A DNA stretch of 64,000 nt from Adlercreutzia faecimuris (GCF_022669055.1 NZ_JAJMLW010000001.1:1054001-1118000), one strand, 5' to 3'; counted from the first letter of the stretch, positions 1-64,000 are shown. Program-made: numbers and translations. The notes: a model not told the origin generated them from the letters alone.

Positions 1-66
1 ATTTCATCTTTACGCTGATTTAATCAGAATCGTTTCATCGCAAAGTTGAAGTTTTGAGGAGAACCC

Positions 67-282
67 GTGAAGGGAGAAGAAATGAGGGGTGATCCGCAGG
101 ATGTGGCCGTCCACCTTGTCGCCGGCCTCCTGGCTGCCGTGTTCCTGGCGCTTCAGATTTTCTTCGTGATCAGGGGCGACGCGCATATGGCGACGCTTAT
201 GTGCGGGGCGTGCCTGGCGTGCGTGGGGATGAGCGCGGGGTGGAGCCTCGCGGGGAGGAAGAGGGGAGGTGACGGCGAGTGA
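67..282 (+). CDS. Small membrane protein
   Basis: A 71-residue product with two hydrophobic segments (about residues 14-35 and 41-60) and a basic C-terminus, likely a two-pass inner-membrane peptide. GTG at 67 follows a GAGGAG-type ribosome site. An ATG at 82 preceded by GGGAGAAGAA is an equally good start. The stop overlaps the GTG of the next gene. Function unknown. Its place before the regulators suggests an early or lysogeny-linked accessory protein. Confidence 0.5.
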   Translation: MKGEEMRGDPQDVAVHLVAGLLAAVFLALQIFFVIRGDAHMATLMCGACLACVGMSAGWSLAGRKRGGDGE

Positions 283-512
283 TCGAGTACGAGAACGAGA
301 GGGTCGCGCGGAACCTCAAGGTCGAGCGCGCTAAGCACGGCTGGAGCCAGGACGACCTGGCGAAGGAGTCCGGCGTCGGCCAGAACAGCGTCGCCCGCTA
401 CGAGATGGGCGGCACGACGCCGGGGCTTGACCAGGCCTACAAGATGGCAAAGGCCCTGGGCTGCTCCATCGACGCTTTGGTCGGGTGGACGCCGCCGGCT
501 GACGCTATCTAG
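279..512 (+). CDS. Xre/Cro-family DNA-binding protein
   Basis: A 77-residue single-domain helix-turn-helix protein. Residues 11-65 form a typical HTH_3 fold with the recognition region SGVGQNSVARYEMG. The GTG start overlaps the upstream TGA (GTGA), so the two are co-translated. With no oligomerisation or cleavage domain it is more likely a Cro-like or accessory regulator than a CI repressor. The main lysogeny switch appears to be the divergent pair near 1.4-1.9 kb. Confidence 0.75.
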   Translation: MIEYENERVARNLKVERAKHGWSQDDLAKESGVGQNSVARYEMGGTTPGLDQAYKMAKALGCSIDALVGWTPPADAI

Positions 513-573
513 CGAAGGTTAACCACCAGATACCTACAGCGCGGCTTAGTCACGCCAAAGTCTATGCACCTTG

Positions 574-599
574 AAAACGAGATACGGAAAGCGGACGCG
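574..599 (+). repeat. Left arm of a 26-bp inverted repeat
   Basis: It begins AAAACGAGATACGGAAA and matches the reverse complement of 1162-1187 at 24 of 26 positions. The two arms bracket a ~560-bp AT-richer block carrying the reverse-strand gene 687-1130. The segment GATACGGAA is shared with the shufflon sites at 28-29 kb. It may be an inversion site, or a duplication left when the block was inserted. Confidence 0.7.
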
Positions 600-615
600 G
601 GAAAGGTGGCCTAAA

Positions 616-723
616 TTGAAGCTCACCGACTCTGATAAGCGTATTTTTCTCAGATGCTTTTCCGCTTCGTTTGCACTAGGCCTTTTCTATTCGCTGTTCA
701 TGAGATTGGTAGGGCAGTGGTGA
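616..723 (+). CDS. Possible 35-residue membrane peptide
   Basis: TTG at 616 lies 6-10 bases after AAAGGTGG. The frame encodes a basic N-terminus followed by a hydrophobic stretch rich in F, L and A. It overlaps the 3' end of the reverse-strand gene 687-1130 in antisense. The start codon is weak and nothing similar is recognised, so this is tentative. Confidence 0.25.
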   Translation: MKLTDSDKRIFLRCFSASFALGLFYSLFMRLVGQW

Positions 724-1130
724 GGCTTGCTATAGCGGCGACTATCCTGTCCAGGTTTTTCAGACAACAAGCCCAATAGGAATCCAATCGCTGCGCTGAA
801 CAGGGATACCTTGTAGTCATGGCGATGTTCGGCTTTTCTCTCGCGAATAGCCTCTGCCTTGTCTTCAAAGTAGCTTCTTCCTCGGCTTGTCAGCCCACCA
901 TAAGTCTCTGTCCTATCGTCGAACCAGCAATCGATCATTTTTGCCTGTGCAAGCCCGATCAATGCGCTGTTTGCTGATTCGATCTCTTTCCTGTTTCCAC
1001 AACCGGAGACGTAATCGTTCCTTATCGATTCAATCTTGTTGATTACGGCGTCTTCGCCGCTGCTTTCGTCAATCTCCTTGAGTTGACCTAAGAGACGTTC
1101 GTCCTCTGCTGGCAGCTTGCATAGCTCCAT
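687..1130 (-). CDS. Low-GC accessory (moron) protein with C-terminal TM
   Basis: 147 residues from ATG at 1130, chosen over the 1193 start because AGGGGG lies just upstream. The central part (about residues 50-95) looks like a winged-helix fold ending in LTSRGRSYF. A charged linker follows, then one hydrophobic segment (about residues 108-125). Base composition is near 50 % GC against ~65 % around it. The gene runs opposite to its neighbours and sits between 24/26-matching inverted repeats. These are signs of a horizontally acquired lysogeny gene, perhaps for superinfection exclusion, but no family is recognised. Confidence 0.55.
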   Translation of the reverse strand: MELCKLPAEDERLLGQLKEIDESSGEDAVINKIESIRNDYVSGCGNRKEIESANSALIGLAQAKMIDCWFDDRTETYGGLTSRGRSYFEDKAEAIRERKAEHRHDYKVSLFSAAIGFLLGLLSEKPGQDSRRYSKPHHCPTNLMNSE

Positions 1131-1161
1131 TTTGCCCCCTGTTCTCCCCTTTTCAATCATA

Positions 1162-1187
1162 CGCGCCCGTTTTCCGTATCTCGTTTT
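1162..1187 (-). repeat. Right arm of a 26-bp inverted repeat
   Basis: Reverse complement of 574-599 with two mismatches; reads TTTCCGTATCTCGTTTT on the plus strand at 1171-1187. It lies 10 bp before the tRNA-Arg and just upstream of the start of the reverse-strand gene 687-1130. If the arms recombine, that gene would turn to face the early phage genes. Confidence 0.7.
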
Positions 1188-1197
1188 CCGCAACAGC

Positions 1198-1272
1198 GCC
1201 CGCCTAGCTCAACGGACAGAGCGCCGGCCCCCTAAGCCGGGCGTCGGGGTTCGACTCCCCGGGCGGGCGCCA
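1198..1272 (+). tRNA. tRNA-Arg(CCU), phage-borne, with C33
   Basis: Folds as a complete cloverleaf. Acceptor arms GCCCGCC/GGCGGGC pair fully, D stem is GCTC/GAGC, anticodon stem CCGGC/GCCGG, T arm CGGGG-TTCGACT-CCCCG, discriminator G and encoded CCA. The anticodon loop is CCCCTAA, giving anticodon CCU (reads AGG). Position 33 is C rather than the almost universal U. AGG is common in the prophage and rare in host genes here, so the tRNA would supply a codon the phage favours. It stands alone in the early region with its own short intergenic spaces. Confidence 0.85.
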
Positions 1273-1370
1273 CGCACATTGAAAACCGAATGGCCGACTT
1301 GGGGAACGCTGGCGTGAAAAGCGACCCCCAGATGATTGGTGGACTACATGGACGAGGGGAGGTGGCGCCC

Positions 1371-1592
1371 ATGTCACGAGACAACCTCAAGGCCGCCCGC
1401 AAGGGCGCCGGCATGACGCAGCAGCAGGTGGCCGACCGGCTGGGGATCAGCCTGCGGTACTACCAAGACATCGAGGCTGGATCAAAGACAGGCGCGTTCG
1501 AGATTTGGGACGCCCTGGAAGACCTGTTCAGCGTTCATCAGCGTTGTCTAAGAGAATCCAACGCCTTTCGTAGGGCTCGGAATGGTCGGTGA
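1371..1592 (+). CDS. Cro-like HTH protein
   Basis: ATG at 1371 follows GGGGAGG with good spacing; the longer frame from 1290 has no such site. The 73-residue product is an HTH_3 domain (residues 3-55; recognition part LGISLRYYQDIEAG). It converges on and overlaps, by 65 bp at its 3' end, the reverse-strand regulator 1528-1779. Pairing of two small HTH genes tail to tail is unusual for a phage switch, and antisense interference between them is possible. Confidence 0.65.
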   Translation: MSRDNLKAARKGAGMTQQQVADRLGISLRYYQDIEAGSKTGAFEIWDALEDLFSVHQRCLRESNAFRRARNGR

Positions 1593-1779
1593 GGCCGAGC
1601 AGGTAGTCGGCAGACACGCGGAGCGTCGCGGCGATGCTCGCGAGGGTGTCTAGCGGGGGGTTTCGCGACCCCTGCTCGTAGTTCTGATAGTTGCGCAGGG
1701 ACACGCCGATCAGATCGGCGAGCGCCTGCTGCGTGAGGCCAGCGTCCATTCGGGCCTGGCGGAGTCTTTTGCCGAACAC
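1528..1779 (-). CDS. CI-like HTH repressor (short form)
   Basis: 83 residues from GTG at 1779, preceded by GGAAGGAG five bases upstream; an ATG at 1872 would give 114 residues but has no ribosome site. The HTH domain (residues 3-58) is followed by the ADYLLGLTD motif typical of small phage repressors. It is transcribed away from the early operon at 1912 and shares a 132-bp control region carrying three 16-bp repeats. This is the best candidate for the lysogeny repressor. No C-terminal protease-like domain is present. Confidence 0.7.
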   Translation of the reverse strand: MFGKRLRQARMDAGLTQQALADLIGVSLRNYQNYEQGSRNPPLDTLASIAATLRVSADYLLGLTDHSEPYERRWILLDNADER

Positions 1780-1911
1780 TGCGCTCCTTCCGTTTACGCT
1801 CAAATTGTACGGAAGTTCATTCCTGTGCTTATACGATCTTGTTGAGCGTGCTACTATTAGGACGTAGCTCAATTAGGACGTAACTCGAATAAGACGTAAA
1901 AGGAGGCAGCG
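1780..1911. promoter_or_regulatory. Divergent early control region with three 16-bp repeats
   Basis: Between the repressor and the rightward early operon. GACGTA recurs at 1861, 1877 and 1893, exactly 16 bp apart, within copies of ATTAGGACGTAACTCA (the third less conserved). The last copy abuts the AAAGGAGG ribosome site of the gene at 1912. The region is AT-rich relative to its surroundings. The layout fits an operator array bound cooperatively by the repressor and/or Cro-like protein. Confidence 0.6.
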
Positions 1912-2253
1912 ATGATCACGCCCATTTCGCGCGCGGAGATACCGCCGTACCGCGACGAGCCGCGCAGCCCGATGCGCCAGTTCGCGTTCGAGGCGGCGAT
2001 GGACTTCATGTCCCTCGCCAAGAACGGCGACGTGTGCGAGGTGACGGGGTACCCCGGTGAGGGCTCGGAGGGATGGCTGCGCGCCGTCCAGAGCCTGACG
2101 GCGGCCCTCAACACCGAGCTGTACCACCTGGGCAGGCGCTCCGACGTGCGGGTGTTCCGCAGGAGGGGCCGCGTGTTCATGGAGATGAAGGAGCCGCTGG
2201 CCGCGCCGGCGCGGGCGCGCAACCCGTGGCCGGGCGACCTGCCGAAGGTCTAG
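1912..2253 (+). CDS. Early phage protein, unknown function
   Basis: 113 residues; ATG after AAAGGAGGCAGCG. First gene of the rightward early operon, just behind the operator repeats. No domain recognised. The middle (about residues 25-90) looks like a small mixed alpha/beta fold, and the C-terminus is Ala/Pro/Arg-rich. Confidence 0.6.
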   Translation: MITPISRAEIPPYRDEPRSPMRQFAFEAAMDFMSLAKNGDVCEVTGYPGEGSEGWLRAVQSLTAALNTELYHLGRRSDVRVFRRRGRVFMEMKEPLAAPARARNPWPGDLPKV

Positions 2254-2268
2254 GAAGGAGGTGGCGCG

Positions 2269-2556
2269 ATGACGGTCAAGATGATGACGACCGGCGAGTA
2301 CGCGCGATTGATGGGAATGCACGAGCACTCCGTTCGACGCATGTGCGAGCAGGGGCGCATCAGCTGCGCTAAGGTCGGCGGCCGCTGGCGCATAGCGCAC
2401 GAGGAGCCCGCCGCTGCCGGCGGCGCGCGCCCGGCGGACGCGCAGGAGGTGGACGCCGGTGAGCTCGTGGCCGCGCTGTCCCTGGCCGCGGAGTCCCTGG
2501 CTGCCGCATGTCGGGCGGCCGCGGTGGCGCTCGGCTCCAAGGGGGAGCAGGCGTGA
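2269..2556 (+). CDS. Excisionase/MerR-type HTH protein
   Basis: 95 residues with a strong ribosome site (AGGAGG). Residues 6-43 match the excisionase-family winged helix: TTGEYARLMGMHEHSVRRMC followed by GRISCAKVGGRWRI. The C-terminal half is Ala-rich and probably helical. Such proteins act as recombination directionality factors or as small regulators in phages. Its place early in the operon allows either. It could control an integrase outside the window or the recombinase at 29-30 kb, but nothing here proves it. Confidence 0.65.
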   Translation: MTVKMMTTGEYARLMGMHEHSVRRMCEQGRISCAKVGGRWRIAHEEPAAAGGARPADAQEVDAGELVAALSLAAESLAAACRAAAVALGSKGEQA

Positions 2557-2801
2557 GGCCATGGCGGATGCCGCCGAAGAGGCGGCGCGACGCGGGGCCG
2601 ACGCGCAGGCCGTACGTGCGCGTGCCGAAAAAGAAGACGGGCCCCGATGCTTGGCGGCGAGGGCCCGTACGTCCGTCCACGGCGGACGAAGACGATCAGA
2701 TTATAACACGGCGCGACCGCGCCCTGCTGCTGGCCGTGGCGGCGGCATGGGTGCTGATAGCGCCTGATTGGAGCTACGTATGGGACTGTTTGACAAGGTG
2801 A
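2553..2801 (+). CDS. Small basic protein with C-terminal hydrophobic helix
   Basis: 82 residues from GTG at 2553, overlapping the upstream stop as GTGA and preceded by GGGGGAG. The first half is rich in Arg, Lys and Pro. Residues 57-72 are hydrophobic (LLLAVAAAWVLIAP). Possibly a membrane-tethered nucleic-acid-binding peptide; function unknown. Confidence 0.45.
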   Translation: MRPWRMPPKRRRDAGPTRRPYVRVPKKKTGPDAWRRGPVRPSTADEDDQIITRRDRALLLAVAAAWVLIAPDWSYVWDCLTR

Positions 2802-3127
2802 CCGGGCGCGAGGCCGACGGCATGGACGTGGGCCTCGTCGTCAGGGCGGGCGGCTCCGTCGTCGAGGAGGCCGAGGCCGACGTCGCCATCTACTGCTCGA
2901 CGGCCGGGGACGGCGAGGGAGGGATGTCCTCCAGGGCGGGGGTCGTCGGCACCCCCACCGTGGACAGGCTCAACTCCGCTGTCAAGGGATGCCTCGCGGC
3001 GTACCTGTCGGCCTGCGAGAAGCTGGGCCTGCCGAGGGCGATCATCGCGGTCATGCTGCTCGATGTGATCGAGTCCGCGCTTGGGGCCGAGGACAGCGAG
3101 GAGGTCGGCGATGACGATGCAGCTTAG
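2780..3127 (+). CDS. Conserved-looking early phage protein, unknown
   Basis: 115 residues from ATG 2780, out of frame with and overlapping the preceding gene. An in-frame TTG at 2768 is less likely. The C-terminal part has an amphipathic helix followed by an acidic tail (GAEDSEEVGDDDA). No family recognised. Sits in a tight run of overlapping early genes leading to the recombination ATPase. Confidence 0.5.
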   Translation: MGLFDKVTGREADGMDVGLVVRAGGSVVEEAEADVAIYCSTAGDGEGGMSSRAGVVGTPTVDRLNSAVKGCLAAYLSACEKLGLPRAIIAVMLLDVIESALGAEDSEEVGDDDAA

Positions 3128-3368
3128 TCGGCTCCTCGACCTCGTGGACGCCAAGTACCGCTACGACGCCGCGCACTTCCGCGCGCTCGGCTCCGTGGCG
3201 TCGGACATCTACATGGACTCCGCCACCGACCTCGTGGAGGCGGCGCGCGTCCTCGACCGGCCCATCCGCCGCACCGACACGGACGGCGCCACCAAGGTGC
3301 TGTCCATGGACTACAGGGGCGTGACGTTCCGCTACGTGGGCAGCGCGCTTCCCGAGGAGGTGGCCTAG
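3111..3368 (+). CDS. Early phage protein, unknown
   Basis: 85 residues from ATG 3111 with GAGGAGG upstream, overlapping the previous gene by 17 bp and ending one base before the Sak4-like gene. Predicted helix-rich N-terminus and a short beta C-terminus. No domain recognised. The spacing implies co-translation with the recombination module. Confidence 0.55.
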   Translation: MTMQLSRLLDLVDAKYRYDAAHFRALGSVASDIYMDSATDLVEAARVLDRPIRRTDTDGATKVLSMDYRGVTFRYVGSALPEEVA

Positions 3369-3369
3369 C

Positions 3370-4035
3370 ATGGGCGTCTCGGTGCTGATCCTGGGCCACT
3401 CCGGCTCGGGCAAGTCCACCTCGCTGCGCAACTTCGCCGAGGACGAGGTGGGCGTGTTCAACGTCGCTGGCAAGCCCCTGCCGTTCCGCAAGCGGCTCCC
3501 GTCCCTCGACCACGCCGGTTACGCCGACATCAGCAAGATGCTCGCGGCGAACCACCGCCGTGCCTACGTGATCGACGACGCGAACTACCTCATGGCCTTC
3601 CAGAACTTCGCCATGGCCCGCCAGTCGGGCTACGGCAAGTTCACCGAGATGGCCGTCAACTTCGAGCAGCTGCTGGAGGCGGCGAACCGCACGAGCCCCG
3701 ACACGGTGGTGTACTTCATGATGCACCCCGACTACGACGAGTCGGGCCGCATGAAGGCCAAGACCATCGGCAAGATGCTCGACAACCAGCTCACCGTCGA
3801 GGGGATGTTCCCCATCGTGCTCATGGCGGAGTGCGGCGAGTCGGGGTACCGGTTTGTCACCGCATCGGACGGCACCAACCCCGTCAAGGCGCCCATGGGG
3901 ATGTTCGGCGACGAGGGACGCATGGACAACGACCTCAAGGCGGTGGACGACGCGATCCGCGAGTACTGGGGCATGGCCCCGCTCGCGGCGCCGCAGGGCA
4001 TGGTCGTGTCCGAGCCGGTGTACGAGGTGGTCTGA
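3370..4035 (+). CDS. Sak4-like single-strand annealing/RecA-fold ATPase
   Basis: 221 residues. The Walker A motif GHSGSGKST is at residues 9-17 and a Walker B-like AYVIDDANYLM near 64-74, as in phage AAA_24/Sak4 proteins. The family consists of RecA-core ATPases that work with an SSB in phage recombination. An SSB-like protein with an acidic tail lies two genes downstream, which supports this. The length is normal for the family. Confidence 0.75.
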   Translation: MGVSVLILGHSGSGKSTSLRNFAEDEVGVFNVAGKPLPFRKRLPSLDHAGYADISKMLAANHRRAYVIDDANYLMAFQNFAMARQSGYGKFTEMAVNFEQLLEAANRTSPDTVVYFMMHPDYDESGRMKAKTIGKMLDNQLTVEGMFPIVLMAECGESGYRFVTASDGTNPVKAPMGMFGDEGRMDNDLKAVDDAIREYWGMAPLAAPQGMVVSEPVYEVV

Positions 4036-4199
4036 TGGGATACGACCCGACCTACAGCCAGCGCATCAGCGAGCTCGCGGGCACACGCCCGCTGCCGGGC
4101 GCGCGCCACGGCACCATCCGCGCCGTCATGGACGGGTGCCGCTGCCCGAGGTGCCAGGAGCGCCTGAAGAAGGCGCGCAAGCGGGGGATGCGGCTATGA
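4035..4199 (+). CDS. Small Cys-motif basic protein
   Basis: 54 residues; the ATG overlaps the previous TGA (TGATG). Contains CRCPRC, a possible half zinc site, followed by a Lys/Arg-rich C-terminus (KKARKRG). May bind nucleic acid. No family recognised. Confidence 0.5.
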   Translation: MGYDPTYSQRISELAGTRPLPGARHGTIRAVMDGCRCPRCQERLKKARKRGMRL

Positions 4200-4435
4200 G
4201 CCTGTCGCGGCGCACGAGCCGCATCTACATGGACGAGTTCGACGTGGGAGGCGCGCTCAAGGTGCTCGCCGACCGCATAGAGGAGGGAGGGGGCGCGGCG
4301 CCCTACTACGTGGGCGCCCACCTCGTCCTCAACCTCATCAACAACCACAGCGAGATCAGGGATCAGAGCGTGCTGCTCGCCCTGTTCGACAATCAGCTGC
4401 GCGAGCACGGGGTGCTGGCGCCGGAAGGAGAGTGA
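4196..4435 (+). CDS. Small helical protein in replication module
   Basis: 79 residues from ATG 4196, overlapping the preceding stop as ATGA. Mostly helical, no Cys motif, no recognised domain. It lies between the Sak4-like ATPase and the SSB-like gene in the same operon. Confidence 0.5.
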   Translation: MSLSRRTSRIYMDEFDVGGALKVLADRIEEGGGAAPYYVGAHLVLNLINNHSEIRDQSVLLALFDNQLREHGVLAPEGE

Positions 4436-4438
4436 CGC

Positions 4439-4981
4439 ATGAAGGTCATCAACTGGGAGCTCATCGAGGAGTCTAGGCCGGGCACGATGCTCGAGCCGGG
4501 CGGGTACGTCTGCCGCATCGAGCGCGTCGAGGACGTCCCGTCTCGCGAGTACCTCTGGGTGGTCTACGACGTCGCCGAGGGCGAGAAGGCCGGCTGCTAC
4601 GCCGGCGTGCCGGTCACCGACGACTGGAAGCACCGCTTCACGCGCTCCTACAAGGAGTCGGCACAGGGGATGTTCAAGGCGTTCCTCAACCGGCTGGAGG
4701 AGTCCAACAGGGGGCGCTTCAGCGTGGCCAACTGGCAGGCCCGCGGGTGCAACGAGCACGAGCTCGTGGGCCTGGAGGTCGGCCTGGTGTTCGGCAAGGA
4801 GCTCTACACCAACGACAGGGGCGAGGACAAGGAGCGCACCGTCGTCTCCTTCGTCGAGGCCGCCCAGGACATCCGCAACGGCGACTTCCGCGTGCCCGAG
4901 CCCAAGGATCGCCGCGAGTCGGTGGCGCAGGCCCCCGCGCCCGCCACGTACGCTCCCGCAGACGACTACCTGCCGTTCTAG
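4439..4981 (+). CDS. SSB-like / DUF669-type DNA-binding protein
   Basis: 180 residues. Residues 1-145 look like a beta-rich OB-type fold, as in phage DUF669-like recombination proteins. A low-complexity Ala/Pro linker follows, and the protein ends in DDYLPF. That tail closely resembles the acidic C-terminal tip of bacterial SSB proteins (DDDIPF), which recruits partner enzymes. Next to the Sak4-like ATPase and an ERCC4 nuclease, it is probably the phage single-strand DNA-binding protein. Primary sequence alone does not prove the OB fold. Confidence 0.65.
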   Translation: MKVINWELIEESRPGTMLEPGGYVCRIERVEDVPSREYLWVVYDVAEGEKAGCYAGVPVTDDWKHRFTRSYKESAQGMFKAFLNRLEESNRGRFSVANWQARGCNEHELVGLEVGLVFGKELYTNDRGEDKERTVVSFVEAAQDIRNGDFRVPEPKDRRESVAQAPAPATYAPADDYLPF

Positions 4982-4994
4982 GGGCCGCTGAGCC

Positions 4995-5483
4995 ATGGCC
5001 CTGATAGAGGACGTAAACAACAAGCTGGGCCAACACGCCGCCAAGAACGACTACTGGGCGTCGGCCGGCGTCAGGGTCATCCGCTGCAAGCTGCCCTATG
5101 GCGACTACTGCGTGCCGCCGGCCGTGGTCGTCGACACGAAGCGGGACGTGGCCGAGCTGGCCATGGACGTGTCGAGCGACCACCGGCGCTTCCGCGACGC
5201 GGCGATACGGGCCCGCGACCACGGCAGCACCATGGTCATCCTCGTGGAGAACGAGGAGGGCTACCGCTGCCTGGACGACCTGGCGGCCTGGGAGAACCCG
5301 CGCGCCGGCGTCAACCGCCGGAAGGGCATGAGGCCCCCCATAGGGGGCGCCAGGCTCGCGAAGGCGTGCAAGTCCATGAGGAGCCGCTACGGGCTCCAGT
5401 TCGCGTTCTGCAGCCCGCAGGAGGCGGGCCGCGCGGTCATCGAGATACTGAGGGGGGAGGGAGCATGGCTGGATCGGAGCTGA
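4995..5483 (+). CDS. ERCC4-domain nuclease
   Basis: 162 residues. The core LPYGDYCVPPAVVVDTKRDV, followed by helices carrying DHRRFRDAAIRARDHG, matches phage ERCC4/XPF-type nuclease domains; D, K and R of VVDTKRD would be active-site residues. Likely cuts branched DNA during phage recombination or replication. The 3' end overlaps the primase start by 19 bp, indicating translational coupling. Confidence 0.75.
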   Translation: MALIEDVNNKLGQHAAKNDYWASAGVRVIRCKLPYGDYCVPPAVVVDTKRDVAELAMDVSSDHRRFRDAAIRARDHGSTMVILVENEEGYRCLDDLAAWENPRAGVNRRKGMRPPIGGARLAKACKSMRSRYGLQFAFCSPQEAGRAVIEILRGEGAWLDRS

Positions 5484-7504
5484 CGGAGGCGGCGCTGGAG
5501 TACGCCCGCATGGGGCTGGCGGTGTTCCCGCTCGCCGAGCGCGACAAGGTGCCGGCCGTGTCCGGCGGGTTCACGGTCGCGACGACCGACCGAGATCAGG
5601 TCGATGCGGCGTGGGCCGTCCGGCAGCACATGAACGTCGGCATAGCCACGGGCGCCGTCTCCGGCGGCCTCGTGGTGATCGACCTGGACGTGGACGACCT
5701 GCGCGGCAAGGACGGCCTGGCGACGCTGCGCGCCTGGGAGGCCGCCAACGGCGAGCTGCCCGAGACCGCAAGCGTCGTGACCGGCTCGGGCGGCACGCAC
5801 CTGTACTACCTGTGCGACGAGCCGGTGGGCTGCTCGGTGGACGCCGACCTCGGCGTGGACGTGCGCGGGGACGGCGGCTACGTGGTCGCCCCTCCCTCGA
5901 CCCATCCCAACGGGCGGCGCTACGAGTGGGAGGAGTACTTGTCGGACAGGCCGATAGCTCGTGCGGACGAGCGCGTCATGCGGTTCATCCGCCACGTGCA
6001 GGGCGCCGCGCGCGGAAAGGCGTCTAAGTTCCGCCTGCCGGATGCCATAGGCGCGGGGCGCCGCAACGACACGCTCTACAAGCTGGCGTGCTCGATGATG
6101 TCCCGCGGCGATGACGACGACGTGATATGCGCCTACGTCGAGGCGGTCAACGACGCCCGCTGCAAGCCTCCGCTGCCGCGCGACGAGCTGGGGAGGCTGC
6201 TGGCGAGCGCCCTGTCACATGACAAGGGCCACTCCGCCGAGGTGCGCGCCCAGGAGGCGACCAGGCGCCCCGCTCTCATGCTCAACGAGCGCGGAAGGCC
6301 CATGCAGACCATCGACAACTGCACGCGCGTGCTGACCGCAGACCCGGCGCTCTCTGGGCGCTTCGCGTACAACACCATGGCCCACACCCGCATGGTCGAG
6401 CTGCCGGTGCCGTGGGATCGCGGCGCGGGGTGGCGGGCCGTGGCCGACCACGACTACTGCGGGCTGTCGGCCTACATGGAGAGGGAGTACCTGCTGACCG
6501 GCAAGGAGCGCGTGCGCGACGCCGTGGTCAACGTCGCCATGGCCAACCGGCGCAACCCCCTCGTGGAGTGGCTGGACTCGCTCTCCTGGGACGGCGAACC
6601 CCGCGTGGACACGCTGCTGCCGTGCTTCCTCGGCTGCGACCCGAGCGACTACAACGTGTCGGTCATGCGGCTGTTCATGCAGGGGGCGGTAGCGCGCGCC
6701 TACGAGCCGGGCGTCAAGTTCGACGTGATGCCCATCCTCGTCGGCGCCCAGGGCCTCGGCAAGTCGATGTTCCTCAGGCGCCTGGCGGCCCGCAGCGAGT
6801 GGTACTGCGACAACTTCGCCACCGTCGAGGGCGACGCCGCCGTGGAGCGGCTGCGCGGGATGTGGATCGTGGAGTTCGCGGAGCTGCTGGCCACCAAGCG
6901 AAGCAAGGACGTGGAGGGCATCAAGGCGTTCATCACATCGACGGTGGACGTCATACGCCCCAAGTACGGCCACGAGACCGAGCAGCGCCCGCGCACCTGC
7001 GTGCTGGCGGGCACCACGAACAATCCCCACTTCCTCACCGACAAGACGGGCAACCGCCGGTTCCTGCCGGTCGAGTGCGGAGCCCACGAGCCGCCCATGT
7101 CGCTGTTCGGCGAGGGCGTGGAGGCCTACTTCGAGCAGGCGTGGGCCGAGGCGGTGGACACCTACAAGTCCGGCCGCGGGTCGCTCGTGCTCGACCGTCC
7201 CATGCAGGCCTACGCCATGGAGCGCCAGAGGCAGTACCTGGAGGACGATCCGCGAGTGGGCGCCATCCAGGCCTACCTCGACGAGCGGGAGGCCGCGGAC
7301 GGCCCGGTGTGCGTCGCGGAGCTCTGCGAGAGGGCGCTGGGGCTGTCTCGGGAGGACTACTACGGCAAGCGGTCGCTGTCCAACGAGATACACGCGATCA
7401 TGCGCACCGAGATCGAGGGGTGGCGCAAGATGGAGCGGAAGTTCAAGACGAGGGCGTACGGCGCCCAGTACTGCTACGAGAGGGTTCCGGACGATGGTTC
7501 CTAA
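5465..7504 (+). CDS. Primase-polymerase/VirE-type helicase fusion
   Basis: 679 residues from ATG 5465, just after GGGGGAGGGAGC and overlapping the nuclease gene; the longer open frame from 5366 lies within that gene. N-terminal Prim-Pol domain (about 1-200) with VIDLDVDD near 72 and the GTHLYYL motif near 109. C-terminal virulence-associated-E type helicase with Walker A GAQGLGKS near 427 and Walker B MWIVEFAEL near 466, followed by GTTNNPHFL. This is the phage's replication initiator/primase-helicase. Confidence 0.9.
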   Translation: MAGSELTEAALEYARMGLAVFPLAERDKVPAVSGGFTVATTDRDQVDAAWAVRQHMNVGIATGAVSGGLVVIDLDVDDLRGKDGLATLRAWEAANGELPETASVVTGSGGTHLYYLCDEPVGCSVDADLGVDVRGDGGYVVAPPSTHPNGRRYEWEEYLSDRPIARADERVMRFIRHVQGAARGKASKFRLPDAIGAGRRNDTLYKLACSMMSRGDDDDVICAYVEAVNDARCKPPLPRDELGRLLASALSHDKGHSAEVRAQEATRRPALMLNERGRPMQTIDNCTRVLTADPALSGRFAYNTMAHTRMVELPVPWDRGAGWRAVADHDYCGLSAYMEREYLLTGKERVRDAVVNVAMANRRNPLVEWLDSLSWDGEPRVDTLLPCFLGCDPSDYNVSVMRLFMQGAVARAYEPGVKFDVMPILVGAQGLGKSMFLRRLAARSEWYCDNFATVEGDAAVERLRGMWIVEFAELLATKRSKDVEGIKAFITSTVDVIRPKYGHETEQRPRTCVLAGTTNNPHFLTDKTGNRRFLPVECGAHEPPMSLFGEGVEAYFEQAWAEAVDTYKSGRGSLVLDRPMQAYAMERQRQYLEDDPRVGAIQAYLDEREAADGPVCVAELCERALGLSREDYYGKRSLSNEIHAIMRTEIEGWRKMERKFKTRAYGAQYCYERVPDDGS

Positions 7505-7702
7505 GGGCGTGCAGTCAGGAATTTCGGCACCTCGGAAAGTTTCGGAAACGCTGGGAACTGGGAATCGGGGCCGAAAAGGGGCTCCGGGAACCTCCTGGGA
7601 ACCGATACGGAACTAATTAGGTTCTGCTTTGACCTGGGAGGATACCTGCTAATTCCTTAGGTTCCTTACTTTTATATATAAGTAATAAATATAGGTATAG
7701 GG
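7505..7702. other. AT-rich noncoding segment, candidate replication origin
   Basis: A 198-bp gap directly after the primase. Its first half has several copies of the short motif TGGGAA/G (near 7552, 7559, 7596, 7634 and, in the next gene, 7736). Its second half (about 7611-7700) is very AT-rich for this genome and contains the palindrome TTATATATAA. Iteron-like repeats beside an AT-rich stretch downstream of a replication gene fit an origin with an unwinding region. No open frame of note is present. Confidence 0.4.
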
Positions 7703-7978
7703 GTGTATATGGGCTTTATAGGCAACGATGGAACCTGGGAACGCCCAGACGACCCCTCCATGGCTGCCGACGCGTACTGGTCGGCAATCGAGGAGGCGCG
7801 CGAGCGCGAGCTCGAGGCGGCGACGTGCGGCGGCTGCCGCCTGTTCGCCGAGCCGCCCGCGTCGGAGTTCCCCGAGGCGGCCGCGACCGGCATCGGCTGG
7901 TGCCTGGCCTACGGGTGCTTCGCGGACGCGGGCGACATGGCGTCGGACTACGGGTGCGACAGGTACGAGGCGATGTGA
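7703..7978 (+). CDS. Small Cys-rich phage protein
   Basis: 91 residues from GTG 7703 (ATG 7709 also possible). Four or five Cys in the pattern CGGC...C...C...C suggest metal binding. Immediately past its stop the +1 frame stays open to 8126 and encodes further Cys/His (CDACGWHADAHAGRC) with no start codon of its own. Either a frame change truncated a longer zinc protein or this is coincidence. Function unknown. Confidence 0.5.
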   Translation: MYMGFIGNDGTWERPDDPSMAADAYWSAIEEARERELEAATCGGCRLFAEPPASEFPEAAATGIGWCLAYGCFADAGDMASDYGCDRYEAM

Positions 7979-8129
7979 CGCCTGCGGCTGGCACGCAGAT
8001 GCCCATGCTGGGCGCTGTGGCGCCCCTGGGAGCCTAGTTTACGCGATTTGTGCACTCCGAGCCACGATTGCGAAACATGGGGCCTTAGAAACGACCAGAG
8101 CCGGCGTGCCCGGTTGGAGAGGATAGGAC

Positions 8130-8945
8130 ATGGGAGAGACGAAGAAGGGCGTGGCCGAGAGGCTGCGCGGGTATGAGGGGGCAGATGACGGCTGCTCCAT
8201 GGAGAGGCTTGCCAAGGCGATGGGGTGGGGCGCGCCAGTGTGCAATGGCGTCCTATGCGTGGATTGTTATGGTCGCATCATCGGCAAGCTGTCCGAGGAG
8301 CTCGACGCCGAGCTCACCGCTGCCCGCGATGCGAGCGCGCGGGAAGGCATGGTGTTCATCGCCGCTGCCGAGGGATGGCCTGACCTGCACGACGGCGAGT
8401 CCGTGACCGAGTGGATGGCGCGCTGCTGGCTGCCGCGACCGCTGTACGAGGACGGCGAGCCGGTGCAGATGGGGGATCGGTACCTCATGGCCAACGGGAG
8501 CCATGACACGGTCAGCTCCCTGTCCTACTCCAAGGGCAGCGTCGACTACGTGAGCATCAACGGCCGCCGCAGGATGCTGTCGGAGCGCGTCAAGCGCCCC
8601 GCCACCGAGGCGCTGGGAGCCGACGGGAAGCCCATCGTGGTGGGCGAGACGGTGTGGAACAGATTCGGCACTAAAAACACGGTCGAGCGTCTTGAATATT
8701 CAAAGTCGGGACTCGTCAAGGTTTGGTATAAGAACGGACACTTCGACATCAGCTGCACGATTACCCACACCCCTCCCGACACCCAGCAGAAGATTGACGA
8801 TGACGCGACCATGCCGCCTGCCGAGTACTGCGCCGTGCGCGGCATCGACCTCGGCGATGACCCCGACAGGGCGACTGCAACCGAGGCCATGGTGCTCGAC
8901 CTGCTGCGCCGCCAGCGCGCGGTGCTCGCGAGAGGGGGCGAGTAG
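8130..8945 (+). CDS. Phage protein, unknown function
   Basis: 271 residues, the longest gene of the accessory block. N-terminus has a CNGVLCVDCYG Cys cluster. The middle contains two similar beta units (residues ~113-150 and ~158-200, each with a 'G..V...D/..F....TV..L.YSKSG' pattern), like paired small beta domains. The C-terminus is helical. No known family assigned; sits in an operon of small overlapping ORFs. Confidence 0.6.
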   Translation: MGETKKGVAERLRGYEGADDGCSMERLAKAMGWGAPVCNGVLCVDCYGRIIGKLSEELDAELTAARDASAREGMVFIAAAEGWPDLHDGESVTEWMARCWLPRPLYEDGEPVQMGDRYLMANGSHDTVSSLSYSKGSVDYVSINGRRRMLSERVKRPATEALGADGKPIVVGETVWNRFGTKNTVERLEYSKSGLVKVWYKNGHFDISCTITHTPPDTQQKIDDDATMPPAEYCAVRGIDLGDDPDRATATEAMVLDLLRRQRAVLARGGE

Positions 8946-8947
8946 CC

Positions 8948-9133
8948 ATGATGAACCTCGGCGTTGAGACCGAATTGACGCTCGGTGCCCTCGGCTACTC
9001 CAAGGACGACGTGCTGGCCGTCGGATGCAAGGACTTCCGCGTGCCGACCGAGCTGTTCTGGCGCATCGCCCACCTGTCCACCTACGACGAGGGGTACGGC
9101 GCCCAGGCGGTGGCTAGCGACCTCGTCATCTGA
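8948..9133 (+). CDS. Small phage protein, unknown
   Basis: 61 residues; ATG 8948 right after the previous stop, with GAGAGGGGGCGAG as ribosome site. A short acidic helical protein without Cys clusters or TM. No family recognised. Confidence 0.45.
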   Translation: MMNLGVETELTLGALGYSKDDVLAVGCKDFRVPTELFWRIAHLSTYDEGYGAQAVASDLVI

Positions 9134-9151
9134 CTTCGCGACGGGGCGGCG

Positions 9152-9301
9152 ATGATCCGCTGCGAGTACGACGGGTCGGAGTGGTGGCACCTCGTCCCGC
9201 AGCCGCCGGACGTGATCCGGGATGACATCCTGAGGCTCGCCGGCGGCCCGTGCTGGTCGACCATCGACGAGAAGAACAAGCGAGAGGGGGGCGAGCAGTG
9301 A
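9152..9301 (+). CDS. Small phage protein, unknown
   Basis: 49 residues from ATG 9152 after a GGGGCGG ribosome site; its TGA overlaps the next ATG (TGATG). Contains two Cys and an SEWWHLVPQPPD segment. The start is supported by the overlap with the following gene. Function unknown. Confidence 0.45.
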   Translation: MIRCEYDGSEWWHLVPQPPDVIRDDILRLAGGPCWSTIDEKNKREGGEQ

Positions 9302-9588
9302 TGGCCGACCTCATGGACGAGCGCCCCGTCACCATGGACTACGGCCTAGTCCACATGGTGGTATGCGGCGCCGTCCGATACTACATGGGGCGCGCCACCA
9401 TCGGCGCCCACGCGGTCGCGGACGGCATCGCCGAGCTGCTGCCGCAGCTCACCTCCGCCACCAAGGGCTGCCTGGCACGCGATATCCGGCGGTACCTGGA
9501 GGATCACCCGCACCTCATGTGCGGCCCCATCGACGACAGCGCCCCGTGGGCTCGCCTGCTCGCCGCCATCGAGGAGGAGCCGTGCTAG
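9301..9588 (+). CDS. Phage protein, unknown
   Basis: 95 residues; start coupled to the upstream stop. Predicted all-helical with scattered Cys. Ends overlapping the GTG of a one-TM peptide. No domain recognised. Confidence 0.5.
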   Translation: MADLMDERPVTMDYGLVHMVVCGAVRYYMGRATIGAHAVADGIAELLPQLTSATKGCLARDIRRYLEDHPHLMCGPIDDSAPWARLLAAIEEEPC

Positions 9589-9668
9589 CCGCGATCCCCT
9601 GGGTGGCCGGCGGGCTGCTCGCGGTGGTGGCGGTGGCGGCGATCATCGAGGGGGTGAGGTGCCGGTGA
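9582..9668 (+). CDS. 28-residue single-TM peptide
   Basis: GTG at 9582 after GAGGAGGAG. The whole product is one hydrophobic helix (IPWVAGGLLAVVAVAAIIEG) with a short Arg/Cys tail. Its stop overlaps the next start region. Such peptides are typical of phage accessory operons but the role is unknown. Confidence 0.4.
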   Translation: MLAAIPWVAGGLLAVVAVAAIIEGVRCR

Positions 9669-9907
9669 GCGAGGCCCTGGCCGCCTACGATGGCTCCTCG
9701 CTCGCGATCCTGCGCAGGGTAGCCCGCTGCAAGGACTGCGCGCTAGCCAGCCCTCTCGACCCGGCGGAGCTGCCGTGGCTGCCCGGGGATGCCGCCGAGC
9801 AGACGACGGGGTACATGACCTGCTGGAGGTATTCGCGAGATGACGACCCCTGGATCGTTGAGGCCGACGGCTTCTGCGCATGGGGCTACCGAGAGGAGGA
9901 GCTATGA
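9659..9907 (+). CDS. Small Cys-rich phage protein
   Basis: 82 residues from GTG 9659 (GTG 9665, overlapping the upstream TGA, is an alternative). Pattern CKDC...C...C resembles a zinc knuckle; Trp-rich C-terminus. Part of a run of comparable Cys-rich ORFs. Function unknown. Confidence 0.45.
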   Translation: MPVSEALAAYDGSSLAILRRVARCKDCALASPLDPAELPWLPGDAAEQTTGYMTCWRYSRDDDPWIVEADGFCAWGYREEEL

Positions 9908-10230
9908 GGCTCTACGTGTCCGGCCCGGTGACGGGCCGGCCTGACGGAAACCGCGCCGCGTTCGAGGAGGCGCGCGCCGCGCTCGAGGTCGCAGGGCATG
10001 ACGTGTTCGTGCCGCACGACCTCGTCCTTGAGAGCGACACCCACGAGACAGCCATGCTGATTTGCCTCAATGAGCTGACTGGCAGGGACTTTTTCAGAGG
10101 GCAGGTACAGCCCCGCTTCAACGGCGTGGCGCTGCTGGACTGGTGGCACGTGTCCAAGGGCGCGTGCGTCGAGCGCGACGTGGCCGAGGCGTGCGGCATC
10201 GAGTGCAGGCCGTTGCGGGACTGGCTATGA
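9904..10230 (+). CDS. DUF4406 nucleoside 2-deoxyribosyltransferase-like protein
   Basis: 108 residues from ATG 9904 (ATGA overlap, GAGGAGGAG upstream). The N-terminus MRLYVSGPVTG, with a following FEEARAALEVAGHDVFVP stretch, is the signature of DUF4406, a phage family related to nucleoside 2-deoxyribosyltransferases. The later DWWHVSKGACVERDVAEACG block fits the same fold. It may act on nucleotides or nucleotide-like ligands; catalytic activity is not shown. Confidence 0.75.
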   Translation: MRLYVSGPVTGRPDGNRAAFEEARAALEVAGHDVFVPHDLVLESDTHETAMLICLNELTGRDFFRGQVQPRFNGVALLDWWHVSKGACVERDVAEACGIECRPLRDWL

Positions 10231-10403
10231 CGTGCCCGGCGAGCAAGGACGGAGTCTGCCAGCTTGTCGTCGCGCTCGGCCAGCGGTGCGACGGGTACAG
10301 CGTGTCGTGCGGGATGCGGCCCATCCTCGAGAATCGGCAAAGGCTTGCGGAAGATGCTGTCCGATCATTTCGCAAGGCATTCGGCATAGAAGGAGACAGA
10401 TGA
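10227..10403 (+). CDS. Small Cys-containing phage protein
   Basis: 58 residues; start coupled by ATGA overlap. Cys at the N-terminus (TCPASKDGVCQL) and later CDGYSVSCG could bind a metal; the C-terminal third is a charged helix. Function unknown. Confidence 0.45.
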   Translation: MTCPASKDGVCQLVVALGQRCDGYSVSCGMRPILENRQRLAEDAVRSFRKAFGIEGDR

Positions 10404-10687
10404 TGGGCGGATTCTACCGCTTCCCGGCCATGGCCGGGATACCTACCTGGACGCGCGAGGAGCAGGTGGACAAGATCCTCGCCGAGGCAAATGAGGTTCT
10501 AGCAGAGCAGTTCCGCCTGGACTGCAAGGAAGATGCCGGGCGCCGCGTTGCCTACGGCATGGAATTGCTTGATGTGATCCATGCCGCCGAGACCGCGCTG
10601 AGGATGGAGTTCGGCGACGAAGAGGTGGAGACGCTTCGCGGCTGCGTTGAGCGCAAGAACAGGGAGCGGGGGTACTACGGTGAGTGA
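10400..10687 (+). CDS. MazG-like helical protein (tentative)
   Basis: 95 residues. Two long helices carry EEQVDKILAEANEVL and, ~25 residues later, GMELLDVIHAAETAL, an arrangement like all-alpha NTP pyrophosphatases (EExxE ... E..D). Phages often carry such enzymes for nucleotide-pool control. The match is by pattern only. Start overlaps the previous stop. Confidence 0.4.
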   Translation: MMGGFYRFPAMAGIPTWTREEQVDKILAEANEVLAEQFRLDCKEDAGRRVAYGMELLDVIHAAETALRMEFGDEEVETLRGCVERKNRERGYYGE

Positions 10688-10988
10688 GATCAAGCGCAAC
10701 GAAGGGGCGGTTTCGGCTCCTTCGATGTCCGATATTCCGCGTCTCGGCGCGATTCCGCGCAACGGGGGAGCCGATCAGCAGATTCGCTGCGGCGCCGAGG
10801 GGGCTGGCGAGCGCACCGCCCACATCGAGGTCTGCCACGGCGACCACGGCCCGGAGCCGAGGTTCGAGGGCGACGTGTGGACGATGTGGCACGTGTGCTC
10901 GGCGTGCCGTTACCCCGTGAGCCAGGGCGATGCGTTGTGCGGGCACTGCAGTGCGAGATTCGAAGAGGTGGCAGGCGATGACGAGTGA
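10680..10988 (+). CDS. Zinc-ribbon-like small protein
   Basis: 102 residues from GTG 10680, overlapping the upstream gene. The C-terminal half has CSAC...CGHC spaced 14 residues apart, a zinc ribbon layout. The N-terminal half is low complexity. It overlaps the next start by 11 bp. Unknown function. Confidence 0.5.
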   Translation: MSEIKRNEGAVSAPSMSDIPRLGAIPRNGGADQQIRCGAEGAGERTAHIEVCHGDHGPEPRFEGDVWTMWHVCSACRYPVSQGDALCGHCSARFEEVAGDDE

Positions 10989-11304
10989 GCCCAAGACCTG
11001 CGGCACCTGCCACCACTGGCAGAGAGACCCTGGCTGTGATCACATGGGGGTCTGCTGGCGCACGTGCTTCAGGGATGATTATGGAAGCGAAGTATACGCC
11101 GAGATAGGCGACTATTACAAGGCTTGCGCCATACACGAGCCGCGAGGCGACAGCCTCGAGCGGGTTGCGCTGGACGCCCTTAGGGTGATCAATGACGCGG
11201 CCGAGGACATGCATGGCGCCGGTATGTTTTCTGAGGCGCAGGCAGCGTGGATGAGCTACAGAGGACTCAAGGCCCGCCTGAGCGAGCTGGGGGTGGGGGA
11301 ATGA
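10978..11304 (+). CDS. Cys-rich phage protein
   Basis: 108 residues. N-terminal CGTCHHW...C...C...C module similar in style to the proteins at 7703 and 9659, then a helical C-terminus. Start overlaps the preceding gene; stop overlaps the next ATG. Probably metal-binding; role unknown. Confidence 0.5.
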   Translation: MTSEPKTCGTCHHWQRDPGCDHMGVCWRTCFRDDYGSEVYAEIGDYYKACAIHEPRGDSLERVALDALRVINDAAEDMHGAGMFSEAQAAWMSYRGLKARLSELGVGE

Positions 11305-11477
11305 TCGTGATAGATGTGCTGTACACGGTCGCGCTGACCACGGGCGTCCTCGTTGGGCTCGCGGTCTCCTTTGCGCTGGCCCTGCTTGCGTTCACGAGCC
11401 TGTACGCGCTCGTCAAGCCGCACGTCGCCCCGCTCGTGGACGCGTGGATCGACTGGTTCGAGGGAAGGGTGCTATGA
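11301..11477 (+). CDS. Small membrane protein
   Basis: 58 residues with one long or two short hydrophobic segments (residues 7-40), followed by an amphipathic tail (DAWIDWFEG). ATGA overlap with the upstream gene, GGGGGTGGGGG ribosome site. Unknown. Confidence 0.45.
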   Translation: MIVIDVLYTVALTTGVLVGLAVSFALALLAFTSLYALVKPHVAPLVDAWIDWFEGRVL

Positions 11478-11833
11478 GCCTGTTCCGAATAGGAGCCGAC
11501 GGCGACCGCATGGACGCCGACCTCGAACACCAGGCCGAGGGGTGGGATCGCGATGACGGCATCGACTGGGGCAGGGTCGAGTGGGTTGAGGTTGAGGGCG
11601 TCACGTTCGTGAGGGCCGACCTCGCCCGACGCATCCCGACGCCGTCCAACGACCGGGCCCTCGACGCCATCCGCGAGTACCGCGCCGAGCGCGGCTTCAG
11701 CCCGACGATACGCGAGCTGGCCGCCGCCCTCGGCGTCTCGCCGTCGACCGCCGAGGGCCACGTGCGCCGTCTTGAGCGCCGCGGCCTCGTGGAGGTCGAC
11801 CGCCGGCGGCCCCGCGGCGTGAGGCCCCTCTAG
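11474..11833 (+). CDS. LexA-type winged-helix protein
   Basis: 119 residues. Residues ~62-119 match the LexA DNA-binding domain: ALDAIREYRAERGFSPTIRE, then LGVSPSTAEGHVRRLERRG and a basic C-terminus. The LexA peptidase domain is missing, and the DNA-binding domain lies at the C-terminal end after a ~60-residue acidic region. Probably a phage transcription regulator acting just before the late regulator at 11908. Confidence 0.7.
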   Translation: MSLFRIGADGDRMDADLEHQAEGWDRDDGIDWGRVEWVEVEGVTFVRADLARRIPTPSNDRALDAIREYRAERGFSPTIRELAAALGVSPSTAEGHVRRLERRGLVEVDRRRPRGVRPL

Positions 11834-11907
11834 ACGACGAGAGCCGCCCAACCCGTGGACAGCCCCCTGCGCAAAGGCGATTGTACCACGGACGTGAGGA
11901 GCGGCGG

Positions 11908-12420
11908 TTGGACAGGCACGACTACGAGGTAATGCGCATATGCGTCATCGCGTGGCTGCGGGACGTGCGGGCCATGGAGGAGTCCATGCGCGACCTGGAG
12001 CACCGCATAGACGACATGAGGCACCGCATAGCGGGCGTCGCCGGGGTGGACTACTCCGCGGCCGGCGGCTCGGGCGGCGCGGCGTCCCCAGACCCGACGG
12101 GCGAGGGGGTGGCGGCGCTGCACGCCCTGCTTGACGAGTGGGACGGCCTGGCGGCGGCGTACGCGGCCGAGATTGCCGGCGCCATGGCCCTGTGCGACGC
12201 GCGCTGGCCCAACCGCCGGGCGCTGTGGCTGCACGAGGCGTGCCGGCTCACCTGGGCGCAGGTTGCCGGCAGGATGGGGTACTCGGTGGACAGGGCGAAG
12301 CACATGGGTGCGGAGGGGGTCGTCGAGCTATACGCCTTGATGCCGGAGCGGTGGCGCAGAGACGTGATCCCCAACGCGGTTCCGGCCGACTGTATGGCGG
12401 ACGGGCGGATGCGATCTTAG
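11908..12420 (+). CDS. RinA/ArpU-like late transcription regulator
   Basis: 170 residues from TTG 11908, six bases after GAGGAG; the open frame itself begins at 11881. An N-terminal coiled-coil-like segment is followed by a C-terminal sigma-4-like HTH (LTWAQVAGRMGYSVDRAKHM). Length, position just before the palindromic operator and terminase genes, and the HTH type fit phage late-gene activators of the RinA/ArpU group. Family assignment is by architecture and context. Confidence 0.55.
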   Translation: MDRHDYEVMRICVIAWLRDVRAMEESMRDLEHRIDDMRHRIAGVAGVDYSAAGGSGGAASPDPTGEGVAALHALLDEWDGLAAAYAAEIAGAMALCDARWPNRRALWLHEACRLTWAQVAGRMGYSVDRAKHMGAEGVVELYALMPERWRRDVIPNAVPADCMADGRMRS

Positions 12421-12446
12421 GGGCTTTTTCGGCCGGGGCGGAAAGA

Positions 12447-12476
12447 TAGCACGTTTTAGCACGGTCAACCGTGCTA
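12447..12476. promoter_or_regulatory. Palindromic late operator
   Basis: A perfect 9-bp inverted repeat with 2-bp spacer, TAGCACGGT-CA-ACCGTGCTA, at 12457-12476, preceded 10 bp upstream by the half-site TAGCACGTT (12447-12455). It lies 27 bp after the late regulator gene and before the packaging genes. A natural binding site for the RinA/ArpU-like protein. Confidence 0.55.
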
Positions 12477-12573
12477 TTGTGGTATCAGCGGTTCCCCGCG
12501 AGGGGGAGCCAAGCGATAAGACTTCAGAGGGCCGTCCCGAGTGGGCGGCCTTCGTGCGTCCAGGGGGTGGCCC

Positions 12574-12744
12574 ATGACGCTGCTCGAGGTGGCCCGCATC
12601 GCGGCCAAGCACGAGACCGAGATCGCCCACGCCTGCCTCCAGGCGGTCGCCTGGGCGCTCTCGCGCGGCCGCCCGTGGGACGACCCCGTGGGAGCCGGGA
12701 TAGGGGACTGGGGCCTGTCCGACGAGGACGAGGCGCCGGCATGA
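12574..12744 (+). CDS. Small acidic phage protein
   Basis: 56 residues from ATG 12574 with CAGGGGG upstream. N-terminal helix, acidic C-terminus (DEDEAP). It directly follows the late operator and converges on the reverse-strand gene 12752-12934. Function unknown. Confidence 0.45.
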   Translation: MTLLEVARIAAKHETEIAHACLQAVAWALSRGRPWDDPVGAGIGDWGLSDEDEAPA

Positions 12745-12751
12745 CGGCGTG

Positions 12752-12934
12752 CTACTCGCCTGGCGCCGCCACGCGGCCCTCCATGTCCGCCCTGACGAGC
12801 GACTTTAGGTAGCCGGCCATGTTCTCCTTGCCCTCGATGAACTCGAGCAGGTCGGGCTCGGTGTTGCGGTTGAAGGCGACCATGACCTTTCGCAGGGCCT
12901 TCTTCTCGTAGCGCGACTGGGCGTTGTCTGCCAT
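12752..12934 (-). CDS. Small ribbon-helix-helix-like protein
   Basis: 60 residues with a strong ribosome site (AGGAGAAAG). Sequence KALRKVMVAFNRNTEPDLLE with a later MAGYLKSLVRADM fits an RHH-type fold: one strand, then two helices. No partner toxin is next to it, so a solitary repressor is more likely than an antitoxin. It is transcribed from the AT-rich operator region at 13100-13145, behind a 21-codon micro-ORF and a hairpin. Confidence 0.55.
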   Translation of the reverse strand: MADNAQSRYEKKALRKVMVAFNRNTEPDLLEFIEGKENMAGYLKSLVRADMEGRVAAPGE

Positions 12935-12989
12935 GCCCTTTCTCCTCTCTGATAGAATGTGCGGAGGTGAGGGATGAGACCGAGGCGGC

Positions 12990-13013
12990 GCCCGCCCGTT
13001 TCCGAACGGGCGC
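12990..13013. terminator. Hairpin between micro-ORF and RHH gene
   Basis: CGCCCGTTTCCGAACGGGCG forms a stem of about 7-8 bp with a GC-rich extension on both sides. It lies between the stop of the 21-residue peptide (13022) and the RHH gene (12934). It could be an attenuator or mRNA-processing site for the reverse-strand transcript. Confidence 0.4.
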
Positions 13014-13021
13014 CTCGTCTG

Positions 13022-13087
13022 CTACTTCCTGCGAACCGTGAACCTGACAATCCACTTCGCAAGAGCAACCTCGATGCTTATCCTCAT
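13022..13087 (-). CDS. 21-residue micro-ORF with very strong RBS
   Basis: ATG at 13087 is preceded by AAAGGAGGTGAGGA, the best ribosome site in the early region. The peptide MRISIEVALAKWIVRFTVRR (plus a final Lys) is an amphipathic, cationic helix. It lies between a palindromic promoter and a hairpin upstream of the RHH gene. It may be a leader peptide or a functional membrane-active micropeptide. Confidence 0.45.
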   Translation of the reverse strand: MRISIEVALAKWIVRFTVRRK

Positions 13088-13099
13088 TCCTCACCTCCT

Positions 13100-13145
13100 T
13101 TCTCTCGATGAATATAGTATACAATATAGTTAGCTATATTGCAAC
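13100..13145. promoter_or_regulatory. AT-rich palindromic promoter/operator (reverse strand)
   Basis: The inverted repeat CAATATAG-TTAG-CTATATTG spans 13122-13141. The adjacent AATATAGTATACAATATAG repeats the same half-site. The AT content contrasts sharply with its surroundings. It would drive the micro-ORF/RHH pair leftward, with the RHH protein a plausible autoregulator. Confidence 0.5.
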
Positions 13146-13159
13146 GACTTTTTCAGTAA

Positions 13160-13186
13160 GGGCCCGCTGTCGCGGGCCCGTTCTCT
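13160..13186 (+). terminator. Rho-independent-type hairpin before HNH gene
   Basis: Perfect 8-bp stem GGGCCCGC/GCGGGCCC with loop TGTC (13160-13179), followed by GTTCTCTTT. It insulates the RHH/micro-ORF promoter from the packaging operon. Confidence 0.6.
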
Positions 13187-13198
13187 TTCCGGGGGGGG

Positions 13199-13576
13199 GT
13201 GGCGCGCGTGAGGGTACCGCTCGACCGCCCTCTGGCGTCGTGGATACGCGAGCTCGAGGCGGAGGGCAGGCTGTACCTGTTCTACAAGAGCCCCGAGTGG
13301 CGCGCCCTCCGCGATCAGGTAATGGCCGACCACCACTGGGAGTGCGAGCGGTGCGCGGCGAGGGGGGAGTACGCGCGGGCCGACACCGTGCACCACGAGT
13401 ACGAGGTCAAGAGGCGTCCGTGGATGGCGCTCATCCGCTACGTGGACGAGCCGGACGGCACGCGGCGAGAGGTGCTGCACCCGCTGTGCGGAGACTGCCA
13501 CAACGAGGCGCACGGCCGCAGGATGGCCGGGCCGGCGCGGAGGAGGCCGCAGGTGAACGAAGAGCGGTGGGACTAA
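13199..13576 (+). CDS. HNH endonuclease
   Basis: 125 residues. CERC ... TVHHEYEVK ... LCGDCHNEAHGR is the HNH fold with its CxxC zinc pairs. In HK97-type phages an HNH protein beside terminase is part of the DNA-packaging machinery, and the gene is just upstream of TerS here. The GTG start at 13199 comes directly after a run of nine G (13191-13199), which also acts as ribosome site. The GTG at 13208 is an alternative. Confidence 0.85.
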   Translation: MARVRVPLDRPLASWIRELEAEGRLYLFYKSPEWRALRDQVMADHHWECERCAARGEYARADTVHHEYEVKRRPWMALIRYVDEPDGTRREVLHPLCGDCHNEAHGRRMAGPARRRPQVNEERWD

Positions 13577-13701
13577 CACCCCCCGCCCCCCCCATAGGGC
13601 CACTGCTGGGGAGGGGGCGGCAACGCGGGAGGGTACCCGACTGATCCATTTTTTTCCCGAGAACGGGCGCTGAATCTGGGAACTGGGAGGAGGTGAGCGC
13701 C

Positions 13702-14160
13702 ATGGCAAGACCGAGGAAGCCGATGGCCCAGAAGGTGGCAGAGGGCGCGCACATCTCCAAGGCGGCGAAGCAAAAGGGCTTGGAGAGCGAGGTCTACGCG
13801 TCTGATGGGGCCATCGAGCCGCCTCCCTATCTGAACGGCCCGTCGCTGGCCCACTTCCGCAAGGTGGCGCGCTACATGATGCGCAAGAACGCGATGGCGA
13901 AAGCTGACATCTACGGAGAGATCGACGCGGAGGCTCTGGCGATGGCGTGCGTCTCCTACCAGAAGTCACTCGATGCGCTGCAGGAGGAGAAGGACGCGGA
14001 CTCGAGCGAGGACATGGCCAGGGCGCAGCGCAAGCGCATATCGGAGAACAAGAACTACCGCGAGTTCATGACGAAGCTGCAGCTGGATCCGTCGAACCGC
14101 TTCATCGTGAACGCGAACGACGGTGACGACGATGCCGGCAGCGAATACGACGACGTGTAA
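13702..14160 (+). CDS. Terminase small subunit (P27 family-like)
   Basis: 152 residues from ATG 13702 (GGAGGAGGTG upstream; GTG 13693 possible). The N-terminus is MARPRKP-like, followed by a helix-rich body with SYQKSLDALQ and a C-terminal KLQLDPSNR motif as in P27-type small terminases. It overlaps the large-subunit gene by 38 bp. It should recognise the packaging site and regulate TerL. Confidence 0.8.
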   Translation: MARPRKPMAQKVAEGAHISKAAKQKGLESEVYASDGAIEPPPYLNGPSLAHFRKVARYMMRKNAMAKADIYGEIDAEALAMACVSYQKSLDALQEEKDADSSEDMARAQRKRISENKNYREFMTKLQLDPSNRFIVNANDGDDDAGSEYDDV

Positions 14161-15814
14161 GGCGCGCAAGAGGAAGCAGATCCGCTGCACTGAGATCACT
14201 GAGTACCTGCGCCTGGTCGAGACCGGCAAGGTGCGCTCGTGCGAGCGCCAGAAGAAGCTGTGCGCCTACGTCCGCAGGGTGTTCGCCACCGAGGAGCTGG
14301 TCATAGACACCGCGCGCCTGGAGAAGTACAAGGGCTTCATACGCTTCTTCCCGTTCGACAGGCTGTTCCCGTGGGAGACGTTCCTGCTGGCGCTCTTCCT
14401 CTGCGTGTACCGCAAGGACGGGGAGCCCAGGTGGGACGAGCTTATCTGCATAGTCGGGCGCGGAGCCGGGAAGAACGGGCTCATATCCTTCTTCTCCTGG
14501 TGCCTGACGACGGCAGCGAACGGCATAGAGAGGTACAACGTCAACATCGTGGCCAACTCCGAGGAGCAGGCCATGACGTCATTCAACGACGTCCGCGACA
14601 TCCTCGACGGCGATCCGCTCCACTGGGGGCCGAAGTGGAGGTGGAACAAGAAGGAGATCGTCAACAGGTCGACCGGCTCGAAGATCAAGTACCTCACGAG
14701 CGGGGCGAACTCCAAGGACGGCGGTCGCCCCGGAATGGTCGTGTTCGACGAGGTCCACGAGTACGTCCGCTGGAAGCTCGTCGAGGTCATGACGACCGGC
14801 CTCGGCAAGGTCGACCACGGGCGCGCCGCCTACATCACGTCGATGGGTGACATCCGCGACGGCGTGCTCGACTCACTGCTGTCCGACTGCGACGACATCC
14901 TGGACGGCGACGAGCCGGACAACGGACGGCTCCCGTTCGTCTGCACGCTCGACAGCCGCGACGAGGTGCACGACGAGAAGAACTGGGAGAAGGCCAACCC
15001 GTCGCTACGATACCTGCCGCCGCGCTTCGTCGCGAAGCTGCGAAAGGAGTACCAGAAGTGGAGGAAGAACCCGGCTGGCGGCAACGCGTCCTTCATGACG
15101 CGCCGCATGGGAATCCCTCAGGGCGACATCGAGCACCAGGTGACCTCGTGGGAGAACCTGAAGCGGGCGTCGCGGCCCGTCCCAGACCTCACCGGCTGGC
15201 CGTGCGTGCTCGGCCTCGACTTCGCGAAGAAGGATGACTTCGTCTCCGCCGTGCTGCTGTTCAAGGACGGCGAGAGGTTCTACGCGATCCACCACTCGTG
15301 GTTCTGCCTGCAGTCACGCGACCGCGCGCGCATCAAGCCGCCGCTCGACGACTGGGCGGGCATGGGCATCCTCACGCTCGTCGACGACGTGGAGGTGCAC
15401 ACGAGCCTAATCAGGCAGTGGGTGAGCGACATGCAGGACGTCTACGACATCGAGATGGTCGCCATAGACGACTACCGCTACGACACCCTGCACGAGGCGC
15501 TGAGGGACGTCGGCTACGACGCCGCCGACGGCACGGTGTTCAGGGTGCGCCCGTCGAACCACATGAGGGTGCAGCCCATCATCAACTCCGCCTTCCTCAC
15601 CGGGGGCATCGCGTGGGGCGACGACCCGGCCATGAGGTGGTTCACGAACAACACGAAGGTGGTTCCGTTCGCCAACGGGAACTACAAGTACGAGAAGATC
15701 AGCCCGAGGGACCGCAAGACCGACGGATTCATGGCGCTGGTGGCGGCCTTCTGCATCCAGGACAAGATACCGGAGCGCTACGAGCCGGTGTTCATGGAGC
15801 CGCTCATCTTCTGA
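14123..15814 (+). CDS. Terminase large subunit
   Basis: 563 residues, GTG 14123 (ATG 14132 possible). N-terminal ATPase with Walker A GRGAGKNG near residue 111 and Walker B MVVFDEVHEY near 205. C-terminal RNase H-like nuclease starting GLDFAKKDD near 363. Terminase_1 family motor that cuts and pumps phage DNA into proheads. Normal length. A 127-bp spacer with no clear ORF separates it from the portal gene. Confidence 0.95.
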   Translation: MTTMPAANTTTCKARKRKQIRCTEITEYLRLVETGKVRSCERQKKLCAYVRRVFATEELVIDTARLEKYKGFIRFFPFDRLFPWETFLLALFLCVYRKDGEPRWDELICIVGRGAGKNGLISFFSWCLTTAANGIERYNVNIVANSEEQAMTSFNDVRDILDGDPLHWGPKWRWNKKEIVNRSTGSKIKYLTSGANSKDGGRPGMVVFDEVHEYVRWKLVEVMTTGLGKVDHGRAAYITSMGDIRDGVLDSLLSDCDDILDGDEPDNGRLPFVCTLDSRDEVHDEKNWEKANPSLRYLPPRFVAKLRKEYQKWRKNPAGGNASFMTRRMGIPQGDIEHQVTSWENLKRASRPVPDLTGWPCVLGLDFAKKDDFVSAVLLFKDGERFYAIHHSWFCLQSRDRARIKPPLDDWAGMGILTLVDDVEVHTSLIRQWVSDMQDVYDIEMVAIDDYRYDTLHEALRDVGYDAADGTVFRVRPSNHMRVQPIINSAFLTGGIAWGDDPAMRWFTNNTKVVPFANGNYKYEKISPRDRKTDGFMALVAAFCIQDKIPERYEPVFMEPLIF

Positions 15815-15941
15815 CAAGGCGCCGCCAAAAGGGTTAAAAGCGCATGGAAACGCGCGATTGGCGGCCACTTCCAGCAGAAAACAGTGAAAAACGCGCCCAA
15901 AGGCGCGAGGAACGCGGGATAAGGCGAAAGGAGCGCGAACA

Positions 15942-17111
15942 ATGGCCAACTTCCTCACCAGGCGCCTTGGCTTCCTCGGCAGGCCCTTCACTGAGGCCGA
16001 GATCGACGCGGTGATAGGGTCGATGAGCGAGCGGGTCGCCTTCAAGCAGCTGGCCCTCTACATCGCCAAGTCCTACGTCGCGAACGCGCTCTCGAAGTGC
16101 GAGGTCAAGGTGTACGACGGCGGCGAGGAGGTGCATGACGACCTGTACTACCGCCTGAACGTCTCGCCGAACCCAAACCAGAGCGGATCGCAGATGCTCA
16201 ACGCCCTCGTGGACAGGCTCTGCACCGACGACGAGGCGCTGATCGTGCCGTACAGGAAGAAGTACCTCTACGTCGCCGACAGCTTCGCGCTGGACAAGCA
16301 GCCGCTCCGGGACCACGTCATGCGCAGCATCGTCGTGGAGGGCAAGCAGGTGAGGGACATGAGGGCGTCCGACGTCTACTACTTCCGGCTGAACGGGGAC
16401 TCCTGCGGGAACAGCGTCAAGTCAATCATCGACAGCCTCTACGACGACTACGGAAAGCTGATCGGGGCGGCCATCGAGGGCTTCCGCGCCACGCGCGGGC
16501 GGAAGTACAAGCTGGTGCTCGAGAACGTCAAGATCGGCGACGCGAAGTTCAACGAGGAGTACGAGAAGGTCGTCAAGAAGCAGCTCGAGGCGTTCATGGC
16601 CAACCCAAACGCCATCTACCCGCAATTCAAGGGATACGACCTGCAGGAGATGAAGCACGAGACGGCCGGCGACTCCGGCGACATCATCGCCATGCGCAAG
16701 GAGATATTCGACACGGTGGCCCAGGCGTACAAGATCCCAAACTCGATGATGTACGGCAACATGACCAACACCAACGACGTGGTCAACCAGTTCCTCACGT
16801 TCGCCGTCGACCCCATCGCCTCGGTGATCTCCGACGAGCTCACGCGCAAGTCGTTCACATTCCAGGAGTGGGAGTCCGGGTCGAAGGTTCAGGTCGACAC
16901 CAAGCGCATCAACCACGTGGACATCTTCAACGTCGCCAACGGCATAGAGAAGCTGATCGCCTGCGGGGCCTTCAGCGTCGACATGGTGCTGGCGGAGCTC
17001 GGCTACCAGCCGCTCGACACCGAATTCAGCGCGGCCCACTTCATCACGAAGAACTACAGCCGCGCCGAAGATGCGATGAACCCGCTCTTAGAGGGAGGTG
17101 AGAAACAATGA
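15942..17111 (+). CDS. Portal protein (HK97 family)
   Basis: 389 residues with GAAAGGAG ribosome site. NPNQSGSQMLNALV, the KIPNSMMYG segment and the DELTRKSF motif are typical of HK97-type portals. Forms the dodecameric DNA channel at the head vertex. Overlaps the protease start (ATGA-type). Confidence 0.9.
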   Translation: MANFLTRRLGFLGRPFTEAEIDAVIGSMSERVAFKQLALYIAKSYVANALSKCEVKVYDGGEEVHDDLYYRLNVSPNPNQSGSQMLNALVDRLCTDDEALIVPYRKKYLYVADSFALDKQPLRDHVMRSIVVEGKQVRDMRASDVYYFRLNGDSCGNSVKSIIDSLYDDYGKLIGAAIEGFRATRGRKYKLVLENVKIGDAKFNEEYEKVVKKQLEAFMANPNAIYPQFKGYDLQEMKHETAGDSGDIIAMRKEIFDTVAQAYKIPNSMMYGNMTNTNDVVNQFLTFAVDPIASVISDELTRKSFTFQEWESGSKVQVDTKRINHVDIFNVANGIEKLIACGAFSVDMVLAELGYQPLDTEFSAAHFITKNYSRAEDAMNPLLEGGEKQ

Positions 17112-17905
17112 AACGCTACTACTCGCTAGTCCAGGACGGCGCCACCGCCGACGTCGACATCTACGGCGACATCACGTCATACCCGTGGAGCGAGTCGGAC
17201 GTGAGCGCCTACGGCCTCTCCAAGCAGCTCGCCGAGCTCGAGGGCGTCGAGACCATCAACGTCAACATCAACAGCTACGGCGGCGAGGTGGCGGAGGGCC
17301 TGGCGATCTACAACGCGCTCAAGCGCCACAAGGCGCGGGTGGTCACGCGCTGCGACGGCTTCGCGTGCTCCATCGCGTCGGTGATCTTCGCCGCCGGCGA
17401 CGAGCGCGTCATGCACGACGCCTCGCTGCTGATGATCCACAACGCGTGGACGTCGGTATGGGGCGCCAACGCCGCCGAGCTGCGCAAGCAGGCCGACGAC
17501 CTCGACACGATCACCCAGGCGTCGAAGGCCGCCTACATGGCCAACGTGAGCATCACCGAGGAGGAGCTGTCCGCGCTCATGGACGCGGAGACGTGGATCA
17601 GCCCGCAGGACGCGCTGGACATGGGCTTCGCGACATCTGTCGAGAGCTTCGAGTCGGCGGCCAACGTGAGCCAGAGCGCCCGCGCCTCCGTGTTCGCCAA
17701 GATCGCCGCCGCGCAGGCCGAGGAGCCCGACGACCCCGACGACGAGACGGAGGAGCCGGAGGATCCCGGTGAGCCGGACACGCAGCCCGATGACCCCGAG
17801 GGGCCTGAAGACCCGGAGGAGCCCGACGAGACGGAGGGCGCAGACGACGAGGACGATAAGGGGGCGCAGCGATGCGCCTCCTTCGTATCCATGGCATTCA
17901 ACTAA
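17108..17905 (+). CDS. ClpP-type prohead protease
   Basis: 265 residues. The ClpP fold spans residues ~10-185 with NINSYGGEV (oxyanion loop), nucleophile Ser in GFACSIASV, His in MIHNAW and the acidic residue further on in DAETW. It processes the capsid precursor. The last ~75 residues are an unusual Pro/Glu/Asp repeat tail (EEPDDPDDETEEPEDP), possibly a scaffold-like or unstructured extension. Directly upstream of the capsid gene. Confidence 0.9.
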   Translation: MKRYYSLVQDGATADVDIYGDITSYPWSESDVSAYGLSKQLAELEGVETINVNINSYGGEVAEGLAIYNALKRHKARVVTRCDGFACSIASVIFAAGDERVMHDASLLMIHNAWTSVWGANAAELRKQADDLDTITQASKAAYMANVSITEEELSALMDAETWISPQDALDMGFATSVESFESAANVSQSARASVFAKIAAAQAEEPDDPDDETEEPEDPGEPDTQPDDPEGPEDPEEPDETEGADDEDDKGAQRCASFVSMAFN

Positions 17906-17930
17906 AAGCAGAAACTAGGAGGCAACGAGA

Positions 17931-19163
17931 ATGGCAATCAAGCTCAAGAACGCTAACATCGGCTCCGTCATGGCCAAGGCGATGAAGTCCGGGGATGAGA
18001 AGGAGATCGAGTCGGCGTGGGATCAGTTCCACGCCGCCCTCGCCGAGCAGGTGGCTGACGACGCGGAGGAGGTCAGGCAGTCCAACGACGCGGCGATCCT
18101 CGCGCAGCGCGGCTACCGCCAGCTGACCGCGAGCGAGACGAAGTGGTACCAGCGCTTCGCCGAGGCGGCCAAGTCCGACAACCCGCAGCAGAAGTTCACC
18201 GAGATCATCGGCTCCGGCGAGGAAGCCGACCTGATGCCCGAGACGATCATCGAGAACATCTACAAGGACCTCGTCGAGGATCACGCGCTGCTCGGCAAGG
18301 TGAACTTCCAGTACGTCAAGTATGCCGTCAAGTGGATCCTCAACGACCACACCAAGCAGAAGGCCGTCTGGGGCAAGATCACCGACGCGATCACGAAGGA
18401 GATCACCAGCGGCTTCAAGATCATCGACATCAACCAGGCGAAGCTCTCCGCCTACTGCTTCATCGAGCGCGGGATGCTCGACCTCGGCCCGGTGTTCCTC
18501 GACGGCTACATCCGCACGGTGCTCCTGGAGGCCCTTAAGTGCGGCCTCGAGACCGGCATCGTGTCGGGTAACGGCCTCAACGCTCCCGCCGGCATCGACC
18601 GCGACATCCACGAGGGCGTGTCCTTCTCCACCACCACCGGCTACCCGAAGAAGACCGCCGTCGCGGTGACCGACTTCACGCCCGCGACCTACGGGGAGCT
18701 GCTAGGCAAGATCGCCGTGACCGAGAGCGGCGCCATCCGCAAGTTCGACAAGGTGCAGATGGTCGTGAACATGGCGGACTACCTGACCAAGGTCATGCCG
18801 GCCACGACGATGCTCACGCCGCAGGGCACCTACGCCAACAACCTGTTCCCCTTCCCGACCGAGGTCATCGTCTCCAACGAGGTGGCCAAGGGCGAGGCCC
18901 TGATCGGCCTGCTTGACGAGTACAACATGTTCGTCGGCGGCGAGCAGAACGGCGTGATCGAGTTCAGCGACGACTTCAAGTTCCTGGACGACACCCGCTA
19001 CTTCAAGGTCAAGCAGTACGGCACCGGCCGTGCCTTCGACAACACCTCGTTCGTCCTGCTCGACATCAGCGGCCTCGACCCCGCGTACCTCAACGTCAAG
19101 ACGGTCGCTACGGTCGCAGGCGAGGTCAACGTCAACTCCACGGACGTGACCCCCACGGTCTAG
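17931..19163 (+). CDS. Major capsid protein (HK97 fold)
   Basis: 410 residues with AGGAGG ribosome site. The N-terminal ~100 residues (helical, charged) look like a delta domain removed by the protease. The body has GSGEEADLMPETI and the ISGNG-like GIVSGNGLNAPAG loop found in HK97-type capsids. Largest structural shell protein of the phage. Confidence 0.9.
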   Translation: MAIKLKNANIGSVMAKAMKSGDEKEIESAWDQFHAALAEQVADDAEEVRQSNDAAILAQRGYRQLTASETKWYQRFAEAAKSDNPQQKFTEIIGSGEEADLMPETIIENIYKDLVEDHALLGKVNFQYVKYAVKWILNDHTKQKAVWGKITDAITKEITSGFKIIDINQAKLSAYCFIERGMLDLGPVFLDGYIRTVLLEALKCGLETGIVSGNGLNAPAGIDRDIHEGVSFSTTTGYPKKTAVAVTDFTPATYGELLGKIAVTESGAIRKFDKVQMVVNMADYLTKVMPATTMLTPQGTYANNLFPFPTEVIVSNEVAKGEALIGLLDEYNMFVGGEQNGVIEFSDDFKFLDDTRYFKVKQYGTGRAFDNTSFVLLDISGLDPAYLNVKTVATVAGEVNVNSTDVTPTV

Positions 19164-19179
19164 GAGGAGGTGACGGCGA

Positions 19180-19512
19180 ATGGCTGCCATCAGCCTCAAG
19201 GACATGGTGCGGGCGAGGATCAGCGTCACGTGGAGCGACCCCGCGACCGACGCCCGCATCGACGATGCGATCATCCCAGCCGCCGAGGCGGCCATCCGCC
19301 AGAAGGTCGGCATCCCGGACGGCGCCGGATTCGAGTTCGGCGCCCCCGGGTCTGAGGCGGAGACGATGCTGCTCCTGGCCCACTGCTACTACCAGTGGAA
19401 CAACGCCGAGGACGAGTTCGACGGCAACTACGGCCACGAGATCGCCCAGGCGCGGATCAGGTGGGAGGTGCTGCAGAATGCTCAAGCCGAGGAAGCACCT
19501 GCCGGCCTATAA
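19180..19512 (+). CDS. Head-tail connector (gp6-like)
   Basis: 110 residues. ISLKDMVRARISVTWSD and the later LAHCYYQWNN segment match phage gp6-like DNA-packaging/connector proteins that ring the portal. Position right after the capsid agrees. Overlaps the next gene by 35 bp. Confidence 0.75.
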   Translation: MAAISLKDMVRARISVTWSDPATDARIDDAIIPAAEAAIRQKVGIPDGAGFEFGAPGSEAETMLLLAHCYYQWNNAEDEFDGNYGHEIAQARIRWEVLQNAQAEEAPAGL

Positions 19513-19837
19513 CGACGGCATCCTCCGCGTCTACCGCGAGGAGCGGGGGCGCGTCACCGACTTCGGCGCGCCCCGCAACGTCTACGGCATCGCTGACATG
19601 GAGCTCGTGGCGCGGCTCGCGTACCGGGTCGAGGGATGCCGGGAGCAGGACTTCGAGTTCGCGGAGCGGGCCAGCTTCCAGCTGACGCTGAAGGTCAGCA
19701 CGCAGCGGGTCGGCGGCATCGACGCCGGCTGCAAAGTGGTCATCGGGAGGACGCTGTTCGATATCGGGCACGTCGACCCGAGCCGAACCGAGCTGTACTT
19801 CTACCTGCAGGAGGTGGGCGAAGTTGACGACGCTTAA
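19478..19837 (+). CDS. Head closure protein
   Basis: 119 residues from ATG 19478. Beta-rich with TDFGAPRNVYG near the start and FDIGHVDPS near the end, as in SPP1 gp16-like stoppers. Second connector in canonical order. Confidence 0.65.
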   Translation: MLKPRKHLPAYNDGILRVYREERGRVTDFGAPRNVYGIADMELVARLAYRVEGCREQDFEFAERASFQLTLKVSTQRVGGIDAGCKVVIGRTLFDIGHVDPSRTELYFYLQEVGEVDDA

Positions 19838-20177
19838 CGACGTGCGGGACGCGCTCGCGGATATCGACCCGAACGTGTACTACGGCACCGCCGCGAAGCT
19901 GCCGAAGGGCGCCCCGTGGAACTACATCGTGTTCTCGCGGTCGACCATGGGGCGCTCGCCCGGCAGGACGGGCATGGCCGACGGCGTGGAGGTCGCCATC
20001 GTGCGCGAGGAGTACATACCCGACGGCCTGGCCGAGGCGGTGGTCGAGGCCGTCGAGGCAATACCGGGGATGCGCCAGGCGTCAGGCGACGCCCGCTACT
20101 ACTACGAGGTTCGCCCCGGCACCACGACGACGTGCGAGATGCTGCTGCTGGACTTCACGAGGGCGAGGAGGCGGTGA
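19824..20177 (+). CDS. Tail completion/terminator-like protein
   Basis: 117 residues from TTG 19824, overlapping the preceding gene. Alpha/beta with PWNYIVFSRST and a late CEMLLLDF strand. It lies between the head closure and gp10-like genes, where a tail-terminator or minor connector belongs. Assignment rests mainly on gene order. Confidence 0.55.
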   Translation: MTTLNDVRDALADIDPNVYYGTAAKLPKGAPWNYIVFSRSTMGRSPGRTGMADGVEVAIVREEYIPDGLAEAVVEAVEAIPGMRQASGDARYYYEVRPGTTTTCEMLLLDFTRARRR

Positions 20178-20587
20178 GGGGCGGCGTCGTCTCGATGGAC
20201 TACTCGGAGATCGCGGAGCTGTCCGAGGCGGCAGCCAGGTTCGGGGACGGGGCGGAGGACGCCGTCAGCGACGTCCTGCACAGCGAGGCCGGCGCCGCAA
20301 TCTACGAGCGCATCAACCCGCTCATCCACCCGTCCGGCAGGAGGTTCAAGGGGCACACCGCTTCCGCCGCGCGGGCGGACTGGCCGCGCTACGACACCGA
20401 CGAGGCCCTGGCCGTCACCGTCGGCGCGAAGGCTAGGTGGCGGTACCTCTACTTCCCGGACGACGGGAGCGCCACTGCTCGGCACGCCGGCAACCAGCGG
20501 TTCTTCGAGCGCGGCGCCGAGCAGGCCGCGCCGGAGATCGCCAGGAGATGCGTCGACCGGCTGCTCGGCAAGTGGAACGAAGAATGA
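20174..20587 (+). CDS. HK97 gp10-like head-tail joining protein
   Basis: 137 residues from GTG 20174 (GTGA overlap, GAGGAGG upstream). The region with HPSGRRFKGHTASAARADWP, followed by an RYLYFPDDG strand, is typical of the gp10-like family (its P-x-S...H..SA pattern). Completes the head-tail interface. Confidence 0.65.
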   Translation: MRGGVVSMDYSEIAELSEAAARFGDGAEDAVSDVLHSEAGAAIYERINPLIHPSGRRFKGHTASAARADWPRYDTDEALAVTVGAKARWRYLYFPDDGSATARHAGNQRFFERGAEQAAPEIARRCVDRLLGKWNEE

Positions 20588-20603
20588 AGAAGGAGTGATC
20601 CGA

Positions 20604-21170
20604 ATGGCAACTACCAACGAGACGCAGTTCAGCGAGTTCGAGTGCGACCTCCTGAGCATGAAGATCGGAGAGACCGCCTACGATGTGAAGTGCATCGGCA
20701 ACATCGAGCAGGAGTCGGAGGTGCGCAAGGTCACCAAGAAGTGCTGCGGCGTCGTCGCGAAGAGCCGCACCTACGGCACCGGCAACGGCACGCTGAAGCT
20801 CACCGCGCACATGCCCTACAAGTGCTACGTGGAGCTGCACGCCATGGACGGCGCCGACCTCAAGGACGGCATCTACGGCTACGGGCGCGGCAGCCTCCAC
20901 CCCGTCGTCCCCATCACGGGGCACATCACCAACGAGGACGGGGACGAGAAGTACAAGGCGTGGCCCTGCTGCACCGTCTCCACCGGCCCCGCCGACAAGA
21001 TCGAGAACGGCGCCGAGGAGGTGGCCGAGGTCGAGCTTGAGATCGCGTTCACGCCCGACGTCAACGGCTACGGCGTGTACGAGGCTCTGGCCGACGACCT
21101 CGACGAGGCCACCAAGGCGGCGTGGATGAAGGAGTTCACCCCCGCGCTCATGCAGGTTGCTACCGTCTAG
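20604..21170 (+). CDS. Major tail tube protein
   Basis: 188 residues from ATG 20604 after GAAGGAGTG. Beta-rich with RTYGTGNGTLKLTAHMP and VELEIAFTPD, as in siphovirus tail-tube proteins. Upstream of the chaperone and tape measure as expected. Confidence 0.8.
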   Translation: MATTNETQFSEFECDLLSMKIGETAYDVKCIGNIEQESEVRKVTKKCCGVVAKSRTYGTGNGTLKLTAHMPYKCYVELHAMDGADLKDGIYGYGRGSLHPVVPITGHITNEDGDEKYKAWPCCTVSTGPADKIENGAEEVAEVELEIAFTPDVNGYGVYEALADDLDEATKAAWMKEFTPALMQVATV

Positions 21171-21186
21171 CAAGGAGGAACGAGAC

Positions 21187-21462
21187 ATGGCAGAGAGCAA
21201 GACCAAGAAGAGCGCCGTCAAGGCGGCCGAGCCCGAGGAGAAGTCCGTTGAGCCCATGGCGCCCGACGCGGCGCCGGAGGCCGAGGAGGCCGGGCCCGAG
21301 GAGGCGGCTGCCGATCTCGTGGCCGCGCGCGTCGTCGAGAAGTTCCGCGACGCCAAGACCGGCAGCATCCTCGACGTGGGCCTCGTTGTCGTCCTGACCC
21401 GCGAGCGGTTCGACGAGATCGCCGCGAAGGGCCGATACGTCGAGGAGGCCATGGCCGTCTAG
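21187..21462 (+). CDS. Small Ala/Glu-rich tail protein
   Basis: 91 residues. First half low-complexity Lys/Ala/Glu/Pro; second half a compact domain ending TRERFDEIAAKGRYVEE. That pattern occurs in short proteins encoded beside phage tail-tube genes. Exact role unknown. Confidence 0.55.
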   Translation: MAESKTKKSAVKAAEPEEKSVEPMAPDAAPEAEEAGPEEAAADLVAARVVEKFRDAKTGSILDVGLVVVLTRERFDEIAAKGRYVEEAMAV

Positions 21463-21490
21463 GCCACGAGGCGACGACGCAGAATGACAC

Positions 21491-21523
21491 GGGGGGGCGC
21501 GGGCGACCACGCCCCCCTCTCAT
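21491..21523 (+). terminator. Hairpin after tail-tube genes
   Basis: GGGGGGCG (21492-21499) pairs with CGCCCCCC (21510-21517) across a ten-base loop, followed by TCTCATTT. It may lower read-through so that tube protein is made in excess over the downstream tail genes. Confidence 0.5.
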
Positions 21524-21538
21524 TTGGAGGAATGACTG

Positions 21539-21880
21539 ATGAAGGATATCAACTACCGCGACTTCACGCTGGGGAGCGGCGAGACGGTGAAGCTGTCGCT
21601 CGCCCACATCCTGCAGCTCAAGCTGAGCACGAAGCGCAAGGACATCTACGCAAAGTACTCGAAGATCAGCGGCAGGGGCCCGCAGAACGAGCTCGAGAAC
21701 GCCTACATCCTCTACGCGGCCTACGCCTGCGCCTACGTCGGCATGAACGACGGCGACGGGGGGATGATGGGGGAGACGGAGTGGTACGAGGCCATGACCG
21801 AGGATCGCGACGCCATCAACGAGGCGCTCCAGGGGCTGTATTACCCAAACCGCAAGACGGCTTCCGCGGGCCGTTCGTAG
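21539..21880 (+). CDS. Tail assembly chaperone, zero-frame product (gpG-like)
   Basis: 113 residues. Short helical protein located between tail tube and tape measure, as lambda gpG. Its last codons contain the slippery heptamer C-CCA-AAC at 21844-21850, in the correct phase for a -1 slip. The next frame carries a second domain that ends five bases before the tape-measure ATG. Confidence 0.8.
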   Translation: MKDINYRDFTLGSGETVKLSLAHILQLKLSTKRKDIYAKYSKISGRGPQNELENAYILYAAYACAYVGMNDGDGGMMGETEWYEAMTEDRDAINEALQGLYYPNRKTASAGRS

Positions 21881-22104
21881 AGGCAACGAGCAGGACAAGG
21901 CCGAGGAGGAGGGTGCCGCGCTTCGAGATCGAGGGCGTCGAGGACGCGTACACCTACTACGTCCTCCTGCTGGGGATACCGGAGGGCGTGTTCTGGTACG
22001 CGGACCCGCCGTTCGTCCAGCGCGTAGCCGAGAACAAGTCGGCGTACGACGCGTGGGACGCATGCGAGCGGGAGAAGGAGATCGAGAGGGCGGGGAGGAG
22101 GTAG
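21850..22104 (+). CDS. Tail assembly chaperone, -1 frame extension (gpT-like)
   Basis: No usable start codon of its own. After a -1 slip on CCCAAAC the frame continues as PKPQDGFRGPF..., adding ~84 residues to give a ~188-residue fusion. The extension (YVLLLGIPEGVFWYADPPFV, then KSAYDAWDACEREKE) looks like the T domain of lambda-type chaperones. Both products normally assist tape-measure assembly. The slip site and uninterrupted -1 frame are directly visible. Confidence 0.8.
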   Translation, partial: PQDGFRGPFVEATSRTRPRRRVPRFEIEGVEDAYTYYVLLLGIPEGVFWYADPPFVQRVAENKSAYDAWDACEREKEIERAGRR

Positions 22105-22108
22105 GGCC

Positions 22109-24562
22109 ATGGCCAGGAACGAGGCGAAGGTAAGGTTCGTCGCCGAGACGGAGGGGCTTACCGCCGGCATATCCAAGGTAAACGGCGCAAACAAGGAGCT
22201 GCGAAGCGAGCTGAAGCTGGTCGACGCGCAGATGAGGAGCGGCGGCGAGTCCGCGTCCCTCCTTGAGCAGCGCCAGCGCATCCTCGGGGAGCAGGCGGCG
22301 AACACGGCCGAGAAGGCCGCCATGCTGCAGCAGAAGCTGGAGGCGGCGGAGAGGGCGTTCGGCACGGGCTCGGCCGAGGCCGAGCGCCTGCGCACCTCCC
22401 TCAACTACGTGCGCGTCGACCAGGAGAAGCTGGCCGCCGAGATGGCCTCGACGACCGCGAGGCTCGAGGCCCAGGCCGCCGCAGAGCGGAGCTCGGAGAG
22501 CGCGCTGGACAAGCTGACGGCCACCATCGGCCGCCAGAAGGCGGAGGTCGCGCGTCTCGAGGGCGAGTACAAGAGCGCCGTCGTGCAGTTCGGCCGGTCG
22601 TCTGCCGAGGCGCGCCAGCTGGAGTCCGGCCTGTCGCGCGCCAACTCCGGGCTCGCGCAGAGCGAGGCCAAGATGCAGGAGGCCGAGCGCGCCGCCAAGG
22701 ACCTCGCGTGCGGCCTGGACGACGCGGCCGACAGCGCGCGCGACGCCGGCTCGAGCATCGGGGACATCGCCGCGGGGAACATGCTGGCAGACATGGCCGG
22801 CGGCGCAGCGAGCGCCCTCGCGGGGCTCTCGGAGGCCACCGAGGAGAACCGCGCGGCCATGAACAGGCTCGGAGTGGCCTACGAGTGGTCCGGGCGCAGC
22901 ATCGACGAGGCCAGGGACGTGTACCAGGGCTTCCTCGGCCTGTGCGGGGACAGCGGCCAGGCCGTCGAGGCGGCGCAGCTCATGAACAACCTCGCCGACG
23001 CCGGCGCGAGCATCGACGAGTGGTACGGCATCGCCGCCGGCACCACCGCGGCCTTCGGCGACGCCCTGCCCATCGAGAGCCTGATCGAGTCTGCGAACGA
23101 GACGGTCAGGTGCGGCACGGTGACGGGCGGCCTGGCGGACGCACTCAACTGGACTGCGATCAGCCAGGCGCGCCTGAACGACCAGCTGGGCGACCACCCC
23201 GCCGTCATGGGCGCCTACAACGAGGCCGTCGCGGAGGGGGCGAGCCAGGAGGATGCCATGAACGCGGCCCTGGCCGCCTGCTCGTCCGAGCAGGAGCGCC
23301 AGGAGGTGCTGACGGCCGCGCTGCTGCAGCAGTACGGGGAGCTGGGCGCCGGCTTCGCCGAGGTCAACTCCGACATAGACGCCGCGCGCAGGGCCAACGA
23401 CGACCTCGTGCAGGCGCAGTCGCAGCTCGCCGAGCAGGTGGCCCCGCTGCAGACCGCGGTGACCCAGCTCGCCGCCGATGGCATAGGCCTCCTCGCCGGC
23501 AACCTGCAGACCGTCGTCCCTGTCGTGGTTGGGCTCGGGACCGCCCTTGGCGGCCTCTGGCTCGTCATGAACGGCGCCAGCGTCATCCAGGGCGTCGCGA
23601 CGTCGTTCGGCGCGCTCAACGCCGTCATGGCGGCGAACCCGGTCGGGATAGTGGTCGTCGCGGTCGCGGGGCTCGTGGCCGGCATCATCACGCTCTGGAA
23701 CACGAGCGAGGAGTTCCGCGTGTTCTGGATAGGCGTCTGGGACGGGGTGCGCGCGGCGGCGGGCGACGCCCGGGCGTGGGTCGAGGGCAACGTGATCCAG
23801 CCCATGTCGACCGGGTTCGGGCAGTTCTGCGAGTTCATCAACCTTCTGTTCTCCGACCCGTTCGCCGCCCTGCGCGTCGCGGGGGAGGGCATAATCGCGT
23901 GGTTCTCCTCGAGGTTCCCCGGCGTCAGCTCGACCGTCGGGTCGGTCATCAGGGCGGCCCAGGCGTTCTTCTCCGACCCGTTCGGGGCGCTCCGCTCGGC
24001 CGGGGACGCCGTCGTCGCCGCCATAGGGGCGAGGTTCCCCGGCGTCAGCTCGACCGTCGGGTCGGTCATAGGCGCCGTCAAGGGCTTCCTCGCTGATCCG
24101 TTCGCTCCCCTGCGAAACGCGGTCGACTCCGCCGTGTCGTGGTTCAAGCGCACGTTCCGGCTCGAGATACCGCCCATCAAGATGCCCCCGCTGCCGCACC
24201 CGAAGATCAGCGGGAGCTTCAGTCTCAACCCCCCTAGCGTCCCGCACATCAGCGTCGAGTGGTACGCGAGGGCCATGGACACCGCGACGGTGCTCACGGG
24301 CCCCACGATCTTCGGGGCCGCCGGCGGATCGCTCCTTGGCGGGGGAGAGGCCGGCAGGGAGGTCGTGTCGGGCGAGGGCCACCTGATCGGCCTCATCGAG
24401 GCGGCGGTGTCCCGCAACGTCGACAGGTCCGGCATCGACCGCGTCGTGGCGGCCATCCGGAGGCTCGACGATGGCCTCGGCGGCAAGATCCGCGACAACT
24501 CGCCGCGGTTCCCGGACGAGCGCCAGTTCGGCCGCATGGCGAGGAAGGCGGTGGAGAGATGA
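22109..24562 (+). CDS. Tape measure protein
   Basis: 817 residues: long coiled-coil N-terminal third (to ~residue 220), a helical middle, hydrophobic segments near 475-535 (VVPVVVGLGTALGGLW; VGIVVVAVAGLVAGII). Then ~40-residue repeats (SDPF.ALR.AG......FPGVSSTVGSVI), two full copies and one partial, at about residues 580-665. No peptidase or lysozyme domain is seen. Length sets the tail at roughly 120 nm by the usual ~1.5 angstrom per residue rule. Confidence 0.9.
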   Translation: MARNEAKVRFVAETEGLTAGISKVNGANKELRSELKLVDAQMRSGGESASLLEQRQRILGEQAANTAEKAAMLQQKLEAAERAFGTGSAEAERLRTSLNYVRVDQEKLAAEMASTTARLEAQAAAERSSESALDKLTATIGRQKAEVARLEGEYKSAVVQFGRSSAEARQLESGLSRANSGLAQSEAKMQEAERAAKDLACGLDDAADSARDAGSSIGDIAAGNMLADMAGGAASALAGLSEATEENRAAMNRLGVAYEWSGRSIDEARDVYQGFLGLCGDSGQAVEAAQLMNNLADAGASIDEWYGIAAGTTAAFGDALPIESLIESANETVRCGTVTGGLADALNWTAISQARLNDQLGDHPAVMGAYNEAVAEGASQEDAMNAALAACSSEQERQEVLTAALLQQYGELGAGFAEVNSDIDAARRANDDLVQAQSQLAEQVAPLQTAVTQLAADGIGLLAGNLQTVVPVVVGLGTALGGLWLVMNGASVIQGVATSFGALNAVMAANPVGIVVVAVAGLVAGIITLWNTSEEFRVFWIGVWDGVRAAAGDARAWVEGNVIQPMSTGFGQFCEFINLLFSDPFAALRVAGEGIIAWFSSRFPGVSSTVGSVIRAAQAFFSDPFGALRSAGDAVVAAIGARFPGVSSTVGSVIGAVKGFLADPFAPLRNAVDSAVSWFKRTFRLEIPPIKMPPLPHPKISGSFSLNPPSVPHISVEWYARAMDTATVLTGPTIFGAAGGSLLGGGEAGREVVSGEGHLIGLIEAAVSRNVDRSGIDRVVAAIRRLDDGLGGKIRDNSPRFPDERQFGRMARKAVER

Positions 24563-25405
24563 GCGACGGGTTCACCTACGCCGGCGGAAACGGCGACGTG
24601 ATCGACTTCCTCTCCGAGCCGTACTTTGCCGACCCCACCGCTTTCTGCGCCCATGAGTGGTCGGTGCTGCAGCTCGGCTCGTCGATAGCGGGCCTGGGCA
24701 ACGCCAGCGGCGAGTACGAGGTCAGCGTGGGCATATCAGCCGCCACCCAGGATGGGGGGGCGAGAGGCGTACAGGCGGATGGCCGACGCGTTCGAGTTCG
24801 ACGCCGCGGCCGGCAAGCCCGCCGCGCTGACCGTGAACGGGTACGGGGCGAGGGCCTACGCGACAGCCGTCGGCGTCTCGGAGGACGACTCGTTCGGCCT
24901 CTACGAGGTCACCTGCCAGGTGAGGTTCGTCGTGGACGGCGGGCTCTGGACGATGGAGCACCCGCGCTTCTTCGCAGCCGGGTCGGGAGACGGCCTCAAC
25001 TACCCGTACGACTACCCGTACAACTTCGGCAGCGGCACGGGCCAGCACGTCGCCAACCCCGGCTCGCCGCCCGCGCCGGTCGTGATAACCGTCTACGGCC
25101 CGGCGGAGGGCCCCAAGGTCGTCATCGCCGGCAACTCCTACGAGGTGGACGCCGCCGTTGACGCCGGCGGGAGGCTCGTCATCGACGGCCTGGCCAAGAC
25201 CATCACGCTCTACGACGCCTACGGGCGGGCGGAGAACGCGTTCTCCAAGCGCCGGGGGGTGCAGAGGGAGGGCAGCGGCTCCTACGTGTTCCAGCGCGTC
25301 CCGCGCGGCCAGTCGCCGGTCAGCTGGGACGGCGGGTTCTCGTTCGAGGCGCGCGTCGTCGAGGTCCGCGGCTCGCCGATCCCGGAGGTGCCGCGATGGT
25401 GGTAG
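24559..25405 (+). CDS. Distal tail protein (Dit), frame broken at a G7 tract
   Basis: The ATG at 24559 overlaps the tape-measure stop and opens a Dit-like frame (MSDGFTYAGGNGDVIDFLSE...). At the seven-G run 24754-24760 that frame diverts into Arg-rich nonsense. The true continuation (REAYRRMADAFEFDA... to WDGGFSFEARVVEV) lies one base ahead and runs to 25405. With six G instead of seven the gene would be a continuous 281 codons, the usual Dit size. So it may be phase-variable, mutated, slippage-decoded or a sequencing error. A Dit is normally essential for a working tail tip. Confidence 0.75.
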
Positions 25406-26352
25406 ACGTTGTGTACACGGACGCCGCCGGCGTGGAGCAGGGCATGGTCGACTGCGACCTAGACCTGGCGTACGGCGATGACGAGAACGACTTCGAGGCC
25501 GTCATCCCCTACGGGGCGCAGGTCGCCTACGGGTCGCTCATGTACGTGGACGGCACGGAGTGGGGAGGGGTCGTCAGGGGATTCCGCGAGGACACCACCG
25601 GCCCCGCCCCCGTCCTGACAGCCCTCGGCCAGACGTGGCACGGCATCCTCGCCGAGACGTACGTCTGCCCCGACGGCGACCACCTGGCCGTGTCGGGCGA
25701 CGCCAACGCGGCCATCGCGGCGGTGATCGCCCACGTGGGGCTGTCCGCCGTGTTCGACGTGGAGGCGGGCCCGAGCGGCATCGCCGTGTCCCACCAGTTC
25801 GCACGCTTCTGCGACGCCTACTCGGGCATCAGGGAGATGCTGGCGAAGGCGAACGCGAAGCTGCGGATCACCAAGGATCCCGGCGCCAGGCCGCGCCTTG
25901 CCGCCGTAGAGGCCGGCGAGCACGCGGACGGCGAGATGGGGATACGCATCGGCTACAAGATGCAGCGTACGAGGCCCGTGAACCACCTCATATGCCTGGG
26001 GAAGGGCGAGCTGTCCGAGCGCACAGTCCTGCACCTCTACGCGGACGAGGACGGCAACGTGTCGCAGGGGCAGACGCAGTACGGCCTGGCGGAGCGCCAG
26101 GCGATCTACGAGAACACCAACGCCGAGGACGACGAGCTCATGGCGGACGGCATGAGGGAGCTGGCCGAGATGCAGGCCACGTCCACGGTGACGCTCAGGC
26201 CGCCGGCAGGCATGGAGCTTGAGGTGGGGGACGCCATCGGGGCGTCATCTGAGCGAATCGGACTCTCGGCCATGGCTCGGATCACGAAGACGGTCGTGAG
26301 AATCAGCGGTGGCGCCGTGGAGATAGAGCACGACGCCGACGAGAGGAGGTAG
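25396..26352 (+). CDS. Baseplate hub/tail-tip protein (Gp37-like)
   Basis: 318 residues, starting 10 bases inside the previous gene. Early beta region (YGDDENDFEAVIPYGAQV), a helical middle and a late TVTLRPPAGMELEVGDAIG segment are typical of siphovirus Gp37-like/Tal N-terminal hub proteins. It should sit between Dit and the fibre proteins. Confidence 0.7.
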   Translation: MVVDVVYTDAAGVEQGMVDCDLDLAYGDDENDFEAVIPYGAQVAYGSLMYVDGTEWGGVVRGFREDTTGPAPVLTALGQTWHGILAETYVCPDGDHLAVSGDANAAIAAVIAHVGLSAVFDVEAGPSGIAVSHQFARFCDAYSGIREMLAKANAKLRITKDPGARPRLAAVEAGEHADGEMGIRIGYKMQRTRPVNHLICLGKGELSERTVLHLYADEDGNVSQGQTQYGLAERQAIYENTNAEDDELMADGMRELAEMQATSTVTLRPPAGMELEVGDAIGASSERIGLSAMARITKTVVRISGGAVEIEHDADERR

Positions 26353-26358
26353 CGATAG

Positions 26359-27126
26359 ATGACGGTAGAGCTGGTAACGGGGAAGGGCGCGGACAGCCAC
26401 GTCGGCTCCGATGACATCGGCCTGTATAACGCGCGCACCATAGGCCCCGGCCGCTACATCCTCCACGGATGCGAGGCCACCGTGGTCAACGCCAACACGG
26501 TGCGCATCGGCGAGGGCGAGATGCTGCTGGACGGCAGGTACGTCCGCGTCAAGGGCAGCGAGGACGTGGCCATACAGAGCGGCGTCGTCGACAAGAAGAG
26601 GATCGACCTGATAGCGGTCAGGTACTCCAAGGGGACGGACGGTGTCGAGGACTCGCCCATCGCGGCTATCCCTGGCACGCCGACCGCGGGTGAGCCCGCC
26701 GATCCGGCCCACGTCGACGGGAGCATCCTGGACGGCGACGTGGACGTGGACATCCCCGTCTACAGGGTGAGGGTGGACGGTCTCGCGGTCGGCGACCCGG
26801 AGCTGCTGATAGACCAGGGCCCCGAGCCCTACGTCGGCCACCTGCACGGGAAGGGCGACATCACCGACCTGGCCACGTGGGCCAAGGCCGACAGCAAGCC
26901 GTCGTACACGCCGGATGAGGTGGGCGCGGCGGCCAAGAGCCACAGCCACGTCGCGGCGAGCGTGACCGACCTCAAGGCGTGGCTGCTCGCCAACATCTTC
27001 AGGGTCGGGTACATCTGGCCGTCCCGCGTGGCGACCAACCCGGCCTCGATCCTGGGCGGCACGTGGGTGGAGATCACGGACACGAAGCTGTTCATCGGCG
27101 TCTACCTGTACCGCCGCACGGCATAA
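26359..27126 (+). CDS. Upper tail-fibre/baseplate protein
   Basis: 255 residues. The N-terminal beta domain (residues 1-150, GPGRYILHGCEATV, VRIGEGEMLLDGRYV) resembles receptor-side baseplate proteins of Firmicutes/Actinobacteria siphophages. Then a fibre-type linker (LHGKGDITDLATWAKADSKP, ~160-200) and a C-terminal GGTWVEI-like knob. Probably the adaptor on which the shufflon fibre is mounted. Confidence 0.65.
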   Translation: MTVELVTGKGADSHVGSDDIGLYNARTIGPGRYILHGCEATVVNANTVRIGEGEMLLDGRYVRVKGSEDVAIQSGVVDKKRIDLIAVRYSKGTDGVEDSPIAAIPGTPTAGEPADPAHVDGSILDGDVDVDIPVYRVRVDGLAVGDPELLIDQGPEPYVGHLHGKGDITDLATWAKADSKPSYTPDEVGAAAKSHSHVAASVTDLKAWLLANIFRVGYIWPSRVATNPASILGGTWVEITDTKLFIGVYLYRRTA

Positions 27127-27136
27127 GGAGGGAACC

Positions 27137-27673
27137 ATGAGAATCATCGACGCCGACGGCATCGAGGTCGAAGACCCCGACCTGTCCCTCGGCCGCCTCG
27201 AGCCCGACACGCTCGTCATCGCGAGCCACCCGGCCGTGCCCGAGGTCGAGGAGCTGCGGGAGGAGGTGCTCGTCTGGCCCGAGCCCGGGATGCCCGAGTG
27301 GGACGAGCGCGACGGGGACGGGCGGCTGCTCGCCGCCCTCTACCGCGAGGAGGTCGTCCGCGAGTGGCAGCCAGCCCAGGACGCCTGGGACGAGACCGAG
27401 GACGTGCTGCGCTACGTGCCCTACACGGAAGAGGAGCTGGCCGAGATCGCGCGCGCCGAGGCAGAGGCCGAGGAGGCCCGCAAGAGGGCCGAGGAGGAGG
27501 CCGCCCGTCGCGCCGAGCTGGACGCGTGGCTCGCCGGCGCGCCCGAGCAGGCGGCCGACCTGGACGAGGCCGTGGTTGAGCTGTACGAGGCCCAGTCCCA
27601 GGCGCAGCTCGACACCGACGAGGCCCTGACGGCCCTATACGAGGCCATTCTCTCGATGAACGGAGGAGACTAG
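27137..27673 (+). CDS. Coiled-coil tail-tip accessory protein
   Basis: 178 residues. Acidic N-terminus, then ~80 residues of Ala/Glu/Arg-rich helix (EEARKRAEEEAARRAELDAW) likely to form a coiled coil. Located between fibre adaptor and the XkdX-like gene. No enzymatic domain. Possibly a fibre chaperone or linker. Confidence 0.5.
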   Translation: MRIIDADGIEVEDPDLSLGRLEPDTLVIASHPAVPEVEELREEVLVWPEPGMPEWDERDGDGRLLAALYREEVVREWQPAQDAWDETEDVLRYVPYTEEELAEIARAEAEAEEARKRAEEEAARRAELDAWLAGAPEQAADLDEAVVELYEAQSQAQLDTDEALTALYEAILSMNGGD

Positions 27674-27674
27674 C

Positions 27675-27812
27675 ATGAAGACCATCGCCAAGAGCTACGC
27701 ACGCCTTATCCGGGCCGGCCGCAAGGCGCTCGCCGAGGTGCCCGCCGAGATCGTGCCGGCGCTGCGCGAGGTGGCCCCCGACCTGTTCGAGGAGGCGACT
27801 GATGGCGATTAA
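27675..27812 (+). CDS. XkdX-family-like small protein
   Basis: 45 residues from ATG 27675 after GGAGGAGAC. Sequence KTIAKSYARLIRAGRKALAE followed by VPAEIVPALREVA matches the short XkdX-type proteins found beside phage fibre genes. Overlaps the start of the shufflon fibre by 11 bp, so the two are co-translated. Confidence 0.6.
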   Translation: MKTIAKSYARLIRAGRKALAEVPAEIVPALREVAPDLFEEATDGD

Positions 27813-28251
27813 CTACAAGAAGACCGCCTGGAACGACAACGCCAGCGGCTACACGCCCATCACGCCCACGCGGCTAAACAACATCGAGAACGCCCTCAAG
27901 TCGGTTTGCGACGGCTGGGATTCCGTATCCCAGCCGACCGCCTTCGCCTGCGCGATGCATAACTGCACCAGCTCAGGCGTGCTCAAGGGCTACAAGGTAG
28001 GCCGGCTCGTAACTCTCTACATGACGGGCATCCCCGCGCTGTCGGCCGACCTCGCGGCCTGGAACGGCCGCCAGGTCGCCACGGTGCCGGCCGGCTACAG
28101 GCCGGCGGCCGAGGCATGGCTCCCGGCCTCGTTCGACCGCGGCGGCGGCTACGTCACCATTGCCACTAACGGCGCCGTGACGATCCACGCGCGCGACGTC
28201 GCGCTGCCCAAGGGGTACGGCTTCGCCGTCGGCGGGCCTTACGTATCCTAG
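27802..28251 (+). CDS. Tail fibre with switchable C-terminus (active form)
   Basis: 149 residues. The first ~38 (INYKKTAWNDNASGYTPITP, then TRLNNIENAL) are the constant N-terminus common in phage fibres. The shufflon site 27917-27931 is read through as WDSVS. Everything after it (~105 residues, including VPAGYRP) is cassette 1. The stop codon lies against the convergent stop of cassette 2 (shared CTAG at 28248-28251). Recombination with an inverted site would replace residues ~44 onward with another in-frame tip. Likely the receptor-binding protein. Confidence 0.85.
   Translation: MAINYKKTAWNDNASGYTPITPTRLNNIENALKSVCDGWDSVSQPTAFACAMHNCTSSGVLKGYKVGRLVTLYMTGIPALSADLAAWNGRQVATVPAGYRPAAEAWLPASFDRGGGYVTIATNGAVTIHARDVALPKGYGFAVGGPYVS
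27917..27931 (+). repeat. Shufflon site 1 (forward)
   Basis: GGGAT-TCCGT-ATCCC: 5-bp arms around an asymmetric 5-bp core. At this copy the arms extend to nine perfect base pairs (GGCTGGGAT/ATCCCAGCC, 27913-27935). Encodes WDSVS within the fibre. Confidence 0.9.
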
Positions 28252-28588
28252 AGGATGCGCCAGACGGCCGTGACGGGCGTCGCCGACGAGTATCCGGCGG
28301 CCGTGAAGCCGTTGCCTACGGCGGTAGCCCTGGACAGCATGATGGAGCACCTCTTGAGCGTCAGGGTGTTGCCCGAGATCGCGAACCAGCCGCCCCAGTC
28401 CTGCACGTCCCAGTCGACTACTTCTGGGACGAATTGCGTCGCCGCGAACCGCACGTCTCCGCTCTTCAGGACGACCGGGAAAACCTGCCCGTTTCCGTCC
28501 TTGAACTCAAGCCCGATCACCTTGCACGCGCTCAGGCCGTTGATCGTGACGCTACTCCCAGGGTTTAGGGTACCCGCCCAGAGCCTCT
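28248..28588 (-). CDS. Silent fibre cassette 2
   Basis: No own start is needed: read from site 2 the frame is open for ~113 residues (QRLWAGTLNPGSSVTINGL... to TAVWRIL). Joined to the constant region it gives ...WDSVSQRLW... without a frame change. C-terminal fibre/knob-like, unrelated in sequence to cassette 1. An internal ATG at 28520 might give a 90-residue fragment but lacks a clear ribosome site. Confidence 0.8.
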
Positions 28589-28603
28589 GGGATACGGAAT
28601 GCC
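28589..28603 (-). repeat. Shufflon site 2 (inverted)
   Basis: On the minus strand reads GGCAT-TCCGT-ATCCC. Preceded by CTGAC, whose TGA is the stop of cassette 3. Inverted relative to site 1; shares 20 bp (CTGACGGCATTCCGTATCCC) with site 3. Confidence 0.9.
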
Positions 28604-28604
28604 G

Positions 28605-28855
28605 TCAGCCGACGACGAGCCAGTTGACCAGGAACCCTTTGTGCGTGATGCCAGACGTTGTGAACACGTACAGCGTGAAGCTCGTCGTGGTCTTTCGCCG
28701 GACGCTACAGCCTGCCGGCACCCCGTCCGCCTGGGCGGTCGCCAGCACGGCATAAGAGGTGTCGGGCATGGTTCGCCCGATGCTGACGGTGATTTCGCAA
28801 AAGGCGAAGTTGCCCCACGCTGACAAGTCTCGTCCGCCGGCGTCCACGACGCCAC
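28605..28855 (-). CDS. Silent fibre cassette 3
   Basis: ~83 residues from site 3 to a TGA at 28605, five bases from site 2. Contains MPDTSYAVLATAQADG and TTTSFTLYVFTTSG, the pattern of small phage fibre head domains. Fusion would read ...SVSRGVVDAGGRD.... Not expressible in the present orientation. Confidence 0.8.
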
Positions 28856-28870
28856 GGGATACGGAATGCC
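28856..28870 (-). repeat. Shufflon site 3 (inverted)
   Basis: Minus-strand GGCAT-TCCGT-ATCCC, again with the TGA stop of the neighbouring cassette (4) five bases before the core arm. Starts cassette 3 in frame (SVSRG...). Confidence 0.9.
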
Positions 28871-28871
28871 G

Positions 28872-29173
28872 TCAGAACCCGATGGGGTAGGACGCGGTGC
28901 CGGTGCGCTTGTCCGACGAGCCCGTGTTGCCGTAGTTGCCCACCTCTATGACGCCGCTCGCGAACACCGTCATGTAGCCCGTACAGCTCGCCCCGTTGGC
29001 GGTAAGCATCGGCACTTGGATATCCACCCTGGGGCGGTACCCCTCAGGGATGGTATAGGGGCACCGCACCGTGTCCCACGAGCCGGCGCCGGTGCGGACG
29101 TCCTTGGCCATGACCCATACCTCGCCGTTGTGGCGCTGCACGTACCAGCCATTCCCCTCATACATCTTGACGC
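28872..29173 (-). CDS. Silent fibre cassette 4
   Basis: ~100 residues from site 4 to a TGA at 28872. Shares with cassette 1 the motif IPEGYRP (VPAGYRP in cassette 1) and a following beta-rich layout, so these two are distant homologues. Fusion reads ...SVSRVKMYEGNGW.... Silent in this orientation. Confidence 0.8.
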
Positions 29174-29188
29174 GGGATACGGAATCCC
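29174..29188 (-). repeat. Shufflon site 4 (inverted), overlaps recombinase stop
   Basis: Minus-strand GGGAT-TCCGT-ATCCC, identical to site 1 over 15 bp. Its outer edge contains the last base of the TAG stop of the recombinase gene, so every inversion preserves the recombinase. Confidence 0.9.
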
Positions 29189-30171
29189 TATGCGGCCATC
29201 GGCAGCGCCTGGGCCGACGCGAGGTCTATCCCAGCGTACATGTCGTCGCAGGTCTTGCCCATGACGCGCCGGGCCACCTTGCGCTGGGCGCGCTTCGCGC
29301 TCGCCTGGGTGAGGGCGAAGTAGTACCGGTAGGTCGTCTGGATGGACGAGTGCCCCATCATGGCGGCCACCGTCTCCATGGGCACCCCGGCCTGCGCGGC
29401 GATGGAGCCCCAGGTGTGCCGCAGGTTCTTCATCGTGATCCTGGGCAGCCGGTTGCGCCGTATCCACGCCTGGATGCGGTAGGCCGCCTGGCGCGGCGTG
29501 AGGGCGCCGATGACGAGCCCGCGGGGCCGCCCCTTGGCCACCCACAGCTGGTGCAGCCGGTCTAGGGCCCAGGGCGGCAGGCAGCAGTCGCGCTCGCCCT
29601 TGGCGGTCTTGGTGGGCCACTCGCGCGCCCCCTCCGAGCCCTGGACGAGCGTGGAGCGGATGGGCACCGCGCCCGTGCGCCAGTTGACGGACTCCCAGCG
29701 CACGGCGTAGCACTCGCCCGGGCGCGTCCCGAGGGCCGCCTGGATGATGGCCGTGGCCTCGCACTCGCAGCCGACGAGCCCGCGTATGAGGCGCTTGAGC
29801 CGCCTCTGGGTCAGCGTCTCGGGCCTGTAGGCGGGCTTGCGGGGCATCTCGACGCCGCGGGTGGGGTCGGCGACATAAAGACCCCACTTGTCGATGGCCC
29901 AGCGGATCACCTGCCGCAGGCACTTGTAGGCCTTCTCCGCGCCCCCGGGGCCGGCTGAGGGCGCGAGCTCGTCCACCCAGTCCTGCACGGCGTCCCGGGT
30001 GATGTCGCGGATGGCCATGCCGCCCCAGCGCGGCAGCACGTGGCGGCGGATGGACGACTCGTAGCCGTCCACGGTGTGCGCCCTCTTGCGGCGGCGCTTC
30101 TCGGGCAGGTAGTGCTGGGTTGCGATCTGCCCGATGGTCATGGCCATGGCGGCCTCGGCTGTGACGGTCAT
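29188..30171 (-). CDS. Tyrosine recombinase (shufflon recombinase; possibly also integrase)
   Basis: 327 residues from ATG 30171, behind CGAGAGGAGCCCACC; an ATG 36 bases upstream has no ribosome site. SAM-like N-terminal core-binding domain (~10-115), catalytic domain from ~115. Expected catalytic residues: R150 (GTRPGE), K188, R251 (KNLRHTWGS), H274 (GHSS) and Y283. The usual His two residues before the second Arg's Leu is Lys248 (KNLR instead of HxLR). Its stop overlaps site 4 and it is transcribed toward the cassettes, so the shufflon is its likely substrate. Whether it also integrates the prophage at 32.7 kb is open. Confidence 0.85.
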   Translation of the reverse strand: MTVTAEAAMAMTIGQIATQHYLPEKRRRKRAHTVDGYESSIRRHVLPRWGGMAIRDITRDAVQDWVDELAPSAGPGGAEKAYKCLRQVIRWAIDKWGLYVADPTRGVEMPRKPAYRPETLTQRRLKRLIRGLVGCECEATAIIQAALGTRPGECYAVRWESVNWRTGAVPIRSTLVQGSEGAREWPTKTAKGERDCCLPPWALDRLHQLWVAKGRPRGLVIGALTPRQAAYRIQAWIRRNRLPRITMKNLRHTWGSIAAQAGVPMETVAAMMGHSSIQTTYRYYFALTQASAKRAQRKVARRVMGKTCDDMYAGIDLASAQALPMAA

Positions 30172-30223
30172 GGTGGGCTCCTCTCGTTTTCCGGTCAGCG
30201 ATCCCATCGTATGAAAGGATGTG

Positions 30224-30670
30224 ATGCCAATGCCAGGAGAGGACGCGGCGACGCACTACATCGACGCCATGGCGGCGGCGGGGGAGGGCCCGATGTGGCT
30301 CTTCGCCCTCGGGGTGCTGGCCATCGCGGCCGTCGTCGCCTACAAGATCCTCCCCGTCGTCAAGGAGTGCAAGCTGCGCTCCATCGACATCGAGGAGCAG
30401 CGCGAGCAGCGCAAGGCCGAGGAGGCCAGGATGCGCGACGAGCGCGACCGGGAGAGCGCGGCCATCAACGCGCGGGCGGTGGACGCCCAGGAGAGGTCTA
30501 CCGCCGCCATGGCGGCCATGACCCAGCAGATGGCCGTGATGTCGGGGCAGCTCGAGATGTCCCGCGACAGGAGCGCCCACATGGGCGGCCAGATCGACGA
30601 CATGGCCCACAAGGTGAGCGAGATCCACGGGGCCGTTGTCGTAAACCAACCACCTAACAGCAAGGAGTGA
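30224..30670 (+). CDS. Membrane-anchored coiled-coil protein (holin-like accessory)
   Basis: 148 residues from ATG 30224 (GTG 30221 also possible), AAAGGA upstream. One TM helix (~residues 23-40) followed by a long charged coiled coil (EEQREQRKAEEARMRDERD) and a C-terminal helix. Divergent from the recombinase, first gene of the lysis cassette. Phage holin-associated or anti-holin proteins have this form; no direct family match. Confidence 0.55.
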   Translation: MPMPGEDAATHYIDAMAAAGEGPMWLFALGVLAIAAVVAYKILPVVKECKLRSIDIEEQREQRKAEEARMRDERDRESAAINARAVDAQERSTAAMAAMTQQMAVMSGQLEMSRDRSAHMGGQIDDMAHKVSEIHGAVVVNQPPNSKE

Positions 30671-30676
30671 TGCAAA

Positions 30677-31000
30677 ATGACCATGATCGAGGCAGTCGCG
30701 GTGATCGTCGCCGCACTGGCCGTGCCCTACGGGGTGCAGCTCATCAAGCACGGGGCCGTGTCCGGCTCCGCCGCCCGCTGGCTCGCCATCGGCGTGTCGG
30801 TCGCGGCCGGCCTGCTCTGCGGCCTGGCGGGCGGGCCGCCCCAGTCCCCGGGCGCCTGGCTCGCCTGCGTGATGTCCACCGTGGGCGGCGTGCAGGTGGC
30901 CTACTCGACGTACAAGTCTGTCGGCGTGACGTCCAAGTGGCTCGACGCGCTCGCGGACGTGGCGACCGGCTGGGAGACGACGCCCGAGGACGAGCGATGA
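30677..31000 (+). CDS. Holin
   Basis: 107 residues with three hydrophobic helices (about 3-22, 33-52, 60-78) and a charged C-terminus. Located just before the endolysin. Typical small phage holin that would release endolysin across the membrane. Confidence 0.75.
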   Translation: MTMIEAVAVIVAALAVPYGVQLIKHGAVSGSAARWLAIGVSVAAGLLCGLAGGPPQSPGAWLACVMSTVGGVQVAYSTYKSVGVTSKWLDALADVATGWETTPEDER

Positions 31001-31158
31001 CGCGCCAGGACTGGGCGGACGCCGCCGTGTTCGCCGTGTGCGCGGCCGTCGCGCTGGGGTGCTGCGGGCTCATGTGGATCGCGCAGCACCCGCTGGACGA
31101 GCCCGGGCCGGCTCCCATCGCGGCATCGGCCGAGGAGGCGCGCCATGGCGACCGCTGA
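30997..31158 (+). CDS. Small single-TM lysis accessory protein
   Basis: 53 residues; ATGA overlap with the holin and 14-bp overlap with the endolysin. One TM helix (residues ~9-28), Pro/Ala-rich tail. Possibly a second holin or regulator. Confidence 0.5.
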   Translation: MTRQDWADAAVFAVCAAVALGCCGLMWIAQHPLDEPGPAPIAASAEEARHGDR

Positions 31159-31882
31159 CGAGCTCGTGGCCCTCGCCCAGGGGGAGGTCGGCTACTCGCG
31201 CTGGGACGACCCGCTGCCGGGCACCAAGTACGGCAGGTGGTTCGAGGAGCAGGTGGACAAGGATCCGAGCAACTTTGACTACGGGGCCAGCGGCGTGGCC
31301 TACTGCGCCATGTTCGTCAGCTGGTGCCTGTGGATGCTCGGCGTCGAGTGCGCCGGGATGCCGTCGGCCTACTGCCCGGCCATACACAACCACCAGCACC
31401 TGAGCGCCGGAGAGCTGGAGCCGGGCGACCTCGCGCTGTTCGACTGGGAGGACGACGGCACCGACGACCACGTCGGCATCGTCGTGTCCAACGACCGCGA
31501 GGCGCGCGTGATCCGCACCATCGAGGGCAACACCGCGGGCGGGCGCGTCGCCGAGCGCACGCGCGCCTACTCGACGGTCTGCGGGGGCATCCGTCCCCGC
31601 TTCGACGCGGCACCGGCCGCGAAGCCCTCTGCTCCGACTGCTCCGACCGAAGGAAAGGAGGAGACGGTGTACGCCTTCCCCCTCGTCAAGCGCGGCGCCG
31701 AGGGCGACGCCGTGCGCCTCATGCAGGCCGCCCTCAACGTCCGCGCCGCCGCCAAGCTCAGCGTGGACGGCGACTACGGAGACAAGACCGGCAAGGCCCT
31801 CGTCGCCTGGCAGCGCCGATGCGGCGTCGAGGCCGACGGAGACTGCGGCCCCATCACCTGGGGCACGCTGCTCTGCGACTAG
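31145..31882 (+). CDS. Endolysin, CHAP amidase plus peptidoglycan-binding domain
   Basis: 245 residues. CHAP domain (1-155) with catalytic Cys in AYCAMFVSW (near 53) and His in DDHVGIVVS (near 108). A Pro/Thr linker follows, then a PG_binding_1 domain (~175-245, LVKRGAEGDAVRLMQAALN, VDGDYGDKT). Should cleave host peptidoglycan at lysis. No signal peptide, consistent with holin-dependent release. Confidence 0.9.
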   Translation: MATADELVALAQGEVGYSRWDDPLPGTKYGRWFEEQVDKDPSNFDYGASGVAYCAMFVSWCLWMLGVECAGMPSAYCPAIHNHQHLSAGELEPGDLALFDWEDDGTDDHVGIVVSNDREARVIRTIEGNTAGGRVAERTRAYSTVCGGIRPRFDAAPAAKPSAPTAPTEGKEETVYAFPLVKRGAEGDAVRLMQAALNVRAAAKLSVDGDYGDKTGKALVAWQRRCGVEADGDCGPITWGTLLCD

Positions 31883-31920
31883 AAACGATGATGTCCGCAA
31901 AGTGGTAGGATGAGACAGAG

Positions 31921-32511
31921 ATGAGAGGAGGGCCAGTGGCGCTTGGGTGGTATAACACATCTGACATGAGTAGCATGGGGTGGACGTGCGGATACTGCGG
32001 GAGGGCTGTTGGCGGGAGCGTTGGATACCATCGCAATGCGACAAGCGATGATTCGCGAGTCATCTACATCTGCCCCCATTGCGAGAACCCGACGGCGTTC
32101 GTCCGTAATGATTCCGGCCGGTATGAGCAGTTCCCCGATGCTGTGCGAGGCAACGAGGTGGGAAGCCTGCCGCCCTCAGTGGCATCGCTCTACGGAGAAG
32201 TGCGGCGCTGCATCCAGTATACGGCCTATACCTCCGCAGTTCTTGGCATGAGGAAGCTGCTCATGCACGTAGCCGTGGATAAGGGCGCTCCCGAGAACTG
32301 CGCCTTCATCTCGTACATAGACTTCCTCAACGACAACGGCTGGATTCCACCGAGCGGTCGGGACTGGGTGGACGCCATCCGGAAGGGCGGCAACGAGGCG
32401 ACCCACGAGATAGTCCTCATGTCGGAGGAGGATGCGGTGAGGCTCCTGGACTTCGCCGAGATGTTGCTGAAGATAGTGTACGAGTTCCCGGCTAAGATCA
32501 ACCCCTCGTAA
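31921..32511 (+). CDS. DUF4145 family protein (prophage accessory gene)
   Basis: 196 residues from ATG 31921; GTG 31936 with GAGGAGGG is an alternative. N-terminal zinc ribbon (CGYCG ... CPHC). C-terminal helical DUF4145 region with VLGMRKLLMHVAVDKG and GNEATHE. DUF4145 proteins occur in defence and mobile-element contexts; the function here is unknown. Lower GC than the lysis genes and its place between endolysin and attachment site mark it as a lysogeny-expressed cargo gene. Confidence 0.65.
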   Translation: MRGGPVALGWYNTSDMSSMGWTCGYCGRAVGGSVGYHRNATSDDSRVIYICPHCENPTAFVRNDSGRYEQFPDAVRGNEVGSLPPSVASLYGEVRRCIQYTAYTSAVLGMRKLLMHVAVDKGAPENCAFISYIDFLNDNGWIPPSGRDWVDAIRKGGNEATHEIVLMSEEDAVRLLDFAEMLLKIVYEFPAKINPS

Positions 32512-32526
32512 ATCGCTCTGCCTGAT

Positions 32527-32570
32527 GCGCCCCGTCCCCGCATAACGCTGGAGGCGGGGCGCCTTTTGCT
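32527..32570 (+). terminator. Terminator at the prophage right end
   Basis: GCGCCCCG (32527-32534) pairs with CGGGGCGC (32555-32562) across a loop that can pair further, followed by CTTTTGCTTTT. It ends transcription of the DUF4145 gene. Confidence 0.65.
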
Positions 32571-32571
32571 T

Positions 32572-32713
32572 TTCGTGTACAAATTCGTGTACAAATAAAC
32601 GGATTTGAAGCGTACTATTCCGTATTGTCCGATAGTTCGAATAATACCGAATTATTCGTTTGATCAGGTAAAACGTATTCGAACGATAACGTCTGATAAT
32701 GTCCAATTTAGAT
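32572..32713. promoter_or_regulatory. Attachment-site arm region with repeats
   Basis: AT-rich, no gene. Contains a tandem 12-bp repeat TTCGTGTACAAA (32572-32583, 32584-32595), a perfect inverted repeat CGAATAAT-ACCGA-ATTATTCG (32638-32658) and scattered ATTCG/GATA motifs. Such clusters beside an att core are typical arm-type integrase or excisionase binding sites. Confidence 0.5.
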
Positions 32714-32758
32714 TTCGCAACGTGGGGGTCGTGGGTTCGAATCCCATCATCTCCACCA
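32714..32758 (+). other. Right attachment site: 3' half of a tRNA, probably tRNA-Ala(CGC)
   Basis: Reading back from CCA at 32756-32758: A73, acceptor strand CATCTCC, T arm GTGGG-TTCGAAT-CCCAT, variable GGGTC, anticodon 3' stem CGTGG and loop TTCGCAA. That gives anticodon CGC; U70 and A73 fit alanine tRNA. No 5' half lies upstream here, so the phage restored a tRNA 3' end on insertion, with the complete tRNA expected at the left junction. Confidence 0.7.
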
Positions 32759-32770
32759 CGGTAACTCGAG

Positions 32771-32798
32771 CGGGGCCGGATCGTCTGATCCGGCCCCG
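32771..32798. terminator. Bidirectional terminator between att site and tag
   Basis: Perfect 12-bp stem CGGGGCCGGATC/GATCCGGCCCCG with a 4-base loop. Placed between the tRNA remnant and the stop of the convergent tag gene. Confidence 0.7.
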
Positions 32799-32801
32799 CC
32801 T

Positions 32802-33371
32802 TCATTTCCCCGCCTTCTCCTCGTGCAGGAAGCAGCCCTCGTCGTGGGACCAGATGACGCCGACGGACTGGAGGTAGGCGTAGGTGACGGTGGTGCCGAC
32901 GAAGCGCATGCCGCGGCGGCGCAGGTCGGCCGACACCGCGTCGGAGAGCGGCGAGGACGCGAGCCCCGCCTCGCGCACGACCTCCCCGCCCGTCCAGCCC
33001 CACAGATACGCGTCGAAGTTGCCGAACTCGCGCTGGATGGCGCGGAAGGCGCGCGCGTTGCCGATGGCGGCTTCGATCTTGCGGCGGTTGCGGACGATGC
33101 CGGCGTCGGCCATGAGCCGCTCGACGTCAGCGGGGCCGAAGGCGGCGACGGCGTCCAGGTCGAAGCCGGCGAAGGCGCGGCGGAAGGCCTCGCGCTTGTT
33201 CAGGATGCACTCCCAGCTGAGCCCGGCCTGGAAGCACTCCAGCACGAGCATCTCGAAGAGGCGCCCGTCGTCGTGGCAGGGCACGCCCCACTCGCGGTCG
33301 TGGTAGGCCAGGTAGGTCGGGTTGTGCGGGTTCGCCCACGCGCACCGCGCCTTGCCGTCGTTCCATTCCAT
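32802..33371 (-). CDS. tag: DNA-3-methyladenine glycosylase I
   Basis: 189 residues, start MEWNDGKARCAWANPHNPTY with GGAG-type site upstream. Contains CAWA...YHDREWGVP, the LFEMLVLECFQAGLSWECIL helix block and C-terminal SHDEGCFLH, all Tag signatures (zinc ligands Cys/His at both ends). Removes 3-methyladenine from alkylated DNA. First intact chromosomal gene after the prophage. Confidence 0.92.
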   Translation of the reverse strand: MEWNDGKARCAWANPHNPTYLAYHDREWGVPCHDDGRLFEMLVLECFQAGLSWECILNKREAFRRAFAGFDLDAVAAFGPADVERLMADAGIVRNRRKIEAAIGNARAFRAIQREFGNFDAYLWGWTGGEVVREAGLASSPLSDAVSADLRRRGMRFVGTTVTYAYLQSVGVIWSHDEGCFLHEEKAGK

Positions 33372-33499
33372 GGGCGCTCCCTCCGCCGTCGTGGTCGCCG
33401 CGCGGCCGCGGCGCGGGGTTCCATGGTAGCGCATCGGGTGCGGGGAGGGCGGGGGCGCCGCGCCCGACGCGTCCCGCGGCGCGGCGCCTTTCCGCGTTG

Positions 33500-34387
33500 T
33501 CAGACGCGTCCGTAGCGCAGGCCGAAGCGCTCGGCCAGGGCCGCGGCGACGGCGTCGTCGTCGGGCAGGTCGATGATGTCCCTGCGGCCGTCCTCGCGGA
33601 TGGTGAGGCGCCGATCGCGCAGGCCGACGTAGCCGCGTGGCGTGCGGAGGTTGGCCAGGTCGTGGTCGCGGAAGAGCGCGCCGGGGCTCGAGAAGGCCAG
33701 GTTGAGCGCGTCGAAGTCCTGCTCCTCGACGGCGGCCGCGCACAGCTCGAGCTCCACCTGGCGCCGCGGGGGAGCGGCCTCGTTGAACAGGTCGCCGGCC
33801 GCGCTCGTCACGCGCTCGACGCGCCACCAGCCGCCGCCGGCGTCCGCGGCGACGAACGTCTCGCCTGCGACGGCCTGCTCGACGCCGTCGCGCAGCGGCA
33901 GCGCGCCCAGGGGCATGGGGCCGCCGAAGCCCACGTCCGCGAAGAGCTCCTCGCCGCCGAGGGCGACGACCATGCCGCGGTGGTTGACGGGCATGCGGCC
34001 CGGCCGGCCCAGCACGGCGCGGCAGAGCACGGGCCGCACGCTGAAGCCGAGGGAGGCGAGCAGGGCCTGGAACAGCCGGTTCAGCTCGAAGCAGTAGCCG
34101 CCGCGCCCCTCGGCGACCACCTTGCGGAACAGGGCGTCCAGCGCGAGGTCGGGCGTCCCGCCGGCGCGGCGCAGCCCGATGGTCTCGAAGGGCACGCTCA
34201 GCTGGTGGAGCGCCACCAGCGCGTCGAGCGTCGCGCGGTCGGCCCGCGCCGCGCCCGCGAACTCGATGCGCGCCAGGTACGCGTCGACCTGCGCGGGCGC
34301 GAGCATCGGTTCCGCGCTCGCTGTGCCCGCCTCCTGCGCGCCACCCCCGGCAGCCCTCGCGGTATCCTCGTGCTGGGAATCGGCCAC
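33500..34387 (-). CDS. Arylamine N-acetyltransferase
   Basis: 295 residues from GTG 34387 (GAGGAGGA upstream); ATG 34438 would add 17 residues without a ribosome site. Catalytic triad positions visible: Cys in GRGGYCFELN, His in VNHRGMVV, Asp in FADVGFGG. Transfers acetyl from acetyl-CoA to arylamines/arylhydrazines; gut bacterial NATs act on drugs such as mesalamine. Divergent from the truncated serpin, with only ~85 bp between. Confidence 0.88.
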   Translation of the reverse strand: MADSQHEDTARAAGGGAQEAGTASAEPMLAPAQVDAYLARIEFAGAARADRATLDALVALHQLSVPFETIGLRRAGGTPDLALDALFRKVVAEGRGGYCFELNRLFQALLASLGFSVRPVLCRAVLGRPGRMPVNHRGMVVALGGEELFADVGFGGPMPLGALPLRDGVEQAVAGETFVAADAGGGWWRVERVTSAAGDLFNEAAPPRRQVELELCAAAVEEQDFDALNLAFSSPGALFRDHDLANLRTPRGYVGLRDRRLTIREDGRRDIIDLPDDDAVAAALAERFGLRYGRV

Positions 34388-34472
34388 ATCGTCCTCCTCG
34401 CCGATCGGCGGCCCGCCATCGCGGTGCCGCGCTGACAATCCGGCCGGACGAGGCCGTGCGCCTTAGTATAGC

Positions 34473-35279
34473 GTGAGAACCGCCGCCTCCTACGGCGCCG
34501 AGGTGCGCGCCATCCCCTTCGACGCCTCCGGCTGCCAGGCGGTGAACGACTGGGTCGCCCGCCAGACCCGCGGGCGCATCCCGCGCCTGCTCGCCAGCCT
34601 GCCCGAGCGCGGCGAGATGACCCTGGTGAACGCCCTGGCCCTCGACGCCGCGTGGGAGAGCCCCTACGAGGACGCCCAGGTGGCGCGGGCCGATTTCCGC
34701 AACGCCGACGGAACCGCGTCCTCGGTGGATCTCATGGCGTCGACGGAGCGGGGCTACCTGGAGATCGCCGGCGGCACGGGTTTCACGCGGCCCTATGCCG
34801 ACGGGCCCTACGCCTTCGCGGCGCTTCTGCCGCCCGAGGGCACGGCGCTCGCCGACTACCTGGGCGCCCTCGACGGCGACGCCCTCGCCCGCGTCCTGGT
34901 CAGCCCCTCCTTCCGCGAGGTGCGCGCGTGGCTGCCGGCCTTCGAGGTTCGGACGCACGTCGACCTCACCGAGCCGCTGCGCGCGCTCGGCATCGTCGAC
35001 GCCTTCGACCCGCACGACGCGGACTTCGGCCCCCTGGGCTCCTCGAGCGCGGGCCCGCTGTTCATCGGCGGCGCGGTCCAGGCCTGCGCACTCGAGGTGG
35101 ACGCCGAGGGCACGCGCGGCGCCGCGGCGACGGCCCTGGTGCTCGAGGCCGGCGCCGCCCCCGACCCCGCCCCGCCCGCCGAGGTGCGCCTCGACCGGCC
35201 GTTCCTCTACCTCGTCTACGACCGCGCGGCCGGCGTGCCCCTGTTCATCGGCACGGTGGAGTCCCTGCCCTCCGCGTAG
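34473..35279 (+). pseudogene. Serpin, N-terminally truncated
   Basis: 268 residues, GTG 34473 without a good ribosome site. It starts in mid-fold at YGAEVRAIPFDASG, INDWV-like VNDWVARQTRGRIP, and then follows the serpin pattern to the end. The reactive-centre hinge is present (EGTRGAAATALVLEAG) and the C-terminal strand (RPFLYLVYDRAAGVPLFIGTV) is intact. About the first 100-130 residues of a ~370-residue serpin are missing. The lost part holds helices A-D, so inhibitory function is doubtful. Probably a deletion product next to the NAT promoter. Confidence 0.75.
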
Positions 35280-35307
35280 CGGGTCGCAGGTCGCGCGACC
35301 GGGCGCG

Positions 35308-36102
35308 CTAGAGGCGCTGGGCCTTCTCGACGCAGGCGGCGACGGCCTCCATGACGGCGGCGCGGAAGGCGCCGGCCTCGAGCGCGGCAACGCCCTCGAT
35401 GGTGGTGCCGCCCGGCGAGCACACCATGTCCTTGAGCTCGCCGGGGTGCCGGCCGGTCTCGAGCGCGAGCTTGGCGCTGCCCATGACCGCCTGGGCGGCG
35501 AACTCGAGGGCCTGGGCGCGCGGCATGCCCGCGGCCACCCCGCCGTCGGCCAGGGCCTCGACGAACATGAACACGAAGGCCGGCGAGCTGCCCGCCACGG
35601 CGCTGGCGGCGTCCATCAGGCGCTCCGGGATGACCGAGGCCGTGCCGCAGGCGCCCATGAGGCGCAGGACGAGGGCCTCGTCGTCGGCGGTGGCGCGGGG
35701 CCCGGGGCACACCGCCGTGCAGCCCGCCCCCACGAGCGCCGGCGTGTTCGGCATGCAGCGCACCAGGCGGACGGGACGGCCGAAGAGCCCCTCGATCACC
35801 TCGACGGTGAGCCCGGCGGCGATGCTGACGACGAGCGTCTCGTCGCGCACGGCATCGCGCGCCTCGGCGATGACCTCGGGGAAGAAGACCGGCTTCACGG
35901 CCAGCACCAGCACGTCGGCGGCACGCGCCACCGCGGCGTTGTCGGCCGTGACCTCGATGCCGAGCTCCGCGGCGCGACGCTCGCGCGTGGCCGCGGTCTT
36001 GGCCGAGCCGATGACGTCGCCCGGCTCCACGATACCCTGGGCCAGAAGCCCGCCGATGATGGCCGTCGCCATGTTGCCCAGCCCGATGAACCCGATGCGC
36101 AT
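35308..36102 (-). CDS. proC: Pyrroline-5-carboxylate reductase
   Basis: 264 residues from the ATG giving MRIGFIGLGNMATAIIGGLL (Rossmann GxGxMA). VLAVKPVFFPEV, RCMPNTPALVGAG and the C-terminal ELKDMVCSPGGTTIEGV are ProC hallmarks. Last step of proline synthesis (P5C to proline with NAD(P)H). Upstream open reading to 36270 is GC-driven. Confidence 0.93.
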   Translation of the reverse strand: MRIGFIGLGNMATAIIGGLLAQGIVEPGDVIGSAKTAATRERRAAELGIEVTADNAAVARAADVLVLAVKPVFFPEVIAEARDAVRDETLVVSIAAGLTVEVIEGLFGRPVRLVRCMPNTPALVGAGCTAVCPGPRATADDEALVLRLMGACGTASVIPERLMDAASAVAGSSPAFVFMFVEALADGGVAAGMPRAQALEFAAQAVMGSAKLALETGRHPGELKDMVCSPGGTTIEGVAALEAGAFRAAVMEAVAACVEKAQRL

Positions 36103-36271
36103 GTCGCGCCCCCTTCGTCGCCGCGCCCGCCGGGCGCCCTCGCGCGGGGCGCCGCGCGCCCCGCTCCTTCCGTGCCAGCCATTATAGGCCGCCCGCCCAC
36201 CCCCGGTACCCGTGACCTCCCGCAGCGGCGCCGGCGCCCGCCGACGCCGCGCCGCACGCGAATGGCCCACG

Positions 36272-36504
36272 CTGCCAGAAAAGCCGACTTATCACACGGG
36301 ATTCCCTCCTCCTGCGAGATGACCTTCTCCTTCTATCAGCGTTTTACCTGTTAGAAATTATTCTCAATATAAATAATTAAACGAAAGAGGCCGCAGAAGC
36401 CGAAAAACCGCGAAAACGCGTGTGATAAGTCAGCTTTTCTGGCAGCGAGATGTGATAAGTCCGCGTTTCTGGCAGGATCTGCCGAAAAAGCGGAGATATC
36501 ACAC
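36272..36504. repeat. Cluster of TGTGATAAGTC repeats
   Basis: Two direct copies with 30-bp spacing (36421-36445 TGTGATAAGTCAGCTTTTCT..., 36451-36475 TGTGATAAGTCCGCGTTTCT..., both ending GGCAG). One near-identical inverted copy lies at 36272-36297 and a diverged inverted copy at 36484-36504. The first direct and the inverted copy match at 25 of 26 bp. Between them is an AT-rich block (36340-36400). Could be regulator binding sites for the decayed gene downstream, or a repetitive element. The rest of the 640-bp gap has no gene; TTTCTTTCCA occurs twice near 36610-36640. Confidence 0.65.
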
Positions 36505-36742
36505 GCCCGCCAGCGCGCTCACGGCGCCGCACCTCCCGCCGCCCCCGGCGCCCGCGACCTCCCACCTCCGCCCGCGCCCCGGCCCGAAGAAAACCCCGCG
36601 TGGGGCGCTTTCTTTCCAATATGGAATCTTTCTTTCCATCCCCCTAACAACGTCTCGGCCAAGGCGCCCTTATGCTTCGGGGCATCGGGCAGGGCCCGGC
36701 CTCGCGCAGGCGGAACCGCCCGGAAGAGAGAAAGGGGATACC

Positions 36743-38493
36743 ATGGTAAAGAAAGGCGTCGGGGCCGACTCCTCGCACCTCCTGGGCCTCGGCTGGTGCG
36801 GCAACGGCCTGGGCTCCAACACCGCCGTCGTCGACGTGAGGGACGGCAAGATCCTGCGCACGCGCAACTTCGACTTCTCCGAGGGCTACGCGCCCGAGGA
36901 CCTGAACGCCTGGAAGCTCACCGTGGGCGACAAGACGTTCGAGGGGCCGATGGTCATGCCGCTGCCGCCGGCGTCCACGCCGACCGCTGGATACCGGTCT
37001 ACCCCAACACCGACCTGGCGCTGCAGTTCGCCATCGCGTACGTGTGGATCACCGAGGGGCTCTACGACCGCGACTACGTCGAGACGCACACCGTCGGCTT
37101 CGACTGGCTCGAGTACGAGGTGATGGGCGGCGCCACCGGCGTGGTCAAGACGCCCGAGTGGGCCGAGGCCGTCTGCGGCGTGCCCTCCCGCATCATCAAG
37201 GCCCTCGCCCGCAAGTGGCACCGCCAGGCCACCACCGTCGCCCACTGCAACGGCGGCGGCTACATCCGCAGCGCCTACCCCCACGAGCCGGCGCGCATGG
37301 AGGTGGTGCTCCTGGCCATGCAGGGGCTCGGCAAGCCGGGCCGCAACCAGTTCAAGTTCGTGGAATGGGGCCTCTACGGGGCCGACAGCCAGAAGGCCGT
37401 GCCGCTGAGCGTTCCCTTCGGCACGCTCCAGGCCGGCTACAACGGCGCGCAGTCGCCCTTCGTGCGCTTCATCCCCAAGACGCTCATCCCCCAGGGCATC
37501 CGCGCGAAGGAGCCCTTCACCTGGATGGGCATCCCACGCCCGAGCATGCCGCGCGAGAACCAGTTCCGCGAGTACCGCTTCCCCATGACCGACGACGACC
37601 CGTACCTGCACATGATCTGGACGGACTGCCCCTGCTGGACCACCTGCTGGAACGGCGGCAACGACTTCATCGACGCCCTGCGCAGCCCCGAGCTGGAATG
37701 CGTGGTGGCCCAGCACCCCTGGCTTGGGAACGACTGCCTGTTCGCCGACCTGCTGCTGCCCGTCAACACCAAGTACGAGGAGCGCGACATCGGATCGGAG
37801 TTCGACGACGCCGTGCCCAACGTCATCTACCTGGAGACCCAGTGCATCGAGCCTCTGGGCGAGTCGAAGTCCGACTGGGAGGTGGCCTGCGCCGTGGCCG
37901 AGCGCGTGGGCCTGCTCGAGGAGTACACCGACGGCCGCGACGTGGACGCCTGCATCCGCGACGCCTTCGACGACTCGGGCGCGCCGGACTTCATATCCTG
38001 GGAGGAGTTCGTGGACAAGGAGTACCTGGCGGTGCCGTTCGTCAAGGACTGGGAGGACATCCCCGCCGGCTACGAGGAGTTCTGCGCCGACCCGAAGGCC
38101 CACCCGCTCACCACGCCCTCCGGCCTGCTGGAGATCTACTCCACGTCGCTGGCGGCGCGCTTCCCCGATGACGTGGAGCGCCTGCCCTACCCCCACTTCA
38201 TCGACGAGGGCCCGAGCCATCAGGAGAGCCGCCTGGGCGAGCGCGGGAGGGACTACCCCTTCCTCATGGTGTCCAACCACCCGCGCTGGCGCGTGCACGC
38301 CCAGATGGACGACATCCCCTGGCTGCGCGAGGTGGCCAAGGTCACGGGCGAGGACGGCTACGCCTACGAGCCCGTCTGGCTGCACCCCTCCGACGCGGCG
38401 GCCTACGGCATCGCCGACGGCGACGTGGTGCGCATCTACAACGAGCGCGGCTGGACGCTCGGCGGCGCGGTGGTGACCGAGCGCATCATGCCC
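36743..38493 (+). pseudogene. Molybdopterin oxidoreductase remnant (pyrogallol-transhydroxylase/catechol-dehydroxylase type)
   Basis: Starts normally (ATG 36743, AGAGAAAGGGG upstream) with HLLGLGWCGNGLGSNTAVVD and RDGKILRTRNFDFSEGYAPE, the N-terminus of transhydroxylase-like Mo enzymes that lack the N-terminal Fe-S cluster. Near 36960-36990 it jumps frame straight to WIPVYPNTDLALQFAIAYVW. About 250 residues that should hold the Mo ligand and part of the cofactor pocket are missing. The rest is open to ERIMPG at ~38493, where it breaks off early. Internal deletion plus C-terminal loss make it inactive. No partner ferredoxin subunit is present. Confidence 0.8.
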
Positions 38494-38620
38494 GGCTCAT
38501 CCTCACCATGAACATCGACGGGGAGCTGCGGCGGCGCTGCAACTTCATGCGGCTGCGCCAGGACTCCTTCTGCGTCGCGACGCCGCTCGGGCACCCCCTG
38601 GCCGGCCGCGCAGGGGCGCG
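38494..38620 (+). pseudogene. LysR-type regulator fragment
   Basis: Directly after the Mo-enzyme break, one frame reads LILTMNIDGELRRRCNFMRL followed by QDSFCVATPLGHPLAGR. That is the centre of a LysR effector domain (typical HPLA motif). It ends abruptly before the convergent MocR gene. No HTH remains. A junction formed by deletion, fusing the ends of two lost genes. Confidence 0.5.
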
Positions 38621-40003
38621 CTACTCCCCGAACCAGGCCGCCGTCAGGGCGCGCACGCCGGGGGCGATGTCCTCCTCGGCGATGGCCGAGAACCCCACCA
38701 GCACGCAGCCGGCCGGCGCGGCGGACGCGCGGGCCCAGTAGCGCTTCGTGCCGTACACCGCCACGCCCCCGGCGCGCGCCGCCTCGATCAGCTCCTCCTC
38801 CGTCCTCCCGTCGCGCACGCGCACGAGCAGGTGCAGCCCCGTGCCGTTCTCCAGCACGTCCACGCGATCCCCCATCTCCTCGCGCAGCGCGCCGGTGAGC
38901 GCCTCGTACTTGCGGCGGTTGCGCACCTGGATGCGCCGGAGGTGCCGATCCCACCCGTCGTGCATGAACTGCCCGAGCACCGCCTGGTTGAGCCACGGCA
39001 CCTCGGCGTAGGCCCCCTCGAAGACGGCCCGCCACCGCTCGAGCAGCGTCGGCGGCAGCATCAGGTAGTTCATGCGCAGGGCGGGGGAGAGCGACTTGGA
39101 GAACGTCCCCATGTACGCCACGCGCCCGTCCCGATCCATGGTGGCCAGGGGCGGCAGGGCCCGCTCGCGGTAGCGGAAGTCGCGGCAGTAGTCGTCCTCC
39201 AGGATGAAGGCGTCGCGGTCGCGTGCCCATTCCAGCAGCCGGGCGCGCAGCGCCGCCGGCATGACCTGGCAGGTGGGGAACTGGCTCGAGGGCGTCACGT
39301 AGGCGAGCCGCGCGCCGCTGGCGTCCAGGTCGTCCAGGAAGTGGGCGTAGTCGTCGCCCACGCGGCACGGCGCCACGGCGAACCGCGCGCGCTCGACGGC
39401 GGCGCGCACCCCGCCGTAGCCCGGATCCTCCATGGCCACCACGTCGCGCGGGTCGAACAGCGCGAGCAGATTGCGCACGCCGCTGCACGTGCCGCCCTGG
39501 ATGATCACCTGGTCGGGCGTGCAGTCGATGCCGCGCTGGGTGGTCAGGCGCCACGCCACCTCGGCGCGCAGCTCCGGCTCGCCGGCCGGGTCGTTGTAGG
39601 CGTCGCATCCGACGCCCTCCACCGACAGCAGGACGTCGTCGGTGAGGGCGCGCCAGGCCGCGGCGGGGAAGGTGCCCGGCTCGAGGTCACCGTAGGTGAA
39701 GTCGTAGCGGGCGCATGGCGCGGGCTCGCCCAGCATCACGGGCCGCTCAGGCGCGCTCGGCGACACTAGCGCCAGGTCGCAGGCCACGTACCCCGACCCG
39801 GGGCGGCTGGCGACGTAGCCCTCGGCCACGAGCATCCGGTAGGCGGCCTCCACGGTGTTGCGCGAGCAGCCCACGTCGTCGGCCAGGCCGCGGATGGAGG
39901 GGAGCCTGCTGCCCGGTGGGTAGGCCCCCGTCTCCACCCCGTCGTGGATCTGCCGGTAGATCTGCTGGTAGATGGGCTCGTCAGACCGCTCGTCGATGTG
40001 CAT
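38621..40003 (-). CDS. MocR/PdxR-type GntR regulator with aminotransferase domain
   Basis: 460 residues from ATG 40003 (GGGAGGGAG upstream). N-terminal GntR winged helix (IYQQIYRQIHDGVETGAYPP, RNTVEAAYRMLVAEGYV), linker, then a class-I aminotransferase fold with the PLP lysine in GTFSKSLSPALRM and VILEDDYCRDFRY-like ILEDDYCRDFRY. MocR proteins sense PLP or amino compounds and often regulate a divergent neighbour, here the nap-nrf operon starting 181 bp away. That link is inference only. Confidence 0.85.
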   Translation of the reverse strand: MHIDERSDEPIYQQIYRQIHDGVETGAYPPGSRLPSIRGLADDVGCSRNTVEAAYRMLVAEGYVASRPGSGYVACDLALVSPSAPERPVMLGEPAPCARYDFTYGDLEPGTFPAAAWRALTDDVLLSVEGVGCDAYNDPAGEPELRAEVAWRLTTQRGIDCTPDQVIIQGGTCSGVRNLLALFDPRDVVAMEDPGYGGVRAAVERARFAVAPCRVGDDYAHFLDDLDASGARLAYVTPSSQFPTCQVMPAALRARLLEWARDRDAFILEDDYCRDFRYRERALPPLATMDRDGRVAYMGTFSKSLSPALRMNYLMLPPTLLERWRAVFEGAYAEVPWLNQAVLGQFMHDGWDRHLRRIQVRNRRKYEALTGALREEMGDRVDVLENGTGLHLLVRVRDGRTEEELIEAARAGGVAVYGTKRYWARASAAPAGCVLVGFSAIAEEDIAPGVRALTAAWFGE

Positions 40004-40184
40004 GGCGTCGCTCCCTCCCGCGGTAAGCCTCGGGCAACTTTGTGGAGGCCCTGTGGAACCGTCCCCCTCGACCGCCCCAACTGTCCCCATGATTTTAACA
40101 GGCGCCGTCCCTTCCGCCGCCGGCGCGCGGCTTCGTAAGATGCGAGGCGGAAGGGAAGACCGCGCAACTGGGGAGAGGAGGCCC

Positions 40185-40778
40185 ATGGCCCGCATCGGCA
40201 CCATCGCCGCCGTCGGCGCCGCCACGCTGCTGGCCGCCGTCGCCGCCTGGGAGGGCACCCGCCCGCCCGCGGCCCTGCTGCGCCCGCCGGGGGCCGGCGA
40301 GCCCGCCCGCTTCGACGCCCGCTGCATCAAGTGCGGCCGCTGTCTGGAGGCCTGTCCCTACCAGGCCATCCACGTGGCGCCCCTCGCAGCCGGGGTGGCT
40401 GCGGGCACGCCGGCCGTCGACGCGCGGGCCCAGGCCTGCCGGCTGTGCCCCGACTTCCCCTGCATAGCGGCCTGCCCTACCGGCGCCCTCGCGCCGGTGG
40501 AGGGACGCGCGGCGGCCGCCATGGGCACCGCGCGCATCGACGAGGGGCTCTGCCTGTCGTTCAAGGGCATGCGCTGCGAGGTGTGCTACCGCGCCTGCCC
40601 CCTCATCGACGACGCTATCACCATCGACTACCGCCCGCGCGAGGGCGACGCCATCCACGCCGTGTTCGCGCCCGTCGTCCACGAGGGGCGCTGCGCCGGC
40701 TGCGGCCTGTGCGAGCAGCGCTGCCCGGTGAGCGACCCGCGACCCGCCATCGAGGTGGTTCCGACGGGGTTCGCCTGA
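40185..40778 (+). CDS. napG: NapG-like ferredoxin subunit
   Basis: 197 residues, ATG after GGGAGAGGAGG. N-terminal hydrophobic/signal segment, then four CxxCxxCxxxC clusters: CIKCGRCLEACP, CRLCPDFPCIAACP, CEVCYRACP and CAGCGLCEQRCP. Passes electrons from the quinol-oxidising NapH to NapA. First gene of the nap-nrf operon. The signal lacks an obvious twin-Arg. Confidence 0.8.
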   Translation: MARIGTIAAVGAATLLAAVAAWEGTRPPAALLRPPGAGEPARFDARCIKCGRCLEACPYQAIHVAPLAAGVAAGTPAVDARAQACRLCPDFPCIAACPTGALAPVEGRAAAAMGTARIDEGLCLSFKGMRCEVCYRACPLIDDAITIDYRPREGDAIHAVFAPVVHEGRCAGCGLCEQRCPVSDPRPAIEVVPTGFA

Positions 40779-40893
40779 CGGCGCCGCGCCGGCGCCTCCC
40801 GCCCCGGCGGGGAGGCGGCGCGCGGGGCCTCGGGGCCGGCCGGGAGGCAGGGCGCGCGTGGGCGCGCGGGAGCAAGCAAGGAGGAGAGAGCAC

Positions 40894-43446
40894 ATGGAGC
40901 TTACGCGACGGAAGTTCGTGAAGACCACCGCGGTGGCGCTTGCCAGCGCCGCGGCCGCGGGCACCATGGCCACCATGGCCGGCTGTGCCGGCGAGCCCGC
41001 CAAGGGCGGCGCTCAGGCGCCGGCCGGGCAGGGGGACGTCACCCGCACCGTGGGCGTCTGCCGCTTCTGCGGCTGCGGCTGCGGCGTCATCGTCGAGGCC
41101 AGGGACGGACGCCTCGTGTCGGTCACGGGCGATCCGGAAAACGGGTCGAACCGCGGCCTGAACTGCGTGAAGGGCTACTACCTGGCCAGCGCCCTGTACG
41201 GCGACGACCGCCTCACCACGCCGCTTGTCCGCGATGACAAGGCCACCAAGGGCGCGCCGGGCGGCCTGCGCGAGGCCACCTGGGACGAGGCGCTCGACCT
41301 GGTGGCGTCCAAGCTGCGCGAGACGTGGAAGGCCGACAAGAGCCGGCTGGCCTTCTGGGGAAGCGGCCAGCAGCCCATCGTCGAGGGCTACTGCACCGCC
41401 AAGTTCTGGAAGGCGGGCCTGCTCTCCAACAACATCGACCCCAACGCGCGCCTGTGCATGGCCAGCGCCGTCGTCGGCTTCATGAACGTGTTCCAGACCG
41501 ACGAGCCGGCCGGCTGCTACGCCGACATCGACGAGGCTGACGTCTTCGTCACCTGGGGCGCCAACATGGCCGAGGCGCACCCCATGCTCTACTCGCGCCT
41601 GACCGCCCGCAAGCTGGCCGACGACCGCGTGCGCCACTACGACCTGACCACCCTGCGCACCCGCACCTCCGCCAGCGCCGACAAGGTGCTCATGTTCAAG
41701 CCCGGCGCCGATATCGCCATCGCCAACGCCATCGCCAGCTACCTGGTGGAGAACAACCTCTACGACAAGGCCTTCGTCGCCGACCACCTGCAGTTCAAGC
41801 AGGGGACGGAGAACATCGGCAACGCCTTCGAGGACGGCTACGACGCCTCGGAGACGGGCCAGTCGGTCGACGCCGTCACCTCCATCACCTTCGAGGAGTA
41901 CGCCGCGCGCCTGGCCCCCTACACCCTGGAATACGCCGAGGAGGTCTCCGGCGTGCCGGCCGCCGACATCCAGGAGCTGGCCGAGGTGTTCGCCGACAAG
42001 TCGCGCAAGGTGCTCTCCCTGTGGACCATGGGCGTGAACCAGCACAACCGCGGCACGTGGATGAACCACTGCATCTACAACATCCACCTGCTCACCGGCC
42101 GCTACGCGCGCCCCGGTGACGGCGCCTTCTCGCTGACGGGCCAGCCCACGGCCTGCGGCACGGCGCGCGAGGTGGGCACGTTCAGCCACCGGCTGCCGGC
42201 CGACCTGCTGGTGGCCCAGGAGCCGCACCGCCGCTACACCGAGGCTATCTGGAGCCTGCCCGAGGGCTACCTCGACGCCATCGCCAAGCCTGGATTCCAC
42301 ACGGTCAAGATGTTCCGCGAGCTCTCCAAGGGCAACATCGACTTCCTCTGGAGCGCCCACAACAACTGGGCCGTGAGCCTGCCCAACCTCACCCGCTTCC
42401 TCGGCCGCGGCGACAAGAGGGGCGTCATCGACGCGTTCATCTGCGTGTCCGAGGTCTACCCGACGCTTTCCACCCAGTACGCCGACGTGGTGCTGCCCGC
42501 GGCCATGTGGGTAGAGCGCGAGGGCCAGTTCGGCAACGGCGAGCGCCGCACCGCCGTCTTCGAGAAGGCGGTCGACCCGCCGGGAGACGCCCGGTGGGAC
42601 CTGTGGATGCTCATGGAGGTGGCCAAGCGCGTGCTGGCCGGCGAGCAGATCGGCGGGAAGGACGCCTTCGACGTGCTGTTCGGCGCCTGGTACGACCCCG
42701 AGGCCGGCGCGTTCCGCGGCACCGACCGCGAGGTGTCGCGCGCCATCTGGGAGGAGTACCGCACGTTCTCGAACCCGGCGCTCAACGAGGCGGCCGCGGC
42801 CATCAACGAGTCCGCGGGCCTCAAGATGGAGGCCAAGCAGCTGGCCCCCTACGACCTCTACATCGACAACCACGGCCTCACCTGGCCCGTGCGCGAGGTG
42901 GACGGCGAGTGGCTGCCCACCCTGTGGCGCTTCTGCGACGGCCCCCAGGCCGACGGCTTCGACGAGCAGGGCGTCGAGCGCTACGGCGAGCACGACAGGG
43001 CCGGCGGCGTGAGCTTCTACAAGTCGGCTGGCAAGCGCCCCTCGGTGGTGTTCCGCCCCTGGGAGCCCCCGGCCGAGATCCCCGACGACGAGTACCCGTT
43101 CTACCTGTGCACCGGGCGCCTGCTGGAGCACTGGCACACCGGCTCGATGACCCGCCGCATCGCCGAGCTCGACCGCGCGCTGCCCGAGGCGCTCCTCGAC
43201 GTGAACCCGGCCGACTGCGAGCGGCTGGGCGTCAAGGACGGCGACCGCGTGCGCGTCACGTCGCGCTACGGCAGCTGTGACATCACCGTGTCCACCACCG
43301 GGCGTACCGCGCCGCCCGAGGGCATCGTGTTCGCGCCGTTCTTCGCCGAGGAGACGCTCATCAACCTGGTGGTCCAGGACGTGTACTGCCCGCTCTCCAA
43401 GGAGCCGGACTACAAGAAGACCACCGTGTCCATCGAGAAGATCTAG
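40894..43446 (+). CDS. napA: Periplasmic-type nitrate reductase catalytic subunit
   Basis: 850 residues. Tat signal TRRKFVKTTAVALASAAA with a Cys (MAGC) that could be lipidated. [4Fe-4S] motif CRFCGCGCGV...NCVKG. Mo-ligand Cys in ARLCMASAVVGFMNVF (near 187) and the following DEPAGCYADID, both diagnostic of NapA. C-terminal molybdopterin domain (HWHTGSMTRR). Reduces nitrate to nitrite outside the cytoplasmic membrane. The gap upstream (40779-40893) holds only GC-rich inverted repeats and AGGAGGAGAG. Confidence 0.9.
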   Translation: MELTRRKFVKTTAVALASAAAAGTMATMAGCAGEPAKGGAQAPAGQGDVTRTVGVCRFCGCGCGVIVEARDGRLVSVTGDPENGSNRGLNCVKGYYLASALYGDDRLTTPLVRDDKATKGAPGGLREATWDEALDLVASKLRETWKADKSRLAFWGSGQQPIVEGYCTAKFWKAGLLSNNIDPNARLCMASAVVGFMNVFQTDEPAGCYADIDEADVFVTWGANMAEAHPMLYSRLTARKLADDRVRHYDLTTLRTRTSASADKVLMFKPGADIAIANAIASYLVENNLYDKAFVADHLQFKQGTENIGNAFEDGYDASETGQSVDAVTSITFEEYAARLAPYTLEYAEEVSGVPAADIQELAEVFADKSRKVLSLWTMGVNQHNRGTWMNHCIYNIHLLTGRYARPGDGAFSLTGQPTACGTAREVGTFSHRLPADLLVAQEPHRRYTEAIWSLPEGYLDAIAKPGFHTVKMFRELSKGNIDFLWSAHNNWAVSLPNLTRFLGRGDKRGVIDAFICVSEVYPTLSTQYADVVLPAAMWVEREGQFGNGERRTAVFEKAVDPPGDARWDLWMLMEVAKRVLAGEQIGGKDAFDVLFGAWYDPEAGAFRGTDREVSRAIWEEYRTFSNPALNEAAAAINESAGLKMEAKQLAPYDLYIDNHGLTWPVREVDGEWLPTLWRFCDGPQADGFDEQGVERYGEHDRAGGVSFYKSAGKRPSVVFRPWEPPAEIPDDEYPFYLCTGRLLEHWHTGSMTRRIAELDRALPEALLDVNPADCERLGVKDGDRVRVTSRYGSCDITVSTTGRTAPPEGIVFAPFFAEETLINLVVQDVYCPLSKEPDYKKTTVSIEKI

Positions 43447-43457
43447 GGAGGCGGAAG

Positions 43458-43793
43458 ATGAAGAGAAGGATCATCATCGGCGCCGCGGGCGCGCTCCTGG
43501 CTCTCTCGCTGGCCGGCGTGGCCGGATGCGCCGCGCCTGCCGGCCTTGGCGGGGCGGGCGACGCCGCGCGCGCCGCCGGGGAGCCGGCCCTCATGCCGGC
43601 GAGCCACGAGGGTCGCTTCCAGGAGCTCGGCGCCCCCGGCTGCTACGGCTGCCACGGCGCCGGCAAGGATGCCGACTCCCTGCTCGCGCAGGCTCCGGCG
43701 TTGCCGGCGGACCACTACGTCGACGGCGACCCGGCCACCCGCGAGGTGTTCGGCCCCCGCGGCGAGTGCATCACCTGCCACCCGCAGGGCTAG
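43458..43793 (+). CDS. napB: NapB-like dihaem cytochrome c
   Basis: 111 residues. Lipoprotein-type signal ending LAGVAGC, then two haem motifs CYGCH and CITCH. Short, as NapB. Electron donor to NapA. Translationally close to napA (11 bp). Confidence 0.8.
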   Translation: MKRRIIIGAAGALLALSLAGVAGCAAPAGLGGAGDAARAAGEPALMPASHEGRFQELGAPGCYGCHGAGKDADSLLAQAPALPADHYVDGDPATREVFGPRGECITCHPQG

Positions 43794-43801
43794 GAGGGCG
43801 C

Positions 43802-44143
43802 ATGATGGCGAGCGATCAGGTGGCGGTCGGCCCCCGCGGCGTCGACGGGGTCCCGGAGCCGGCGCCCGTGGCATCCGGCGCGCCCACCGCGGGGGAGCCC
43901 GTGGTCATCTCCAGCCTGGTGGTGGAGACGGCCCCGGAGCTTGCCGGGGCCGTGGCCGGCGAGCTGGCGGCGCTCCCGGGCGTGGAGGTGCACGAGCGCC
44001 AGGGCCACAAGCTGGTGGTGACCATCGAGGCCGCCAGCGTGGAGGCATCCCACGCCCGGGCGAGCTCCTTCATCCAGGTGGCGGGCGTGACCGGCGTCAA
44101 CCTGGTGTACTGCAACTTCGAGGACGAGGCGGCGGCCCGCTGA
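43802..44143 (+). CDS. napD: NapD-like maturation chaperone
   Basis: 113 residues. After a ~35-residue variable N-terminus comes the NapD fold: VVISSLVVETAPELAGAVAG, GVEVHERQGHKLVVTIE and GVTGVNLVYCNFED. Binds the NapA Tat signal and delays export until cofactor loading. The N-terminal extension is longer than usual. Confidence 0.75.
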   Translation: MMASDQVAVGPRGVDGVPEPAPVASGAPTAGEPVVISSLVVETAPELAGAVAGELAALPGVEVHERQGHKLVVTIEAASVEASHARASSFIQVAGVTGVNLVYCNFEDEAAAR

Positions 44144-44201
44144 GGCGGGTTGCCCGGATGCGCCCGCCGCGAGGTGCGGGCGACGCGAGAGGAGGGGAGA
44201 G

Positions 44202-45152
44202 ATGGTAAGGGGAACGAGGCCGCGCCGCGGCATCGGGCGCGTCACGGCCGTGCGCCGCGTCGTGCAGTGCGCGGCGCTCGTGCTGTTCTGCCTGCCGCTC
44301 GTGGCGGCGGGCTGGGGCCTGGCGGGCGGCTTCGCCGGCGGCGACGCGGCGGTGCCCACGCCGGCCGAGGGCGTCTTCTACGGTAGCCTGGCCTCCTCGT
44401 CGGTCGGCGGGGTGACGCTGCTCGACCCGCTCGCCGCCCTCCAGGTGGCGGCCGCCTCGCGCGAGCTCGCCCCGGCGCTGCTTGTGGGCGTGCTGCCCGT
44501 CGTGGCGGCCTACGGGCTCATCCGCGGCCGCGCCTTCTGCGGCTGGGTGTGCCCGGTCAACTTGCTGGGCGAGGCCGCCGACTGGCTGCGGGCCCGGCTG
44601 GGGATCGAGGTGCGCGAGCGGGCGGTGCCGCGCCACGCCAAGCTCGGCGTGGCCGCGGGCGTGGTCGCGCTGTCGGCGGTGGCGGGCGTGCCGGTGTTCG
44701 AGTCGTTCAACCCCGTCGGCGCCGTGAACCGCGGCCTGCTGTTCGGCGCGCTGGCCGGCGTGTGGACGCTCGCGGCCGTGCTGGCGTGCGATGTGCTCTG
44801 GGGCCGGCGCGTGTGGTGCCGCGCGCTCTGCCCGATGGGCGGCGTCTACGAGGCCCTCGGCCGCATGGGCCAGGTCAACGTGGCCATCGACCACGATGCC
44901 TGCACCCGCTGCGGCCGCTGCGAGGCCGTCTGCCCGGCCGACCCGGCCATCCTGGCGCCGGCCGTCGACGGGGCCGACGCCATCGTCCGCGCCGGCGACT
45001 GCATGGCCTGCGGCGCCTGCGTGGATGCCTGCCCCGCGGACGCCCTGCGCTTTCGCCTGGGGCGCCCGCGCCGGCCCGCGGCAGCCGGCGCCCCATCGCC
45101 GGCAGCGGCTGACGCCGCGCCGCCTGCGCCCGCCGGCGCAGGCACCGAGTAA
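44202..45152 (+). CDS. napH: NapH-like membrane ferredoxin (quinol dehydrogenase)
   Basis: 316 residues with four or five TM helices. Two conserved CxxxCP motifs near the membrane (FCGWVCPVN, WCRALCPMG) and two C-terminal [4Fe-4S] clusters (CTRCGRCEAVCP, CMACGACVDACP). With NapG it oxidises menaquinol for NapA. Ala/Pro-rich C-terminal tail of ~30 residues is unusual. Confidence 0.85.
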   Translation: MVRGTRPRRGIGRVTAVRRVVQCAALVLFCLPLVAAGWGLAGGFAGGDAAVPTPAEGVFYGSLASSSVGGVTLLDPLAALQVAAASRELAPALLVGVLPVVAAYGLIRGRAFCGWVCPVNLLGEAADWLRARLGIEVRERAVPRHAKLGVAAGVVALSAVAGVPVFESFNPVGAVNRGLLFGALAGVWTLAAVLACDVLWGRRVWCRALCPMGGVYEALGRMGQVNVAIDHDACTRCGRCEAVCPADPAILAPAVDGADAIVRAGDCMACGACVDACPADALRFRLGRPRRPAAAGAPSPAAADAAPPAPAGAGTE

Positions 45153-45167
45153 CACGAGGGAAAGGGA

Positions 45168-46406
45168 GTGACGATGCTCAAGAGCAAGAAGCTGCGCCTC
45201 ACCCTGGCCGCGCTCTGCGCCACGGTGATGGTGGTGGGCCTGGCGGCCTGCGCGCCGCGGGCGAACAACCCCGCGGCCCCCGAGGCCGACCTGACGCCCG
45301 CAGAGGATCGCTTCGGCGTCATCAAGGCCGAGGAGTGGGCGGGGCTCTACCCGCACCAGTACGAGACATGGAGGGCCAACGAGGCCAACTCGCCGGAATC
45401 CGGCAAGGACGACTACCTGGAGACGTACCCCGCGCTCAGGACCATGTACAAGGGCTACGGGTTCGCCAAGGGCTATGACGAGGCGGCGTCCCACAGCTAC
45501 ACGCTGCGATCCATCGCCGAGACCCCGCGCGTGACCGACGCCACCCTCGCCAACTGCATCACCTGCAAGACCCCCCAGTTCACCGCCCTGGTGAACGAGG
45601 AGGGCGACGGCGTCTACGCCGAGAAGTTCAGCGAGCTCATCGTCCAGTTCGACGAGCCCGTCAGCTGCTACAACTGCCACGGCAACGACCCGACCGCCCT
45701 CGAGGTGACCTCCGGCTTCTACCGCGCCTCCCTGGGCGACGCCGCCGAGTCCACGCCCCTCGAGGCCCAGGTGTGCGGCCAGTGCCACAACGAGTACTAC
45801 TTCAACGCCGACAAGGTGACGAGCAACCCCTACGATGGCCTGGCGGGCATGGACGCCGAGGCGATGCTCGCCTTCTACGACTCCATCGGCTTCAAGGACT
45901 GGGAGCACCCGGACACGGGCGCCCCGCTGCTCAAGGCCCAGCACCCCGAGTTCGAGACCGTCTACGGCGGCCGCCAGTCGCACATGGCCGCGGCCGGCTT
46001 CAGCTGCGCCGACTGCCACATGGCCACGATGGAGACCGAGGGCGGCGCGCGCTACGCGTCCCACGACCTGGTGAGCCCGCTCGAGAGCCCCGAGCTCATG
46101 GAGAAGTGCTCGCTGTGCCATGACGACCTTGCCGGCGAGGTGGCAGGCTGGCAGAAGGAGGTCACCGATCGCGAGCAGGCCATCTCGCGTGACATCGTCC
46201 GATACATCGAGGCCCTGGCCGCCGCCCGTGACGCCCTCGACCCCGACACCCTGGCCCGCGCCCAGCAGATCCACCGCCACGCGCAGTTCTACTGGGACTA
46301 CGTGATGGTGGAGAACAGCGAGGGCGCCCACAACCCCGAGGCCGCCCACGCCAACCTCGACAAGGCCGAGGCGCTCCTGGCCGAGGGCTTCGCCCTCTTG
46401 GCCTAG
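45168..46406 (+). CDS. nrfA: Cytochrome c nitrite reductase (ammonia-forming)
   Basis: 412 residues. Lipoprotein/Sec signal with LAAC. Catalytic haem site CITCK (near 131-135) and four CxxCH sites (CYNCH, CGQCH, CADCH, CSLCH). The AQHPEFE calcium-site motif and SHMAAAGFSCADCH are NrfA features. Six-electron reduction of nitrite to ammonium. Located right after napH in the same direction, spacing 15 bp. Confidence 0.93.
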   Translation: MTMLKSKKLRLTLAALCATVMVVGLAACAPRANNPAAPEADLTPAEDRFGVIKAEEWAGLYPHQYETWRANEANSPESGKDDYLETYPALRTMYKGYGFAKGYDEAASHSYTLRSIAETPRVTDATLANCITCKTPQFTALVNEEGDGVYAEKFSELIVQFDEPVSCYNCHGNDPTALEVTSGFYRASLGDAAESTPLEAQVCGQCHNEYYFNADKVTSNPYDGLAGMDAEAMLAFYDSIGFKDWEHPDTGAPLLKAQHPEFETVYGGRQSHMAAAGFSCADCHMATMETEGGARYASHDLVSPLESPELMEKCSLCHDDLAGEVAGWQKEVTDREQAISRDIVRYIEALAAARDALDPDTLARAQQIHRHAQFYWDYVMVENSEGAHNPEAAHANLDKAEALLAEGFALLA

Positions 46407-46424
46407 GCGGAAGGAGGAGACGAC

Positions 46425-47129
46425 ATGACCGACGAGAAGAATAACGCCGTCCCCGGCGCGCCCGCGTCCTCGCCTGCTGCCAGGCGGGTGCCGCGCAGCC
46501 GTCGCAAGCTGGCGGTCGCCGGGGCCGTGGTGGCCGCGGTGGTCGTCGCGGCCGGCGCCGGGTTCTGGGTATGGCACGAGCAGCCGAGCTTCTGCAACGC
46601 CATCTGCCACGCGCCGCAGGATCCCATCAACGCCACCTACGACGGCGAGCCGGGCCAGGCGGGCCTGGACAAGTGGGGAAACCCGGTCGATGACATGGGA
46701 GACCTCATGGTGGTCCAGCACAAGCAGGCGGGCCTCACGTGCCTGTCGTGCCATGAGCCCACCTTGGGCCAGCAGGTAACCGAGGGGCTGCACTGGGTGA
46801 GCGGCGACTTCGAGTACCCGCTTGACGAGCGCTCGCTCACTGACCTCAACCACTACCTGCAGAAGGACGATCCCGAGTCGTTCTGCCTGAACGAGGGCTG
46901 CCACAACATGACCCGCGACGACCTGGCGGCCGCGACCACGGCTCTGGGGAAGCGGAACCCCCACGCCACCGAGGTACGTCACGAGCAGATCGAGTGCGGC
47001 GAGTGCCACAAGTCCCACCGCCAGTCGGTGAACGCCTGCAGCCGCTGCCACGACGACGCGCCCATCCCCGACGGCTGGCTCGGCGCCCATGAGGCCGCCC
47101 AGCTCGACGCGAGCGGGTTTCCGTACTAG
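46425..47129 (+). CDS. nrfH: NrfH-type membrane cytochrome with unusual haem motifs
   Basis: 234 residues. N-terminal TM anchor (~28-50), then five Cys/His haem-type motifs: CNAICH (CxxxCH), CLSCH, CLNEGCH (CxxxxCH), CGECH and CSRCH. NrfH/NapC proteins usually have four canonical CxxCH. Would pass menaquinol electrons to NrfA. It follows nrfA, the reverse of the common nrfHA order. Last gene of the operon, ended by the hairpin at ~47153-47182. Confidence 0.85.
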   Translation: MTDEKNNAVPGAPASSPAARRVPRSRRKLAVAGAVVAAVVVAAGAGFWVWHEQPSFCNAICHAPQDPINATYDGEPGQAGLDKWGNPVDDMGDLMVVQHKQAGLTCLSCHEPTLGQQVTEGLHWVSGDFEYPLDERSLTDLNHYLQKDDPESFCLNEGCHNMTRDDLAAATTALGKRNPHATEVRHEQIECGECHKSHRQSVNACSRCHDDAPIPDGWLGAHEAAQLDASGFPY

Positions 47130-47152
47130 CGCGCGAGGGCGCGGCTCTCGGG

Positions 47153-47182
47153 AGGGGACGCCCCGCGGGGCGCCCCCGTCCC
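47153..47182. terminator. Terminator between nrfH and apbE
   Basis: GGGGACGCCCCG folds onto CGGGGCGCCCCCGTCC (core palindrome CGCCCCGCGGGGCG). Placed between convergent genes. Confidence 0.6.
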
Positions 47183-47204
47183 TCGCGTTCGGGGGCGGGC
47201 CCGG

Positions 47205-48260
47205 CTAGCGCGCCGCGGTGACGGCGCCGTCGAAGCCGACGAAGAACGCCTGGTCGATCTCGGGGCGGCTGCGCGCGAGGGCGAGCCCGCGCCCGAGGCC
47301 CAGGGCGAGCAGCGTGGTGGAGAAGCCCTCGGCGTCTAGCGAGCGCGCGGCCACCACGGTGACGCCGGCCACGTCGGTGGCGGCGGGCCGGCCCGTGCGC
47401 GGGTCGAGCACGTGGTGGCAGAGGCGCCCGTCGGCCGTGGTGAACGACCGCTCGTAGACGCCGCTCGTCACGGCCGAGCCCGCCGCCAGGGGCACGGCGC
47501 CCAGCAGGGCCTTGGGGTTGCGCGGATCGCGCGGGTCGCGTATTCCGACGCGCCACGGCCCGCCGCCGGGCTTGGCGCCGCCCACGGCCACGTTGCCGCC
47601 CAGGTTCACCACGTAGCCGGGGATCCCGCGCGCGGCCAGCAGCGCCGTGAGCTCGTCGGCGATCCAGCCCTTGGCGATGCCGCCTGCGTCCACCGCCGCG
47701 GCCGGGTCGGCCAACCGCGCCCAGCAGCGCCGCCGCCCCGGTGCGTCGCCCGCGTTGCCCGCGCCCGCCGTGCTGCCCGCGTTGCTCGCGCCCGCGCTCG
47801 CCGCGCCGTCCGCGTCCTCCCATAGCTCCAGGTTCTGCCAGCCCACGTGGCGCACGGCCTCGGCGAGCGCGGCCGGGTCGGGCTCGCGGCCCTCGTGGAA
47901 GTCCCACAGCCGCACGGCCGGCCCCACGGTCACGTCGAAGGCGCCCTCGCTCGCCGCGCAGTACCCGAGCGCCGCGCGCAGCAGGCCCGCGGTGCGCGCG
48001 TCCACCTCCACGGGCGCGCCGCCGGCGGCGTTGAGCCGGGCGATGTCGGAGTGGGGCAGCGTCCGCGAGAGGAGCCGCTCGTAGGCGCGGCAGGCCGCCA
48101 CGGCCTCGTCGAGCGCCGCGGCCACCGCGTCGGCCTCGCCGTAGGCGGCCAGCTCCGCCACGGTGTTGAACGCCAGGAACCGCACGCCGCCCGGCGCGTC
48201 GCCCGCGGGCGCCCACGCCTCGCGCCACGCCTCGTCGGGTATGGGGTCGACCTCGCCCAC
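47205..48260 (-). CDS. apbE: FAD:protein FMN transferase (ApbE family)
   Basis: 351 residues from GTG 48260 behind GAGAGGAGGGGG; the longer open frame is repeat DNA. ApbE motifs: LLSRTLPHSDIARLNAAGG, AVDAGGIAKGWIADEL, VVNLGGNVAVGG and HHVLDPRTGRPA. Attaches FMN to Thr/Ser of extracytoplasmic flavoproteins. No clear signal peptide and a Gly/Ala/Asn-rich insertion (SAGASNAGSTAGAGNAGDA) in the middle. Near nap-nrf but on the other strand; no FMN-binding target is in the window. Confidence 0.88.
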   Translation of the reverse strand: MGEVDPIPDEAWREAWAPAGDAPGGVRFLAFNTVAELAAYGEADAVAAALDEAVAACRAYERLLSRTLPHSDIARLNAAGGAPVEVDARTAGLLRAALGYCAASEGAFDVTVGPAVRLWDFHEGREPDPAALAEAVRHVGWQNLELWEDADGAASAGASNAGSTAGAGNAGDAPGRRRCWARLADPAAAVDAGGIAKGWIADELTALLAARGIPGYVVNLGGNVAVGGAKPGGGPWRVGIRDPRDPRNPKALLGAVPLAAGSAVTSGVYERSFTTADGRLCHHVLDPRTGRPAATDVAGVTVVAARSLDAEGFSTTLLALGLGRGLALARSRPEIDQAFFVGFDGAVTAAR

Positions 48261-49154
48261 GCCCCCTCCTCTCGCCTCGCCGCCCGCGCGGCCGGCCGTC
48301 CGGCGGCCGTCCCGCCGGCGCCGCCCCGCGCCCTCGTTGCGCCCATTGTACCCCGCGCGCCCCGGATGCGCCGCATCCGCCCGCGCGCCGGCGCCGTCCC
48401 GCGCGTTCGGCTGCCCACGTCGCCCCGCGCCCTCGGCGCGCCCATTGCGCCCGCGCGCCCCGGATGCGCCGCATCCGCCCACGTGTCGGCCCCGCGTCTT
48501 CGTCCCGTGCCCTTGGCCGTGACGGCATGGCGCCGCTTGCCGCCGTCCTGCGCGCGACCCGCCCCTCCCGGCCGTCTCCGGCTGGGTCGTGGTAGCCCGA
48601 TCGCCCGTTCATATCCATTTCGTCGAGTTTCCCGAGGCTTGGAGCGCCTTTTCGGGGGGATTTGGGGGCATTCGGCGCCCGCGAAAAAACGTGACCTGGG
48701 GAAACTTCACGCCCGCGTCGCGCGCGGCGGGGTCATGCCTCGGGAAACTCGCCAAAATGGATATGAAACGCCGTTTCGCCTGCATCCCGCGCCTCCTGCG
48801 CGCCACTGGGCGCGACGGGGCCCGTGCCGTCCGGCGTCCCGCGCCCCGCCGGCCCCGCACGCTGCGCCCCGGCCCTGCGCCTCCGCCGCGCCCCGCCGGC
48901 CCCGCGCCCCGCCGGCCCGGCCCGCGCCTCGTCTCGGTCCCGCGCCCTCGTCGCGCCCATTGTACCCCGCGCGCCTCGGATGCACCGTGTCCGCCCGCGC
49001 GACGGCCCCGCCCGTCCTCGGCCGTGACGGTATGGCACCACTTGCCGCCGCGCCGGGCCGCCGCCCGCCCGCCGCCGGTACAATTACGCGCACCCGACCA
49101 CGGAGGACGGCCCGCCTGCGCGGCGCCCTCTTCCCCGACCTCTAAGGAGGCCCC
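48261..49154. repeat. Repeat-rich intergenic region
   Basis: 894 bp without a supported gene. Three copies of a ~65-bp GC-rich unit (CGCGCCCATTGTACCCCGCG...GATGCGCCGCATCCGCCC type) lie at about 48321-48387, 48420-48485 and 48938-49001; the last two stay similar for ~120 bp. Between them a 29-bp inverted repeat (48610-48638, 48737-48765; 27 of 29 match) bounds a 156-bp element. Upstream of the dehydrogenase gene only AAGGAGG is evident. Confidence 0.65.
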
Positions 49155-50093
49155 ATGGAAATCAAGAACGTCACCGTCGCCGGGGGCGGCGTGCTCGGCA
49201 GCCAGATCGCCCTGCAGAGCGCCTACAAGGGATTCGCCGTCACGCTGTGGCTGCGCAGCGAGGGCTCCATCGAGCGCACGCGCCCCAAGCTCGAGCGCCT
49301 GCGCGGCATCTACAAGGCGTCCCTCGAGGCCCTCAAGACCGACCCGTCCGCCTTCTGCCGCGGGCTCACCGACTCGCCCGACGTGCCGCCCGCCCAGCTC
49401 GACGAACTCATCGCGCGCGTGGACGCCGCCTTCGACTCCCTCGTGCTCACCACCGACGTCGAGCAGGCCTTCGGCGGCGCCGACCTGGTCATCGAGGCCA
49501 TCGCCGAGGTCATCGCCGAGAAGGAGGCCTTCTACGGCTCCATCGCCGGCGCGCTGCCCGAGCACGCCGTGCTGTGCACCAACTCGTCCACGCTGCTGCC
49601 CAGCGCCATGGCCAGCTTCACCGGGCGCCCCGACCGCTTCCTGGCGCTGCACTTCGCCAACAACATCTGGAAGAACAACACCGCCGAGGTCATGGGCACC
49701 GCCGAGACGAGCCCTGCGTCCTACCGGGCCGTGGTCGACTTCGCGCGCGCCATCGGCATGATCCCGCTGGAGCTCAGGAAGGAGCAGCCCGGCTACCTGC
49801 TCAACAGCATGCTCGTGCCCTTCCTCAACGCCGCCGAGGCGCTGCTCGCCAACGACGTGGCCGACGTGGAGACCATCGACCGCGCGTGGATGCTCGGCAC
49901 GGGCGCGCCGCTCGGCCCCTTCCGCATCCTCGACATCGTGGGGCTCACCACGGCCTACAACATCGTGGCCGCCAGCCCCGCCGCCCAGGAGCCCGGCTCC
50001 ACCGCCGCCCGCATCGCCGCGATGCTGAAGGCGCGCATCGACGAGGGCAAGACCGGCGTCAACGCCGGCGAGGGCTTCTACCGGTACAACTAG
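49155..50093 (+). CDS. 3-hydroxyacyl-CoA dehydrogenase family protein
   Basis: 312 residues. Rossmann GGGVLGSQIALQSA at the N-terminus, middle DLVIEAIAEVIAEKEAFYG, then SSTLLPSAMA, HFANNIW and C-terminal GYLLNSMLVPFLNAAE with the LGTGAPLGPFRILDIVGL loop of hydroxybutyryl-CoA dehydrogenases. Uses NAD(P) to interconvert 3-hydroxyacyl- and 3-oxoacyl-CoA. Paired with the SDR 35 bp downstream. Exact substrate unknown. Confidence 0.85.
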   Translation: MEIKNVTVAGGGVLGSQIALQSAYKGFAVTLWLRSEGSIERTRPKLERLRGIYKASLEALKTDPSAFCRGLTDSPDVPPAQLDELIARVDAAFDSLVLTTDVEQAFGGADLVIEAIAEVIAEKEAFYGSIAGALPEHAVLCTNSSTLLPSAMASFTGRPDRFLALHFANNIWKNNTAEVMGTAETSPASYRAVVDFARAIGMIPLELRKEQPGYLLNSMLVPFLNAAEALLANDVADVETIDRAWMLGTGAPLGPFRILDIVGLTTAYNIVAASPAAQEPGSTAARIAAMLKARIDEGKTGVNAGEGFYRYN

Positions 50094-50128
50094 GGGATCG
50101 ACCAGAGAGAAGAGAGAGGAACCGCATC

Positions 50129-50881
50129 ATGGGAAAGCTCGAGGGACGCGTCGCCATCGTGACGGGGGCCAGCTCCGGCGTGGGCCGCGGCGTGGCGAAG
50201 GTGCTGGCCGAGAACGGCGCGCGGGTGTGTGCCTGCGCCCGGCGCCTGGAGAAGCTCGAGGAGCTGCAGGCTGAGGTGGCCGCGTTCGGCGGCGAGGTGC
50301 TGCCCGTGGCCTGCGACGTGACCGACGTCGAGCAGATCAGAAACGTGGTGGCCCGCTGCGCCGAGCACTTCGGCGGCATCGACATCCTGGTGAACTGCGC
50401 CCAGGGCGCCATGCAGTACCGCGAGATCAACGACATCGACGAGGCCTACGCGCTGGAGGCCTTCGAGTCCGGCGCGCTCGCCTCGCTCATGTTCATGAAG
50501 GAGTGCTTCCCGTATCTGCGGGACAGCGGCCACGGGCGCATCATCAACACCGCCTCGGCGGCCGGCTACGACGGCAACGCCGGCTTCGGCGCCTACGGCA
50601 TGGCCAAGGAGGCCATCCGCGCCATCACCCGCACGGCGGCCAGCGAGTGGGGCCGCTACGGCATCACGGCCAACGTGTTTTTGCCCATCATCGCCACCGA
50701 CTTCTTCCGCGAGACCCAGCCCGAGGCCCTGAAGAGCCTGGAGGCGAAGACGCCGCTCGGGCGCATCGGCACCACCGAGGAGGACTGCGCCCCGCTCATC
50801 GTGTTCCTCGCGAGCGATGACGGCAGCTACTTCACCGGCCAGTCCTACATGGTCGACGGCGGCATCCACAAGCACTCCTAG
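50129..50881 (+). CDS. Short-chain dehydrogenase/reductase
   Basis: 250 residues from ATG 50129 (AGAGAGAGGA upstream). Classical SDR: cofactor loop TGASSGVGRG, NCAQ in place of NNAG, catalytic Ser in INTASAAG and YGMAK. C-terminal YMVDGGIHKH. Likely reduces a ketone or oxidises a hydroxyl in the same pathway as the upstream dehydrogenase. Related enzymes in gut Coriobacteriia act on steroids or bile acids, but nothing here proves that. Confidence 0.85.
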   Translation: MGKLEGRVAIVTGASSGVGRGVAKVLAENGARVCACARRLEKLEELQAEVAAFGGEVLPVACDVTDVEQIRNVVARCAEHFGGIDILVNCAQGAMQYREINDIDEAYALEAFESGALASLMFMKECFPYLRDSGHGRIINTASAAGYDGNAGFGAYGMAKEAIRAITRTAASEWGRYGITANVFLPIIATDFFRETQPEALKSLEAKTPLGRIGTTEEDCAPLIVFLASDDGSYFTGQSYMVDGGIHKHS

Positions 50882-50911
50882 GCCGCGGCCCGGCCGACCT
50901 GAGCGCCTCGA

Positions 50912-50948
50912 GGGGGCGCCCCGCCATCGCGCGGGGCGCCCCCTTCGC
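50912..50948 (+). terminator. Terminator after the SDR gene
   Basis: Perfect 13-bp stem GGGGGCGCCCCGC/GCGGGGCGCCCCC with a 6-base loop, followed by TTCGCTT. The 300-bp gap to ccmE otherwise shows only a promoter-sized AT-richer patch (~50970-51080). Confidence 0.8.
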
Positions 50949-51183
50949 TTCCGGGCGCCCGCGGGGCGCCAAATTACACCAGCTGGGTGATGCCCACGTC
51001 GCGCCCGAGCGGCTATGATGGTTCCACGACCTTGCGCTGTCCTGCTGGTTTTCCGCGAAACCGTACCTTCGACGGCGCTCGAACATGGTAGATACTTGCG
51101 AAGGGGAGCGCGGGCGTCCCGCCCCGGGGCGCCGAGCCGCCGCGCCGGCGGCCGCGCGTGACGCATGGAAGAGAAAGGGCAGC

Positions 51184-51852
51184 ATGAACGCGAAGATGAA
51201 GAGGCGCCTGATCGCCGTGTCGGGCATCATCGTGATCGTCCTCATCCTGGTGCTCGCCTTCGTCGGCGGCAACTCCGCGGCGAGGACGATGTCGGTGGCC
51301 GAGGCCGCCGAGCTGGCCGATCCGGGCCAGAAGGTCCAGGTGTCGGGCAACGTGGTGGCCGACTCGTTCTCCACCAGCGACAACGTGCTGACCTTCAGCA
51401 TCTACGACCCCGAGGGCGACCCGTCCACGCACCTGGCCGTGCGCTACGGCGGCGCCGCGGCGTCCACCTTCGGCAACGACGTGACCGCCATCTGTACCGG
51501 CAAGGTGGGCGACGACGGCGTGCTGGAGGCCACCGAGCTGGTGACCAAGTGCCCCTCGAAGTACGAGAGCGCCACCGATGCGCTCACCGTGGGCCAGCTG
51601 CTCGGCTACGGCGAGTCCGTCCACGGCAAGGTGGTGAAGGTGTCCGGCACGGTGGGCGCGGGTACCCTGGGCCCCGCGGGCCAGGACGTACGCTTCAGGC
51701 TCACGGACGACGAGTCCCTGAGCGTCACGCTGCCCGTCAGCTTCGACGGGGCGCTGTCCGACGAGGTGGCCGACGGCTCGGCCGTGGTGCTCACCGGCGC
51801 GCTCGGCGCCGACGGCACCTTCGCCGCCACCGACGTCGCGCTGGAGGGTTAG
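51184..51852 (+). CDS. ccmE: Haem chaperone CcmE, CxxxY type, with C-terminal extension
   Basis: 222 residues. N-terminal TM anchor (9-28) and an OB-like beta domain ending TGKVGDDGVLEATELVTKC, then PSKY. The haem-binding motif is C123-x3-Y127 where most bacteria have HxxxY. This is the variant known from Desulfovibrio and archaea (System I*). A second beta domain (~135-222) is extra. Receives haem from CcmC and delivers it to CcmF. Confidence 0.85.
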   Translation: MNAKMKRRLIAVSGIIVIVLILVLAFVGGNSAARTMSVAEAAELADPGQKVQVSGNVVADSFSTSDNVLTFSIYDPEGDPSTHLAVRYGGAAASTFGNDVTAICTGKVGDDGVLEATELVTKCPSKYESATDALTVGQLLGYGESVHGKVVKVSGTVGAGTLGPAGQDVRFRLTDDESLSVTLPVSFDGALSDEVADGSAVVLTGALGADGTFAATDVALEG

Positions 51853-51855
51853 GCC

Positions 51856-54132
51856 ATGGCATTTCCCCTGATGGGCCTTCTGGGCCTGCTCATCGCCTTC
51901 GCCTCCTGCCTGCTGTCCCTCGGGTGCCTCGGCGCGGGCCGCCTCCTCGGCCGCCGCTCGCCCGAGCGCGGCGAGACGCTCGCCTGGGGCGGTCGCGTGG
52001 CCGTGGTGGTGGGCGCCATCGGCCTCACCTTCTGCTGCGCCATCCTCGTGTGGTGCTTCTTCGCCGGCGACGTCAGCATCGAGTACGTCGTGCGCAACCG
52101 CTCGGACGCCACGGGCGAGCTGGGGTGGCTCTTCCACCTGGCGGGGCTCTGGGCCGGGCGCCAGGGGTCGCTCCTGTTCTGGGCGTGGCTCATCGCCGTG
52201 TTCAACCTGGTGGTGGTGCTGCGCACCCGCAGGGACGCCCGCCCGCTCGACGACGTGGCGCTCCTGGTGGCCCAGGTGGTGCTGACGGCCTTCGTGGGCG
52301 TGCTGCTGTTCTCCGAGGGCAACATGCCCTTCACGGCCCTCGACCCGCGCTACGTGGGCGCCGACGGCCAGCTCACGGGCGCGGCGGCCCTCTGGGGCAT
52401 GAACGCGCTCCTGGAGCACTGGGCCATGGCCATCCACCCGCCGACGCTCTTCGTCGGCTACGCGGGCCTCACCGTGCCCTTCGCCTACGCCATCGCCGCC
52501 CTCGTCGTCAATGACGACTCGCCGCGCTGGGTGGTGCGCTGCACCCCCTACGCCGTGTTCTCGTGGCTTCTGCTCGGCATCGGCATCGGGCTGGGCGCCG
52601 TGTGGGCCTACGTGGTGCTCGGCTGGGGCGGCTACTGGGGCTGGGACCCGGTGGAGAACGCGAGCCTCCTGCCGTGGCTCGTGGGCGTGGCGCTCATTCA
52701 CTCGTTCACCGTGTACCGCCAGCGCGGCGCCTTCAAGCGCTGGAGCGTCATGTGCGCCTGCCTCACCTTCGCCTTCGTCATCCTGGGCACGTTCATCACG
52801 CGCTCGGGGCTCGTGCAGTCGGTGCACGCCTTCGAGGGCGACCCGGTATCGCTCGTGCTGTTCCTGGCGCTCATCGTCGCGTCGCTCCTGGCGGGGGCCG
52901 TGGGCCTCATCGCGCGCCGCGGGAGCTTCGGCGCCGCGGTCGCGGGCGGCGACGACATCGAGTCGATGGCGTCCAAGGAGGCCGCCTACTACGTGAACAA
53001 CCTCGTCATGGTGGTGTTCGCGGTGCTCTTGGCCTACCTGACCGTGTCGAGCGCGCTGCCGGCGTTCCTCCCGTTCGGCGGCCAGGCCATCTCGGCCGGC
53101 ACCTACAACGCCGTGGCGCGCCCGCTCGGCATCGCGTACTGCGCGCTCATCGCCGTGTGCCCGCTGCTCGGCTGGCACCGGACCGACCGCGCCGCCTTCT
53201 GGAGGCGCGCCCGCGTCCCCGGCATCTGCGCCATCGTCCTGTTCGCCGTGCTCATGGCCTACTTCGCCACCTATCTGCTGCCGAGCTACGACGCCATCGT
53301 GGCCGCCGGGGGATCCGGGGCCGAGGGGCTGCTCGAGCAGGGGCCGGGCTGGTACTACAACGGGCTGGCCGTCGTCGGCTTCGCCGTGGCGAGCCTGCTT
53401 CTCTTCAACGCCGGGTTCATGGCGGTGAAGGTGATCGCCCGGGCCAAGGGCGCCTGGCGCACCCGCTTCCCGGCCCTCGGCGGCGCCGTGTGCCACCTGG
53501 GCATGGCCGTCGTGCTGGTGGGCCTCATCGGCTCGTCGATGTACGTGACCGAGAAGGTGACCTACCTGCCCCTCGACGCGGACACCGGCACGGCGGCCGA
53601 GCCGCTCGTCATCCAGGACTTCGAGCTCGTCTACGTGGGGGGCTCCCTCGAGGAGCTGGAGAACGGGAGCGACATCCTCAACGAGGCCACCTTCGACGTC
53701 TATCGCGACGGCGCCTACGTGGGGTCGGTGAGCCCGGCGGTGCAGATGGTGAAGGCCACCATGCAGACCAAGCAGATCGCCAGCGTCATCAGCTTCCCGC
53801 TCGAGGACCTGTTCGTAGTGTACCGCGGCGCGAGCTCCGACGGCGCGCTTTCCATGGACGTGCGGGTGAACCCGCTGATCAGCCTCGTGTGGGTGGGCTT
53901 CGGGCTCATCGTGGCCGGCGGCCTGGTCGCCCTGCTCGCCCGCCGCTCGGCGCGGCGCGAGGCGGATGGCGGCGACGGTGAGGCGCGGACCACGGGCTGC
54001 GTCGCGCCCATCGTGGACGCCTGCGTGCCCGGCGCGGCTGCGCCCGTGGACGCGCCCACCGTGCCCGCGCCCGACGCGCCTGCCGCGTCCGACGCACCCG
54101 ACGAGCCCGCCGGGGACGGGGGCGCGCGATGA
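51856..54132 (+). CDS. ccmF: Cytochrome c haem lyase subunit CcmF
   Basis: 758 residues, ~15 TM helices. The WWD domain WGGYWGWDPVENASLLPWLV and conserved His pairs (HWAMAIHPPTLF) identify CcmF. Ligates haem to apocytochromes. C-terminal ~60 residues are an Ala/Pro/Asp-rich cytoplasmic tail. Overlaps ccmA by 4 bp. Confidence 0.93.
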   Translation: MAFPLMGLLGLLIAFASCLLSLGCLGAGRLLGRRSPERGETLAWGGRVAVVVGAIGLTFCCAILVWCFFAGDVSIEYVVRNRSDATGELGWLFHLAGLWAGRQGSLLFWAWLIAVFNLVVVLRTRRDARPLDDVALLVAQVVLTAFVGVLLFSEGNMPFTALDPRYVGADGQLTGAAALWGMNALLEHWAMAIHPPTLFVGYAGLTVPFAYAIAALVVNDDSPRWVVRCTPYAVFSWLLLGIGIGLGAVWAYVVLGWGGYWGWDPVENASLLPWLVGVALIHSFTVYRQRGAFKRWSVMCACLTFAFVILGTFITRSGLVQSVHAFEGDPVSLVLFLALIVASLLAGAVGLIARRGSFGAAVAGGDDIESMASKEAAYYVNNLVMVVFAVLLAYLTVSSALPAFLPFGGQAISAGTYNAVARPLGIAYCALIAVCPLLGWHRTDRAAFWRRARVPGICAIVLFAVLMAYFATYLLPSYDAIVAAGGSGAEGLLEQGPGWYYNGLAVVGFAVASLLLFNAGFMAVKVIARAKGAWRTRFPALGGAVCHLGMAVVLVGLIGSSMYVTEKVTYLPLDADTGTAAEPLVIQDFELVYVGGSLEELENGSDILNEATFDVYRDGAYVGSVSPAVQMVKATMQTKQIASVISFPLEDLFVVYRGASSDGALSMDVRVNPLISLVWVGFGLIVAGGLVALLARRSARREADGGDGEARTTGCVAPIVDACVPGAAAPVDAPTVPAPDAPAASDAPDEPAGDGGAR

Positions 54133-54851
54133 GCGCCGCGCCGGCCGCCATCCGCTGCGAGGGCGTCACCAAGGCCTTCGGCACGCGCAAGGCCGTCGAC
54201 GACCTCTCGCTCGAGCTGCCCCGCGGCGCGTTCCTGTCGGTGTTCGGCCCCAACGGCGCCGGCAAGACGACGCTTCTGCGCATGATCGCCACGCTCACGC
54301 GTCCGAGTGCCGGGCGCATCGAGGTGGAGGGCGTCGACGCCAAGGAGGAGCCCGACCGCGCCCGCGAGGCCATCGGCCTCATCTCCCATAACCCCATGCT
54401 CTACCCCGACCTCACGGCTGAGGAGAACCTGCTGCTCTACGCGCGCCTCTACGGCGTGCGCGACCCCGGGGCCCGCGTCATCGAGCTGCTGGACGCCGTG
54501 GGCCTCAAGCACCGCCGGCTCGACCGCGTGCGCACGTTCTCGCGCGGCATGACCCAGCGCGTCTCCATCGCCCGGGCGCTCGTGAACGACCCGGCGGTGG
54601 TGCTCTTAGACGAGCCCTACTCAGGGCTCGACCCTCACGCCATCGAGGTGTTCGACGACCTCATCGCCAGCGTGCGGCAGGACCGCACCTTCGTCATGGT
54701 CAGCCACGACCTGGAGAAGGGCCTGCGCCTGGCCGACCACGTGCTGGTGATGGCCCGCGGCCGCGCGGTGGCCTTCGACCCGAAGGACGAGCTGGACGAG
54801 GACGAGTTCCGCGCGCTGTACCGCTCGACCGTCGGGATGGGGGTGGCCTAG
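54129..54851 (+). CDS. ccmA: Haem-exporter ATPase CcmA
   Basis: 240 residues. ABC ATPase with Walker A GPNGAGKTT, signature FSRGMTQRVSIARAL and Walker B VVLLDEPYSGLD. Works with CcmB to release holo-CcmE from CcmC. ATGA overlap with ccmF. Confidence 0.9.
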   Translation: MSAAPAAIRCEGVTKAFGTRKAVDDLSLELPRGAFLSVFGPNGAGKTTLLRMIATLTRPSAGRIEVEGVDAKEEPDRAREAIGLISHNPMLYPDLTAEENLLLYARLYGVRDPGARVIELLDAVGLKHRRLDRVRTFSRGMTQRVSIARALVNDPAVVLLDEPYSGLDPHAIEVFDDLIASVRQDRTFVMVSHDLEKGLRLADHVLVMARGRAVAFDPKDELDEDEFRALYRSTVGMGVA

Positions 54852-55622
54852 ATGGCGGAAAGGGAGAAGCAGGAGCGCGCCCGGCGTTCCGACGCGCCCG
54901 CGTCGCCGCGCAGCGAGCTCTGCGCGCGGCCGAGCGCGCTTGAGCAGTACCGCGTCCTGCTCATGAAGGACCTGCGCCAGGAGCTCCGCACCAAGGAGAT
55001 GCTCGTGTCCATGGGCATCTACGCGCTTTTGGTCATCGTCGTCTTCGGCGTGGCGCTCTCCTTCGCGCGCCCCGGCGCCGACTTCCTGGAGGTGTCGGGC
55101 GGCCTTCTGTGGGCGCTCGTCGTGTTCACGTCGCTTCTGGGCCTCAACCGCTCGTTTTCCCACGAGACCGAGAACGGCTGTCTGGAGGGGCTGCTGCTCG
55201 CGCCGCTCGACCGCGGCGTGGTGTTTCTGGCCAAGGCCACGTCCAACCTGGCGTTCCTCGCCATCGTCGAGGTCATCGCCGTGCCGCTGTACTGGGTGTT
55301 CTTCTCGTCGTTCGCCGCTCCGGCGGCCTCGGCGCCGCTCATCGTCGTGCCGCTCCTGCTCGGGTCGGTGGGCATCGCCGGCATCGGCACGCTGCTCTCG
55401 ACCATCACGGCGTCGACCCGCGGCAAGGACGTGATGCTGGCGCTCCTGTTCGTGCCCGTCGTGTTCCCGCTGCTCTACGCGTGCGTGTCGGCCACCACGG
55501 CCGCGCTCGCGGGCGGCGTGCTCATGGAGGAGGCGTTCGCCACCTCGCTCGCCCTGGCCGCCGGCTATGACGTGGTCATGCTGCTGGCGTCGTGGGTGCT
55601 GTACGATTTCGTCGTGTCCTAG
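54852..55622 (+). CDS. ccmB: CcmB permease subunit
   Basis: 256 residues, six TM helices. LLMKDLRQELRTKEMLVSMG at the N-terminal side and HETENGCLEGLLLAPLDRG are CcmB features. Starts one base after the ccmA stop. N-terminal ~30 residues are charged and variable. Confidence 0.9.
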   Translation: MAEREKQERARRSDAPASPRSELCARPSALEQYRVLLMKDLRQELRTKEMLVSMGIYALLVIVVFGVALSFARPGADFLEVSGGLLWALVVFTSLLGLNRSFSHETENGCLEGLLLAPLDRGVVFLAKATSNLAFLAIVEVIAVPLYWVFFSSFAAPAASAPLIVVPLLLGSVGIAGIGTLLSTITASTRGKDVMLALLFVPVVFPLLYACVSATTAALAGGVLMEEAFATSLALAAGYDVVMLLASWVLYDFVVS

Positions 55623-55652
55623 GCGCGCCGCGCCCGGGGGAGAGGAGGGCCC

Positions 55653-56420
55653 ATGGCCCCAGAGGGAAAGAGCCCGCGCCTGCCCGAGGCGGGGCAGTGG
55701 CCCGACAGGGTGGCGCCCGCCGCGCTGGTGGCGGGCATCGTGCTGACCACCGTCGGGTTCCTCATGGCGTTTCTGTGGGTGCCGCCGGTGGGCGGCGCCT
55801 CGGTGGGCGGCGCCGAGCTCATCGGCGACGCCATGGTCAGCCAGAAGCTGCTGCTGTCCCAGAAGATCTTCTACTTCCACATGCCCGTGGCCATCACGTC
55901 GTTCATCGCGCTGGTCTTCGGCGCGTGGTACAGCCTGCGGTTCCTGCGCACCCGCGAGGCGCGCTACGACACCTGCGCGCGCATCGCCCTGGAGATCACC
56001 CTGCTGTTCATCGCGCTGACCATGATCACCGGCGAGATGTGGACGCGCTTCGAGTGGGGCGTGTGGTGGAGCTGGGAGCCGCGGCTGACCACCTACCTGG
56101 TGCTCATGCTCGTCGTGATCGCCTACTTCGTGCTGCGCGGCTCGGTCGACGAGCCCGAGCGCCGCGCCGCCTTCAGCGCCGTGGTGGCCATCATCGCCTT
56201 CATCGACGCGCCCATCTGCTTCATGGTCACGCGCCTCATCCCCTCGTCGATCCACCCCGTGGTGCTGCGCGAGGGCGGCATGAGCCCCGAGATGGGGCTG
56301 TGCGTGGCCGTCGTGGCGGCGGGGATGCTCTGCGTCGCCTTCGCCCTGTACCGCGCCCGCTTCCGCCAGGTGCGCCTGGCCCAGCGCGTCGAGGCGCTCA
56401 AGGAGGAGCTGGGCGACTAG
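55653..56420 (+). CDS. ccmC: Haem-handling protein CcmC
   Basis: 255 residues, six TM helices, WWD-type motif EWGVWWSWEPRLTTYL and flanking His (FYFHMPVA, SSIHPVVL). Presents haem to CcmE. C-terminal amphipathic helix. Normal family length. Confidence 0.92.
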   Translation: MAPEGKSPRLPEAGQWPDRVAPAALVAGIVLTTVGFLMAFLWVPPVGGASVGGAELIGDAMVSQKLLLSQKIFYFHMPVAITSFIALVFGAWYSLRFLRTREARYDTCARIALEITLLFIALTMITGEMWTRFEWGVWWSWEPRLTTYLVLMLVVIAYFVLRGSVDEPERRAAFSAVVAIIAFIDAPICFMVTRLIPSSIHPVVLREGGMSPEMGLCVAVVAAGMLCVAFALYRARFRQVRLAQRVEALKEELGD

Positions 56421-56541
56421 CGCGCCCGCCTGCCGGCGCCGCGCCGCCCGGGAGCCGCCGCCGCGCGGGAGCCGCCGCGCCCGAACCGTCGAAGACCGAG
56501 CCGGCCCGCCCGCCGCGGGCCGCCCGTGAAAGGAGACCACC

Positions 56542-56733
56542 GTGAACCCGATCCTCGCCGACATCTACTCGACCATCCTGCCGTCGGCCCCCTACGTCAT
56601 CGCCGCCTACGCGCTTCTGTGGGTGGCGCTGCTCGCCTACGTGCTCGTCATCGCCCGCGGCCAGAAGCGCGCCGAGGCCCAGCTCATGCTGTTGGAGGAG
56701 GCCCTGGCCGACCGCCAGGCGAAGGGGGAGTAG
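56542..56733 (+). CDS. ccmD: CcmD-like small membrane protein
   Basis: 63 residues from GTG 56542 (AAAGGAG upstream): one TM helix (~19-38) and a charged C-terminal helix. Size and place after ccmC fit CcmD, which releases holo-CcmE. Identity rests on context. No ccmG/H follows. Confidence 0.65.
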   Translation: MNPILADIYSTILPSAPYVIAAYALLWVALLAYVLVIARGQKRAEAQLMLLEEALADRQAKGE

Positions 56734-56987
56734 CGCCCCTGTCGGGCGCCGGGAGAGCAGCGCCCCCGCCGGGCGCCGCGCCTGGCCCCGCACCACGTCG
56801 CGCCGGCGTCCAGGCGTGCGGCGTTCCCCGCCGGGCGTCGGGCCTGGACGTGGGAAAGCGCTCGCTCGCCAGAAATCGCGCGAAAATCCGCCCGCGCCCT
56901 TCTGTAGTATCATGGAGCCCGACTCGGCGGCGCTGCGTGCGCCGCCTTCGCGCGCCCTGGGGCGCACCCCGAAGAGAAAGGCACTCG

Positions 56988-57800
56988 ATGAAGGCGCTCA
57001 TCCCCGCCGCGGGTCTCGGAACCCGCTTCCTGCCCGCCACCAAGGCCCAGCCCAAGGAGATGCTGCTGGTGGTGGACCGCCCGGCCATCCAGTACGTGGT
57101 GGAGGAGGGCCTGGCCTCGGCCGCCGACGAGGTGGTCATCATCAACAGCCGCGACAAGAAGTCCATCGAGGAGCACTTCAGCCCCGCGCCCGAGCTGGTG
57201 GCCCTGCTGCGCGAGCGCGGCAAGGACGCCTACGCCGACGTGGTGGAGAAGGTGGGCTCCTACAACGTGAGCTACGTCTACCAGGACGAGGCGCTCGGCC
57301 TGGGGCATGCGGTGCGCTGCGCCGCCGAGAAGACGGGCGACGAGCCCTTCTACGTGCTGCTCGGCGACGTGCTCGTGCCCGACAACAAGATGCTGCCGGC
57401 CATGCAGGCGGTCTCGGACGCCCACGGCGGCGCGAGCGTCATCGCCGTCATGCCCGTGCCCGACGAGGAGGTGAGCCGCTTCGGCGTCATCGCCGGTGAG
57501 CCTGTGGCCGACGACGTGTGGAAGGTGGACTCGCTCGTGGAGAAGCCGGCGCTGGCCGACGCGCCGTCGAACCTGGCCGTGTTCGGCCGCTACCTGCTGA
57601 GCCCGCGCGTCATGGAGCTTTTGGCCGATGTCGAGCCCGGCGTGGGCGGCGAGATCCAGCTGACCGACGCGCTCGATGCCGTGCTGCGCGAGGAGGAGAT
57701 GTACGCCCTCATCGTCGACCCTGCCGACGGCTTCGACACCGGCACCGTGGAAAGCTGGCTCGCGACCAACAACGAGCTCTACCGCCGCGCCCACGCCTAG
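56988..57800 (+). CDS. galU: UTP-glucose-1-phosphate uridylyltransferase
   Basis: 270 residues. IPAAGLGTRFLPATKAQPKE nucleotide loop, INSRDKKSIEEHF, YQDEALGLGHAV, GGEIQLTDA. Makes UDP-glucose for envelope glycans. The upstream gap (56734-56987) is GC-rich with no gene; GAAGAGAAAGG precedes the start. Confidence 0.93.
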   Translation: MKALIPAAGLGTRFLPATKAQPKEMLLVVDRPAIQYVVEEGLASAADEVVIINSRDKKSIEEHFSPAPELVALLRERGKDAYADVVEKVGSYNVSYVYQDEALGLGHAVRCAAEKTGDEPFYVLLGDVLVPDNKMLPAMQAVSDAHGGASVIAVMPVPDEEVSRFGVIAGEPVADDVWKVDSLVEKPALADAPSNLAVFGRYLLSPRVMELLADVEPGVGGEIQLTDALDAVLREEEMYALIVDPADGFDTGTVESWLATNNELYRRAHA

Positions 57801-57808
57801 AAAGAAGT

Positions 57809-57873
57809 GGCCCGGTGGAGAGGGGAGCTCCACCGGGCCGAAAGGAGGGGATGACGCGGCTCCGAGGAGCCGC
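57809..57873 (+). terminator. Double hairpin after galU
   Basis: 12-bp stem GGCCCGGTGGAG/CTCCACCGGGCC (57809-57839) and, 16 bp later, GCGGCTCC-GA-GGAGCCGC (57856-57873) followed by TTCTGCTTCGTTT. Confidence 0.7.
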
Positions 57874-57967
57874 TTCTGCTTCGTTTCAAAGCAGGCAAGT
57901 GGAGTAGGAGGGGAACCTTCGCACTTGCTGTCTCACAGTATAAAGTGACCCTTTGAATAAGCCATGA

Positions 57968-58096
57968 ATGCCCGGTGGGCATCTTGTGAATTTCCCATCC
58001 ACACTTTGAGGATTTTGTCAAATCCCCGCTTTTCGTCAATGGGTTTTGCAAACATTTGTTTGTTTCTCGTATCAGATCCGGGGAAGCCGTGCTACC
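57968..58096. promoter_or_regulatory. AT-richer control region upstream of rarA
   Basis: Three inverted repeats: ATGCCC-GGT-GGGCAT (~57968), GGATTT-TGTC-AAATCC (58010-58025) and CAAACA-TT-TGTTTG (58049-58062). The last sits where a promoter-overlapping operator would. It may be an SOS-type or other repressor site; the binding protein is unknown. Confidence 0.45.
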
Positions 58097-59425
58097 ATGG
58101 CCGTCATGGATACCTTGTTTACCGAAATGGAGAACGTCGAGCGCAGCCGGGTAGCGCCCCTGGCCGTGCGCATGCGCCCGCGCGCCCTCGACGAGCTCGT
58201 CGGCCAGGCCGAGGCCGTGGGGCCCGGCAGCTGGCTGCGCACCGCCATCGAGCAGGACGCCCTGAGCTCGGTCATCCTCTACGGCCCGGCCGGCACGGGC
58301 AAGACCTCGCTCGCCCACGTCATCGCCGAGACGACCAAGGCCACCTTCGTGGAGGTGTCGGCCATCGGCGGCACCGTGTCCGACCTGCGGCGCGAGATAG
58401 ACGCGGCCGAGAAGCGGCTGCTCATGGGCGGCCTGCGCACCATCCTGTTCGTCGACGAGATCCACCGCTTCAACCGCTCCCAGCAAGACGCCCTGCTCCA
58501 CGCCGTGGAGGATCGCATGGTGGTGCTGGTGGGCGCCACGACCGAGAACCCCTTCTTCGAGGTGAACTCGGCGCTCATATCCCGCTCGCGCGTGGTGGAG
58601 CTGCACTCCCTGGGCGACGACGACATCGCCGCGCTCGTGGGGCGCGCCGTCGCCGACGAGCGGGGGCTCGGCGGCCGCTACCAGCTGGAGGACGCGGCGC
58701 TCGACGCCATCGTGCTTCTGGCCGGCGGGGACGGCCGCACGGCGCTCACCACCCTCGAGCTGGCCGCCGGCATGGTGGGCCCGGGCACGCCCGAGGCGCC
58801 CGTCGCCATCACCGAGGCCATGGTGCGCGCCGCCACGCCGCACCGGGCGCTGCCCTACGACAAGAACAAGGACATGCACTACGACGTCATATCGGCGTTC
58901 ATCAAGTCGATGCGCGGGTCCGACCCCGATGCGGCGGTCTACTGGCTCGCCCGCATGATCGACGGGGGAGAGGACCCGAAGTTCATCGCGCGGCGCATGT
59001 ACATCGCCGCGTCGGAGGACATCGGCAACGCCGACCCGCAGGCGCTCCTGGTGGCCGCGGCCGCCTTCCGCGCCGCCGAGGTCATCGGGTACCCCGAGTG
59101 TCGCATCAACCTGGCCCAGGCGGCCATCTACCTGGCGCTCGCGCCCAAGTCCAACGCGGCCGAGGCGGCCATCGACGCGGCCCTGGCCGAGGTGCGCCAC
59201 GGGCCGGCCCGCAAGGTGCCCGACCACCTGCGCGACCGCCACCGCCCCGGGTCGGAGGACTACGGCGCCTACAAGTACCCCCACAGCTACCCGTCCGGCT
59301 GGGTGGACCAGCAGTACCTGCCCGACGGGCTCTCCCGCGGCGCCTTCTACCAGCCCGCCCCCCGCGGCTGGGAGGCCTACCGCGCCGACGCCGCCGCCCG
59401 AGACCGCGCCGACGCCGCCGAGTAG
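58097..59425 (+). CDS. rarA: Replication-associated recombination protein A (RarA/MgsA)
   Basis: 442 residues from ATG 58097 (GGGGAAG ten bases upstream; ATG 58106 possible). N-terminal LAVRMRPRALDELVGQ, AAA+ Walker A GPAGTGKTS, Walker B LFVDEIHRFNRSQQD, sensor GATTENP. C-terminal MgsA domain with KFIARRMYIAASEDIGNADP and KVPDHLRD. Acts at stalled forks. Confidence 0.93.
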   Translation: MAVMDTLFTEMENVERSRVAPLAVRMRPRALDELVGQAEAVGPGSWLRTAIEQDALSSVILYGPAGTGKTSLAHVIAETTKATFVEVSAIGGTVSDLRREIDAAEKRLLMGGLRTILFVDEIHRFNRSQQDALLHAVEDRMVVLVGATTENPFFEVNSALISRSRVVELHSLGDDDIAALVGRAVADERGLGGRYQLEDAALDAIVLLAGGDGRTALTTLELAAGMVGPGTPEAPVAITEAMVRAATPHRALPYDKNKDMHYDVISAFIKSMRGSDPDAAVYWLARMIDGGEDPKFIARRMYIAASEDIGNADPQALLVAAAAFRAAEVIGYPECRINLAQAAIYLALAPKSNAAEAAIDAALAEVRHGPARKVPDHLRDRHRPGSEDYGAYKYPHSYPSGWVDQQYLPDGLSRGAFYQPAPRGWEAYRADAAARDRADAAE

Positions 59426-59566
59426 CCGCGTCTCGCACGCCCAGGGGAGGTAACGGCGCGGCATCGGGGGTGGGGCGGCGCGCAAAAGCGTGGGCGGCCT
59501 GTATAGAATGACTCGTGAAGTCCGCGAAGTGCTATAGTTTAGCTTTCGAGTCAACAGGAGGCTGAC

Positions 59567-60340
59567 ATGGAACTGCTCAACATCGCCCTGCCCATCGTCT
59601 ACGCCCTCGTCGGCGTGGCCCTGGTCTGGTTCATCATCGAGCTGGTCATGACCGTGCGCACTGCGCGCAAGACGGTGAAGTCCGTCAAGAAGCAGATCGA
59701 CCCCACGCTGGAGAACGTCGGCAAGATCACCGCGTCGCTCGAGCCGGCCGTGGCCAACGTGAACCGGCTGACCGAGCAGCTCCAGCCCACCGTCGAGCAC
59801 GTGAACAGCATCACCGCCTCCCTCGAGCCCGTCTCCGCCAAGATCGACCCGCTGGTCGACCGCGTCTCCCTCACCGTGGACGCCGCCAACCTCGAGATCA
59901 TGCGCGTGGACCAGATCCTCGAGGACGTCACCCAGATCACCGAGTCGGTGTCCAACACCCTCGACACGGTGGACACGGTGACCAACGCCCCGCTCGAGCT
60001 CGTCACCTCCGTGACCGACCGCGTGCGCTCGCGCTTCAAGCCGCGCTACGCCAGCAAGGAGTCCGAGCAGCTCGGCCAGGCCGCGCCCGAGGCTGCCAGC
60101 CCGGTGCGTGACTTCGTCGACGCCGCCTCCGACGCGGCCGGCGCCGCCGTGGCCGACCAGCGCGCCCGCATGCAGGAGCGCAAGGAGGCCCGCGCCGCCC
60201 GCACCGAGGCCGCCCACGCCCGCGAGGACGCCCTCTCCGGCACCGCCGCCGCCATGACCGACGCCGCCGTGGCCGCAGTCGACGCCGACACCCCGGCTGC
60301 CTCCTCCGGCTACACCACCATCGCCTCCGACCAGCGCTAG
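59567..60340 (+). CDS. DUF948-like membrane-anchored coiled-coil protein
   Basis: 257 residues. N-terminal TM (7-30), then repeating ~13-residue amphipathic units (TLENVGKITASLEPAVANVN...) typical of DUF948, and an Ala/Glu/Arg-rich tail. A TATAGT -10-like box lies at 59533 and AGGAGG before the ATG. Probably in one operon with the exporter 15 bp downstream; role unknown, perhaps envelope-associated. Confidence 0.7.
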   Translation: MELLNIALPIVYALVGVALVWFIIELVMTVRTARKTVKSVKKQIDPTLENVGKITASLEPAVANVNRLTEQLQPTVEHVNSITASLEPVSAKIDPLVDRVSLTVDAANLEIMRVDQILEDVTQITESVSNTLDTVDTVTNAPLELVTSVTDRVRSRFKPRYASKESEQLGQAAPEAASPVRDFVDAASDAAGAAVADQRARMQERKEARAARTEAAHAREDALSGTAAAMTDAAVAAVDADTPAASSGYTTIASDQR

Positions 60341-60355
60341 CCCTCCGAGGCGCCC

Positions 60356-61924
60356 ATGAAGCTCCCCAACCCGTCCAAGCCCGCGGGCAAGCCCCCGCGC
60401 CGTCCCTCGGTGATGGACACCGTCTCCATCCCGCCGGTGGAGGACGCCGTGGCCGCCTACGCCGAGGCCGACGGGCCGGTGTGCGCCCCGGGGCCCGAGG
60501 CCAGCGCCGCCGCCCGTGCGGTGGAGGCCGCCGACGGGCCCGACGCGGCCGCGCCGTCGGCCGAGGAGCTGCGCGCCCTCCGGTCGCGCCGCCGCTTCCT
60601 CGACGTGTGGACGCTCGTCGGCGCCATCCTGCTCACCGGCGTCATCGTCTACCTGCTCGGCATCCTCGCGGTGCCGGTGTCCATCGTCATCTGGACGGTC
60701 ATCATCGTCTTCTGCCTGCGCGGCATGGTGGGCGGGCTCGAGAAGCGCGGCGTCAACCGCACGGTGGGCACGGCGCTCGCCTACGTGGCCATGGCGGCCG
60801 TGCTCGGCCTCATCGGCTTTCTGCTGTTCTCGCCGATGTTCGGCCTGAACGCCCAGTTCGCCGACCTCATGTCGTCCATCCCGCAGTACGTCGACGCGCT
60901 CACCACCTGGGGCAACGACCTGTACGCGCGCTACTCCCACGTCTTCGAGGACGAGACGGTCAAGCACCTCATCGACGAGGTGCAGGCCAACCTCACCTCC
61001 TGGGCGAGCGCCGTGGCCCAGGGCAGCGCCTCGGGGCTCGTCGGGGTGGGCACCGTCATCGCCAACGGGCTCATGGCGCTCGGCTTCGCGCTCGTCATCG
61101 CCTTCTGGATCCTCATGGAGCTGCCGGCCATCGGCCGGGAGTGCGCGCGCCTCATCGGGCCGCGCCACGTCCAGGACGCCGAGTTCCTCCACTGCACCTT
61201 CACCCGCGTGATGGGCGGCTACATCAAGGGCACCCTGCTCCAGTGCGCCATCATCGGCGTGGCCTGCGGCATCCTGTTCGCCGTCCTCGGCATCCCCAAC
61301 GCGGCGGCCCTCGGCGGCATCACTGGCGTGCTCAACATCATCCCCATCATCGGCCCGTGGCTCGGCGGCGCCGCCACCGCCGTAGTCGCCGTGTTCGCGA
61401 GCCCGCTGGCCGCGCTCATCGCGCTGGTGGGCACCATCCTCATCCAGCAGTTCGTCTACACCTTCATATCCCCCAAGATCATGTCGAGCTCGGTGGACGT
61501 GCACCCGGCTCTCACGCTGATGGCCCTCATGGTGGGCTCCGCCCTCGGCGGCGCCATGAGCGGGCTGCTCGGCTCGCTCGTCGGCATGCTCGCCTCCATT
61601 CCCGCCGTGGCCGTCATGAAGTCGGTGTTCGTCTACTACTTCGAGAAGCGCACCGGCCGGCGCGTGGTGGCCGAGGACGGCGTCTTCTTCAAGGGCACCA
61701 CGTCCGAGACCAGCGGAAACGCACCCGATCCCATGGCCGACGCCGTCTCGCCGCATCCCGACTCGACGGCCGCCATGGAGCGCATCGAGCTCGCGCGCGC
61801 CGAGGGGCGCCGCGGCCCCTTCGCCGGCTGGAGCATCGCGGCGCCGGACAAGGCGGCCAAGGGCAAGGCCGCGTCCGCGGGCAAGCGCGGCAAGAAGCCC
61901 CCGACCAAGGGCCGGCACGGCTAG
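60356..61924 (+). CDS. AI-2E family (PerM/YdiK) transporter
   Basis: 522 residues. Cytoplasmic N-terminal ~80-residue low-complexity region, then eight TM helices with the family's FWILMELPAI, GILFAVLGIPNAAALGGITG and IIPIIGPWLGG motifs, and a Lys/Gly-rich basic C-terminus (KRGKKPPTKGRHG). Substrate unknown; the family includes exporters and Na+/H+ antiporters. The gap after it (61925-62205) has a -10-like TATAAT at 62108 but no gene. Confidence 0.8.
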   Translation: MKLPNPSKPAGKPPRRPSVMDTVSIPPVEDAVAAYAEADGPVCAPGPEASAAARAVEAADGPDAAAPSAEELRALRSRRRFLDVWTLVGAILLTGVIVYLLGILAVPVSIVIWTVIIVFCLRGMVGGLEKRGVNRTVGTALAYVAMAAVLGLIGFLLFSPMFGLNAQFADLMSSIPQYVDALTTWGNDLYARYSHVFEDETVKHLIDEVQANLTSWASAVAQGSASGLVGVGTVIANGLMALGFALVIAFWILMELPAIGRECARLIGPRHVQDAEFLHCTFTRVMGGYIKGTLLQCAIIGVACGILFAVLGIPNAAALGGITGVLNIIPIIGPWLGGAATAVVAVFASPLAALIALVGTILIQQFVYTFISPKIMSSSVDVHPALTLMALMVGSALGGAMSGLLGSLVGMLASIPAVAVMKSVFVYYFEKRTGRRVVAEDGVFFKGTTSETSGNAPDPMADAVSPHPDSTAAMERIELARAEGRRGPFAGWSIAAPDKAAKGKAASAGKRGKKPPTKGRHG

Positions 61925-62205
61925 CGCCCGCCCCGCGCTCCTCGCGCCGCCCGCGTCCCGCGCATCGCCCTGCACGTCTCGCGCCTGCCGCGCCCGGCCT
62001 CCTGCGTTTGCGCGCCCGTCGCGCCGCCCGCGCCCGGCGTCCCGCGGCCATCCCGCCCCGCCTTCCGCTGATCGCGCGGATCCGCGCCCGGCGGCCCCGT
62101 TCCGTACTATAATGTTCCGTCAGCGTGCCCGCCGCCCGGCGGGTGCCGCGCGTGTGGGAAAGCGGGCCCTTCGCGGGCCCTTCGCCATAGACAGGAAGAA
62201 CGCCC

Positions 62206-64000
62206 ATGGAATTCATGACAACCGCCGAGATCCGCGAGAAGTACCTCAGCTACTTCGAGGGCAAGGGCTGCAAGCGCATGCCGTCGTCCTCCCTCATCCC
62301 CGATGACCCGTCTCTTCTGCTCACGAGCGCCGGCATGGTGCAGTTCAAGCCCTACTTCCTGCAGCAGAAGCAGCTGGAGGAGCCCTACGTCGGCACCACC
62401 ACCGTGCAGAAGTGCGTCCGCACCAACGACATCGACATCATCGGCACCACCGGCCGTCACCTGAGCTTCTTCGAGATGCTCGGCAACTTCTCCTTCGGCA
62501 GGTACTTCAAGAAGGAGATGTGCGCCTGGGCCTACGACTTCTCCGTCAACGTCCTGGGCCTGCCGGCCGAGCGCCTCTACTTCACCGTGTTCGAGGACGA
62601 CGACGAGACCATCGAGATCTGGAAGGACCTCGGCGTGCCCGAGGAACACATCTCCAGGCTCGGCGAGGACGACAACTTCTGGCGCGCCGGCCCCACCGGC
62701 CCCTGCGGCCCCTGCTCCGAGATCTACTTCGACCAGGGCCCCGAGTTCGGCTGCGGCAGCCCCGACTGTGCGCCGGGCTGCGACTGCGACCGGTTCCTGG
62801 AGTACTGGAACTGCGTGTTCACCCAGTACGACGGCCAGGAGGACGGCACCCTGCTGCCGCTTCCCAAGAAGAACATCGACACGGGCATGGGCCTGGAGCG
62901 CATGGCCGCCATCATGCAGGGCGTGCAGTCCAACTACGACACCGACGTGCTGCGCAGCCTGGTGGGCGTGGGCGAGCGCCTCTCGGGCAAGGCCTACGGC
63001 GACGACCCCGAGGCCGACCTGGCCCTGCGCATCATCGCCGACCACAGCCGCGCGGTCACCTTCATGATCGCCGACGGCATCCTGCCCTCCAACGAGGGCC
63101 GCGGCTACGTGCTGCGCCGCCTGCTGCGCCGCGCCATCATGAAGGCGCACCTCATCGGCATCGAGGGCCCCTTCCTCAACGAGTACGTGGACGAGATCGT
63201 GCGCCTCATGGGCGACGTCTACCCCGAGATCGTGGAGAACCGCGAGCTTGAGCGCAAGCTCATCCTGTCCGAGGAGGACCGCTTCGGCGCCACCCTGCGC
63301 CAGGGCCAGAGCTTCCTGGAGGAGGCGCTCGCCAACCTGGAGGGCGACGTGCTGGCCGGCGAGGAGGCCTTCACCCTCCACGACACCTACGGGTTCCCCG
63401 TGGAGGTCACCCGCGAGATCGCCGAGGCCCGCGGTGTGACGGTGGACATGGAGGGCTTCGAGCGCTCCATGGCCGCCCAGCGCGAGCGCGCCCGCGCCGC
63501 CGGCGCCAAGGACGCCGAGGCCGCCTGGTCCACCTACGGCGGCGTCTACGCCGACCTGCTCAAGGAGCTGGGCCCCACCCGCTTCGTGGGCTACGAGGCC
63601 ACTTCCGCCGAGGCCCGCGTGGCCGCCCTCGTGCGCGACGGCGAGCGCGTGGAGTCCCTGGCGGCGGGGGAGACCGGCGAGGTCGTCCTGGACGTCACCC
63701 CCTTCTACGCCGAGATGGGCGGCGAGGTGGGCGACACCGGCCTCATGGACAACGGCGAGGGGCACGTCTACGTGCTCGACACCAAGGCGCCGGAGAAGGG
63801 GCTCACCGTCCACTCCGTGCGCTGCGAGGACGCCCCCCTGGCGGTGGGCGACGCCGTGGTCGCCCGCGTGGACGCCCAGCGTCGCGCGGCCATCGAGCGC
63901 AACCACACGGCCACCCACATCCTCCACGCGGCCCTGCGCCAGGTGCTCGGCGAGCACGTCAAGCAGGCCGGCTCCTACGTGGGCCCCGACCGCCTGCGCT
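62206..64000 (+). CDS. alaS: Alanyl-tRNA synthetase, 5' part (runs off window)
   Basis: 598 residues visible of ~880, starting MEFMTTAEIREKYLSYFEGK (ATG 62206; ATG 62215 possible). Class II motifs FKPYFL..., RHLSFFEMLGNFSFGRYFK, GMGLERMA. Editing-domain zinc/His motif RNHTATHILHAALR near the end. Charges tRNA-Ala, the tRNA type probably used as the prophage integration site. Confidence 0.95.
   Translation, partial: MEFMTTAEIREKYLSYFEGKGCKRMPSSSLIPDDPSLLLTSAGMVQFKPYFLQQKQLEEPYVGTTTVQKCVRTNDIDIIGTTGRHLSFFEMLGNFSFGRYFKKEMCAWAYDFSVNVLGLPAERLYFTVFEDDDETIEIWKDLGVPEEHISRLGEDDNFWRAGPTGPCGPCSEIYFDQGPEFGCGSPDCAPGCDCDRFLEYWNCVFTQYDGQEDGTLLPLPKKNIDTGMGLERMAAIMQGVQSNYDTDVLRSLVGVGERLSGKAYGDDPEADLALRIIADHSRAVTFMIADGILPSNEGRGYVLRRLLRRAIMKAHLIGIEGPFLNEYVDEIVRLMGDVYPEIVENRELERKLILSEEDRFGATLRQGQSFLEEALANLEGDVLAGEEAFTLHDTYGFPVEVTREIAEARGVTVDMEGFERSMAAQRERARAAGAKDAEAAWSTYGGVYADLLKELGPTRFVGYEATSAEARVAALVRDGERVESLAAGETGEVVLDVTPFYAEMGGEVGDTGLMDNGEGHVYVLDTKAPEKGLTVHSVRCEDAPLAVGDAVVARVDAQRRAAIERNHTATHILHAALRQVLGEHVKQAGSYVGPDRLR

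Follow-up and report, generated by a model that had tools for sequence, protein, structure and literature searches.

A Rin-type shufflon predicted to exchange the receptor-binding head of an Adlercreutzia faecimuris prophage

Between the tail and lysis genes of a prophage in Adlercreutzia faecimuris, a short gene start, four open cassettes and a tyrosine recombinase gene lie among copies of one 15-bp repeat, which raises the question of whether this phage can switch part of its host-recognition protein, and by means of which enzyme. The window, i.e., the whole stretch of DNA analyzed (64,000 nt; positions refer to it unless given as genome coordinates with the prefix C1), covers the right-hand 32.8 kb of a 36.9-kb prophage bounded by a 48-bp perfect direct repeat that corresponds to the 3' end of tRNA-Ala(CGC). 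attL lies in the 3' end of this tRNA gene, outside the window (C1:1049844-1049891), and its copy attR is found at 32714..32761 on the plus strand. PHROG assignments order the genes as tape measure (22109-24562), Dit (24752-25405) and minor tail protein (25396-26352), all on the plus strand, followed by the locus under study, a holin-like gene and an endolysin. We conclude that the locus is very probably a working Rin-type shufflon of a siphovirus-like prophage with an Eggerthellaceae host. Support for this reading comes from the uniqueness of the sites, the reading frames, the presence of a separate integrase, a predicted fold, inversions among relatives and assemblies whose contigs diverge at the sites.

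A search for nucleotide similarity between the locus and phage records found none, the upstream tail gene used as a query against viral contigs recovered one distant relative only, and an Rfam scan of 25000-33500 gave no match. A DUF4145 gene between the endolysin and attR (31921-32511) is likely a prophage accessory gene, and a gene beside the prophage integrase (C1:1051263-1052213) matches AbiD (PADLOC, E 3e-43) and is a candidate phage-defense gene. Outside the prophage, repeats of about 120 bp that are about 80% identical occupy 48273-49013.

Sites, frames and the predicted receptor-binding head

The four 15-bp sites follow the pattern GGSATTCCGTATCCC. Site 1 (27917..27931, plus strand; GGGATTCCGTATCCC) lies inside the receptor-binding protein gene, and the other three are inverted relative to it: site 2 (28589..28603, minus; GGCATTCCGTATCCC), site 3 (28856..28870, minus; GGCATTCCGTATCCC, with the arm GGCAT) and site 4 (29174..29188, minus; GGGATTCCGTATCCC, with the arm GGGAT), the last of which shares one base with the recombinase stop (29188-29190). 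A scan of the 2.79-Mb genome that allowed at most one mismatch returned these four sites and no others, and the reversed pattern, run as a control in the same whole-genome scan, yielded 0 matches. Each cassette is preceded, in frame, by this short asymmetric repeat, which is rare elsewhere in the genome, as is characteristic of rix sites. Together with its flanks (27910-27940), site 1 folds into a perfect hairpin of 10 bp (CGGCTGGGAT/ATCCCAGCCG; z -6.1 in single-strand folding) that depends on the cassette 1 sequence past the site and is not shared by the other three sites. A structure-based mechanism was set aside as unsupported, since sites 2-4 do not clearly stand out in single-strand folding.

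The constant start of the receptor-binding protein (Rc; 27802..27931, plus strand) comprises 43 codons (MAINYKKTAWNDNASGYTPITPTRLNNIENALKSVCDGWDSVS) and ends within site 1. An RBS-like GGAGG precedes it, and its start overlaps the stop of a small 45-aa gene (27675..27812, plus strand; PHROG 1382). Cassette 1 (27932..28251, plus strand) currently occupies the expressed position, and cassettes 2 (28248..28588), 3 (28605..28855) and 4 (28872..29173), all on the minus strand, are silent. Their variable parts amount to 105, 113, 83 and 100 residues, respectively, and joining the four in silico, at the site, to the constant start of 43-44 residues gives open proteins of 149, 156, 126 and 143 aa. Cassettes 1 and 2 converge with stops overlapping at CTAG (28248-28251), and the stops of cassettes 3 (28605) and 4 (28872) fall 1 nt from the next site. 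The variable cassettes thus lie between the recombinase gene and Rc, which is the layout of Rv segments. Cassette 2 has homologues in three related loci (L168, L244 and L247), and cassette 4 is related by homology both to cassette 1 and to the cassette on the recombinase side of another (L225). The first-pass annotation had described four 15-bp sites, one forward and three inverted, open in-frame cassettes of about 105, 113, 83 and 100 residues, the CTAG overlap of the two convergent cassettes and the overlap of the recombinase stop with site 4. The coordinates and the whole-genome scan confirm the sites, the in silico joins reproduce the lengths, and both overlaps are present. The open frames of the silent cassettes point to their occasional expression.

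What would be switched is best indicated by the structure predicted for the expressed protein. The AlphaFold model (pLDDT 81.4) consists of a short helix followed by a beta-sandwich, and its residues 42-149, i.e., the cassette, superimpose on the head of the TP901-1 receptor-binding protein (RBP) with a Z score of 12.7 and an rmsd of 1.9 Å over 98 residues. All of the best PDB hits are receptor-binding proteins, of Listeria phage PSA and of three lactococcal phages (TP901-1, p2 and a third). None of the cassettes scored above the Pfam threshold. Cassette 1 is therefore predicted to be a receptor-binding head of the TP901-1/p2 type that starts at the site. Since the cassette coincides with the predicted head domain, a swap would replace the whole receptor-binding domain. 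The predicted fold covers cassette 1 only; homologues of this cassette include cassette 4 and many of those at other loci.

RBPs of the TP901-1/p2 type carry a C-terminal head beta-sandwich and are encoded with the tail genes, and the expressed protein shares both features, the fold by prediction. Of the earlier designation as a tail-fibre shufflon, the second term stands, and the first gives way to the head fold predicted for the expressed cassette; on the strength of the model, the product would be better named a small receptor-binding protein with a TP901-1/p2-type head. The N-terminal stretch of Rc matches PHROG families of head-fibre and minor-tail proteins, and the weak match to PHROG 5711, "head fiber protein" (E 2e-4), could be taken to mean that the shuffled protein decorates the capsid rather than serving as a tail receptor-binding protein. 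We consider this very unlikely, as the gene sits at the end of the tail module, past the tape measure, Dit and minor tail protein genes, and its C-terminal domain has the predicted fold of baseplate receptor-binding heads.

A second, dedicated recombinase and its proposed action

The Rin-type tyrosine recombinase gene (29188..30207, minus strand) encodes 339 aa matching Pfam PF00589 and PF14659, with core-binding and catalytic domains and no arm-binding domain. Its model (pLDDT 85) has Tn1549 Int and the integrase of phage Brujita among the nearest PDB structures. Related records annotate this protein as an integrase, and it matches integrase families, as would be expected if it were the integrase of the prophage and the repeats were incidental or secondary att-like sites. 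This reading is extremely improbable and was rejected because a separate integrase (C1:1049979-1051151, outside the window), carrying the arm domain PF14657 and a catalytic domain, adjoins attL and the 48-bp att repeat in tRNA-Ala. Moreover, the rix core is not present in att, and both tree and motif set the recombinase apart from the compared integrases of this genome. The armless recombinase is thus a second, dedicated enzyme.

In a tree of 48 proteins, 40 recombinase relatives, including those of the Bifidobacterium phages PMBT6 and ctl617, split from eight other integrases of this genome, a split to be read with care, given that two of the eight outgroup integrases are identical and the outgroup branches are long. 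The recombinase is about 33-34% identical to its PMBT6 and ctl617 homologues. ctl617 carries seven TTCCGTAACCC sites in both orientations beside its recombinase gene, and PMBT6 carries three. The box II His of the present enzyme is replaced (motif ITMKNLRHTW), as it is in all clade members inspected, which have K, Q, R, T or other residues three positions before the box II Arg; the genome's own integrases keep this His. By spacing and invariance, the nucleophile is probably Y296.

The replaced His and the single arrangement in the strain assembly might indicate a shufflon by descent only, in which the recombinase or its expression has died and cassette 1 has become fixed. We regard this as unlikely. 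The recombinase is full length, and its catalytic positions other than the box II His are invariant in the alignment; the replacement is found in all clade members inspected, also in those whose loci are inverted or branching, a pattern that speaks against simple decay; and the silent cassettes are still open. The shufflon reading and the role given to the recombinase in the first-pass annotation are well supported by the separate integrase, the armless recombinase clade that extends to Bifidobacterium phages, the predicted receptor-binding head of the expressed cassette and the inversions in relatives described below.

We propose that the armless recombinase would act on the 15-bp rix sites in inverted orientation. 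Crossover inside ATTCCGTATCCC would keep the left arm GGGAT attached to the constant start, and a new cassette would arrive in frame with the right half of the incoming site, so that an inversion pairing site 1 with any of the other three would swap the whole receptor-binding head domain. If inversion is restricted to opposed sites, 12 arrangements are computed to be reachable, encoding four alternative proteins; of these arrangements, two express cassette 1, two cassette 2, four cassette 3 and four cassette 4. On this reading, the present recombinase would act on the present sites and be active in this strain. The four tips would presumably recognize different hosts, and inversion would then change the host range.

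Inversion and exchange in related loci

Related loci were found via relatives of the recombinase in one-per-species genomes, viral contigs and phage records. A total of 107 viral-contig stretches match the 15-mer, mostly as single sites and probably by chance, and viral contigs were used only if several sites and a recombinase were present. The resulting survey comprises 33 loci with 143 cassettes. In all cassettes but one (142/143), the frame set by the site stays open over 45 codons or more, with a median open length of 87 codons, compared with 21 and 28 for the two alternative frames across the 33 loci. Most cassette stops lie 0-11 nt from the next site, except where two cassettes converge, and any forward sites precede the inverted ones in 32 of the 33 loci. 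The largest cassette set seen belongs to L175 (CATLBX010000001.1, 6977-9313), where 11 of the 12 sites share one orientation.

Thirteen site cores occur between loci, TTCCGTATCCC in 16 of them and others such as TTCGCTGTCCC, TTCCTTATCCC and TTCCTTGTCCC elsewhere. Within each locus the core is constant, which is partly built in, since an identical 11-mer served to collect the sites; a search of the related loci for near-misses found them in one only (L239). In 28 of 31 loci the in-gene site has GGGA as its left arm, whereas this arm varies at the other sites. This pattern suggests that the left arm remains attached to its flank and that crossover occurs within the shared core, which would allow cassettes to be swapped without disturbing the frame.

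Segments in opposite orientation are seen when the locus of Adlercreutzia caecimuris B7 (L178) is compared with those of two metagenomic phage contigs, L230 (IMGVR_UViG_3300027374_000008) and L233 (IMGVR_UViG_3300005461_001043): a site-bounded segment of 577 bp is 94% identical and inverted, and a second inverted segment is 95% identical. In the Adlercreutzia muris DSM 29508 assembly, contig 10 begins with the same stretch of exactly 127 bp with which contig 17 ends, made up of 115 bp of one cassette and a 12-bp site, past which contig 10 continues into the recombinase flank and contig 17 into the receptor-gene flank. Therefore, two junctions are present in the sequenced DNA. The overlap fits an assembly graph of 127-base words that branches at the site, a branch that a 12-15-bp repeat by itself would not produce. 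Coexistence of different arrangements is a likelier source of the two junctions than a second copy of that cassette. In principle, a second copy of the cassette start could cause such a split; L180 (CANPHS010000003.1) has a 174-bp cassette in two 100% identical copies, at 4304 and 5242, at the recombinase and receptor-gene ends, as a duplication or as an assembly trace of inversion. Contig ends also fall at sites in Enterorhabdus sp. P55, the closest relative, with a nearly identical constant start, in which one contig stops on the final base of the Rc site and another starts 3 bp ahead of the recombinase-side site. Contigs of Enteroscipio rubneri begin such that the site ends at base 127.

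The same comparisons hint at exchange between phages. From rix toward the receptor gene, L230 and L233 are 100% identical over 4,916 bp and a further 4,708 bp within the fetched sequence, i.e., at least 9.6 kb. They switch exactly at rix: beyond it the recombinases are only 70% identical and nothing else aligns, and the recombinase end of L233 is 97% identical to that of A. caecimuris B7. Likewise, a Parvibacter cassette is 98.6% identical to one of L227, with flanks of 92.5% and 64% identity. Both cases would fit site-bounded exchange; assembly error or older recombination are further possible sources. It is conceivable, if rather doubtful, that rix also mediates site-specific exchange between phages, that gut Coriobacteriia phages share a pool of receptor heads and that the recombinases involved form the His-lacking clade.

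The sharing of cassettes between phages at up to 100% identity would also be expected if the repeats were traces of ordinary homologous recombination that swapped head domains between phages, with no dedicated recombinase involved. This is highly improbable, as no more than 12-15 bp of DNA are shared at the junctions, these coincide precisely with the site, the sites alternate in orientation and the loci differ in their core.

Relation to known shufflons

The R64 Rci/pilV shufflon, which the first-pass annotation named beside Rin, likewise relies on a tyrosine recombinase and on multiple inversion of C-terminal segments, but it diversifies a plasmid pilus adhesin and uses different sites. Rin is closer than Rci. 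Features of Rin found here are the dedicated armless recombinase, its relation to recombinases of Bifidobacterium phages with rix-like sites and the TP901-1-like variable part represented by cassette 1.

Rin shufflons were described in 2018 in the Bifidobacterium prophages Bb423phi1, Bl157phi1 and Bl30698phi1, where an armless recombinase distinct from the integrase acts with rix sites (TTCCCTAACCC) and inversions were seen in sequence reads (PMC6109161). This rix matches TTCCGTATCCC at 9 of 11 bases, and both systems have an armless recombinase apart from the integrase, an Rc and Rv segments, the Bifidobacterium Rv resembling the C terminus of the TP901-1 RBP. The Bifidobacterium systems differ in their hosts, in a constant part of 168 residues and in recombinases that, judged by the phage homologues, are about 33% identical to the present one. 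Min of p15B and Gin/Cin of Mu/P1 also exchange variable parts of host-recognition proteins by inversion (PMC6109161), but they rely on serine recombinases, in contrast to the present enzyme of the tyrosine family (Phage_integrase).

A rin shufflon was also described in 2022 in clade 1 prophages of Eggerthella lenta, a member of the Coriobacteriia, with the repeat ttccgtat and a tyrosine recombinase beside small Rv genes and Rc, the integrase lying at the opposite wing (PMC8778435). This report overtakes the statement in the first-pass annotation that no description from Coriobacteriia was known. The hosts of the two loci belong to the same bacterial class, the 8-bp core (TTCCGTAT) is identical, and in both cases the prophage sits in a tRNA gene, with its integrase at the far end from the shufflon. 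By its description, the E. lenta system has a much larger Rc, an Rv that is often an H-type lectin and insertion at tRNA-Leu (PMC8778435), compared with an Rc of only 43-44 residues, tRNA-Ala and an expressed cassette with a predicted TP901-1/p2 head in A. faecimuris. The present locus is therefore an addition to the known Rin shufflons and not the first from Coriobacteriia, as far as the open-access literature goes, beyond which further descriptions may exist.

New here are the definition of the 15-bp site, the family-wide distribution, the predicted fold and the hints of site-bounded exchange. A scarcely studied Rin switch is thereby extended from E. lenta and Bifidobacterium to many Coriobacteriia, including Adlercreutzia, Enterorhabdus, Parvibacter, Gordonibacter, Enteroscipio, Collinsella and Olsenella, and is tied to the exchange of a whole predicted receptor-binding head. 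The variable cores within a precise 15-bp site help to map the crossover, and how an armless Rin recombinase avoids deletion between direct sites becomes testable on many natural site sets.
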